The notes under the pieces: model-generated | The model's input: the letters and a program-made list of their open reading frames with translations, nothing else | Database searches by the model: none | Told to the model about the DNA's origin: nothing | Shown here: positions 1-40,016 of the stretch, piece after piece | Layout: each line of letters begins with the position of its first letter | How positions within the stretch are numbered: the stretch's first letter is position 1 | Made by a program: the position numbers and the translations under genes | Source: an uncultured SAR86 cluster bacterium | GTDB lineage: Bacteria > Pseudomonadota > Gammaproteobacteria > Magnimaribacterales > D2472 | Reading direction: 5' to 3' | NCBI GenBank assembly: GCA_902596165.1 | Contig: CACJSU010000012.1 | Location: 1-40,016, forward strand | DNA length: 40,016 bases

Positions 1-1070
1 TGAAAATAAGATTTATCTCTTAACGATAGATCAACTCTCCTGACCTGCTCTCTCATGCCGTTCAACTCATCAGGTTTGAAAGAATATGTTTTTAAGTTTG
101 CTAATGAAAAATATGCCTCGCCATGATCTGGTTTGATTTGATATGCAGATTGATAGCTTTTGATCGCTTGATCTGTATCTCCAAGAGTTTTTTGAGCATG
201 TCCTTTTGAGGTATGTGTACTAAAGTTATATGGATTCTTGCTAAGAATGTCATCAAACATTGTGATTGCTTGTGCGTGATCACCATTTTGCATAATCTCA
301 CTAGCTTTTTGAGCTTGATAAATAGGATTATCTGGGTATTGATCACAAAGAATATTGACTTGCTCCATAGTTTTTGCAAATTTTTGTTTTTTTCTTAGAA
401 TTGCAGCATATTGCATTCTAAGATCGCCATCATTTGGTTTGAATTCAACTGCTTTTTCCAGTAAAAATTCAGCATCATCAAAATAACCTAATCGATTGGC
501 AATTTCAGACAAAAGTGACATAGCATATGTATGCGTAGGATTCTTTTTAAGAAAAGCTCTACATTGCCTTTCAGCTAACCCTAATCTACCCTCATTAAGT
601 ATCTGATCTATATACAATAATGATGGCGGGAGAGATTCTAGCTTTTTAATTTGCTGTTGAGCATGGTCGGCAGCAGGCTGATTCTTATTTTTTATAAAAT
701 ATTGATTTAGCATATTCCATGATGCGAGTAATGCCGGATTAAGTTCACATGCTTGTCTGTAATTAATGACAGCCTTCTCATCATTCCCCATATCTCTATT
801 TATGTGCCCAAGCTCTTGATAAGCGCGGCCCATATCAGGAGCACTCAATAATAAGTTTTCAATGTATTTTTGTGAGTCATCAAATTTTTTTAAATATCTA
901 GATGACACAGACGCTAGATATAAAGCATCAATGTTGTTGGGATGATCTTTAAGAATAATTTCAAAAAGTATGAGGGCATCTTCAAACCGATTTTCTTTTA
1001 CAGCTTGAGTGGCCTCACTCAAGTCTACTGATAAAGTTGGATCATTAGTATTAGATTTATCTTCTTTCAT
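1..1070 (-). CDS. TPR-repeat protein, C-terminus beyond window (possible TPR-sulfotransferase)
   Basis: An open frame runs from an ATG at 1070 leftwards off the edge, giving about 356 residues without a stop. The protein is made of helix-pair repeats with the TPR pattern (for example AIKSYQSAYQIKPDHGEAYF near the end), spaced about 34 residues apart. There is no signal peptide, so it is probably cytoplasmic. The last visible stretch has a LKTYSF...DELNGMRE pattern that I associate with marine proteins where TPRs precede a sulfotransferase domain, but that domain would lie outside the window, so this is a guess. No clear Shine-Dalgarno sequence precedes the ATG. The gene lies on the same strand as the TonB receptor upstream but is separated from it by a terminator. 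Confidence 0.85.
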   Translation of the reverse strand, partial: MKEDKSNTNDPTLSVDLSEATQAVKENRFEDALILFEIILKDHPNNIDALYLASVSSRYLKKFDDSQKYIENLLLSAPDMGRAYQELGHINRDMGNDEKAVINYRQACELNPALLASWNMLNQYFIKNKNQPAADHAQQQIKKLESLPPSLLYIDQILNEGRLGLAERQCRAFLKKNPTHTYAMSLLSEIANRLGYFDDAEFLLEKAVEFKPNDGDLRMQYAAILRKKQKFAKTMEQVNILCDQYPDNPIYQAQKASEIMQNGDHAQAITMFDDILSKNPYNFSTHTSKGHAQKTLGDTDQAIKSYQSAYQIKPDHGEAYFSLANLKTYSFKPDELNGMREQVRRVDLSLRDKSYF

Positions 1071-1120
1071 TTTTTATATAATTTTAACAAAGAAAAATAA
1101 GTTATATTCCGCATGAAAGT

Positions 1121-1141
1121 AAAAAGGGAGCATTAGCTCCC
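1121..1141 (-). terminator. Rho-independent terminator of the TonB receptor gene
   Basis: On the minus strand a perfect 6-bp stem GGGAGC/GCTCCC with a 4-nt loop is followed by a run of five T. It lies 25 bp past the stop of the receptor gene and before the TPR gene, so the two are probably separate transcripts. Confidence 0.8.
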
Positions 1142-1166
1142 TCTTTACATTTATATAAAACTAAAA

Positions 1167-3773
1167 CTAGTTATTAAAAAATCTTTTATATCTTATGCCT
1201 ACAGTAGTTGGTCTGATTATACCAACACGCTGTCTGTCAAAGACAAAGGTATTACTAATTTCAGCTCTTTCATCAGTAATGTTATCGATATAGGCTTCAG
1301 CTATCCAATCATCATTACTAATTCCCCAGCGCACATTCATAAAGCTGTAGCTATCTTGAAGTGCTTTATTAGGTGCCATAATATCGGAGTAACTGTCATC
1401 TGACCAAGTAAGTTGGGCTTGAAAATGTGCTGTGTTTCCGGAAGCTATGCCCCACTCTTTTCTTGCACTTAAATTACCCTGCATTCCAGGAGCAAATGCC
1501 AATTCTGACCCAACAACAACATCATTGGTAGGAACTAAGCTTTTAGTAATTTCTGAGTCCAATATAGAGAAAGCACCAGACCACACCCAACCATCAAGTT
1601 CAGGGACGTAAGTAAAGTCTCCTTCAAGCCCGGTAATTTCAGCATCTGCTGCATTATCAGAAAAGAATAGGTTCACAATACTTGGATCAAAAATAGTAGA
1701 CTGAAGTCCGCTTATATCAACCATGAAGGCACTACCATTGAATCTCAGTCGGCCATCAGCAAGAAGAGCCTTCCATCCAAATTCAAAGTTTGTAACTTCA
1801 TCGGAATCAATTGCAGGTTTTACTGAGTAAGTACCATCAGCATTTGTTCGACCGGCTGGTCTGTTCAATAATCCAGGTCTAAAACCTTCTGACCAAGTTA
1901 GATAATACATGATGTCTTCAGAAGGATTCCAAGAATATGTTACTTTTCCAATCGTTCCATCACTCTTAGCTTTATCAGGGTAACCATTTGCATTACCAGG
2001 CGCATATTGAGCCGATAGATTTGACCCAAATTGCTGGGTATCAGGATTGCCAAATCCATTATAGAAAGAAGAGTTAGCACTTCCTTCAAAATCTACCTCG
2101 ATGTCATACCATCTAACACCAACAGTTAGCTCGGATGTTTCTGAAGTATCTATACTAAGCTCACCAAACACGCCCTGTTGTTTATCAGTTCTCTTAATAT
2201 CATTAAAGAAAATTACTGGCTCGCTGAATGGACCTGCTGAGAACCAGCCTGGACTTGCATTGTTAATTGAACCAGTGACAGAGGTATCAGTCAAAGCATA
2301 GTTTGCAGCATAAGTAATATCATTATCTACTGAACTTGGATAGGTAAATAAGTTTAATTCCCTAAGCTCTAAATCACTAAAGAATACACCAGCAGTAAGG
2401 CTTGTAGTATCGTTTATTGGCGCATTAACACGGAATTCATGAGTAGTCACTTCTGTATTTGTTGTTGAATCAACTAATAAGTTCGGCGCACCACATGTTC
2501 CGGTGGGAACATTGCCAGGAGCGAACTTCGTGTATGTCACGTAATAGTCACAAATATAGTAAGGAAGATATTGACCAACAAATAAATAGTCAGTGTAATC
2601 AACATCTTGATCTGTTGTTCTATCTGTATAAGCTCCAGTATAAAGAACTTCAAGATCACCAATAGAACCTTTAAGAGTAAAGCTCATGTTATCGAACTCA
2701 TCTTCAATAGTATCATTGGTATATCTTTGGACTTCTAAGTCACCCAATGTTGGATCTACAAAAAATACACCGTCAGCATCAATAGTTTGAGTAGCAACGG
2801 TTGCTAAAGCATCCCAATTATCATTAATTTCATGAGCGATGCTTGCTCTAAAACCTTGGTAATCAACTGGGTTAGCATCTTCCTCAACAATTGCTAACGC
2901 ACTTAAAAGAGTAGCACCTGAAAGATCTGCCCCAGCTTGAAAACCAGCTCTAGATGATGAAACAGGAAGACCATTTTGTCTCACAGTACCTGCCTTTCTG
3001 AAACGCGCAGATTGGGCTGCAGTTAAGGTTCCACCAACTTGATCAATGTAGCCACCTCTTTGATCGCTATAAGCTACAAATCTTAAAGCTGTTGAATCAC
3101 CCATAGGAATATTAGAAACATATTCGAACTTGCTGCCAGAGTCACCATCTGGCATGGTTCTTGCCTCAATTTCAAGACTGCTTGATGATTCTCCGATAAC
3201 AGGTTTGTTAGTAATCATGCGCACAACACCAGCTTGCGAGCTAGCACCGAACAAAGTTCCTTGTGGTCCAGATAGAACCTCTACACGTCCGACGTCAGCT
3301 GCATAAACATCTAAGTTTCTTCCAGGCTGCCCTAATGGCTGCTCATCAAGATAAAAAGCAACATTGGGTGTCAAACCAGCAACACCAGCAGTAGTAAGGT
3401 TGGGGGTGGTTGAAGCAAGGCCTCTAATATATATAGTGCTTTGACCAGGGCCTGATCCACCAGCAGTAACGCCTGGTAATTGCATTAAGTAATCTTCAAA
3501 AACATTAATTCCTTTTTGCTCAAGGGACTCCTCCGTAAGTGCGTTAACTGAAAGAGGAACATCTTGAAGTCCCTCAGCCTTTTTCCTAGAGGTAACAACA
3601 ACCTCTTCAATGGTTGCTTGAGATTGAGCAGATATATATCCACTATAGGCAGAGGCATTAATAATTGCTAATGCAGAAATAGCAGAAACAATTTTGCCAA
3701 AGAGTTTATCAAAGGCCTTTCTATTAAAGAGGTCTTTGAGGTTTTTTGTAGTACTTTTAATATTATTTATCAT
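1167..3773 (-). CDS. TonB-dependent outer-membrane receptor
   Basis: This 868-residue protein is an outer-membrane active transporter of the TonB-dependent family. A membrane-spanning leader of about 50 residues ends near ISAQSQA and is followed by a TonB-box-like stretch EEVVVTSRKK at about 59-68. The plug domain follows, with LMQLPGV, IYIRGL, and RVEVLSGPQGTLFGASSQAGVV near 165-185. The rest is a beta-barrel ending in VGIRYKRFFNN, close to the usual aromatic C-terminus. The leader is longer than a standard signal peptide. The substrate cannot be read from the sequence. Its position next to a BCCT transporter and methylated-osmolyte genes hints at an organic nutrient rather than iron, and no Fur box was seen upstream. 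The start is set by a G7 tract four bases before the ATG. Confidence 0.95.
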   Translation of the reverse strand: MINNIKSTTKNLKDLFNRKAFDKLFGKIVSAISALAIINASAYSGYISAQSQATIEEVVVTSRKKAEGLQDVPLSVNALTEESLEQKGINVFEDYLMQLPGVTAGGSGPGQSTIYIRGLASTTPNLTTAGVAGLTPNVAFYLDEQPLGQPGRNLDVYAADVGRVEVLSGPQGTLFGASSQAGVVRMITNKPVIGESSSSLEIEARTMPDGDSGSKFEYVSNIPMGDSTALRFVAYSDQRGGYIDQVGGTLTAAQSARFRKAGTVRQNGLPVSSSRAGFQAGADLSGATLLSALAIVEEDANPVDYQGFRASIAHEINDNWDALATVATQTIDADGVFFVDPTLGDLEVQRYTNDTIEDEFDNMSFTLKGSIGDLEVLYTGAYTDRTTDQDVDYTDYLFVGQYLPYYICDYYVTYTKFAPGNVPTGTCGAPNLLVDSTTNTEVTTHEFRVNAPINDTTSLTAGVFFSDLELRELNLFTYPSSVDNDITYAANYALTDTSVTGSINNASPGWFSAGPFSEPVIFFNDIKRTDKQQGVFGELSIDTSETSELTVGVRWYDIEVDFEGSANSSFYNGFGNPDTQQFGSNLSAQYAPGNANGYPDKAKSDGTIGKVTYSWNPSEDIMYYLTWSEGFRPGLLNRPAGRTNADGTYSVKPAIDSDEVTNFEFGWKALLADGRLRFNGSAFMVDISGLQSTIFDPSIVNLFFSDNAADAEITGLEGDFTYVPELDGWVWSGAFSILDSEITKSLVPTNDVVVGSELAFAPGMQGNLSARKEWGIASGNTAHFQAQLTWSDDSYSDIMAPNKALQDSYSFMNVRWGISNDDWIAEAYIDNITDERAEISNTFVFDRQRVGIIRPTTVGIRYKRFFNN

Positions 3774-4201
3774 GGTTCCCCCCCAAGGGATAAATGTTTA
3801 TTTAGAGTTGATTTCCAGACAGAAGGGTTTTATAGAACCTGCTTCCATTTTGAATATTGCTTAAGCCTAGGCCTAAGTTTTTTAAAGACATACGTATACC
3901 GTAACAAATGAATGTAAAGATTTTAAGTAAATAGAGAAAAAACATGCTTTTTTTTATGAAAAACTGCAATATTCGCGGCAAATCAATGCTTCGTTAATGT
4001 TAAATCCTGGGAAATTATTCCGTTTTAGCATTTCTTTTAATTCGCAGCAATAGGATCAAATCACGAACTGTTTTATTAGATACAAAGTAAAACTTTTTGT
4101 AAACATATAAAGTGAAAATAAGAGCAAAAATTTCACATTTTTTGAAATTGCCCTAAACTTAGCAAATTATATTTCACCAGAAGATAAACTTACTTAATTA
4201 A
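3774..4201. promoter_or_regulatory. 428-bp divergent intergenic region with a candidate operator palindrome
   Basis: This region separates the leftward TonB receptor from the rightward BCCT transporter and must hold both promoters. It has no credible ORF. The receptor side has a G7 tract (minus strand, 3778-3784) as probable ribosome binding site. A near-perfect 18-bp palindrome CTTAAGCCTAGGCCTAAG lies at 3860-3877, about 90 bp before the receptor start. Its core GCCTAGGC is fully symmetric and two outer positions mismatch. It has no T-run, so it looks more like an operator than a terminator. I could not settle on -10/-35 boxes. Confidence 0.45.
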
Positions 4202-5686
4202 ATGTTTCAAAAAATAGCTCCAAAACGCTTCCTTCTCTCTATGTTTTTAATATCTACTTTTATTGGCATAACACTTACTTATTTAAAGGAGGCCGACCAG
4301 CTTTTTGCTCAGATCCAAACTCAAATTTCTGATAGCTTGGGATGGTTAATAATATTACTTACTAATGGCTTTTTAGTGTTCGTAATTTATTTAGCGTTTA
4401 GCAGACATAAAAGACTTATTCTTGGTGGGCCAGATGCTAAACCGGAGTTCTCACGAGCAAATTGGATAGCCATGCTTTTTAGTGCTGGCCTAGGTGTGGG
4501 ATTATTATTTTATGGTGTAGCTGAACCTATCATGCATCTTAGCTCGGATGTTATCCATAAAGAGGGTGCCTCTTTTTCAGATAAGGCCAATCTTTCTATG
4601 AACCTTGCATATTTGCATTGGGGATTTCATGGCTGGGCAATTTATGGTGTTGTTGGGTTATGTTTTGCATATTTTGCATATAATAATAAATTGCCCTTTC
4701 GCGTAAGTTCTTTCTTTTCAGGTCCTTTCACAAGAAATATTTGGGGAAGAGTGTCCTTAGATGTTGTTGCAATTATTGCCACAATATTTGGTATAGCTAC
4801 ATCTTTAGGTCTTGGAGCAAATCAAATTAACTCTGGCCTAAGTTATATGGGTATTATTGAAGGCAGTTTTATTAATACTGTTGGGATTGTCATTCTGATC
4901 ACACTGATGGGACTGGCAAGCGTTGTTTTAGGTTTAAAAGTAGGTATTAAAATCTTGTCTCAAATAAACATCGTTTTGTGCATTTTTTTCCTATCATTTA
5001 TTTTTTTAAGTGGGCCGACAAGTTATATCCTGGATGGCCTGGTACAAAATTTAGGTTCATATGTCCAAAAATTATTGAGCTTATCTACAAATACTCAAGG
5101 TTATTCTGACTCTTCTTGGCAAAATGATTGGACTCTTTATTATTATTCATGGTGGTTTGCTTGGTCTCCGTTTGTAGGATTGTTTATTGCGAGAATATCT
5201 TACGGCAGATCAATTCAAGAATTCCTCGTAGGGGCTGTGCTTGTGCCAACTTTTATTGTTTTTATTTGGATGGGTGTTTTTGGTAATGCAGCTATTTACC
5301 AAGAGTTTATAGAGCCATCATCTCTCAGTACTGCAATTAACAACGACATAACCATCTCATTATTTATTTTCTTAGAGCAATTCCCTGTTTCACAAATTAT
5401 CATGTGGCTAGCCATTATAATAATCTTAACTTTTTTTGTTACCTCATCTGATTCAGGGGCTTTGGTTACCTCAATGTTAACTGCAGCAAAAAAAGAAAAT
5501 TTTAAAGATGAGCCACCAATGATTTTAAGAATTATTTGGGCTATATCACTAGGCGTAATTTCTATTGTGCTTTTAGCTGGAGGTGGGATAGGAGCTCTGC
5601 AAACATCCGTCATAGTTACTGGAGTTCCCTTTGCGATTTTGGTTTCATTTGCTGCAAGAAGTCTTCTGAAAGATCTCAATAAATGA
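4202..5686 (+). CDS. BCCT-family transporter (betaine/carnitine/choline type)
   Basis: This 494-residue inner-membrane protein has about twelve hydrophobic segments and BCCT hallmarks. These are GGPDAKPEFSRANW followed by the Gly-rich helix FSAGLGVGLLFYGVAEP (about 78-105), and the Trp-rich TM8 segment YYYSWWFAWSPFVG...YGRSIQEF at about 313-343. It ends with a TSSDSGALVTSM segment. Family members import trimethylammonium compounds and DMSP. The Gly-x-Gly-x-Gly pattern in the first motif resembles sodium-coupled BetP rather than the exchanger CaiT. The long charged C-terminal osmosensor tail of BetP is missing, so osmotic gating is less likely and nutrient uptake more likely (inference). It overlaps the next gene by four bases. 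No clear Shine-Dalgarno precedes the start. Confidence 0.95.
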   Translation: MFQKIAPKRFLLSMFLISTFIGITLTYLKEADQLFAQIQTQISDSLGWLIILLTNGFLVFVIYLAFSRHKRLILGGPDAKPEFSRANWIAMLFSAGLGVGLLFYGVAEPIMHLSSDVIHKEGASFSDKANLSMNLAYLHWGFHGWAIYGVVGLCFAYFAYNNKLPFRVSSFFSGPFTRNIWGRVSLDVVAIIATIFGIATSLGLGANQINSGLSYMGIIEGSFINTVGIVILITLMGLASVVLGLKVGIKILSQINIVLCIFFLSFIFLSGPTSYILDGLVQNLGSYVQKLLSLSTNTQGYSDSSWQNDWTLYYYSWWFAWSPFVGLFIARISYGRSIQEFLVGAVLVPTFIVFIWMGVFGNAAIYQEFIEPSSLSTAINNDITISLFIFLEQFPVSQIIMWLAIIIILTFFVTSSDSGALVTSMLTAAKKENFKDEPPMILRIIWAISLGVISIVLLAGGGIGALQTSVIVTGVPFAILVSFAARSLLKDLNK

Positions 5687-6081
5687 TTTCTGAGTCTGAA
5701 AAAAATAAACAGATTGCAATCAAATTTTTTGAAGCCTTAAGCTCTGGATCTGAAACCTACTTAGATTTTTATAATGATGATTCAATTATTTGGACCGCTG
5801 GTGATAATGCCATTGGCGGAACAAGGACTAAAAAAGAAATCATAACTTTTGCTAAGGATATTCTAGAAGCATTTCCAAATGGTATAGAATTCAAAATCAC
5901 GGGTATTACTGCTGAAAATGAGCGGGTTGCTGTTGAGGTACAAGGAGATGCAATTCATATCTCAGGCAAACCTTACAATAATTTTTATCATTTTTTACTC
6001 AAAATTAAGGATGGAAAAATCATTGAGCTTAAAGAGTATATGGACACACAATTGGCTGCAAAAATACTTCTTGATAACTGA
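5683..6081 (+). CDS. NTF2/SnoaL-like small protein coupled to the BCCT transporter
   Basis: This 132-residue cytoplasmic protein has the SnoaL/ketosteroid-isomerase-like (NTF2) fold pattern. It opens with helices (KQIAIKFFEAL), has a central LDFYNDDSIIW strand, and ends with VEVQGDA...FYHFLLKIKDGKIIELKEYMD, which is typical of SnoaL-like domains. The start ATG overlaps the transporter stop in an ATGA, so the two are probably translationally coupled. The fold covers many enzymes and binding proteins, so no reaction can be named. Coupling to a betaine-type importer suggests handling of the imported compound, but this is only context. Confidence 0.85.
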   Translation: MISESEKNKQIAIKFFEALSSGSETYLDFYNDDSIIWTAGDNAIGGTRTKKEIITFAKDILEAFPNGIEFKITGITAENERVAVEVQGDAIHISGKPYNNFYHFLLKIKDGKIIELKEYMDTQLAAKILLDN

Positions 6082-6100
6082 AAATTAAGATTTTTCAGTT
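6076..6100 (+). terminator. AT-rich hairpin overlapping the stop of the NTF2-like gene
   Basis: A perfect 9-bp inverted repeat AACTGAAAA/TTTTCAGTT with a 7-nt loop spans the stop codon. It is AT-rich and lacks a clean T-run afterwards, so termination efficiency is uncertain. The following bases to 6288 are very AT-rich, contain no gene, and probably hold the promoter of the next gene. Confidence 0.5.
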
Positions 6101-6288
6101 CAAAATTTTCCTCTAAAAATAAATTTTTTTATCTATTCTTCATCTATAAGAAATGAATAAATTTTATACAAAATAAGATCTAAAAAAACACTCAAAAAAT
6201 CACTAAAAAAAACAATGGACAGTTATATTTTCTAAGCTTATTATCAAAAAAGTTAATAAAAAAATTATAAGCATTTAAGGACTTTTGA

Positions 6289-8889
6289 ATGACAGAACAT
6301 TCCTCTAAATTTCCATCTGAAGCAGAAGTAGTTATCGTCGGTGTTGGCGGTATTGTAGGATCGATGGTTGCCTACTGGCTTGCAGAGCTAGGACAAAAAA
6401 ATATTGTAGGCCTAGAAAAATCTACAATTATTCCTTCAGACATAGCTTCAACTGCTCACGCTTCTGACTTTGTCTATAACACAACACATGACAAACTAGG
6501 CTGTTGGGCAACAAACTTTAGTAGAAAGTTTTATGAAGACAATGGCTTTTTTTTAAAAAAAGGTGGCTTGGAAATTTGCCGGAAAGATGATGATGCTCGC
6601 TGGGAGGAGCTAAAGCGTAAGGTTGAATCAGGAAAGGCTTTTGGGACTAACATAAAGTTAATTTCTGCCTCAGAAGCTAAGGAAAAATTTCCCCTTCTTG
6701 ATGAAGAATCCATTAGAGGAGCGATGTGGGACCCAGATGCTGGTCTGGTTACCCCTCGCTCGCAAGATGTTGTTAACTTTGCGGTAGAGACTGCTAAAGA
6801 AAAAGGTGCGCTATCTACATTCACTGATACACCAGCTATAGATTTTGATGTTGAAAACGGTCGTATCACTGGGGTTAAGACTGATAAAGGAACAATCAAA
6901 ACTAATAAAGTTGTCATAACATCTGGAATATGGGGACCCTTAATGGGTAAAAAAGCTGGGGTTCCAGTTCCATTAATGCCTGTTGAACACCCTTTGTTAT
7001 TTTTTGGCCCTCTACCAGAAATTCAAGGAACAGATGAGTTTCTTGTGTATCCCCTACTTCGTGATCAAGGTAACTCGGCATATGTAAGAGATACCGGCAG
7101 ATTACACGGAGGTATGCTGGAGTGGGGGTATTATGAAGATAAAGAGCCTAGGTTGGTTGACCCTGAAGATATTGGCAACCCAGAAAAAACGATGATATCT
7201 GATTCAATGAGATATCTAGATCTTGAAGAGGTGGCAGAACCTCTTGAGAAGGCATTTGAAACTACACCCATCCTTAATGAGCTTGGTTGGGATGAAAAGA
7301 GCTCATTTAATGGTTTGCTATCAGTAACACCCGATGCTGGATCTTTGATTGGAGAAAGTCCTGAAGTAAGAGGTTTCTGGTTATGTGAAGCAGTGTGGGT
7401 AAAAGACGGTCCCGGATGTGCAAGACTGCTTGCTGAATCAATGATTCATGGCAAAACTCAAATGGATATGCACTCTTTTGATATTGCAAGATTCTACCCT
7501 GCCCAAAAAGAAACTGCTTTCGTAAAAACACGATCTTTTGAAAATGCTCAAACAATTTACACCCCTGCTGTTCATCCAAGAGAACCATATATTAGCCATA
7601 GAGAGTTGTATGTAAGTCCCTTTTATCAAAGAGAAAAGGAGCTTGGTGGGTTCTTTGATAATGAAGTGGCTGGTTGGGAGAGAGCTTTGGCTTATGAAAG
7701 CAATCAACAAAAGCTAGAAAATTATTTAAAAGAAATTCCTGTCAGGGAAAATGAATGGGATCGAAGGCATGTGCCCTATGAAATTGCTAATGCGGAACAT
7801 CTTGCCATGAGTGATTCTGTTGGCATGATCAACTTATCTCACTTCCCTATCATGGATATCGAAGGCAAAGATGCCGAGCGAATGCTTGAATATTTATCTG
7901 TTGCAAAAGTTGGTGGTGACACCCCTGAAGGTAGGATGATTTATACCAACTTCCTAGATGAAGATGGTGGAGTGCATGCAGATCTAACTATCTCTCGTTT
8001 AGGCAAAGATCGTTATCGCGTTGTTACTGGCGGTGCAGATGGCAATCGAGATTGGGTAACTTTGCGAAACTATCGTGATGATAATGGATTAGACGCTGAT
8101 ATTAAAATTCGCACTCATGACATAGCAACACTCGGATTATGGGGACCTCAGGCAAAAAATGCTCTAGGTCACTTTATTGATCCCAATGAAATTTCAATAG
8201 AAAACTTCCCTTTTGCAGCTGCAAAAAATCTTACGTTAAATTTAGCTGAAGGGAAAAAAATTGATGTATGGGCATCACGTATTTCCTATGTTGGAGAAAG
8301 TGGTTGGGAAATTTATCTAAACAATGACAGTGAAGAAGGTCTTGCCCTCTATGATTCATTGCTGGAGATTGGAGTCGTGCCAGTTGGTATTGAAACTTAC
8401 GCAAACAGTCGCCGCCTTGAAAAAAGCTTTAGACTTCAGGGAGCAGATCTTGAAACTGAATACAATGCTTGTGAATCTGCTATCGAAAGACGCTTAGTAA
8501 AAGAGGTAGATTTTCATGGCAAGGCAGCCCATTTAGCGCATAGAGAAGAAGAGCCCTGCGCAATTTTATGTACGATGACAATAGATGATCTCAATGTATC
8601 AGGCAGCATGCGTTACCCAGTAGGAAACTCACCAATCATTGATCCTGCATCTGGTGAAGTACCACTTGATAATAAAGGTCGAAGATCTTATACAACTGGC
8701 ATGTCCTACTGTCCCTCGATTAAAAAATTTGTAGTAATGGGTTATTTACCAAAAAATCTTGCTGTGCCAGGTAAATCACTTTTACTAGAGTACTTTAATG
8801 AAAATGGTGATGGTGCATACCCAATGACCGTTCAAATAGCTGGCAAAGGATCTTTATATGATCCAAAAAATGAAAGGGTGCGAGCTTAA
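6289..8889 (+). CDS. FAD-dependent dimethylglycine/sarcosine dehydrogenase-like protein with GcvT domains
   Basis: This 866-residue protein has the two-part layout of dimethylglycine and sarcosine dehydrogenases. An N-terminal DAO-type FAD domain (about 12-400) has VVIVGVGGIVG at 14-24 and the ribose-binding acidic residue at 43. A linker follows, then a folate-binding GcvT domain (about 480-745) and a GcvT C-terminal barrel (about 750-860). Such enzymes oxidise an N-methyl group and pass the C1 unit to tetrahydrofolate. Residue H57 in STAHAS sits where the family has the flavin-linked His of STWHAAG, but the Trp and the following AG are changed. The substrate (dimethylglycine, sarcosine or another methylated amine) is not certain. 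AAGGA seven bases before the ATG fixes the start. It is followed 45 bp later by a DmdA-like gene, probably in one operon. Confidence 0.9.
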   Translation: MTEHSSKFPSEAEVVIVGVGGIVGSMVAYWLAELGQKNIVGLEKSTIIPSDIASTAHASDFVYNTTHDKLGCWATNFSRKFYEDNGFFLKKGGLEICRKDDDARWEELKRKVESGKAFGTNIKLISASEAKEKFPLLDEESIRGAMWDPDAGLVTPRSQDVVNFAVETAKEKGALSTFTDTPAIDFDVENGRITGVKTDKGTIKTNKVVITSGIWGPLMGKKAGVPVPLMPVEHPLLFFGPLPEIQGTDEFLVYPLLRDQGNSAYVRDTGRLHGGMLEWGYYEDKEPRLVDPEDIGNPEKTMISDSMRYLDLEEVAEPLEKAFETTPILNELGWDEKSSFNGLLSVTPDAGSLIGESPEVRGFWLCEAVWVKDGPGCARLLAESMIHGKTQMDMHSFDIARFYPAQKETAFVKTRSFENAQTIYTPAVHPREPYISHRELYVSPFYQREKELGGFFDNEVAGWERALAYESNQQKLENYLKEIPVRENEWDRRHVPYEIANAEHLAMSDSVGMINLSHFPIMDIEGKDAERMLEYLSVAKVGGDTPEGRMIYTNFLDEDGGVHADLTISRLGKDRYRVVTGGADGNRDWVTLRNYRDDNGLDADIKIRTHDIATLGLWGPQAKNALGHFIDPNEISIENFPFAAAKNLTLNLAEGKKIDVWASRISYVGESGWEIYLNNDSEEGLALYDSLLEIGVVPVGIETYANSRRLEKSFRLQGADLETEYNACESAIERRLVKEVDFHGKAAHLAHREEEPCAILCTMTIDDLNVSGSMRYPVGNSPIIDPASGEVPLDNKGRRSYTTGMSYCPSIKKFVVMGYLPKNLAVPGKSLLLEYFNENGDGAYPMTVQIAGKGSLYDPKNERVRA

Positions 8890-8934
8890 ATAATTTCAAT
8901 GTAATAACTTAATATATCTAAGGGGGGTATAACA

Positions 8935-10239
8935 ATGAAAAATCCAAATCATCCAAGTGTGGATCAAAGCGATCGCGTGGTTCCATATAATCTAAGGCAA
9001 AGTGGTCGAACACCTACTGAGTTATTAATCTCAACTAGAGTAAGAAAATCTCCGTTTTGGCATCTATCTCATGAAGCTGGTTGCTGGAGAGCAACTGTTT
9101 ATAACCGAATCTATCATCCTAGAGGATATGTTAGGCCTGAGGATGGTGGCGCCATGGTTGAATATGAAGCATTGGTCAATCGGGTGACTATGTGGAATGT
9201 TGCTGTCGAAAGGCAGATATGTGTTAAAGGCCCTGATGCAGAAGCCTTCACAAATTTTGTTATAACGCGGGATGCTACAAAAATTGAACCTGGAAATGGC
9301 AAGTATGCTATTTTGTGCAACGAAAAAGGTGGCGTCTTGAACGACCCTGTATTATTACGAATAGCAGAAGATGAGTTTTGGTTCTCTATTTCTGATAGTG
9401 ACCTCTTGTTGTGGCTTCAAGGTGTAAATGTAACTAAAAAATATGATGTCATGATTGATGAAATTGATGTTTGTCCTTTGCAGATCCAAGGCCCTCTATC
9501 TGAAGACCTTATGGCCAAACTTGCTGGAGAAGAGCTCAGAGAAATTCCTTACTACGGTCTTATGGAAACCAACATCGAAGGCGCTGATGTTGTCATAAGT
9601 CAGACAGGCTTTACCGGAGAAAAAGGTTATGAAATCTATGTGCGGGATGCTCATGAAAATGCTGAAATTGTATGGAATGCTGTTCTTGAAGCAGGTGAAG
9701 AGTTCGGTTTGATGGTCATAGCTCCAGCTCATCATCGAAGAATCCAAGCTGGTATCTTGTCATGGGGTCAAGACCTTGACCATGAGACTTCTCCTTTTCA
9801 GGTTAATCTAAGCTACCAGGTACCTCGAAATAAAGAAGCTGATTACATTGGTAAAAAAGAACTAGAAAGGCAGCGAGCGATAATTGATGATGGAAAGTTT
9901 CCATTTAAAATGCGAATGGTTGGCATGATTTTTGGCGGAAAACAAATCACAGATTACGCGCCTGATTTTTGGTTAATTGCTGATACAGATGGTAATGACA
10001 TGGGTTATGTCACTTCGCCATGGTGGTCACCAGAACTAGAAACAAATGTGGCTTTGGGCTGGGTGCCATGGACCTCATCAGAAATTGGTACTAAATTACA
10101 AGTCAGATTGCCTGACGAGTATTCTGAATCATCCGGAGTTGCGGTAGAGGGTGAAATTGTTGATGTACCATTTAGAGAATCTGTAAATCCTAATAAGAGA
10201 GAAGTTCAGAAAGAAAAAGGACTGGATTACGCAGACTAG
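8935..10239 (+). CDS. DmdA/GcvT-family tetrahydrofolate-dependent methyltransferase, paralogue 1
   Basis: This 434-residue protein belongs to the GcvT/DmdA aminomethyltransferase family and is a clear paralogue of the convergent gene at 10276-11403. Shared blocks are RVRKSP, VYNRIYHP, WNVAVERQ, TRD, NDPVLL, ISDSDLLLW, LQIQGP, TGFTGEKGYEIYV and GILSW. Family members move a methyl or methylene group from a sulfonium or amine compound to tetrahydrofolate. It has an N-terminal extension of about 24 residues and a longer C-terminus than DmdA. The late block reads TSPFQVNL where DmdA-type proteins have NNPxExGL, suggesting another substrate, perhaps a methylated amine fed to or from the FAD/GcvT protein just upstream. 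A G6 tract seven bases before the ATG is the likely ribosome binding site. Confidence 0.88.
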   Translation: MKNPNHPSVDQSDRVVPYNLRQSGRTPTELLISTRVRKSPFWHLSHEAGCWRATVYNRIYHPRGYVRPEDGGAMVEYEALVNRVTMWNVAVERQICVKGPDAEAFTNFVITRDATKIEPGNGKYAILCNEKGGVLNDPVLLRIAEDEFWFSISDSDLLLWLQGVNVTKKYDVMIDEIDVCPLQIQGPLSEDLMAKLAGEELREIPYYGLMETNIEGADVVISQTGFTGEKGYEIYVRDAHENAEIVWNAVLEAGEEFGLMVIAPAHHRRIQAGILSWGQDLDHETSPFQVNLSYQVPRNKEADYIGKKELERQRAIIDDGKFPFKMRMVGMIFGGKQITDYAPDFWLIADTDGNDMGYVTSPWWSPELETNVALGWVPWTSSEIGTKLQVRLPDEYSESSGVAVEGEIVDVPFRESVNPNKREVQKEKGLDYAD

Positions 10240-10247
10240 AATTGATT

Positions 10248-10279
10248 ATGAGATCGGCTCAAAAAAGAGCTGATCTCAT
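10248..10279. terminator. Bidirectional terminator between convergent DmdA-like genes
   Basis: A 13-bp stem (ATGAGATCGGCTC/GAGCTGATCTCAT, one G-T-type mismatch) encloses an A6 loop. It lies between the two convergent GcvT-family genes and overlaps the stop codon of the leftward one. Confidence 0.75.
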
Positions 10280-11403
10280 TTTGCTCTCCCCAACCAGGGA
10301 AGATCAACAGTGGTTGCTTTTAACTCACAATCTGGGCCTGAGATAATAATTTCTTGACCGCTCTTTGCATGCTCAATATCTAAAATCGTATAACAAATAT
10401 TCTTATTCAGTCTTGGTGAATACACCATAGCATTCATGGATCCTACCCTCTTGTTATTAATCAAAACAGGCCAATGCTCGGCGTTGAAGATAGTTAATGG
10501 ATCACCGTGGATCTCTGCCCCGACTAATTTTCTCTTTGGGCTCTTCACAGAGAGCTCTCGTAATGCATCTTTTCCAATGAAATCATCCTCTTGATCAAGA
10601 TCCACTACCCAATCTAATCCAACCTCATATGGATTATTAGTTCTATCTATATCCGCTAAGTAACTTAGTATTCCCCCTTCTAATCTAAGGATTATGTTTG
10701 GTGAGCCTGGGCTGATATTAAATTCCTGTCCCGCTTGCCAAAGAATTTCCCATAGCTCATCTCCCTTAGAATGATCTTGAAGAAAAAGCTCGTAGCAAAG
10801 CTCTTTGCTGTAACCCATTCTAGCTACAACTAAAGGAATCCCTTTATGCTCAATTTCCTTAAACCTATAAAAGCTAATATCATTGACCCAATCTCCAAAA
10901 ACTTTGATCATCAGTTTTGTTGAATTAGGTCCTTGAACTTGAAGAGGTGATACATCGGGCTCATCAACATCTACATCAAATTTATATCCTGCTGCTATGC
11001 CTTGAGCCCACAAGAGCAGATCTCCATCGGAAACTGAAAACCAATAACAATCCTTATCAATTTTTAGCATGACAGGATCGTTGATTAAGTTTCCTTTGAA
11101 ATCTGTTAAGGGGGTATACATTGCCTGCCCAATTGAGCATTTTTTAATGTCTCTAGGTGTAAGGAACTGTGCAAAGGCTTCGGCTTCAGGGCCTTTAATT
11201 TGAACTTGGCGTTCAACACCTACATCCCATAACTGAACACCATTTAAGAGTTTTTTATAATCTTCAACAGTCCCATCATAGGTAACTGGCATGTACATAT
11301 GGTTGTAAACTGAAAATGCTGTTGCCCCATACTTGATGGTGGAATTAAAGTATGGTGATTTTCTTACACGAGGGCTAAAAACTACTTTAGAGGTATTGTA
11401 CAT
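10276..11403 (-). CDS. dmdA: Probable DMSP demethylase or close DmdA-like THF methyltransferase, paralogue 2
   Basis: At 375 residues this matches the usual DmdA length of about 370. The order of motifs follows DmdA closely: RVRKSPY (12-18), VYNHMYMP (32-39), WDVGVERQVQIKGP (59-72), TPRD (82-85), PLTD...LINDPVMLK, SVSDGDLLLWAQGI, DVSPLQVQGP, VARMGYSKE, EGGILSY and NNPYEVGL. DmdA transfers a methyl from dimethylsulfoniopropionate to tetrahydrofolate, giving methylmercaptopropionate and 5-methyl-THF. The next gene upstream on the same strand encodes a MetF-like reductase able to reoxidise 5-methyl-THF, which supports a methyl-THF-forming role. DmdA has non-DMSP relatives, so the substrate should be treated as probable only. 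The Shine-Dalgarno is poor. Confidence 0.72.
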   Translation of the reverse strand: MYNTSKVVFSPRVRKSPYFNSTIKYGATAFSVYNHMYMPVTYDGTVEDYKKLLNGVQLWDVGVERQVQIKGPEAEAFAQFLTPRDIKKCSIGQAMYTPLTDFKGNLINDPVMLKIDKDCYWFSVSDGDLLLWAQGIAAGYKFDVDVDEPDVSPLQVQGPNSTKLMIKVFGDWVNDISFYRFKEIEHKGIPLVVARMGYSKELCYELFLQDHSKGDELWEILWQAGQEFNISPGSPNIILRLEGGILSYLADIDRTNNPYEVGLDWVVDLDQEDDFIGKDALRELSVKSPKRKLVGAEIHGDPLTIFNAEHWPVLINNKRVGSMNAMVYSPRLNKNICYTILDIEHAKSGQEIIISGPDCELKATTVDLPWLGRAK

Positions 11404-11459
11404 AGCGAAATGCTATCACTTTTTTATTATGCTTGAATAGATGTTGAAGATAATTATTT

Positions 11460-12323
11460 TTATTGAAATTCATCCAACCAATCAATCGTTTGTTTGACGC
11501 CGCCGATTGGAAAAAAATGAACTTTCTCAATGTTTAATTTTGGGTCTTTGGCTTTGCACTCAGCTAGCTCATTTAAGATTTCTGTAGGTTTATATGGCAA
11601 CAATAATTTTGTTAAATCTTTTGCTCTTTTAGTCAGAACTTTCATGGAGGCGCCTATCCCACATTCAATAGAAAATTTTAATAATGTTTGGAGTTTTGTT
11701 GGTCCTGCTATACCGATGTGAATCGGGATATCAATTCCTTCTTTTTTGATGCTGTCTGCCCATTTTTTAACAACGCCAGCATCAAAACAAAATTGAGTTG
11801 CTATGGCCATTATGGCATCTGTTCTCTTAGAATATTCTTGCTTCCATGATAAAGCTTCAGAGACTTTTGCATTGCCGCCATCAGGATCAATATCTTTATT
11901 TCCTTCAGGATGTCCAGCTATATGCAATCTTGTAAAACCAGCCTTATCAAACAAGCCTGATTCAATCAATTGAATAGAAGAATCGTAATCTCCTAATGGC
12001 TCGGATGATCCCCCTGCCAATAAGAGTGCTTCATTTACTCCGGCTTCATTCTGATACATAGAAATCCAATCACTTAACATTGCCTTGTTTTGAATGATTC
12101 TGGCCGGTATATGAGGCATGACCGTAAAACCCTCATCAGCAATTCTTTTGGCCGTGGCAACCATAGATAAAATATCTTCATTTTGGATATGGGCTATATA
12201 GACTCTAGTATTTTTTGGGAGAACCTCACTAAAAGATTCTATCTTTGCAGCAGATTTTGGAATAACCTCAATGGAGTATCCAGAAATAAAGTCTTTGAAG
12301 TTTGAATGAACGATTTTTTCCAT
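11460..12323 (-). CDS. metF: Methylenetetrahydrofolate reductase-like protein (MetF family)
   Basis: This 287-residue protein shows MTHFR-family blocks: SIEVIPK near the start, HIQ, MPHIPAR, the LLLAGG strand, HIAGHPEGN, IATQFCFD and IHIGIAGP. These line the FAD and folate sites of the TIM barrel. The enzyme interconverts 5-methyl-THF and 5,10-methylene-THF. Being directly upstream of a DmdA-like gene (56 bp gap, same strand) it more likely oxidises methyl-THF made by demethylation than supplies methionine synthesis. This belongs to the divergent MetF group often linked to methyl catabolism rather than the standard biosynthetic MetF (inference). The leader before the ATG is T-rich with no obvious Shine-Dalgarno. 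Confidence 0.85.
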   Translation of the reverse strand: MEKIVHSNFKDFISGYSIEVIPKSAAKIESFSEVLPKNTRVYIAHIQNEDILSMVATAKRIADEGFTVMPHIPARIIQNKAMLSDWISMYQNEAGVNEALLLAGGSSEPLGDYDSSIQLIESGLFDKAGFTRLHIAGHPEGNKDIDPDGGNAKVSEALSWKQEYSKRTDAIMAIATQFCFDAGVVKKWADSIKKEGIDIPIHIGIAGPTKLQTLLKFSIECGIGASMKVLTKRAKDLTKLLLPYKPTEILNELAECKAKDPKLNIEKVHFFPIGGVKQTIDWLDEFQ

Positions 12324-12367
12324 AAAAAAAATTGTTTATGAATCCCATTAAATAATTAGGAGCTAGC

Positions 12368-12829
12368 TTAAGCCCTAAAATCCTTGAATGTAAAATATTT
12401 TCTATTGAGAATTTTATTATAAAAAATTGCAAATAAAACTATAAATGATGCTCCAGCTGCAACAGGAATAAGTATGAAAGCTGCTCCTTTGGCGCCCAAA
12501 ATTGCAATGATAGGATTAGCTCCAGCTGGCGGATGAACGGTCTTAGTTAGCATCATCAAGAAAATTGCCAATCCAACTCCAAGCCCAGCGCTGAGTTCAG
12601 AAGAGCCAAATATTGCAAATACAAAAACTCCTGAAAAAGCAGAGATTATATGCCCAAAGAAGACATTCTTTGGATGAGCCAAAGGGCTTTCGTGAACTGC
12701 CATAACTAAAACCATGCTTGCGCCAAATGGAGGTATCAACCATAAATTGCTTTCATCAAAAGAATTAATATATGCGAGCGCAGAAATACATAAAAATGCT
12801 CCAAGCCCTGAAATAATATTGTTTTTCAC
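12368..12829 (-). CDS. HPP-family integral membrane protein
   Basis: This 153-residue inner-membrane protein has four or five hydrophobic helices and the motifs that name the family: PPFGASMVLV, SPLAHPKN and TVHPPAGANP. Bacterial HPP proteins have no settled function. Some plant homologues move nitrite. The gene is divergent from the tmpA-like gene and 44 bp upstream of metF on the same strand, so it could be co-transcribed with metF and dmdA. A transport role for a small anion or C1/phosphonate product is possible but unsupported. Confidence 0.85.
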   Translation of the reverse strand: MKNNIISGLGAFLCISALAYINSFDESNLWLIPPFGASMVLVMAVHESPLAHPKNVFFGHIISAFSGVFVFAIFGSSELSAGLGVGLAIFLMMLTKTVHPPAGANPIIAILGAKGAAFILIPVAAGASFIVLFAIFYNKILNRKYFTFKDFRA

Positions 12830-12909
12830 ACAAACAGCATACCTAACATAAATGCAATGGTGAATATTTATTTCTAATGGACAGCCCTAGATAAAATAAT
12901 GAAATATTA

Positions 12910-12938
12910 TTGCTCAAATAATTTTATCGGAATATCAT
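12910..12938 (+). promoter_or_regulatory. Candidate promoter for the tmpAB-like pair
   Basis: TTGCTC and TATCAT are separated by 17 bp, about 35 bp upstream of the ATG at 12974. The -10 matches consensus at five of six positions and the -35 is weak. The start itself is well fixed by GAGGAG four bases upstream. Confidence 0.35.
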
Positions 12939-12973
12939 TTTTGTAATATTTAATTTTTTAACTAGAGGAGCAA

Positions 12974-14059
12974 ATGGATTTTCAGACGGATAAAACCTCA
13001 TTAAAAATTATAAATAATAAAAGAGTGAAATATGAGCTTCCATTTCTTTGGATAAGGGATAACTGCTCTTGCAACGATTGCAGGATTCAAGAAACTCAAG
13101 AAAAAAGATTTATGCTTAACTCTATCCCCGCAGATTTAAAGCCTAAGAAAATTACTATTAATGAGGGCACTATTAATGTAATTTGGCCGGACGAGCATGA
13201 GACTATCATACGGTTTAAAGATTTAGAATTTTTAAAAAAACCTAGAAAGCCGGAAAAAATACTTTGGACTAATGATTTCATCCCAAATAATTATGATTGG
13301 TCTGATTTTCTTAAAGATGATTGCGCTGCAATAGATGCGTTTTCTGAATTTATCACTAAAGGTGCGATATGCATTTCAAACTCTCCATGCATTCCAAACT
13401 CATTGGAAGATCTAGCTCCAAGACTTGGCCCGGTAAGAGAAGTATTATTTGAGCGTATTCATAATGTCTCTGTTGATGGTCATACATACAATATTGCGCA
13501 TACCTCTTTAGAGGTCCCGCCCCATAATGACTTTGCCAGCTACTCTTGGCCTCCAAGCGTCCAAGCACTGCATATGCTTGAAAATGAATGTGAAGGCGGA
13601 AAATCAATGATAGTTGATGGCTATAAAGTGCTCAGTGATCTAAAAAATGACCATCCTGAGTTCTTTAAAATTCTGGCAACCTTTTCGGTTCCTTTTAGAG
13701 AATTTGATGAAGAAAATGAAACTTATGCAAATGAGCCAATCATCAGGCTAAATTCTTCAAATGAGATAATTGGGCTGAGATACTCCAACCAATTAATGCA
13801 AATGATTGATCCAAGGCAGAAAAATTTAGATACATTTTATAAGGCCTATCATGAACTATGTAAGAGGGTGAATGATAAAAAATATAAATCAACTTTTCGA
13901 CTTGAAGCTGGCAATATACTATTAGTCTCCGCTCATCGAGTCCTTCACGGAAGAGAAGAGTTTAAGCCTAGCGGTAAGCGCCATCTGCAGGATGCCTACT
14001 ATGAGCTTGATAACATAGAAAACAATTTGGTACTTTATAAAGAATTACGAGGTAATTGA
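12974..14059 (+). CDS. tmpA: TmpA-like Fe(II)/2-oxoglutarate oxygenase (gamma-butyrobetaine hydroxylase family)
   Basis: This 361-residue protein has the two-domain layout of gamma-butyrobetaine hydroxylases. An N-terminal zinc domain has C31, C33, C36 and H75. A double-stranded beta-helix has iron ligands H184 and D186 (PPHNDF) and distal H325 (VLHGREE), with R336 placed to bind 2-oxoglutarate. These spacings agree with the human enzyme. Many such genes next to an HD-domain gene are now known as TmpA, which hydroxylates 2-(trimethylammonio)ethylphosphonate at C1. The gene is followed after one base by a TmpB-like HD gene, which favours TmpA over carnitine synthesis. The betaine-processing neighbours also fit, since glycine betaine is the product of the TmpAB route. 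Substrate remains inferred. Confidence 0.8.
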   Translation: MDFQTDKTSLKIINNKRVKYELPFLWIRDNCSCNDCRIQETQEKRFMLNSIPADLKPKKITINEGTINVIWPDEHETIIRFKDLEFLKKPRKPEKILWTNDFIPNNYDWSDFLKDDCAAIDAFSEFITKGAICISNSPCIPNSLEDLAPRLGPVREVLFERIHNVSVDGHTYNIAHTSLEVPPHNDFASYSWPPSVQALHMLENECEGGKSMIVDGYKVLSDLKNDHPEFFKILATFSVPFREFDEENETYANEPIIRLNSSNEIIGLRYSNQLMQMIDPRQKNLDTFYKAYHELCKRVNDKKYKSTFRLEAGNILLVSAHRVLHGREEFKPSGKRHLQDAYYELDNIENNLVLYKELRGN

Positions 14060-14060
14060 G

Positions 14061-14618
14061 TTGGTAAAAAAAGTTAGTTTTACATCAATGGATCAAGGCA
14101 CCAAAGAGGATTATGATCTAGTAGCAATTCATGACTCAAAGAATGAAAGAAGCTTATCTAAACGTGTGATTGAGTGGCTTCAAATGATGGATGGGGATTC
14201 TCCTTATCAAATTAGCAGGCTTCAGCATTCACTGCAAACTGCTACACGAGCAGAAGAAGATGGCGCTGATATTGAAACAATTGTTTGCGCCCTGCTTCAT
14301 GATATTGGTGATGTAATATCTCCCTCCAATCATTCACAAGTTTCTGCTGCGCTATTAAGGCCTTACATAAGTGAAAAAAATTATTGGATAGTCCTACATC
14401 ATGGCCTATTTCAAGGCTACTATTGGATGCATCATTATGATGAGGATAGAAACTCTAGGAACCGATACAAAGACCACGCATACTATCAAGACTGTATAGA
14501 TTTTTGCTCAAAATGGGATCAAAAATCATTTGATCCGAATTACAAAACAAAGTCTCTGGAGTATTTTATTCCAATGATTGAAAAAATCTTCTCAAGAGAT
14601 CCAAGGTCCTTTGTGTAA
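14061..14618 (+). CDS. tmpB: TmpB-like HD-domain mixed-valence diiron oxygenase
   Basis: This 185-residue HD-domain protein resembles PhnZ/TmpB oxygenases that cleave C-P bonds, not a phosphohydrolase. Candidate metal ligands are H56 (in YQISRLQHSLQTA), H80-D81 (LLHDIGD), H91, H113 or H114, and D153. The H56 to HD spacing of 24 equals that of PhnZ H34 to H58-D59, and Y49 may be the residue that gates the iron site. TmpB turns hydroxylated trimethylammonioethylphosphonate into glycine betaine and phosphate. The gene starts at a TTG one base after the tmpA stop, or possibly at the in-frame ATG at 14088. Tight coupling to tmpA is the best functional clue. The usual automatic label would be HD phosphohydrolase. 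Confidence 0.78.
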   Translation: MVKKVSFTSMDQGTKEDYDLVAIHDSKNERSLSKRVIEWLQMMDGDSPYQISRLQHSLQTATRAEEDGADIETIVCALLHDIGDVISPSNHSQVSAALLRPYISEKNYWIVLHHGLFQGYYWMHHYDEDRNSRNRYKDHAYYQDCIDFCSKWDQKSFDPNYKTKSLEYFIPMIEKIFSRDPRSFV

Positions 14619-14659
14619 AAAACTATTTGCTAAAGATTTATAGAGGATTTAAGAAAAAG

Positions 14660-15769
14660 TTAAAACTCAATAACTGAACGAATGCTTTTTCCTTCATGCA
14701 TTAAGTCAAATGCTTTGTTGATATCCTCAAGAGGCATTTTGTGAGTAATAAGATCATCTATATTAATCTTTCCGTCCATGTACCAATCAACTATTCTTGG
14801 TACGTCTGTTCGCCCTCTTGCGCCCCCAAAAGCGGTGCCTCTCCATGAGCGACCGGTAACAAGCTGAAAGGGTCTGGTTGAGATTTCTTGGCCAGCACCC
14901 GCAACCCCAATAATGCAACTTTCACCCCAGCCCTTATGACAGCATTCAAGAGCTTGCCTCATCACCTCAACATTCCCAATGCACTCGAAACTATAATCAA
15001 CCCCTCCGCCGGTCATTTCAATAATGTGATCGACTACATTTTCAATATTATTAGGGTTAATAAAGTCAGTCATACCAAATTTAGTCCCTATGTCAGCACG
15101 GGAATCATTTAAATCTATTCCAATTATTCTTGAAGCACCAACCATTTTCGCGCCTTGAATAACATTGAGACCTATGCCTCCTAATCCAAATATTGCTACC
15201 GTGGATCCAGCTTCAACCCCCATGGTGAAAGCCACAGCCCCGATACCTGTAGTTACTCCACAACCGATATAGCAAATCTTGTCGAATGGAGCATCCTTTC
15301 TAACTTTTGCTAAAGAAATTTCAGGGAGCACAGAGTAGTTAGAAAATGTGGAGCACCCCATATAGTGAAGAATAGGCTTGCCACCCAGTGAAAATCTACT
15401 TGTGCCATCAGGCATAATACCTTTACCTTGTGTCTCTCTTACCGCCTGACACAAATTAGTTTTTGGATGGAGGCAAAACTCGCATTCGCCACATTCAGCG
15501 GTGTAAAGAGGTATTACATGATCTCCAGGCTGCAAACTTTTAACGCCCTTTCCAACCTCGACAACTATGCCGGCACCCTCATGACCTAAGATTGCTGGAA
15601 AAGCTCCTTCAGGATCATCCCCTGAGAGAGTAAAAGCATCTGTATGACATACACCAGTCGCTTTCATTTCAACCAGAACCTCTCCTGCCCTAGGCCCCTC
15701 TAGATCAACTTCATGAATCTCCAGAGGCTTTCCAGCCTCGAAAGCAACCGCTGCTCTGGTTTTAATCAA
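14660..15769 (-). CDS. frmA: S-(hydroxymethyl)glutathione dehydrogenase (class III alcohol dehydrogenase)
   Basis: This 369-residue zinc alcohol dehydrogenase has the class III pattern: GVCHTDAF with the catalytic Cys, GHEGAG with the catalytic His, structural zinc cysteines in [15 protein letters not shown], the Rossmann motif GLGGIGLN, and [12 protein letters not shown] near the C-terminus. It oxidises the glutathione adduct of formaldehyde to S-formylglutathione with NAD. It is the last gene of the fhs-fdh-frmA operon. The start is a TTG with AGGGAG six bases upstream. No S-formylglutathione hydrolase (frmB) lies nearby, so the route to formate must be completed by a distant gene. It converges on tmpB without a clear terminator. 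Confidence 0.95.
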
Positions 15770-15803
15770 TGCATACTCCCTTGTGCATATTTAATAATAT
15801 TTA

Positions 15804-17000
15804 TTACTTCTTAAACTTAGCCGCTTCTTCAGATCCTCCAGTTGCGGTTCCCTTAGTATAGGAATGAGCTCCCATGCCAGCAAGATCACCGTCCTGAACA
15901 ATTAAATACTGATTTCTAATTTCTTCGCCATCAAAGAAACATTCTAATATTTCTCTAACCCCATCTGCATATCTTGTTTGCGCTGACAATGAGGTACCTG
16001 AAGTGTGCGGTGTCATGCCATGGTGTGGCATTGTTCTCCAAACATGATCATTAGGAGCTGGTTGAGGGAACCAAACATCTCCTGCATATCCGCTCAACTG
16101 TCCTGATTCTAAGGCCCTTACGATGGCATCCTTATCACAAATCTTCCCTCTAGCTGTATTGATAATATAAGCTCCAGGCTTACATTTGCTAATCAAATCA
16201 TCATTAAACAAGTGTTCTGTTTCAGGATGCAAGGGGCAACTGATATTGATAACATCACAAGCACCAACCAAAGATTCAATCGAATCATGGTAAGTTAAAT
16301 TCAATTCAGCTTCTTGGTCTGAACTTAATCTGTGTTTATCAAAGTAATGCAAGTGAACATCAAATGGATGCATCTTTCTCAACATGTCATAACCAATACG
16401 ACCAGCTGCAATTGTTCCTATGTGCATGCCTTCAACATCATAAGATCTTTGAACAGCATCAGCTATATGCCAACCACCCTCATTCACTATTCTGTGTTGA
16501 TTGTGATAATCCCTCACCAAAGCAAGTATCATCATAACGATATGTTCTGCTACTGAGCGTGAATTGCAGTAAGTCACCTCAACCACATCAACTTTATGAT
16601 CCATGGCAGCTTGCAAATCTACGTGGTCAGAACCAATGCCTGCTGTAATTGCCATCTTGAGATTGGGCGCGCTCTCCATTCTTTTTCTTGTTAAATAGTA
16701 GGGCCAAAAAGGTTGAGAAATGACAATATCTGCATCAACCAATTCCTTGTCTGCGGTGCAGCCATCAGCGTCTTTGTCTGATGTAACAACCAATGTATGA
16801 CCTCTATCCTCTAGAAATTTCCTTAGACCTAGCTCACCAGATACACAGCCAAGCAATTCCCCAGGAGTAAAATCTCTTCCTTTGGGACTTGGTAATGACA
16901 TGCCATCTGGATATTTTTCAAGTTTTGGCAGTTCCTTGAGCGGATAACTTGAGGGCATTCCGCCTTTAGGGTCGTCGTATAAGACACATAATATTTTCAT
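15804..17000 (-). CDS. fdh: NAD-dependent formate dehydrogenase
   Basis: This 398-residue soluble enzyme follows Pseudomonas-type formate dehydrogenase (about 400 residues) almost block for block: KILCVLYDDP, SGELGLRKFLE, ISQPFWPYYLT, AGIGSDHVDL, VTYCNSRSVAEH, the NAD motif AAGRIG, NTARGK with the catalytic Arg (about 284), and MTPHTSGTSL with the catalytic His (about 332). The Asp after the second Rossmann strand (HYFDKHR) marks NAD rather than NADP preference. It oxidises formate to CO2, giving NADH. It sits between fhs and frmA, so it can take formate from 10-formyl-THF and from formaldehyde oxidation. GGAGG precedes the ATG. Confidence 0.96.
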   Translation of the reverse strand: MKILCVLYDDPKGGMPSSYPLKELPKLEKYPDGMSLPSPKGRDFTPGELLGCVSGELGLRKFLEDRGHTLVVTSDKDADGCTADKELVDADIVISQPFWPYYLTRKRMESAPNLKMAITAGIGSDHVDLQAAMDHKVDVVEVTYCNSRSVAEHIVMMILALVRDYHNQHRIVNEGGWHIADAVQRSYDVEGMHIGTIAAGRIGYDMLRKMHPFDVHLHYFDKHRLSSDQEAELNLTYHDSIESLVGACDVINISCPLHPETEHLFNDDLISKCKPGAYIINTARGKICDKDAIVRALESGQLSGYAGDVWFPQPAPNDHVWRTMPHHGMTPHTSGTSLSAQTRYADGVREILECFFDGEEIRNQYLIVQDGDLAGMGAHSYTKGTATGGSEEAAKFKK

Positions 17001-17023
17001 TTTTTTCCTCCAAAATAAAATCT

Positions 17024-18697
17024 TTAAAATAATCCTTGAATTAATCCTTTATCATCAACATCTATATTTTCTGCTGCAGGTATTCTTGGCAAACCTGGCA
17101 TAGTCATAATGTCACCACATATTACAACAATAAATTCAGCTCCTGCTGATAATCTAACTTCCTTGATTGGAACGTCGTGCCCTGACGGAGCGCCCATTAA
17201 TAATGGATCAGTTGAGAAACTGTATTGAGTCTTTGCCATACAAATTGGGTATTCTCCAAATCCATCATCCTCTAATTTTTGAAATTGATTCCTTACCTTT
17301 TTATCAGCGATGATTTCGGCTGCACCATAAATATTGTGAGCTATATGTTGGGTTTTATCCCAAAGAGACATTTCATTGTCATAAAGAGTTTTAAATTGAG
17401 ATAGGTTTGCATCAGCAATTTTTACTACCTCTTCTGCTAGTTCTGCTGCACCTTTCCCGCCCTTTTCCCAATGGGAAGAAATTTTGCATTCGACACCAAT
17501 CTTTTTGCAATAATCAATAATTGCTGCATGTTCCTTTTGAGTATCAGTGATGAAATCATTAATGGCTACAACAACAGGAACGCCAAATTTTTTAATGTTT
17601 TCAATATGTCTCTCAAGGTTTTTGCAACCTTTGGTCACTGCATCTATATTTTCAGTACCAAGATCATCTTTTTTAACGCCGCCATGCATTTTTAATGCCT
17701 TAGTCGTAGCAACCAATACAACGGCATCGGGCTTTAATCCTGATTTTCTACATTTAATATCAAAAAATTTTTCTGCGCCCAAGTCTGCCCCAAAACCTGC
17801 CTCAGTAACAACATAATCTGCAAGTTTCAAGGCAGTTTTAGTTGCAATTACTGAATTACAACCATGAGCAATATTGGCAAAAGGTCCACCATGAATAAAT
17901 GCTGGATTATTCTCAAGTGTTTGAACAAGGTTAGGCTGGAATGCATCTTGCAATAGTGCAATCATAGCTCCATCAGCATTGAGTTGTTTTGCTCTTACTG
18001 GCTCATTGGATCTTGTATAACCAATTACTATGTTTCCAATTCTTTGCTTTAAGTCATCAATATCTGATGCCAAACAAAACACTGCCATAATCTCAGATGC
18101 AACAGTTATATCGTAACCACTTTGTCTCGGTATCCCATTTCCAGTTCCACCAAGACCACAGGTAATATCTCTCAATGATCGATCGTTCATATCAACCACC
18201 CTTTTCCAAGTAATTCTTCTAGGATCAATATTGAGCTTGTTGTCCCAATGGATATGATTGTCAATTAATGCGGATAAGAGATTATGCGCAGCGCCAATCG
18301 CATGAAAGTCTCCCGTAAAATGTAGATTGATATCTGTCATCGGAATGACTTGAGCAAATCCTCCGCCAGCAGCACCACCCTTCATTCCAAAACATGGTCC
18401 TAAGCTTGGCTCTCTCAAACAAATCATGGCCTTTTTACCGTTGTGGCATAGCCCATCCACCAAACCAACACTCGTGGTAGTCTTGCCCTCTCCAGCTGGA
18501 GTTGGAGAAATAGCAGTAACTAAAATTAATTTACCATTATCAGCATCTTGAAGTTTTTCTGGGATAATCGAAAGATCAATTTTCGCTTTGAATTTACCGT
18601 ATTGTTCTAAATACTTATCCTCGATACCTAACTTATCAGCAATACTTTGGATTGCTTGTATTTCTGCCTCTCTGGCGATATCTATGTCTGTTTTCAC
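17024..18697 (-). CDS. fhs: Formate-tetrahydrofolate ligase
   Basis: This 557-residue enzyme has the family P-loop [12 protein letters not shown] near 65-76, then [28 protein letters not shown], the ANIAHGCNS and [16 protein letters not shown] blocks, and a [10 protein letters not shown] end, all standard for Fhs. It links formate, ATP and THF to 10-formyl-THF. Next to formate dehydrogenase and methyl-THF-forming enzymes it may run in reverse, releasing formate and conserving ATP (inference). It is the first gene of the operon with fdh 23 bp downstream. The start is GTG, since an in-frame TGA lies just upstream. The nearest purine tract is a G6 thirteen bases away. FolD, needed between MetF and Fhs, is not in the window. 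Confidence 0.96.
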
Positions 18698-18836
18698 AAT
18701 AAAATATCATCCCCCCATGTCATCAAACTGATGCAACAAACAATATTTAACACCTAATAGTTACATAAAAATCATTTCTATGCACTCGTTGTTTTTATAA
18801 AAAATTAAAGTACGTCAATTAGCAATAAATATTAAT

Positions 18837-18864
18837 TTGGGCAATGAAAATCTAATTTTAAAAT
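18837..18864 (+). promoter_or_regulatory. Candidate promoter for malonyl-CoA decarboxylase gene
   Basis: TTGGGC and TAAAAT are 16 bp apart and about 33 bp before the ATG at 18898. The match is modest in very AT-rich DNA. The 200-bp divergent gap (18698-18897) also must hold the fhs operon promoter on the other strand. Confidence 0.3.
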
Positions 18865-18897
18865 ATATTAATTTTTGTGCTAAATTCTTAAACGCAT

Positions 18898-20151
18898 ATG
18901 AGCTTTTTTAAGAGTTTAATTTCGTCAATAAAAGAACGGTCACTGTTAAAAAGCAGTTATTTTCGCTCAAAAGATTTTGGCATTCTGCATGAAGATATTT
19001 ACAAAGCTTTGGATTCTGTTATGTCAAAAAGCGGGGAGATCTCTTCATTGGTTTTTGCTGAGCATCTCTCAACTTTGATAGAAGACCTAAATGATAACGA
19101 ATTTATAGAGTTTTTTGAAAATCTCCACACAAAGTATGACATCGATTCTGAAAATCTACTTCAAGCATCAAATATATATTCTAAAAATAAAACACAAAAA
19201 AACTTAGAGCTCATTTCTCAAGCTTCTGAGCCTCAATGGGTGGAACTCTTTAAAAGATTAAATACAGTTTCAGAAGGAACTCTAAGATTGGTTCGACTAA
19301 GACAAAGACTAATAACTTTGAAGAAAGAAAGCCCAAGCCTTGAATTCTTTGACAGGAGTCTCTTAAAGCTGTTCAAGCATTGGTTCAACCCTTCGTTTTT
19401 AGTGCTAGAAAGCATAGACTGGTCCACGCCCGCCAATATCTTAGAAAAAATCATTGCCTATGAGGCTGTCCATGAAATTAACTCATGGGAAGACCTTCGA
19501 GCTAGACTGGCGCCAGATGACAGAAGATGCTTTGCTTTTTTTCATCCTCTTATGCCAGATGAGCCGCTGATTTTTGTTGAGGTAGCTCTATGCAACAAGA
19601 TTCCAAGCACCATAAATGAAATTATCGCACTCGATAGAATTGTAACTTTTAACCAAGATATTAATACTGCTGTTTTCTACTCTATTTCAAATTGCCAAGA
19701 TGGACTTTCTGGCATTTCATTTGGTAATTTTTTAATTAAGCAGGTTGCGCATAAGCTCAAACAAGAAAATGATGGCTTGGATAAATTTGTAACGCTTTCA
19801 CCTGCTCCTGGTTTTGTGCAATGGTTAAAAGAAAAATCTATTAATGAAGATACAGATGAAGATATGCTTCTTAAACAAGCTCTAATTTATCTTACTGCCT
19901 CTGATCGAGAAGATGGATCGCCTAATGACCCAGTAGCTAAATTTCATTTAGGCAACGGAGCTATCTTAGAAAGGATAAATTTAAATGCCGACTTGTCGTC
20001 TAAGGGGCTAATTCAATCAAAAGGAGTTATGGTTAACTATCTTTATAACCTAGATACATTAGAAGAGAATCATGAGCTATTTTTTAAAACAAAAGAGGTA
20101 AAACAATCAGATGCAATTAAGAGTTTGAGAAAAAAACTTCAGATTAAATAA
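18898..20151 (+). CDS. mcd: Malonyl-CoA decarboxylase
   Basis: This 417-residue protein is helical at the N-terminus (about 1-150). Its catalytic domain has the family blocks FAFFHPLMPDEPLIFVEVAL (about 213), FYSISNCQDGLSGISFGNFLIK (about 259), TLSPAPGF and AKFHLGNGA, where the His (about 349) matches the catalytic His of mammalian MCD. It converts malonyl-CoA to acetyl-CoA and CO2. Bacterial mcd often sits with a malonyl-CoA synthetase and malonate transporter. Neither is here, so the gene stands alone between the C1 operon (divergent) and a nuclease gene (convergent). A link to the C1 island is not supported. Confidence 0.92.
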   Translation: MSFFKSLISSIKERSLLKSSYFRSKDFGILHEDIYKALDSVMSKSGEISSLVFAEHLSTLIEDLNDNEFIEFFENLHTKYDIDSENLLQASNIYSKNKTQKNLELISQASEPQWVELFKRLNTVSEGTLRLVRLRQRLITLKKESPSLEFFDRSLLKLFKHWFNPSFLVLESIDWSTPANILEKIIAYEAVHEINSWEDLRARLAPDDRRCFAFFHPLMPDEPLIFVEVALCNKIPSTINEIIALDRIVTFNQDINTAVFYSISNCQDGLSGISFGNFLIKQVAHKLKQENDGLDKFVTLSPAPGFVQWLKEKSINEDTDEDMLLKQALIYLTASDREDGSPNDPVAKFHLGNGAILERINLNADLSSKGLIQSKGVMVNYLYNLDTLEENHELFFKTKEVKQSDAIKSLRKKLQIK

Positions 20152-20164
20152 GCGGATAACTTAC

Positions 20165-20677
20165 TTAGTCTCTATTTTCTCTGCGCCAAGTCTCAGGCTC
20201 TAGAAATTCCCCGCTCCACATTCCAGCCTTAACCTTCTTGGCAAAATTTTGTTCTTCTTCGTACCTATCTGAATATTTTAAATAAGCTACTGCCATTCCA
20301 GATTTTACCATTTCAGCTTGCAAGTCTATTTCTCCGACATAACAGATCCCCAGGGTTCTACCATAACGATCCTGACCCTCGTTAGAACATCTGACTGTTT
20401 GATCATTAATTAGCTGCTTAAGCTTCTCTGTTGCTGCTTTTCCACATTCCCATTCTTCCCCTTTAGAATCTATACAAGTTTGAGTTTTACCAAAAAAATA
20501 GCTTTCAGGCGCATCGCTTCCAGTGAATCTAATTCTAATATTATTAATGACAATAGTGTCTCCATCAGTAATTTTTGGTTTTCCTATGATGTCAGCGCTT
20601 TTACCAAAGGCAAGCTCGCTAACAATTCCAAAGGAGAAAGTTGAAAGAAGAATTAATGGAAGGAGAATACTTTTCAT
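20165..20677 (-). CDS. Secreted thermonuclease-family (SNase-like) protein
   Basis: This 170-residue protein begins with a signal peptide (about 1-25) followed by one staphylococcal-nuclease domain. KITDGDTIVI and IRFTGSDAPES give the calcium and active-site region, DRYGRTLG gives the conserved Arg-containing loop, and GMAVAYLKY lies near the end. The family cuts DNA and RNA in a calcium-dependent way. Export suggests a periplasmic or extracellular nuclease, perhaps for nutrient scavenging. The four Cys could form disulfides in the periplasm. It converges on mcd with a 13-bp gap and no terminator. Confidence 0.9.
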   Translation of the reverse strand: MKSILLPLILLSTFSFGIVSELAFGKSADIIGKPKITDGDTIVINNIRIRFTGSDAPESYFFGKTQTCIDSKGEEWECGKAATEKLKQLINDQTVRCSNEGQDRYGRTLGICYVGEIDLQAEMVKSGMAVAYLKYSDRYEEEQNFAKKVKAGMWSGEFLEPETWRRENRD

Positions 20678-20722
20678 AGCTATAAATATACAATAATTTT
20701 AAATATATATTATGAAAAGAAG

Positions 20723-21130
20723 ATGACAAAAAATGAACAGCTAGTTCGTAATGCCATGCAGACAATATGGAATGAGTGCGATGTCTCTAAGGTGAGCGAG
20801 TTCTATTCCGATAATTTTGAGGCTGACTATCCTCACACTGACTGGGGTAATGGTTTGGAGGGTCTGTGTAATCTAGCAACTCAGGTTCACAATGATCTTC
20901 CTGGTTACACAGAACATATTGAGCAACTTATAGATGCTGGAGATAAAATTGTTGTTGTTTTATCAATTAGTGGCTCGCACCCGGTAAGCGGTGATGAAAT
21001 AAGTTTTAGGGATGTAACTGTTCTTACCATAAAAGATGGGAGGATTCTCAATCAAACAGGAGTTGGGGATTTATTAACCCTCTATGAGAAGCTTAATATG
21101 ATAACTATTGCTGCAAACAATCAAGAATGA
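20723..21130 (+). CDS. SnoaL/NTF2-like protein upstream of an SDR
   Basis: This 135-residue cytoplasmic protein has the SnoaL-like pattern: an N-terminal helix (NEQLVRNAMQTIWNE), FYSDNFEADYPHTDWGNGLEGL, a hydrophobic strand around GDKIVVVLSISGSHP, and a closing FRDVTVLTIKDGRI strand pair. The family contains cyclases, isomerases and binding proteins, so the reaction is unknown. It overlaps the SDR gene by four bases (ATGA), which indicates translational coupling and a shared pathway. It is unlike the NTF2 protein at 5683 beyond the fold pattern. Confidence 0.85.
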   Translation: MTKNEQLVRNAMQTIWNECDVSKVSEFYSDNFEADYPHTDWGNGLEGLCNLATQVHNDLPGYTEHIEQLIDAGDKIVVVLSISGSHPVSGDEISFRDVTVLTIKDGRILNQTGVGDLLTLYEKLNMITIAANNQE

Positions 21131-22026
21131 AAAGTTTTAAAGAAAAAGTAGCTGTAATCACTGGGGCAGGTTCTGGCATGGGGAGGTACTTGGCAGTCCT
21201 TCTTGCAAAAGATGGGGCTGATGTCTGTGTCTGCGATGTAAATGAGGAAACATTGAACGAAACGGTGGCTATGCTGAGAAAATACAATGTTTCAGTTTCA
21301 TCTCACCTTTTGGATGTGTCTGATAAAGAGTCAATAGAAGCATTACCTCAAAAGGTTATTAATCAGCACGGAAAGGTAGACTTAGTATTTAATAATGCAG
21401 GTGTTACAACTGGGGCTCATTTTAAAGACATGGATGAAGATAATTGGAACTGGGTCATGGGTATTAACTTCAATGGAGTGGTTAATAGCACAAGGGCTTT
21501 TATACCTCATCTAATAAATAATTCTGAAGCAGCCATTGTGAATACCTCATCAATATTTGGCATGGTGGCTGTGCCTGGACAAACTGTCTATCATGCTACT
21601 AAGTTTGCCGTTAGAGGTTTCACAGAAAGTCTTGCTCTGGAAATGAAACAGACAAATCCCAATTTGCAAATACACTGCGTGCACCCGGGACACATTGGAA
21701 CTAATATTGCTGCAACTGCCAGAATGAGTGATGAAGATTTTAAGAAGTCTCAATCAAGATCATCTATTTTCAACAAGAATGTCCCTAAGTCGCAGCAAGA
21801 AATGGGAGAACTATTTAGGGAGGGAGGCATGCATCCTAGCAAGGCTGCTCAAATTATTCTTAATGGAGTGAAAAAGAATAAGAGTAGAATTTTTATTGGC
21901 TTAGATGCAAAACTGTTAGATCTTTCTCAAAGATTATTTCCTAGGCACTATCACAAAACATGGCTGTTCTTTATTCCTTTATTAACAATGTTTAGAGATA
22001 AGAAACCTCTAAAATCAATTAAGTAA
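21127..22026 (+). CDS. Short-chain dehydrogenase/reductase
   Basis: This 299-residue classical SDR has the cofactor motif TGAGSGMG (about 13-20), NNAG near 90, the catalytic Ser in NTSSIFG, and the YHATK active-site Tyr and Lys. Asp after the second strand (CDVN) favours NAD(H). The C-terminus is about 45 residues longer than the minimal SDR and ends in a basic, hydrophobic tail (YHKTWLFFIPLLTMFRDKK) that may touch the membrane. The substrate is unknown. It is coupled to the SnoaL-like gene before it and lies 8 bp before the PhoPQ-related hydrolase gene, suggesting one operon. Confidence 0.92.
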   Translation: MKSFKEKVAVITGAGSGMGRYLAVLLAKDGADVCVCDVNEETLNETVAMLRKYNVSVSSHLLDVSDKESIEALPQKVINQHGKVDLVFNNAGVTTGAHFKDMDEDNWNWVMGINFNGVVNSTRAFIPHLINNSEAAIVNTSSIFGMVAVPGQTVYHATKFAVRGFTESLALEMKQTNPNLQIHCVHPGHIGTNIAATARMSDEDFKKSQSRSSIFNKNVPKSQQEMGELFREGGMHPSKAAQIILNGVKKNKSRIFIGLDAKLLDLSQRLFPRHYHKTWLFFIPLLTMFRDKKPLKSIK

Positions 22027-22034
22027 ATTTTTAT

Positions 22035-23426
22035 ATGCTTAATAGATTTTTATATAGTTTAATTTTTATAACCGCCCTGCCCGCTGATGCAGGACCAAGG
22101 TCTGAGTTTGATCAAACGAGCCTAGACAAATACGCTCATCAAGAGGATCAGTCATTTGGTTATGAGATAAAAGAAACTGAGGAATATGAAAATTATTTTA
22201 TACATAACATTAAAATGATTTCGCAAACGTATCTTTCCACTCAAGAAGTTAATCGCCCCACATGGGCTCATTGGCTGAAAGTCATTGAACCCAAAGAACT
22301 AAAGGTCAATTCATCTCTGCTTGTCATTGGAGCTGGTGATACAGATGATCCGCCTCCGATTTCTTCCAGCCAGTTAATAGAACTGGCGCTAATTTCTGGT
22401 TCAATTGTGAGTGAATTAAGCGCTGTTCCAAATCAGCCATTAACATTTAATGATGAAGATTTTGAAATAACAGAAGATGGAATTATTGCCTATACATGGA
22501 AAAAGTTTTTTCTAACAGGTGATCCAAAATGGCCGGCAAGAATGCCAATGACCAAAAGTGCTGTAGCTGCAATGGATGTGATTCAGGATATTTTTAATGA
22601 ATCTCAAGTAAAAGAATTTGTTATTACTGGCGCCTCTAAAAGAGGCTGGGCAACTTGGACTACTGCTGCTGTAGATAACAGAGTAAAAGCAATTATGCCT
22701 CTGGTAATTGATCTACTAAACATCAAACCCTCTTTTGAGCATCATTGGGAGGTTTATGGGTTTTGGGCACCAGCAATTCAAGACTATGTAGATCTGAAGG
22801 TTATGGATTGGTGGGGATCGCCTGAAGCCGAGGAATTATTTAAATTAGTTGACCCCTTTAGTTATAAAAATAGATATGAAATTCCTAAATACATTATCAA
22901 TGCTGCTGGAGACGAATTTTTTATCCCAACTTCATCCCAATTTTATTACGATGAGCTTCCAGGAGAAAAGCATCTTCGATATGTTCCAAATGTTGGCCAT
23001 GGATTAAATGGGACCTATATCTTAGAGCCTCTTTTTTCTTTCTACCTAAGCATAATTAATAATCAACCAAGACCAAGCTATAAATGGGAATTTCTCAGTG
23101 ATGGTCAAATTAAATTTGAATCAGCAACTACTCCTGATGATGTCAAGATTTGGTGGGCCGATAATGAAAATGCCAGAGATTTCAGGGTGGATGAAATTGG
23201 TAAAACATGGCAAGCCGAAGCAATAATACCAAGATCAGATGGAAGTTATGTTTCTTCAGTTAAACGACCAAAAAGTGGTTGGAGAGCATATTTCATAGAA
23301 GCAACCTTCTCACAATCAAGCCAATTACCAATGATAGTTACTAGCGGAGTTCGAGTCGCCCCAGATTCACTTCCTTATGAGTATCAACTAAAGATTAGTC
23401 CCAAGGGTTTTTTAACCCAGCAATAG
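22035..23426 (+). CDS. PhoPQ-activated pathogenicity-related family hydrolase, secreted
   Basis: This 463-residue protein has a signal peptide (about 1-20, ending PADA) and then the PhoPQ-related alpha/beta-hydrolase domain. TWAHWLKVIEP and LLVIGAGDTDDPPP lie early, followed by WPARMPMTKSAVAAMD. The nucleophile motif is GASKRGW, the acid loop is NAAGDEFFIPTSS, and the His loop is NVGHGLNG. The C-terminal part (about 350-460) is a beta-rich extra domain. Members are named for PqaA of Salmonella and their substrates are unknown. Despite the family name there is no reason to think of virulence in a free-living marine cell. Confidence 0.88.
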   Translation: MLNRFLYSLIFITALPADAGPRSEFDQTSLDKYAHQEDQSFGYEIKETEEYENYFIHNIKMISQTYLSTQEVNRPTWAHWLKVIEPKELKVNSSLLVIGAGDTDDPPPISSSQLIELALISGSIVSELSAVPNQPLTFNDEDFEITEDGIIAYTWKKFFLTGDPKWPARMPMTKSAVAAMDVIQDIFNESQVKEFVITGASKRGWATWTTAAVDNRVKAIMPLVIDLLNIKPSFEHHWEVYGFWAPAIQDYVDLKVMDWWGSPEAEELFKLVDPFSYKNRYEIPKYIINAAGDEFFIPTSSQFYYDELPGEKHLRYVPNVGHGLNGTYILEPLFSFYLSIINNQPRPSYKWEFLSDGQIKFESATTPDDVKIWWADNENARDFRVDEIGKTWQAEAIIPRSDGSYVSSVKRPKSGWRAYFIEATFSQSSQLPMIVTSGVRVAPDSLPYEYQLKISPKGFLTQQ

Positions 23427-23485
23427 ACTAATTTTTTTTTTATGGAGTAAGATTAAATCTAGCTGAATTTTTAGGAGATCTCTGT

Positions 23486-23815
23486 ATGCATAAAAAAATA
23501 CCTTTATTACTTCTTTTGTCAACATCCTTGGTAATTTCTGCTGACCATCATGTAATGAAAGGCGATCAATCAAAGAAAGAAACGAAGAAAATTGAAATGG
23601 AAAAAAGAGGAATGTGGAAACCTGAAGACTGCAAAAAGATAAGTCAAACATCTGGAGCCTATCTTTATTTTTCAGGTGAAGCTTTTAAAAAGCGTTCTGC
23701 TCATGAAAAAGATGGGAATAAAGCTTTAGCTGATGAAGCTTTCGCAGAAGCTAGGGCCCTAGCGGAACTTGCTGCAAACTTTGCGAAGAATTTTGAAGCA
23801 TACTGCAAAAGATAA
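23486..23815 (+). CDS. Small secreted alpha-helical protein, unknown
   Basis: This 109-residue protein has a signal peptide (about 1-19, cut near ISA-DHH), a Lys/Glu-rich linker, and a helical, Ala-rich C-terminal half. Only two Cys remain after processing (in PEDCKK and AYCKR near the end), so a disulfide tying the ends of the helical part is plausible. TAGGAG eleven bases before the ATG supports the start. I do not recognise the family. It is 59 bp downstream of the hydrolase gene on the same strand. Confidence 0.8.
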   Translation: MHKKIPLLLLLSTSLVISADHHVMKGDQSKKETKKIEMEKRGMWKPEDCKKISQTSGAYLYFSGEAFKKRSAHEKDGNKALADEAFAEARALAELAANFAKNFEAYCKR

Positions 23816-23822
23816 AAAATAG

Positions 23823-23900
23823 ATGAGTCTTACTACCTATATTGTTGGCAATATTTTTTTAATCATAATGCTCTATCTAGTATTAAAAAATAAGCAATGA
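23823..23900 (+). CDS. Candidate 25-residue membrane peptide
   Basis: ATG at 23823 opens a 25-codon frame, MSLTTYIVGNIFLIIMLYLV then a short Lys-containing tail, which is a single hydrophobic helix with a basic end. Its TGA overlaps the ATG of the next gene as ATGA. The arrangement fits a small membrane protein or a leader peptide coupled to that gene, but length alone gives little support. Confidence 0.4.
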   Translation: MSLTTYIVGNIFLIIMLYLVLKNKQ

Positions 23901-24190
23901 AAAAAATAATGGCCCTGCTTCTATCGACCATTGTTCATGCTGATGATCATAATCAGTTTACTGTTGATTGTGTGAATAAGATCAAAAAAAAATATCAAAT
24001 CGCTTTAGACCTTGATACAAAAAAATTTAGAGTTTTAAAGAGCGACACGATCATTAGTGAGGGCTCAATAGCTAAGATTAATAGCTCAAAAAATTCAATT
24101 GAGTTTAAGTTACTTGAAATTAATACCAAAGATAAAAAAAAAATTTTTACAGGCAATAACCTTCATGGAAAATTAATTTGCAATATTTAA
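23897..24190 (+). CDS. Small secreted protein, unknown
   Basis: This 97-residue protein has a short signal peptide (about 1-15, cut near VHA-DDH) and a Lys-rich mature part with predicted beta strands, and Cys at both the start (DCVNK) and end (LICNI) of the mature chain, which could pair. No family recognised. It begins inside the stop of the 25-codon frame and ends four bases before the next gene, so the run from 23486 to 24571 looks like one operon of small envelope proteins. Confidence 0.7.
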   Translation: MKKIMALLLSTIVHADDHNQFTVDCVNKIKKKYQIALDLDTKKFRVLKSDTIISEGSIAKINSSKNSIEFKLLEINTKDKKKIFTGNNLHGKLICNI

Positions 24191-24193
24191 ATT

Positions 24194-24571
24194 ATGGGAT
24201 TCTCAAATAAAAAAATTACCTTCACTTGGTGGTTTGTAATAATTCTCTTCATGCTAATTTGGCCAATGTTTGTTGGCCCATATATTGCTTTAAATAACCC
24301 CACATTTTTTGTGGGATCTGAGGTTACATTAAGCTCTAGTCTTTATATTGCTAGAAACCTTGCCGTTGGACTGGCCTTTCTTGTTGCTATATTTATGAGA
24401 AATGCATCTATGTTGTTTATTTTAATCCTTGTTAGGCTTATCACTGATTTAATAGATGCTCCGGTTTTTTTTTCTTTCAAAGACCCTAATTTAATTGGGC
24501 TAATTATTATCTTTACTATTTGCTGCTACTTACCGGCAATTTTGGGATTGCGTTATCTTTGGAAAAAATAA
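24194..24571 (+). CDS. Four-helix inner-membrane protein, unknown
   Basis: This 125-residue protein has about four hydrophobic helices: FTWWFVIILFMLIWPMFVG (about 10-28), ARNLAVGLAFLVAIF, MLFILILVRLIT and LIGLIIIFTICCYLPAIL. The C-terminus is basic (RYLWKK). I do not recognise a family or function. It lies three bases after the preceding small secreted protein gene. Confidence 0.75.
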   Translation: MGFSNKKITFTWWFVIILFMLIWPMFVGPYIALNNPTFFVGSEVTLSSSLYIARNLAVGLAFLVAIFMRNASMLFILILVRLITDLIDAPVFFSFKDPNLIGLIIIFTICCYLPAILGLRYLWKK

Positions 24572-24574
24572 GCA

Positions 24575-24711
24575 ATGAAAAAAATTCTTTATCTTATTTA
24601 TTAGGAGCTGTCATTATTTTTTATTTCATAAAATCCATAATTGATGATGGCTTGCTATATACCTTATGCTCGGTCTTGGATAATGGCATAGGAAGTAATT
24701 GGTGTGATTAG
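24575..24711 (+). CDS. Possible small membrane protein needing a -1 shift in an A7 run
   Basis: ATG at 24575 is followed by A7 and reads only nine codons (MKKILYLIY) before TAG. In the -1 frame the same DNA encodes a coherent membrane segment, SLSYLLGAVIIFYFIKS, and then a Cys-containing tail to the stop at 24711. Slippage on the A7, or a TTG start at 24559 in that frame, would produce the longer protein. It could also be a decayed gene. Confidence 0.3.
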
Positions 24712-24860
24712 GGTTATTAATTCTTTATTTCTTCTTTACAGATGAAAACAAACAAAGAATGATTTAGACAAATATGATAAAGGAGCGATGAGAAACTCTA
24801 ATTAAAGAGCTTCTCAAGGTGCACGCTTCATAGAGGAAAAATTTTTTTTAAATCAAAGAG

Positions 24861-24879
24861 CTAGTTTTGAAGAAACTAG
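24861..24879 (-). terminator. Weak hairpin at the end of the YegP-like gene
   Basis: A 7-bp stem CTAGTTT/AAACTAG with a 5-nt loop overlaps the stop codon of the leftward gene. AT-rich sequence follows but without an immediate T-run, so it is only a candidate. Between 24712 and 24860 nothing else was found. Confidence 0.4.
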
Positions 24880-25190
24880 GAAATTTTCATTTTTGGAGCA
24901 TTGGTCATAACGCTCTTAATTCCTTTGTTCATTGATGATTTATCTGCATAGCTTTGAGATGATGCTATAACCCTGTTGTTAGCAGCAACCAAATTAAAAT
25001 TCCATTTACCTGCTTTATTTTCTTTAGACTTAAAGTTTGCTTTTTCAGCAGCATGCTTTGCTACTGATTTAATACCTTTCATGCATGTTGCTCGTGATGC
25101 ATAAGCCTGTGATGAGATAATATTTTCACCGTTTTTTGCTTTTAAACGAAAACGGTGTTTGCCTGCTTTATCTTTATATATTTGAAACAT
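24876..25190 (-). CDS. YegP-family DUF1508 tandem-repeat protein
   Basis: This 104-residue protein consists of two DUF1508 repeats. The first is FQIYKDKAGKHRFRLKAKNG and on to KGIKSV (about 2-43), and the second is SKENKAGKWNFNLVAANNR to KGIKSVM (about 55-97). Each forms a small beta-sheet and helix. The family is widespread and of unknown function, with YegP of E. coli as a reference. AAGGAG six bases before the ATG is a strong ribosome binding site. It has no close functional partner here. Confidence 0.92.
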   Translation of the reverse strand: MFQIYKDKAGKHRFRLKAKNGENIISSQAYASRATCMKGIKSVAKHAAEKANFKSKENKAGKWNFNLVAANNRVIASSQSYADKSSMNKGIKSVMTNAPKMKIS

Positions 25191-25367
25191 AACTTCTCCT
25201 TAGTTTTATCGCTCTGTTAAATAGATTAATCAGAACTTAATTCTCAATTATTTTGTTTAAGGGAAGTATATATAAAAATGACAAATTATCATCTTTAATA
25301 TTAATTTAGCTATTTATTTCTATAAGTGCCTACTCAAAAATGGTATTTTTTTGAAATACAACTCGAG

Positions 25368-27599
25368 TTAGAAACTAAGCTTGAATGAAAGACTATAATT
25401 CCTTCCTGGATTCAAGAAATAGTCTAAACCTGAGTCTGAAGCGTTACTTCCAGCAACACTTGTCCAGTTCCAGTATTTCTCATCTGTGATATTTCGAACA
25501 GCCAATCTAAAAGATAAATTATCATTTGCTGCATATCCTAGATATGACTCTAATAAAACGTGGCCAGGAAGCTCCAATGCTTTCTCACAACCACTTCTTC
25601 CACATGCAGGTGGCAAGCCTTGGGGGCCCTCTGCAGTAGCTTTTATATATGAATCAATAGTTAATTTCCCTGAAGAGGAAGACCATAATAGTCCCAAAAT
25701 TGCTTGATCTGGATCAATGTTAGTTAGTTTAGCTCCTTTTTGCTTTCCAGAAGAAGAGTTAACTCCAAATGTGGTTGAAAGATTTTCAGTAACATCAAAA
25801 CTAGACTGAAACTCAACGCCTTTAATATTAACGCTTTCTAGGTTTTGATATTCAAAACTAAGCAATCCTGTATTGGTAAAACCAGTCGAGGCGCTATTAA
25901 TAAAATCTTTGTAATCATTTTCATATACTGCTATGGACCAGGAACCATTATCAGTGGCGCCCCTTAAACCAAATTCATGTCCCTCACTTTCCTCAGGTCC
26001 TAATTCTGGGTTTGGAATAATGGTGTATCGAAAAGCAAAGTTGGTAAAACTAAGATTCGAATTAAAAAAATCTGGGCTTCTGAAACCTTCTGCGTATTGA
26101 TAAAAGAATGATATGTCTTCAGCTAAATCTCTAATAAAACCAAACTTCAATGATGTTTTGCTATCGTCTTGCTCAACCAATGAATAACCAAATGGATTCA
26201 CATTTTTAAAGAGTTGGTCAACACTGATATTTAATTCGTAGCTATCATGCCTTGCTCCAATAACAATGGAAGTTTTATCAGAGATGTCTATTCTATTGTT
26301 AACATAAAATGCAGTTCTTACAGTTTCAGTGTCTGGAAAAGTTTTATTAGGATAAAGCTCTCCGCCAATATTTGAATTCACTGCTTGGGTTAAAAGATTG
26401 GTTTCGGTCCTATACCTTGGACGAGTTACATCTATAGATTCTTGCTCAGCTCCGTAAACAATGTTTTGGGTGAGACCAGATTTAGATTTAATCGATTTAA
26501 AGAATTGCAATGCAAAGCCCTCAATCGATTGATCGAAAATATAATCTTTAAATTCGCGGATAGGTGTCGGAGGTATATTTGGAACAAATTGAGGGCCACG
26601 CGCACCATTTACAAAATTTCCAAGTATGTTTTTGTCAATATTAGTGACTTGTCTTTGATCGGTTTCCTGAGAGTAAAATGAAAAGCTTCCATTATCATAA
26701 AATCCAGATTGAGCTGAAAAATCAAAAGATAATGTAACCCTATCCCTACTTCCATCATCATCTCCGATTGCTGAGGTGGTGCTAATCATTTGAGGATAGC
26801 CGCTTGTTCCTAGGTCTGAACTCAGCTTGATATCACCCTCCCATTCTTGGTTATCAAATGTAAGAGTAAGACCGAGATTATCACTTATTAAATACTTACC
26901 CTTTAAAAATACACTTGATTGCTCTCCTGAAAAAGGATTTGGTTTTTTAATAGCGTCATCATGAAGTTCAGTCTCACTTAAGTCTCTAGTTGTTACTTGA
27001 ATCAAGCCTTCCATTCTCTCTCCCACATTTGCCGCTAAATAAGAGAGCTTGGAGTGCTCATTATCACTGTCGTAACCTGCTGTAATTGATTGATAAAGAC
27101 TATTATCAGTTACTAAATCACTGGGATCTTTTGTAATATAAAGTAAAGCCCCAGCTAGACCATCTGATCCATAAAGAGCTGAACTAGGTCCTTTTAATAT
27201 TTCAACTCTTTTGAGTAATTCGGTATCAACTAAATCTCTTCCATATCCGTTATAAGTTTCACCAAACCTTACGCCATCAATTAAGAGATTCACCCTTTTG
27301 TCACCCATGCCTCTGATAGAGATAGTGTTATTGAAGGTCCTGCCAGCATAAACGTCTTTTGTAACAGATACTCCAATGGTGTTATCAAGCAAATCCCTTA
27401 AATCACTTACTTGACGAGATTCAATATCCTTTAGAGAAATAGAATCAACCGAGCCAATCACTTCTGATAAAGGGATTGGATACTTTGCTGAAATGACCAC
27501 AGTCTCTTCCACGACTTCCTCTTGCGCAATTAAAAAGCCTTGAAAAAGAATTGTTATTAAAGAAAGAAAAGTAATTTTATTTAAAATATTTATATGCAT
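25368..27599 (-). CDS. TonB-dependent heme/iron receptor, Fur-controlled
   Basis: This 743-residue outer-membrane receptor has a signal peptide ending near LIAQEE, a TonB box EETVVISAKYP, a plug domain with ISIRGMGDKRVNLLIDG and VEILKGPSSALYGSDGLAGALLY (about 145), and a 22-strand-type barrel ending in LSFKLSF with the terminal Phe. A barrel block near YAEGFRSPDFF (about 510) is typical of heme and siderophore receptors. It faces a hmuTUV-hugZ operon across two Fur boxes, so it is most likely the outer-membrane heme receptor. I did not find a clear FRAP/NPNL heme signature, so a siderophore cannot be excluded. Confidence 0.93.
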   Translation of the reverse strand: MHINILNKITFLSLITILFQGFLIAQEEVVEETVVISAKYPIPLSEVIGSVDSISLKDIESRQVSDLRDLLDNTIGVSVTKDVYAGRTFNNTISIRGMGDKRVNLLIDGVRFGETYNGYGRDLVDTELLKRVEILKGPSSALYGSDGLAGALLYITKDPSDLVTDNSLYQSITAGYDSDNEHSKLSYLAANVGERMEGLIQVTTRDLSETELHDDAIKKPNPFSGEQSSVFLKGKYLISDNLGLTLTFDNQEWEGDIKLSSDLGTSGYPQMISTTSAIGDDDGSRDRVTLSFDFSAQSGFYDNGSFSFYSQETDQRQVTNIDKNILGNFVNGARGPQFVPNIPPTPIREFKDYIFDQSIEGFALQFFKSIKSKSGLTQNIVYGAEQESIDVTRPRYRTETNLLTQAVNSNIGGELYPNKTFPDTETVRTAFYVNNRIDISDKTSIVIGARHDSYELNISVDQLFKNVNPFGYSLVEQDDSKTSLKFGFIRDLAEDISFFYQYAEGFRSPDFFNSNLSFTNFAFRYTIIPNPELGPEESEGHEFGLRGATDNGSWSIAVYENDYKDFINSASTGFTNTGLLSFEYQNLESVNIKGVEFQSSFDVTENLSTTFGVNSSSGKQKGAKLTNIDPDQAILGLLWSSSSGKLTIDSYIKATAEGPQGLPPACGRSGCEKALELPGHVLLESYLGYAANDNLSFRLAVRNITDEKYWNWTSVAGSNASDSGLDYFLNPGRNYSLSFKLSF

Positions 27600-27612
27600 G
27601 CGATTTACCTCT

Positions 27613-27631
27613 AATGAGAATGATTCTCATT
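27613..27631. promoter_or_regulatory. Fur box 1
   Basis: AATGAGAATGATTCTCATT is a near-perfect inverted repeat and matches the Fur consensus of GATAAT/ATTATC-type hexamers. It lies 14 bp before the start of the receptor gene on the minus strand. Confidence 0.9.
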
Positions 27632-27634
27632 TAC

Positions 27635-27654
27635 AATTGAGAATGATTATCATT
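27635..27654. promoter_or_regulatory. Fur box 2
   Basis: AATTGAGAATGATTATCATT is a second Fur-type inverted repeat, centred about 23 bp (two helical turns) from the first and 33 bp before hmuT. The pair would let one repressor array control both divergent heme-uptake units under iron repletion. Confidence 0.88.
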
Positions 27655-27686
27655 TACTTTTTATAAAAAAGCAATAGAATTCATAT

Positions 27687-28526
27687 ATGAGATATTTCTT
27701 AGTAATACTTTGCAGCATCGTTATTGCCTCCAACGCATGTGAAAAGGCTTCTGATCCATCTAGAATTACTTCTGCAGGAGGATCAGTAACGGAAATCATA
27801 TATTTATTAAATGCTGAGGATAATTTAATTGCAGTGGATGTCACTTCAAATTATCCTCCAGAAGCAAAGAAGCTGCCATCAATCGGTTATGTCAGACAAC
27901 TTTCAGCCGAGGGAGTTCTCTCGCTAGACCCAACTATAATTATTGGCGAGGATGATATGGGTCCCCCCTCTGTACTAGATCAGATAAAGAGAACTCAAGT
28001 AGAGATAACAATAATTCCAGAAGATCATAATATTGAGGGCATTCTCAAGAAAATTGAGTGCGTCTCTTCAGTAATAGGAATTAATTCTGAAGCAATTATA
28101 AATAACACTATAATTCCAAAAATAAGTAAATTAAATCAACTGATCCAAGAAGGTAAAAAGAAAAAAATAATTTACATCCTTGGCATGCAAAGTGGCTCCC
28201 CGTTGGTTGCTGGTAATAATACTTCTGGGGATGGGCTGATAAATATTTCTGGCGGCATTAATCCTTTCTCTTCTTTTGAAGGCTGGAAGCCAGTCGGAAC
28301 AGAATCAATCATTGAAGCATCTCCAGACTTGATCATAATTTCAGAAAGGGGTCTAAATGGATTTGGAACCATGGAGGATCTTAGAATGCATCCTGCTCTT
28401 TATTTAACACCAGCCTCACAAAATAATAAAATCATTTCAATTGATGGTATGGCATCTCTTGGCTTTGGACCCAGAACGATTGATTCCGCTATTCAGGTTT
28501 CAGAAACACTAAATGGAATCAATTAA
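27687..28526 (+). CDS. hmuT: Periplasmic heme-binding protein
   Basis: This 279-residue substrate-binding protein has an N-terminal signal (about 1-17; Cys18 in SNAC is a weak lipoprotein candidate). The BtuF-like fold shows SAGGSVTEIIYLL near the start and the HmuT hallmark GYVRQLSAEGVLSLDPTIII then GPP (about 68-95). The C-terminal part has DLIIISERGL and GFGPRT. HmuT passes heme to the HmuUV importer. It overlaps hmuU by 14 bp, so the two are coupled. An alternative would be a corrinoid or siderophore binder, but the hallmark and the hugZ neighbour favour heme. Confidence 0.92.
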   Translation: MRYFLVILCSIVIASNACEKASDPSRITSAGGSVTEIIYLLNAEDNLIAVDVTSNYPPEAKKLPSIGYVRQLSAEGVLSLDPTIIIGEDDMGPPSVLDQIKRTQVEITIIPEDHNIEGILKKIECVSSVIGINSEAIINNTIIPKISKLNQLIQEGKKKKIIYILGMQSGSPLVAGNNTSGDGLINISGGINPFSSFEGWKPVGTESIIEASPDLIIISERGLNGFGTMEDLRMHPALYLTPASQNNKIISIDGMASLGFGPRTIDSAIQVSETLNGIN

Positions 28527-29562
28527 AAAATTTTCATATCAATCATCCTTGTTTTTTCATTTTGTGACTAAAAAACAAACGGTATATATGATTTCATTAT
28601 TTGTGATCATGCTAATTTTTTCATTATTGGCAATTACATTTGGAAGCTATGGTTTATCAATAATTGATTACTTCCTTGGTAAAACCTCACCAATACAAAA
28701 CACGGTTTTAACTGAGATAAGGTTACCTAGAGTAATCCTTTCATGTCTGGCTGGAGCAAGCTTAGGAATATCTGGTGCAGCCCTTCAAGGCTTATTTAGG
28801 AATCCATTAGCAGATCCTGGTCTTATAGGTGTATCAGCTGGTGCAGCGCTAGGTGCAACTTTGATGATAGTTTTGGGTGGTGATTTATTTTCTCAAAGCT
28901 CATTGGGTATTTTTTTTATACCCCTAGCTGCTGTTGCAGGATCGTCCTTGGTAATTTTTATGCTCTATTTCATGACGAAAGGCTTTGGTTATGAGGGGGT
29001 GACTTATATGTTGCTAGTTGGCATAGCCATAAATGCTATAGCCGGCGTAGGCATAGGAATACTTACATACATTAGCTCAGATGCTGAGTTAAGAAGCTTA
29101 ACTTTCTGGACAATGGGAAGCTTTGGTGGAGTTACCTGGCCATTATTAGTACCCGTCATACTAATTATTATTTTTTCAATAATGGTAATGATTCCATATG
29201 CAAGACAATTAGATCTTCTTCAATTAGGAGAACCTGAAGCCTACAGATTAGGCGTAGATGTTCAAAAGCTAAAGTATGTAATCATAATGACTGCTGCAGC
29301 TTCTGTCGGTGCAAGCGTAGCTTTGTCTGGGATGATAGGATTTGTTGGTTTGATTGTTCCTCATTTAACAAGACTGCTTGGTGGGGTAAATCATAATTAC
29401 GTCTTACCAGGATCTGCTCTTATGGGAGCAGCATTAATGATAATAGCTGATTTAATGGCAAGAACTATTATTCAGCCAGCTGAACTTCCAATTGGACTTA
29501 TAACCAGCGCTATAGGATCGCCTTTTTTTCTTTGGTTAATTTTTAAAATTAAAAGACTATGA
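28513..29562 (+). CDS. hmuU: Heme ABC transporter permease (FecCD family)
   Basis: This 349-residue inner-membrane permease has nine or ten helices and FecCD motifs: TEIRLPRVILSCLAGASLGISGAALQG split across residues 66-92, FRNPLADPGLIGVSAGAALGA, and late GFVGLIVPHLTRLLGG with PGSALMGA, the coupling region for the ATPase. It forms a dimer with two HmuV subunits. The start lies inside the end of hmuT and it overlaps hmuV by four bases (ATGA). Confidence 0.95.
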   Translation: MESIKKFSYQSSLFFHFVTKKQTVYMISLFVIMLIFSLLAITFGSYGLSIIDYFLGKTSPIQNTVLTEIRLPRVILSCLAGASLGISGAALQGLFRNPLADPGLIGVSAGAALGATLMIVLGGDLFSQSSLGIFFIPLAAVAGSSLVIFMLYFMTKGFGYEGVTYMLLVGIAINAIAGVGIGILTYISSDAELRSLTFWTMGSFGGVTWPLLVPVILIIIFSIMVMIPYARQLDLLQLGEPEAYRLGVDVQKLKYVIIMTAAASVGASVALSGMIGFVGLIVPHLTRLLGGVNHNYVLPGSALMGAALMIIADLMARTIIQPAELPIGLITSAIGSPFFLWLIFKIKRL

Positions 29563-30332
29563 GTATTTCTGCAGAATCAATTTCATTGAACCTCGGAGGT
29601 AAAAGTATTTTGAAAGATATCTCTATTGATATCCCCTCTGGAGAAATTTTGTCAATTATTGGTCCAAATGGTGCCGGTAAAACCTCTTTGTTAAACGTCT
29701 TATCTGGAAATTTAAATTCATATGGGGGATCGGTAAGTTACAACAATATGCCCTTAAAAGATATTTCTATACAAGAAAGAGCATATACAAGAGCTGTTAT
29801 GTCTCAGTTTCAGTCAATTGCTTTTGATTATTCGGTGAGAGATATCCTTGAAATGGGCTGGTTAGATTATAACTATGAAAAAATCAAAAAAGACTTACAG
29901 GCTTTTCAACAAGAAATTATTGAAGAATGCGATATACAAAATTTAATAAATCAAAAATTTAATACTCTTTCCGGTGGTGAGCAGCGCAGAGTTCACTTTG
30001 CAAGAGCTTTGATTCAACTATGGCAGCCGCTGGATACAAACGATCAAAAATATCTTCTGCTTGATGAACCATTTTCAAACCTTGATCTTGTTCATAAAGT
30101 GAAAATGATGAACTCCATTAAAAAAAGAGCTAGTTTAGGCACAGGAGTCCTGATGATATTGCATGATTTAAATTTAGCTTATTCATTTTCAGACAAGATA
30201 GTAATTCTTAAAAATGGCAAGTTGGTTGAAAAAGGTAAAACAAAAAAAATGCTTTCTGCAAAGTTGCTAGCTAGGGCTTATGAAACTTTTATAAGCATTG
30301 ATGATAATCCAATAAATATTAGGTACTACTAG
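29559..30332 (+). CDS. hmuV: Heme ABC transporter ATP-binding protein
   Basis: This 257-residue ATPase has Walker A GPNGAGKTS (about 35-43), the HmuV-type VMSQFQSIAFDYSVRDILEMG Q-loop region, signature LSGGEQRRV (about 142), Walker B YLLLDEPFSNLD and the switch His in ILHDLN. It drives heme import with HmuU. A WQPLD stretch between signature and Walker B is typical of the heme subfamily. hugZ follows after three bases. Confidence 0.95.
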   Translation: MSISAESISLNLGGKSILKDISIDIPSGEILSIIGPNGAGKTSLLNVLSGNLNSYGGSVSYNNMPLKDISIQERAYTRAVMSQFQSIAFDYSVRDILEMGWLDYNYEKIKKDLQAFQQEIIEECDIQNLINQKFNTLSGGEQRRVHFARALIQLWQPLDTNDQKYLLLDEPFSNLDLVHKVKMMNSIKKRASLGTGVLMILHDLNLAYSFSDKIVILKNGKLVEKGKTKKMLSAKLLARAYETFISIDDNPINIRYY

Positions 30333-30335
30333 TTT

Positions 30336-31067
30336 ATGAATGACAAAATCAAAAAATATGAGTTAAGCGCAACAAATTTATTAAGATCAACAAATTCAGG
30401 AATCTTATCAACCATCTCAAAAGCTTATAAGGGGTACCCATTTGGAAGTTATGTAACCTTTATAACAGGTCCTGATAGATCTATTTATATCTATGCAAGC
30501 ACTCTTGCTCAACACACAAAGAATCTTTTCAAGGATTCTAAAGCCTGCATAACACTCTCAAGAGAAAAAAAGGATGATGATAAGCAAAATTCTCAAAGGC
30601 TAACCTTGATGGGGGATCTCGAGCCAGTCAATGAAAATGATAAAGAATACATAAAAAATAGATTTCATACCTTTCTTCCAGAAAGTAAGAAATATTCAAA
30701 AATGCATGACTTTGATTTCTATAAATTATCATTGCATAAAATTAGGTGGATAGGTGGCTTTGGTGAAATAGCATGGCTGAAGAATAAAAATTGGAAACCT
30801 CATAGTCCAAAGTGGTTATCAACAGAGATACAAATGATAGAGCATATGAACGAAGACCATCAAAATGTTATTTATTCAACGTTTAAAGCCCAGCATGGTA
30901 AAGCTGATAAAAAAGCAAAAATGATTGCGCTATGTGTAGATGGCTACTTCATAGAGTCAAGGGGTGAGATATTTTATATTAATTTTGATGATATTTGCCT
31001 TAATGCAAAAAGCTACAGGGAGATGCTCATTTCTCAAGCTAAACAATATAGAAAGTTTGAGCAATAG
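30336..31067 (+). CDS. hugZ: HugZ-family heme-degrading protein
   Basis: This 243-residue cytoplasmic protein has a split-barrel flavin-reductase-like domain (about 8-150: LLRSTNSGILSTISKAYKGYPFGSYV, then a YIYASTLAQHTKNLF strand-helix) and a C-terminal DUF2470 domain starting at HMNEDHQNV (about 169). HugZ/HutZ enzymes bind heme and open its ring to free iron. The His of the DUF2470 block is the likely region for heme binding in HutZ. It ends the hmuTUV operon, and its role would be iron release from imported heme. No standard HemO-type heme oxygenase is present nearby. Confidence 0.92.
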   Translation: MNDKIKKYELSATNLLRSTNSGILSTISKAYKGYPFGSYVTFITGPDRSIYIYASTLAQHTKNLFKDSKACITLSREKKDDDKQNSQRLTLMGDLEPVNENDKEYIKNRFHTFLPESKKYSKMHDFDFYKLSLHKIRWIGGFGEIAWLKNKNWKPHSPKWLSTEIQMIEHMNEDHQNVIYSTFKAQHGKADKKAKMIALCVDGYFIESRGEIFYINFDDICLNAKSYREMLISQAKQYRKFEQ

Positions 31068-31076
31068 GAGAAAAGC

Positions 31077-31220
31077 ATGGTTAAGTCAGTAATTACAGAA
31101 AAAATTATAAAACACGACAGTTTTTTGTTAGCAGGAATATACACAATAGGTCATATATTCATTGCTTCGACTAAAACATTTCTTACTGTGTTTCTTCCAC
31201 ACATCAAATGTATTTGTTGA
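31077..31220 (+). CDS. Candidate 47-residue hydrophobic protein after hugZ
   Basis: A 47-codon frame starts at ATG 31077 with an excellent AGGAG six bases upstream that overlaps the hugZ stop. The product is hydrophobic in the middle (SFLLAGIYTIGHIFIASTKT) and ends in HIKCIC. The good ribosome site and position at the end of the Fur-controlled operon argue for translation. I do not recognise a family. It may be a truncated remnant whose continuation lies in another frame at 31208. Confidence 0.5.
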   Translation: MVKSVITEKIIKHDSFLLAGIYTIGHIFIASTKTFLTVFLPHIKCIC

Positions 31221-31339
31221 TAAGCATTAGTAATACAATAGCAATAAATACTTTTATTAACTTTTTAGTAAAGGGGTCCATATCAGCAATAAATGCTTTT
31301 ATTAACTTTTTAGTGGGGATGTCGTCCATTACGAAATAA
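31208..31339 (+). CDS. Possible 43-residue ORF or remnant containing a 15-residue repeat
   Basis: ATG 31208 opens 43 codons with the duplicated segment AINTFINFLVKGSIS / AINAFINFLV. It overlaps the end of the preceding small ORF in a different frame. No ribosome binding site is visible, so it may be the out-of-frame remainder of a decayed membrane protein gene. Confidence 0.25.
   Translation: MYLLISISNTIAINTFINFLVKGSISAINAFINFLVGMSSITK
31240..31314 (+). repeat. Two 30-bp direct repeats, 45-bp period
   Basis: Copies at 31240-31269 and 31285-31314 differ at one base (A to G). The 45-bp period keeps the reading frame, so in one frame it doubles a 15-residue hydrophobic unit. It lies between the heme operon and the tRNA-Glu terminator. 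Confidence 0.85.
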
Positions 31340-31387
31340 TACACTAAAAATTGTTACAGGAATGGACTCAACCGTTGACTCAATGCC

Positions 31388-31426
31388 AAAAAAAAGAACC
31401 CTATAAACGTTATATCTATAGGGTTC
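31388..31426 (-). terminator. Rho-independent terminator of tRNA-Glu
   Basis: On the minus strand a perfect 10-bp stem GAACCCTATA/TATAGGGTTC with an 11-nt loop is followed by T8. It begins 10 bp past the tRNA 3' end. Confidence 0.88.
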
Positions 31427-31436
31427 TCAAAGAAAC

Positions 31437-31512
31437 TGGCATCCCGTAGGGGAGTCGAACCCCTGTTGCCGAGATGAAAACCCGGTGTCCTAGGCCTCTA
31501 GACGAACGGGAC
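31437..31512 (-). tRNA. tRNA-Glu (anticodon TTC)
   Basis: The 76-nt minus-strand sequence begins GTCCCGTTCGTCTAGAGGCC and folds as a cloverleaf. The acceptor stem is GTCCCGT/ACGGGAT, the anticodon arm is CCGGG-TTTTCAT-CTCGG with TTC as anticodon, the T-arm has GGTTCGACTCC, and CCA is encoded. The first acceptor pair is G-T instead of G-C. Confidence 0.97.
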
Positions 31513-31564
31513 TAGATTGCGGCAATTATAAAAGCTAATAAGCTACTTGAAAAGGTTTAAAGGT

Positions 31565-32290
31565 CTATTTAATTCTGTTATTTACAGCTTTTAAAAAACC
31601 TCTAAGAAAGTTGCCTTCCATTTGATCTGGGTAGAGTCTGCGAAACATTCTTTCCATTCTTGTCGTAATTTGTTTTGGATTTTTAGGATCAACAAGCTCC
31701 AAGGCTTCTACCGTTTCATTGAAGTGCTCGATAAGATTATTTAATTCTTCTGATGTGTATTCTGGAAAATCTTGCCAAGACTCTACAAAATTATTTTGTG
31801 AGGATTGATAAAGTTCATAACACACCACCTGTGTTGACATAGCTATATTTAAAACTGGGTATTCAGGATGCGCTGGGATAATCAAATGTTTATTAGCCAG
31901 CTGTAACTCTTCGTTGGTAAGCCCCCTATCCTCGCGACCAAACAATATTGAAACTTGGATTTCATTCAATACTAATTCTTGCATCTCCAGTGCTGCATCT
32001 CTGGCAGTTAGAGTTGGCCATTCAATCGTTCGATCTCTTGCTGATGTCGCATAGATAACTTTTGAGTTTTTTACAGCCTCCTGAATTGAAGGAAAGATTT
32101 TTGCATTTTCTAAAACATCGGTTGCGTTTCCAGCCAGGGCAGTTGCTTCTTGATGTGGAAATTTTTTTGGATTGATCAAAGCTAGGTTAGCTAAACCCAT
32201 ATTTTTCATAGCACGGGCAACGGACCCAATGTTTCCAGGATGGGAAGTTTCAACTAAAACTATCTGCACAAATCGATTAATGGGATTCAT
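31565..32290 (-). CDS. trmJ: tRNA (cytidine/uridine-2'-O-)-methyltransferase TrmJ
   Basis: This 241-residue SPOUT methyltransferase methylates the 2'-OH of residue 32 in the tRNA anticodon loop using SAM. Family blocks are LVETSHPGNIGSVARAMKNM near the start, GNATDVLENA, ILFGREDRGLTNEEL (about 118) and IPAHPEYPVLNIAMSTQVVCYEL, which forms the knotted SAM site. The C-terminal helical tail carries RMERMFRRL. It is divergent from suhB with a 36-bp gap, the same pairing as in E. coli. Confidence 0.95.
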   Translation of the reverse strand: MNPINRFVQIVLVETSHPGNIGSVARAMKNMGLANLALINPKKFPHQEATALAGNATDVLENAKIFPSIQEAVKNSKVIYATSARDRTIEWPTLTARDAALEMQELVLNEIQVSILFGREDRGLTNEELQLANKHLIIPAHPEYPVLNIAMSTQVVCYELYQSSQNNFVESWQDFPEYTSEELNNLIEHFNETVEALELVDPKNPKQITTRMERMFRRLYPDQMEGNFLRGFLKAVNNRIK

Positions 32291-32326
32291 AGAACTATTA
32301 TCGTCATTTCCAGTACAATATGCGAC

Positions 32327-33127
32327 ATGTCAAAGCCAGCCTTATTAAACGTCGCGATTCTTGCAGCCAAAGTAGGCGCTGCTGAACTTGAATTTGCTGT
32401 TAAAAAAGTTCACAAACTCGATGTCATTAAAAAAGGTCCGACCGATTATGTAACAGAAGTTGATAAGAAGGTTGAGTCTTTAGTCTTTGAGGAAATCAAA
32501 AAATATTATCCTGAAGATAATTTTCTTGGTGAGGAATCAGGCCACGAAGTTAACACCTCTAATACCACTTGGATTTTAGACCCAATTGATGGAACAACTA
32601 ACTTTATCCATGGTTATCCTCAGTACTGCATTTCGCTGGCGTGCGTTGTCGCAGACCAAACACAACATGCTGTGATTATTGATCCAACGCGTAGAGAGGA
32701 ATTTAGTGCTTCAAGAGGTAAAGGGGCTGAGCTAAATGGCGAAAGAATCAGAGTCAGCAAACGCCCAAACTTGAAAGATGCTTTGGTAGGAAATACTTCT
32801 CATGTTAATGAATCGCAAAAATATACCTTTGATAACATAGCAACCTTTAGATCTCTTTATAAACACAGTCTTACCATCAGAAGATCTGGTTGTTCTGCAC
32901 TTGATCTTGCCTATGTTGCTTCTGGTCGGCTAGATGCGTTTTGGGCACAAGGTTTAGGTATTTGGGATGTTGCGGCAGGAATGCTGATAGCCGAAGAAGC
33001 TGGGGCTTTAACAAGTGATTTTTTGGGCAATCCAAACTATAAAGATAGCGATCATTATTTATGCGCTACTCCAAAATGCTTCAAGCCAATGCTTGAATCT
33101 ATTAAGCCAAACTTCAAAGCCAATTAA
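32327..33127 (+). CDS. suhB: Inositol-1-monophosphatase family protein SuhB
   Basis: This 266-residue protein has the metal-binding motifs of inositol monophosphatases: GEES (about 69), DPIDGTTNFIHG (about 86-97) and WDVAAGMLIAEEAG (about 213). SuhB dephosphorylates inositol phosphate in vitro and in gammaproteobacteria also joins the rRNA antitermination complex. Its stop codon overlaps the convergent secF stop within the shared TTAA. Confidence 0.96.
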   Translation: MSKPALLNVAILAAKVGAAELEFAVKKVHKLDVIKKGPTDYVTEVDKKVESLVFEEIKKYYPEDNFLGEESGHEVNTSNTTWILDPIDGTTNFIHGYPQYCISLACVVADQTQHAVIIDPTRREEFSASRGKGAELNGERIRVSKRPNLKDALVGNTSHVNESQKYTFDNIATFRSLYKHSLTIRRSGCSALDLAYVASGRLDAFWAQGLGIWDVAAGMLIAEEAGALTSDFLGNPNYKDSDHYLCATPKCFKPMLESIKPNFKAN

Positions 33128-34038
33128 GGCATGTCATCAAACTCAGCGCCCTCTGGCTCTGGGATAGCCAAGTCATCTTGCGTGATTGACATTCCTAGCA
33201 GCATATTTGCAACAACATATATCGATGAATAGGTTCCAATAAGAACACCGATAATTAATGCCTGACTGAAACCTTTGATCATGTCCCCGCCAAAGAAAAA
33301 TAGTGCCAGCAATACTAACAAAGTTGTCAAAGATGTAATCAATGTTCTAGAAAGAGTTTGATTGATAGATCGATTAACAATTTCGTGAGGTTCAAATCCC
33401 CTCTCGCCTCTAAAATTTTCTCTGATCCTATCAGATACAACGATCGTATCATTTAGAGAATAACCAATCACAGCAAGTAGAGCTGCTAAAACAGTCAAAT
33501 CAAAGTCCCAAGAAAGTAATGAGAAGAGCCCAAGAATAATTATCACATCATGAGCAAGGGCTGCCACTGCGCCAAGCGCAAACTTATATTGAAATCTAAA
33601 TGCAACATAAAGCAAAATCATGCCCAATGCTACAAGCATTCCAAGACCACCTTGATCCCTTAGCTCAGAGCCAATCTGAGGCCCGACAAATTCAATTCTT
33701 TTTAACTCTGTTGAAGGATCAGCATCCTGCAAAAATTTGTAAATCACATCTCCCAACTGACTGTTGCCATCCTTATCAGCAACTTTAATTAAGACATCAG
33801 AGTTTGAACCAAAATTTACAATCTGAAAATCATCAAATCCATTGCGGGTCATTAAGCCCCTAATTTCCATGAGGTCAGCAGCCTCTTCATAAGATACTTC
33901 TATCAGCGTCCCACCACTGAAATCTAAACCTAAGTTAAGGCCTTTGAAGCCTAAAGAACCAATGGATAAAATTAGCAAAACTAAGGAAGCTATTGTTGCA
34001 AACCTTCGATAATTCATGAATGGAATATTAAAGTTCAT
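33124..34038 (-). CDS. secF: Protein translocase subunit SecF
   Basis: This 304-residue inner-membrane protein has six helices and SecF motifs: GLNLGLDFSGGTLIEVSYE after the first helix, LALGMILLYVAFRFQ, AHDVIIILGLFSLL, and AVIGYSLNDTIVVSDRIREN (about 200). With SecD it uses the proton gradient to help export through SecYEG. Its start overlaps the secD stop by one base (TAATG). Confidence 0.97.
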   Translation of the reverse strand: MNFNIPFMNYRRFATIASLVLLILSIGSLGFKGLNLGLDFSGGTLIEVSYEEAADLMEIRGLMTRNGFDDFQIVNFGSNSDVLIKVADKDGNSQLGDVIYKFLQDADPSTELKRIEFVGPQIGSELRDQGGLGMLVALGMILLYVAFRFQYKFALGAVAALAHDVIIILGLFSLLSWDFDLTVLAALLAVIGYSLNDTIVVSDRIRENFRGERGFEPHEIVNRSINQTLSRTLITSLTTLLVLLALFFFGGDMIKGFSQALIIGVLIGTYSSIYVVANMLLGMSITQDDLAIPEPEGAEFDDMP

Positions 34039-35900
34039 TAAACTCTTAGCTCCTTAATATTTTTATTTCCATACATTAAATTAACGATAGCTCTTGTTCC
34101 TAAGATAGCAGTAAACATAGAAGTTAAAATTCCTATCGACAAAGTTATCGCAAACCCTTTAACCGGACCAGTTCCAATCGCATAAAGTACGATCGATGCT
34201 ATCAATGTTGTAACATTTGCATCAACAATGGTTACAAAAGCTCTAGAGAAACCTTCTTGAATGGCTGTTTGAGGATCTTTGCCATCTTTAATCTCTTCTC
34301 TAATCCGAGAAAAAATTAACACATTAGCATCCACTGCCATACCTATGGTAAGAACTATACCTGCAATTCCAGGAAGAGTTAGGGTGGCCCCTAACAAAGA
34401 CATGAAGCCTGTAATCAAAACTACATTGGCAAAAAGAGCAATGTTTGCGGCAAATCCGAACCAGCGATAATAAAAAAGCATAAAAGCAATAACTGATAAC
34501 AAACCAATAATGATTGAGCGAACCCCTAGCTCAATGTTCTCTTTTCCAAGGCTTGGGCCAACTGTTCTCTCCTCTACAAATTTCATGGGAGCTGCCAATG
34601 CTCCAGCTCGAAGCAATAATGCAAGTTCACTCGCCTCTTGTGGTGATCCAACACCTGTGATTCTAAATGCAGTTCCTAAAACAGCTTGAACCGTGGCAAG
34701 ACTTATAATCTCTTTTTCAATATATGCAGTCTGCTCAATAACATCGTTACCATCAACATCTTGTGTAAGGACTGATTTGCTTTTTTGCTCTACAAAAAGG
34801 ACACCCAGCCGCCTGCCAATATTTCCATTGGTAGCTTTTTGCATAGCACGCCCACCTTGCATATCCAGGGTAATGTTTACTTGAGCAAACCCACTTTCAT
34901 CAAAACCTGCGCTAGCATTGGTAACCCTTTCACCTGCAACAATAATATTTTTTTCTAGAAAAGCTGAGCCCATTCGTTCATCTTGAAAATCAAATTCCTC
35001 TTTTCTTAACCTTGATGTGGTTGATGCAGCTTCTAACCTAAATTCTAGATTTGCAGTTTTTCCAATAATTTTTTTAGCTGCAGTTGTATCCTGCACACCA
35101 GGTAATTGAACAACAATTCTACTGCTTCCTTGTCGCTGAACAATTGGTTCGCTCACTCCTAATTCATTAACCCTATTTCTCAAGGTCATAAGATTTTGCC
35201 CCACAGCATAGTCTCTAATCTCTTTAATAGCGGACTGTGAATAAGCAAGCTCAACTAGGTTTCTAACCGAATTTGCCGTCAAATCATAAAGAGGAGTTCC
35301 AAGGGGAGTTATATTGTCTTCATTAAAAATTCTTAATGCTTTGTTGTAATCCTCATCACTTACAAATGAAAATAATAAATCTTTGTTATCCTTTCTTGAG
35401 CTCTCAACATTGATTCGATCATCTCTAAATTTCTTTCTGTACTGATTCAACAACGATTCCAGGCGATTATCTAGAGCGCTATCGATATCAACTTCCAAAA
35501 GAAAATGCACTCCACCTGACAAATCTAGGCCAAGTTTTAATGGGCCCCCACCAATATCTCTAAGCCATTGAGGTGTAGATGGTTCGAGGTTCAATGCAAC
35601 AATTGCTTCATCGAGTAAGGTTTTTTGCAACGCAGCTTTACCTGCAAGCTGATCATCAAAAGAATTGAACTTAGCAATAATATTGTTGTCTTTGAGTCCA
35701 ACCGATTCAACTCCAGTTAATTGATCTTCTAATATGTCTTTAACTTGATTTAATAAAATCTGATCAGCCGATTTGCCTGAGTCAGTATACGCAATCTGAA
35801 TTGCTGGCTTGGCAGGATATAAATTTGGTAAAGAATAGATCACACCAATAGACATCACCATCAATATGAATGTGTATGTCCAGATTGAGAATCTATTCAT
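34038..35900 (-). CDS. secD: Protein translocase subunit SecD
   Basis: This 620-residue inner-membrane protein has one N-terminal helix, a large periplasmic P1 region, and five C-terminal helices. The D1 motif LKLGLDLSGGVHFLLEVD lies near 122. The periplasmic part includes VVQLPGVQDTTAAKKIIGKTA, and the TM region has GMAVDANVLIFSRIREE with the conserved Asp. It forms the accessory translocase with SecF and YajC. yajC ends 9 bp upstream. Confidence 0.97.
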   Translation of the reverse strand: MNRFSIWTYTFILMVMSIGVIYSLPNLYPAKPAIQIAYTDSGKSADQILLNQVKDILEDQLTGVESVGLKDNNIIAKFNSFDDQLAGKAALQKTLLDEAIVALNLEPSTPQWLRDIGGGPLKLGLDLSGGVHFLLEVDIDSALDNRLESLLNQYRKKFRDDRINVESSRKDNKDLLFSFVSDEDYNKALRIFNEDNITPLGTPLYDLTANSVRNLVELAYSQSAIKEIRDYAVGQNLMTLRNRVNELGVSEPIVQRQGSSRIVVQLPGVQDTTAAKKIIGKTANLEFRLEAASTTSRLRKEEFDFQDERMGSAFLEKNIIVAGERVTNASAGFDESGFAQVNITLDMQGGRAMQKATNGNIGRRLGVLFVEQKSKSVLTQDVDGNDVIEQTAYIEKEIISLATVQAVLGTAFRITGVGSPQEASELALLLRAGALAAPMKFVEERTVGPSLGKENIELGVRSIIIGLLSVIAFMLFYYRWFGFAANIALFANVVLITGFMSLLGATLTLPGIAGIVLTIGMAVDANVLIFSRIREEIKDGKDPQTAIQEGFSRAFVTIVDANVTTLIASIVLYAIGTGPVKGFAITLSIGILTSMFTAILGTRAIVNLMYGNKNIKELRV

Positions 35901-35909
35901 GATCTTTTA

Positions 35910-36221
35910 TCAATCAATTGATGCGATGGTACCTTTCGGCAAAGTATTCGCAATAGCAGTTTTTTGAAGTTTAAAAGTAATGTTTTCACTCACTTCGATA
36001 GAAACATATGGGCCTTTGATTTCCTTGATACGACCAATGATTCCACCTGCAGCGACAACTTCATCGCCTTTCTCAAGCCCGTCCATCATTTCTTGCAAAG
36101 CCTTCATACGCTTTTGCTGAGGTCGAATGGTCATAAAATACATAAGGGCTAAAAAACCTATAAAAAAAACAATAATAGGATCCGGTAGCCACCATGGTAA
36201 TTGTTGCTGTGTTTCGTTCAT
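35910..36221 (-). CDS. yajC: Sec translocon accessory protein YajC
   Basis: This 103-residue protein has one membrane helix (PIIVFFIGFLALMYFMTIRP, about 16-35) followed by the family signature QQKRMKALQEMM and GDEVVAAGGIIGRI. It associates with SecDF. The place between tgt and secD is the conserved gammaproteobacterial order. Confidence 0.95.
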   Translation of the reverse strand: MNETQQQLPWWLPDPIIVFFIGFLALMYFMTIRPQQKRMKALQEMMDGLEKGDEVVAAGGIIGRIKEIKGPYVSIEVSENITFKLQKTAIANTLPKGTIASID

Positions 36222-36230
36222 GCAATCTCC

Positions 36231-38364
<2,134 letters not shown>

Positions 38365-38414
38365 GGGAGGTGCTAATTCTAAAAGATGTTGAACTCAGCT
38401 ACAATGACCGCCAT

Positions 38415-38499
38415 GCCCCATTGGCGGAATTGGTAGACGCGCGCGATTCAAAATCGCGTTCCTTCGGGAGTACCTGTTCGACTCAGGTATGGGGCACCA
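38415..38499 (+). tRNA. tRNA-Leu (anticodon CAA)
   Basis: The 85-nt sequence begins GCCCCATTGGCGGAATTGGT and has an acceptor stem GCCCCAT/ATGGGGC. The anticodon arm is CGCGA-TTCAAAA-TCGCG with CAA as anticodon. A long class II variable arm (TTCCTTCGGGAG region) is present, then a T-arm with GTTCGACTC, and CCA is encoded. It is divergent from queA with a 50-bp gap. Confidence 0.97.
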
Positions 38500-38511
38500 A
38501 ATTTCTTGATA

Positions 38512-40016
38512 CTAATAACTACAATCAGTATTTAAAATTGAAAACAAATAATTTCGTGTTGTGCTTGCATCTTGCCAACTGTCGGTTGTAGAAATGAGAT
38601 CAAGACAACCAAGCTTGTCTGCGTCAATTGGGACACCTTTGAATAAAGTATCATTGTTTCCATTGAAGAACACCGGTCGATTAGGAAAAGTGGAATTTGG
38701 CAAAGATCGAAAATTACCCACTCCATCATTAATTGCAACATGCGCACCATGAAAGCTAGTTCGAAAATCTCTTGTTGAATGAATGATATCAAGAGCTCCA
38801 TCTAAGTTCATATCTCGGATATAGATATTACTTTCACCATGATGATTAGCTGCTCTTTCTTGGTTTGTAAAACGCGCATCGGTTTCATCTACCAAATTTC
38901 CAACACCATCATTTATTAAGACTTGCACATATGCGCCTTCGTAATATGGATTAGCCCTAGTAATTCCCACTACAACATCCATAAAACCATCATTATTTAA
39001 ATCCCCTTTTGCGGCATGATTATATTTAGTCTCATTAACACCAAATGGACCAGTGGGTGTAGGTATTTTTTTCCAGTTTTGAATCTCTTTTGTGCCATTG
39101 CTTAGCAAAGTAAAGCCTTCCTCTGGATTTTGATCAAAATTCCACCTGTCATTAAAATTCCAAAAAATAATATCGTCGAACCCATCATTATTTAAATCTG
39201 CTAGGATGCTACTCATGGGGCTTCCATACTTATAATTCCAATCTAGATTAAGGTATGGATGAATGGTAAATCTTCCTTGTCCATCATTAACCAATAACAT
39301 GTTGCAAGCAAAAAGATCAATGTCGCCATCACCATCTGGATCTCCACCACTTGCATCGTGAGCAAATCTGCACAACTGCCCCAGGCCATTATTTTCATCG
39401 TTTATGTTTGCCGAACTTACCTCAAACCTGCCTGATGAATTTGATAACAACAAAAAATGTGGGTAAGGATCAATGCCCCATCTCTTATCCTGCCTAACAG
39501 ACAGTCCCATAGACCCAGCGAAGACATCATCCAACCCATCCCCATTCAGGTCGTCGACAACTAGCCTATAAGCAAAGGGATGTGTGGGAGCCTCTGATGT
39601 AGCATAAAGATCTAAGTCTTCTGCAAAACCGCCCTTTTGATCATTCAGATAGATATTGACTGGACCATAAATCTTTTTGCTTTGATCAATGGTGTGAGGA
39701 AAGATAGCCCAAGCAACCACTAAATCTTCAAAACCATCGCCATTAAAATCACCAGTTGCAATATTGTGAGCATCTTGACCAAATAATTCATTCTCGTATG
39801 TAACACAATCATTTTCTGTTGGGTAGCAAACAGTAGCTGAATATCTTTCTGTTATTTCTATTCCCCCAAATCCAATATCATGAGCGCTAAAATATGCAGA
39901 GCTTAAATATGCAATATTGCTTGGTTCAGGATTTGGAGTAAATGCTGTTTGCTTTCTTGTAACATTAAGCGTGAAATTCTGCGAACCAGCACATTCAGGT
40001 TTAACAGTGAAGTTAG
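38512..40016 (-). CDS. FG-GAP/VCBS repeat surface or secreted protein, N-terminus beyond window
   Basis: The frame stays open from its TAA at 38512 to the right edge, about 500 residues, so the true start is outside. It carries at least six FG-GAP-type repeats with calcium-binding cores: DFNGDGFEDL, DLNGDGLDDVFAG, DPDGDGDIDLFAC, DLNNDGFDDII, DLNNDGFMDVVVG and DMNLDGALDII, plus a worn final one (DADKLGCLDLI). Such repeats form a beta-propeller on exported proteins, often for adhesion or polymer binding. The GTG at 39720 is inside a repeat and is not the start. Upstream residues (PECAGSQNFTLNVTRK) may belong to an Ig-like or linker domain. It converges on the tRNA-Leu gene. Confidence 0.88.
   Translation of the reverse strand, partial: NFTVKPECAGSQNFTLNVTRKQTAFTPNPEPSNIAYLSSAYFSAHDIGFGGIEITERYSATVCYPTENDCVTYENELFGQDAHNIATGDFNGDGFEDLVVAWAIFPHTIDQSKKIYGPVNIYLNDQKGGFAEDLDLYATSEAPTHPFAYRLVVDDLNGDGLDDVFAGSMGLSVRQDKRWGIDPYPHFLLLSNSSGRFEVSSANINDENNGLGQLCRFAHDASGGDPDGDGDIDLFACNMLLVNDGQGRFTIHPYLNLDWNYKYGSPMSSILADLNNDGFDDIIFWNFNDRWNFDQNPEEGFTLLSNGTKEIQNWKKIPTPTGPFGVNETKYNHAAKGDLNNDGFMDVVVGITRANPYYEGAYVQVLINDGVGNLVDETDARFTNQERAANHHGESNIYIRDMNLDGALDIIHSTRDFRTSFHGAHVAINDGVGNFRSLPNSTFPNRPVFFNGNNDTLFKGVPIDADKLGCLDLISTTDSWQDASTTRNYLFSILNTDCSY

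Follow-up and report, generated by a model that had tools for sequence, protein, structure and literature searches.

A BBOX/TmpA-family oxygenase and an HD protein encoded side by side in a SAR86 genome: a possible two-step oxidative module for a non-phosphonate substrate

Does a 2OG oxygenase gene followed directly by a gene for an HD protein encode a phosphonate-degrading TmpA/TmpB pair? The question is raised by two open reading frames within a 40,016-nucleotide stretch of SAR86 DNA (referred to here as the window), which is a contig belonging to a genome of 1.45 Mb (87% complete). The first frame (12974..14059, plus strand, ATG start) encodes a BBOX/TmpA-family Fe(II)/2OG oxygenase of 361 residues, and the second (14061..14618, plus strand, TTG start) an HD-domain protein of 185 residues. 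An ORF check confirmed that both frames are real and open, lie on the same strand and are separated by one base, as described in an earlier note on this DNA. A chance pairing can be set aside, because the oxygenase gene adjoins an HD gene of the same close type in 12/12 sampled SAR86-order genomes having that type (at least 77% identical to the HD protein of the window and present in 12 of 151 genomes of the order); in record L010 only the C-terminal half of the oxygenase is present. The earlier note regarded the pair as TmpA/TmpB-like and as prone to be misnamed by automatic annotation. The second point holds. From the first there remains a BBOX/TmpA-family hydroxylase beside an HD protein with a complete diiron motif, whose best folds are PhnZ and then TmpB, whereas the identity with TmpA and TmpB acting on a phosphonate is not supported: both model scores fall below their cut-offs and phosphonate-contact positions are replaced in both proteins. 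The reading proposed here, which has about an even chance of being right given the sequences and models, is that the pair breaks down a small non-phosphonate substrate in two oxidative steps, a betaine-type osmolyte or another one with a carboxylate being most likely.

The HD protein matches PhnZ at 1e-7 (1e-10 with a profile) and TmpB at 2e-3 (7e-7 with a profile). Its AlphaFold model has a mean pLDDT of 93, and the ten best PDB matches of this model are PhnZ and TmpB chains only (TM 0.62-0.69), with myo-inositol oxygenase (MIOX) as a weak fold match (2huo, E 0.18). The diiron motif of HD oxygenases reads 'H...HD...H...H...D' in the accessible part of PMC8177086. The H to HD spacing pointed out earlier is present in the protein of the window (H56...H80-D81), and all six metal ligands have been found, namely H56, H80, D81, H91, H114 and D153. 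Residues were compared in an alignment of 78 HD proteins, for which ORFs of 150-330 aa were kept and duplicates removed (104 reduced to 78). This alignment splits cleanly into 15 TmpB/PhnZ-type rows and 63 others, including that of the window, which are named HD-Q; the six ligands are found in 78/78 rows, hence in 63/63 HD-Q rows (H80 is an X in one row).

The two sets differ in the following features: (i) the Glu of YxxE, the Lys of HVAAKRYL and the Arg three residues before the last Asp are present in 15/15 TmpB/PhnZ-type rows, whereas HD-Q rows carry at these positions Tyr or Phe (63/63), the Gln of an HGxFQ motif (Q118, 63/63) and a residue that varies but is Arg in no row; (ii) the LQGG loop is found in 15/15 versus 0/63 rows; (iii) the YxxE pattern before the first His occurs in 13/15 TmpB/PhnZ-type rows versus 0/62 HD-Q rows in which the site was located. 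The HD-Q protein also contains a conserved DQ..FDP. In PhnZ, K108, S126 and R158 (the Lys, the loop Ser and the Arg) reportedly bind the phosphonate. The phosphonate-contact Lys, Arg and LQGG positions of TmpB and PhnZ correspond to Q118, S150 and a gap in the window. The available text of PMC8177086 describes a YxxE gating loop in PhnZ (Y24/E27) and TmpB (Y30/E33); the columns aligned to it read -SPY in the window, and the YxxE with its gating Tyr, proposed earlier as a point to check, is absent. The scores of the HD protein are likewise below cut-off for the NCBIfam TmpB model (34.9 bits versus 300) and the PhnZ-family model TIGR03276 (43.8 versus 214.6). The six ligands and the PhnZ/TmpB-like fold, taken with the replaced pocket, indicate that HD-Q is oxygenase-like by predicted fold and ligands, but is not TmpB by its pocket.

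A sample of the phylum gave 44 HD-Q-like matches in 40/299 genomes, and 29 of these loci, besides the window's own, were fetched with 1.5-kb flanks. The simple gene finder used errs in frame at GC-rich loci, and neighbours were considered only with the support of a family scan or tblastn. The HD-Q gene adjoins PhyH 2OG oxygenases in 3/29 loci; in 6/29, all from one genus, it lies between a BKACE-type gene scoring below model cut-offs and a carnitine 3-dehydrogenase gene over cut-off; in 2/29 it is found near AraC-type regulators, the wider stretches there holding SoxB- or MttB-type genes. In L034/L035 and in L130, HD-Q adjoins BBOX/TmpA-family oxygenases from two further lineages. The recurrent theme of these contexts is a 2OG oxygenase and/or quaternary-amine metabolism.

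The same survey bears on a rather unlikely alternative, in which the oxygenase is simply a hydroxylase, and its HD neighbour a hydrolase (phosphohydrolase) with an unrelated substrate. Such a role would suit the 18/29 phylum loci in which no tested neighbour, 2OG oxygenase or other, lies within the 1.5-kb flanks, and the far greater frequency of HD-Q than of the oxygenase in the SAR86 order (HD proteins matching that of the window in 105/151 genomes, the oxygenase in 30/151). It agrees poorly with the retention of all six ligands of the oxygenase motif, with nearest folds that are oxygenases and not hydrolases, with the repeated vicinity of HD-Q to 2OG oxygenases of different families, and with the 1-base spacing and joint transfer of the two genes. 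The 18 loci without tested neighbours suggest that HD-Q may have a broader role.

A domain scan identified the oxygenase as a TauD-family protein with a GBBH-like N-terminal domain. Its matches among solved structures are human BBOX (1.4e-37), TmpA (1.3e-35) and DfmD (6e-30), and the best PDB folds of its model are BBOX and then TmpA; the model has a mean pLDDT of 82, with stretches 159-162, 164-167 and 169-172 below 50. Residues were compared in an alignment of 74 oxygenases, in which ORFs of 300-460 aa with matches of at least 200 aa were kept (a rule that excludes partial contigs, among them the truncated G095 copy); 47 rows, including that of the window, form its clade. Rows were called TmpA-type when the oxygenase adjoins a TmpB/PhnZ-type HD gene, and 11 of these 14 adjoin TmpB over cut-off. 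The BBOX examples L150-L152 are in the tree described below, not in the residue table. The zinc (C31/C33/C36/H75) and iron (H184/D186/H325) sites listed in the earlier note are present and kept in 47/47 clade rows, and the 2OG Arg is R336. Three zinc Cys are found in 0/14 TmpA-type rows, in contrast to the clade of the window, where the Cys3His site is kept.

The pocket of the oxygenase is formed by F159, H163, N173, H176, S271, N272, Q273 and Y342. According to the accessible part of PMC9296572, N187, N287 and R288 are the phosphonate ligands of TmpA, N191 and N293 secure the anion in BBOX, and the trimethyl group is met by aromatic residues in BBOX, TmpA and DfmD alike; the BBOX cage is given as Tyr177/Trp181/Tyr194 in what is available of PMC13257696. 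Two of the three TmpA phosphonate ligands are represented in the window, by N173 (also the equivalent of Asn191, kept throughout the clade) and N272, but R288 is replaced by Q273. The Ser-Asn-Gln triplet (S271 N272 Q273) occurs in 46/47 clade rows, compared with Asn-Asn/Ala-Arg in TmpA-type rows and N-T-A in the Gemmatimonadetes row. The residues F159, H163, N173 and H176 are found in 47/47 clade rows, with His at both the W181 and Y194 cage positions of BBOX (H163 and H176). TmpA-type rows combine an aromatic residue at both of these positions with Arg at the R288 position (14/14), and the BBOX-like rows L024, L027 and L028 are aromatic at both positions as well. The Phe that replaces Tyr177 does not set the clade apart, because the BBOX-like rows also have Phe there. 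The aromatic trimethylammonium cage of TmpA is not kept, F159 and Y342 being the only aromatic residues of the pocket. The roles of H163 and H176 are read from the alignment, because the pocket loop is poorly modelled (pLDDT < 50). By its sequence the oxygenase of the window retains the Asn pair that holds the anion, but lacks the Arg specific to TmpA and two of the cage aromatics.

Rather than grouping firmly with carnitine-forming BBOX, an outcome named in the earlier note as speaking against its reading, the oxygenase belongs to a deep clade of its own. In a quick tree of 43 rows, including 13 of the clade's 47, this clade stands alone (SH-aLRT 100) on a branch of 2.08 changes per site. In AU tests the union of the clade with TmpA is not rejected, with p 0.656 against the BBOX rows, where the tree constrained to this union even fits slightly better, and p 0.167 against all other rows. 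The free tree places BBOX and the clade of the window on one side of a branch and TmpA on the other (support 95). In the HD tree, from which 19/78 rows were dropped as near copies, HD-Q and the TmpB/PhnZ set are divided by a long branch (SH-aLRT 100), and the attachment of TmpB to HD-Q has an AU p of 0.39. These trees indicate distinctness, not descent.

An operon for phosphonate use was considered and is ruled against by the search for the ABC phosphonate-binding family, which gave no member in the window's own genome and no match over cut-off in a set of 60 genomes of the SAR86 order that includes it, with one sub-threshold match (7.6e-4) in the whole set; the phosphonate role proposed earlier thus finds no support in these genomes. 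A true TmpA/TmpB pair, converting 2-(trimethylammonio)ethylphosphonate (TMAEP) to glycine betaine and phosphate with a pocket built differently, is distinctly unlikely. Gene order and fold types are the same, PhnZ and TmpB are the best PDB matches of the HD protein, the oxygenase matches TmpA at the E-value given above, its R269 is common to TmpA-type rows, the AU tests tolerate a union with TmpA, and the glycine-betaine demethylation neighbours described below would suit the TmpAB product. Phosphonate-binding proteins over cut-off are moreover encoded by HTCC2207 and one Woeseiaceae genome, that is, by 2/7 other carrier genomes (3/8 rows). These points are opposed by the loss of R288, Lys, Arg, YxxE and LQGG together, by scores far under the TmpA (218.7 bits versus 400) and TmpB cut-offs, by the PhnZ-family model being over cut-off in 0/151 SAR86-order genomes, and by the 0/60 genomes with a phosphonate-binding protein over cut-off. 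Because the phosphonate-holding residues are missing, the pair probably acts on a different small compound. A carnitine-forming BBOX with an unrelated neighbour is very improbable, for although the BBOX model TIGR02409 gives the best NCBIfam score of the oxygenase (225.5 bits), and the BBOX-type zinc site, the Asn pair and the free tree also favour it, this score is far under the cut-off of 414.75, both cage positions are His in every clade row, and the partner HD gene is adjacent in 21/46 oxygenase loci and co-mobile with the oxygenase.

The betaine and C1 genes reported earlier around the pair are real, as judged by the profile scores of the neighbours. Upstream on the plus strand are a BCCT betaine/carnitine/choline transporter (4202..5686, family match), an FAD oxidoreductase-GcvT fusion resembling dimethylglycine dehydrogenase (DMGDH; 6289..8889, model match) and a GcvT-family demethylase-like gene (8935..10239, model match). 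They are followed on the minus strand by a GcvT-family gene with DMSP demethylase as best model (10276..11403; 393.8 of a cut-off of 410), a gene weakly resembling methylenetetrahydrofolate reductase (MTHFR; 11460..12323; 28 of 293.7 bits) and a TM_HPP membrane protein gene divergent from the pair (12368..12829), which has a homologue (80% identity) in SAR86 record L054 whose gene overlaps with the oxygenase gene at the end of the latter. Downstream, also on the minus strand, are genes over model cut-off for S-(hydroxymethyl)glutathione dehydrogenase (14660..15769), NAD formate dehydrogenase (15804..17000) and formate-tetrahydrofolate ligase (17024..18697). A malonyl-CoA decarboxylase gene lies near the pair in the window (18898-20151) as well as in L039, L042-L045, L050 and L053; it fits no pathway found.

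The pair has a comparable setting in two Woeseiaceae records, L052 and L074, the latter apparently the same genome as G316 (identical match). Both contain a single gene run of MttB-like, MtgC-like, MTHFR-like and methyltransferase genes, the pair, a DMGDH-like fusion, SoxB and SoxA, with a corrinoid activator ahead of the pair in L074; the L074 run was scanned gene by gene, and that of L052 partly by similarity to L074. By its gene content this run is a route from glycine betaine to glycine. In L046 the pair comes after genes of the DMGDH-like, MttB-like and MTHFR-like kinds; also ahead of it, on the opposite strand, is a gene similar to the MFS transporter of L043. When C1/betaine markers were counted without the BCCT and malonyl-CoA decarboxylase genes, 13/46 oxygenase loci and 9/21 loci with an adjacent HD gene were positive, versus 3/20 random SAR86 17-kb stretches judged by the same rule, one of the three resting on 23% identity. 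For the HD-adjacent loci the Fisher p is 0.05 counting this weak control and 0.02 without it, over 21 loci that are not independent of each other. The enrichment near the pair is modest, and 12/21 HD-adjacent loci have no C1/betaine marker. In the other 25/46 oxygenase loci, mostly from SAR86, the fetched stretch showed no HD gene, and many of the oxygenase genes concerned are located inside a housekeeping block.

Outside the SAR86 order the adjacent pair has been identified in HTCC2207, a second bin named HTCC2207 (L084), Woeseiaceae and a Pseudomonadales bin, and a Gemmatimonadetes bin contains the two genes adjacent but divergent. The records L049 (SCGC AAA076-P13, the same contig as G101, in the family of the window) and L055 (HTCC2207) share a 2090-bp block of 99.2% identity that contains only the pair, with unrelated flanks; the pair of HTCC2207 has 32% GC, compared with 45% in its flanks. 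Copies of the 3' end of guaA (ATTGAGTGGGAATAA) bound the block. L049 contains, besides the true guaA end, three more copies, which together with it make up an array of segments, the pair being one segment; in HTCC2207 the end of guaA is located on the cassette's contig at a distance of about 11 kb. Integration at the guaA 3' end has been published, with the core GAGTGGGA in the available text of PMC7775301. Two further sites involve tRNA genes: in L047 the pair occupies a 3.0-kb segment between 57-nt copies of the tRNA-Ile 3' end, downstream of an intact tRNA gene, and in L041 a 1975-bp segment with the tRNA-Gly gene at one end and, at the other, a degraded copy of its first 40 nt. Beside the pair in L083 lies a DUF6538 stretch, presumably an integrase-type N-terminus. 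A flanking repeat of the guaA/tRNA type was looked for around the window's own copy and was not found. The pair thus appears to move between species as a cassette of about 2 kb at guaA, tRNA-Ile and tRNA-Gly ends, and its movement alone between three kinds of site suggests that the two genes may be sufficient together. A phage origin of the pair was considered as well, and two viral-contig scans gave no relative.

For the two-step module favoured here, the following sequence of reactions can be proposed. In the first step the oxygenase, judging from its fold and from iron, 2OG and zinc sites that are all intact, would hydroxylate one CH2 of a substrate held in a pocket that keeps the Asn pair N173/N272 (BBOX N191/N293) and has H163/H176 at two cage positions. 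In the second, HD-Q, with the six ligands and the PhnZ/TmpB fold, would employ O2 and a mixed-valent diiron site to break the bond adjacent to the newly added hydroxyl, so that a carboxylic acid remains. This product, for which glycine betaine or a different N-methyl amino acid is plausible, would then probably be passed to the demethylation and C1-oxidation enzymes encoded by the neighbouring genes. By analogy with PhnZ-like chemistry, candidate conversions are beta-alanine betaine to glycine betaine and CO2, and gamma-butyrobetaine via carnitine to glycine betaine and a C2 acid. With His at two positions of the cage, the substrate may even be something other than a quaternary amine. A wider proposal, possible though more doubtful than otherwise, is that HD-Q represents an undescribed branch of HD diiron oxygenases cleaving C-C or C-carboxylate bonds after hydroxylation of an osmolyte by a BBOX-family or PhyH 2OG enzyme, and that with its BBOX-family partner it forms a portable cassette that spreads among bacteria of the surface ocean through site-specific integration, with guaA and tRNA genes as targets. 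Among the literature matches listed, as represented by titles and abstract openings, no report of an HD-Q-like protein or of this pair in SAR86 was found.

Gene order and the HD motif are not enough to call a pair of an oxygenase and an HD protein TmpAB or PhnYZ. In the accessible part of PMC10574752, published phnZ estimates for surface-ocean data lie between <1% and ~20% of expected cells. The PhnZ-family model gives matches in 105/151 SAR86-order genomes, all of them below cut-off; phnZ counts could therefore, as a hypothesis, be inflated by a loose threshold. A way to test the pair is offered by HTCC2207, presumably a cultured isolate, whose copy is near-identical to that of L049.

Compared to TmpA/TmpB of Leisingera caerulea (PDB 6npa-6npd), the pair of the window has the same folds and the same arrangement of a 2OG hydroxylase adjoining an HD diiron oxygenase, and betaine, the known product there, is plausibly the product here too. 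The differences relate to the BBOX-type zinc site and the two His of the cage, present here, and to R288, YxxE, the Lys/Arg positions and the LQGG loop, absent here. With PhnY*/PhnZ and relatives (TIGR03276) the pair shares the HD fold, the six ligands and the logic of a hydroxylase followed by a cleaving oxygenase. PhnY* is PhyH-like, whereas the partner here is of the BBOX/TmpA family, and the PhnZ-type positions are replaced. BBOX resembles the oxygenase in fold, in the zinc, iron and 2OG sites and in the Asn191/Asn293 equivalents, but it differs from it at W181 and Y194, which are His here, in the sub-cut-off model score (225.5/414.75 bits) and in the HD partner gene found here. Myo-inositol oxygenase performs an HD mixed-valent diiron C-C cleavage and, like HD-Q, has no YxxE loop, as far as the available text of PMC8177086 goes; in contrast to the pair, it is a weak fold match and has no 2OG partner. 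If the proposed cleavage step is true, the HD protein of the window would be a C-C-cleaving counterpart of TmpB.

The BBOX/TmpA-family oxygenase gene and its HD-Q neighbour (an HD-domain protein with six diiron ligands and a conserved Gln) form a cassette of about 2-3 kb, located between repeats of the guaA end (L049:7626-12036, SCGC AAA076-P13; L055:7629-9718, HTCC2207), tRNA-Ile (L047:5289-9939) or tRNA-Gly (L041:7818-9869). The SCGC AAA076-P13 and HTCC2207 cassettes are 99.2% identical. Unsystematic inspection revealed no intact integrase adjoining the pair cassette. At another locus (L010, genome G095) only the C-terminal half of the oxygenase remains, beside an intact HD gene. A TM_HPP membrane protein, possibly the transporter of the pair's substrate, adjoins the oxygenase in two distinct arrangements (window:12368-12829; L054:9038-9508).

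HD-Q genes also adjoin PhyH-family 2OG oxygenases (L109:635-2034; L116:1501-3053; L111), which is a second type of oxygenase-HD pairing besides that with the BBOX/TmpA-family partner. Genome G000 encodes a second HD-Q paralogue (G000:C8:28373-28897, locus L002; 36% identity), near a gene resembling, by eye, a Rieske-type ring-hydroxylating oxygenase. In one rhizobium-like genus the HD-Q gene is flanked by a BKACE-type gene and carnitine 3-dehydrogenase (L137:3283-10141; also L108, L112-L115, L120). The known carnitine route does not explain the role of HD-Q there.

The NCBIfam TmpA model barely exceeds its cut-off (403.2 vs 400) for the L035:1465-2625 protein, whose pocket residues are W/A/D/M and whose gene lies beside one for HD-Q. 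The BBOX equivalog TIGR02409 is above cut-off for proteins adjoining TmpB genes, themselves above their own cut-off, in L146-L149 (G483, G467, G532, G463); genuine TmpA genes can thus receive the gamma-butyrobetaine dioxygenase name.
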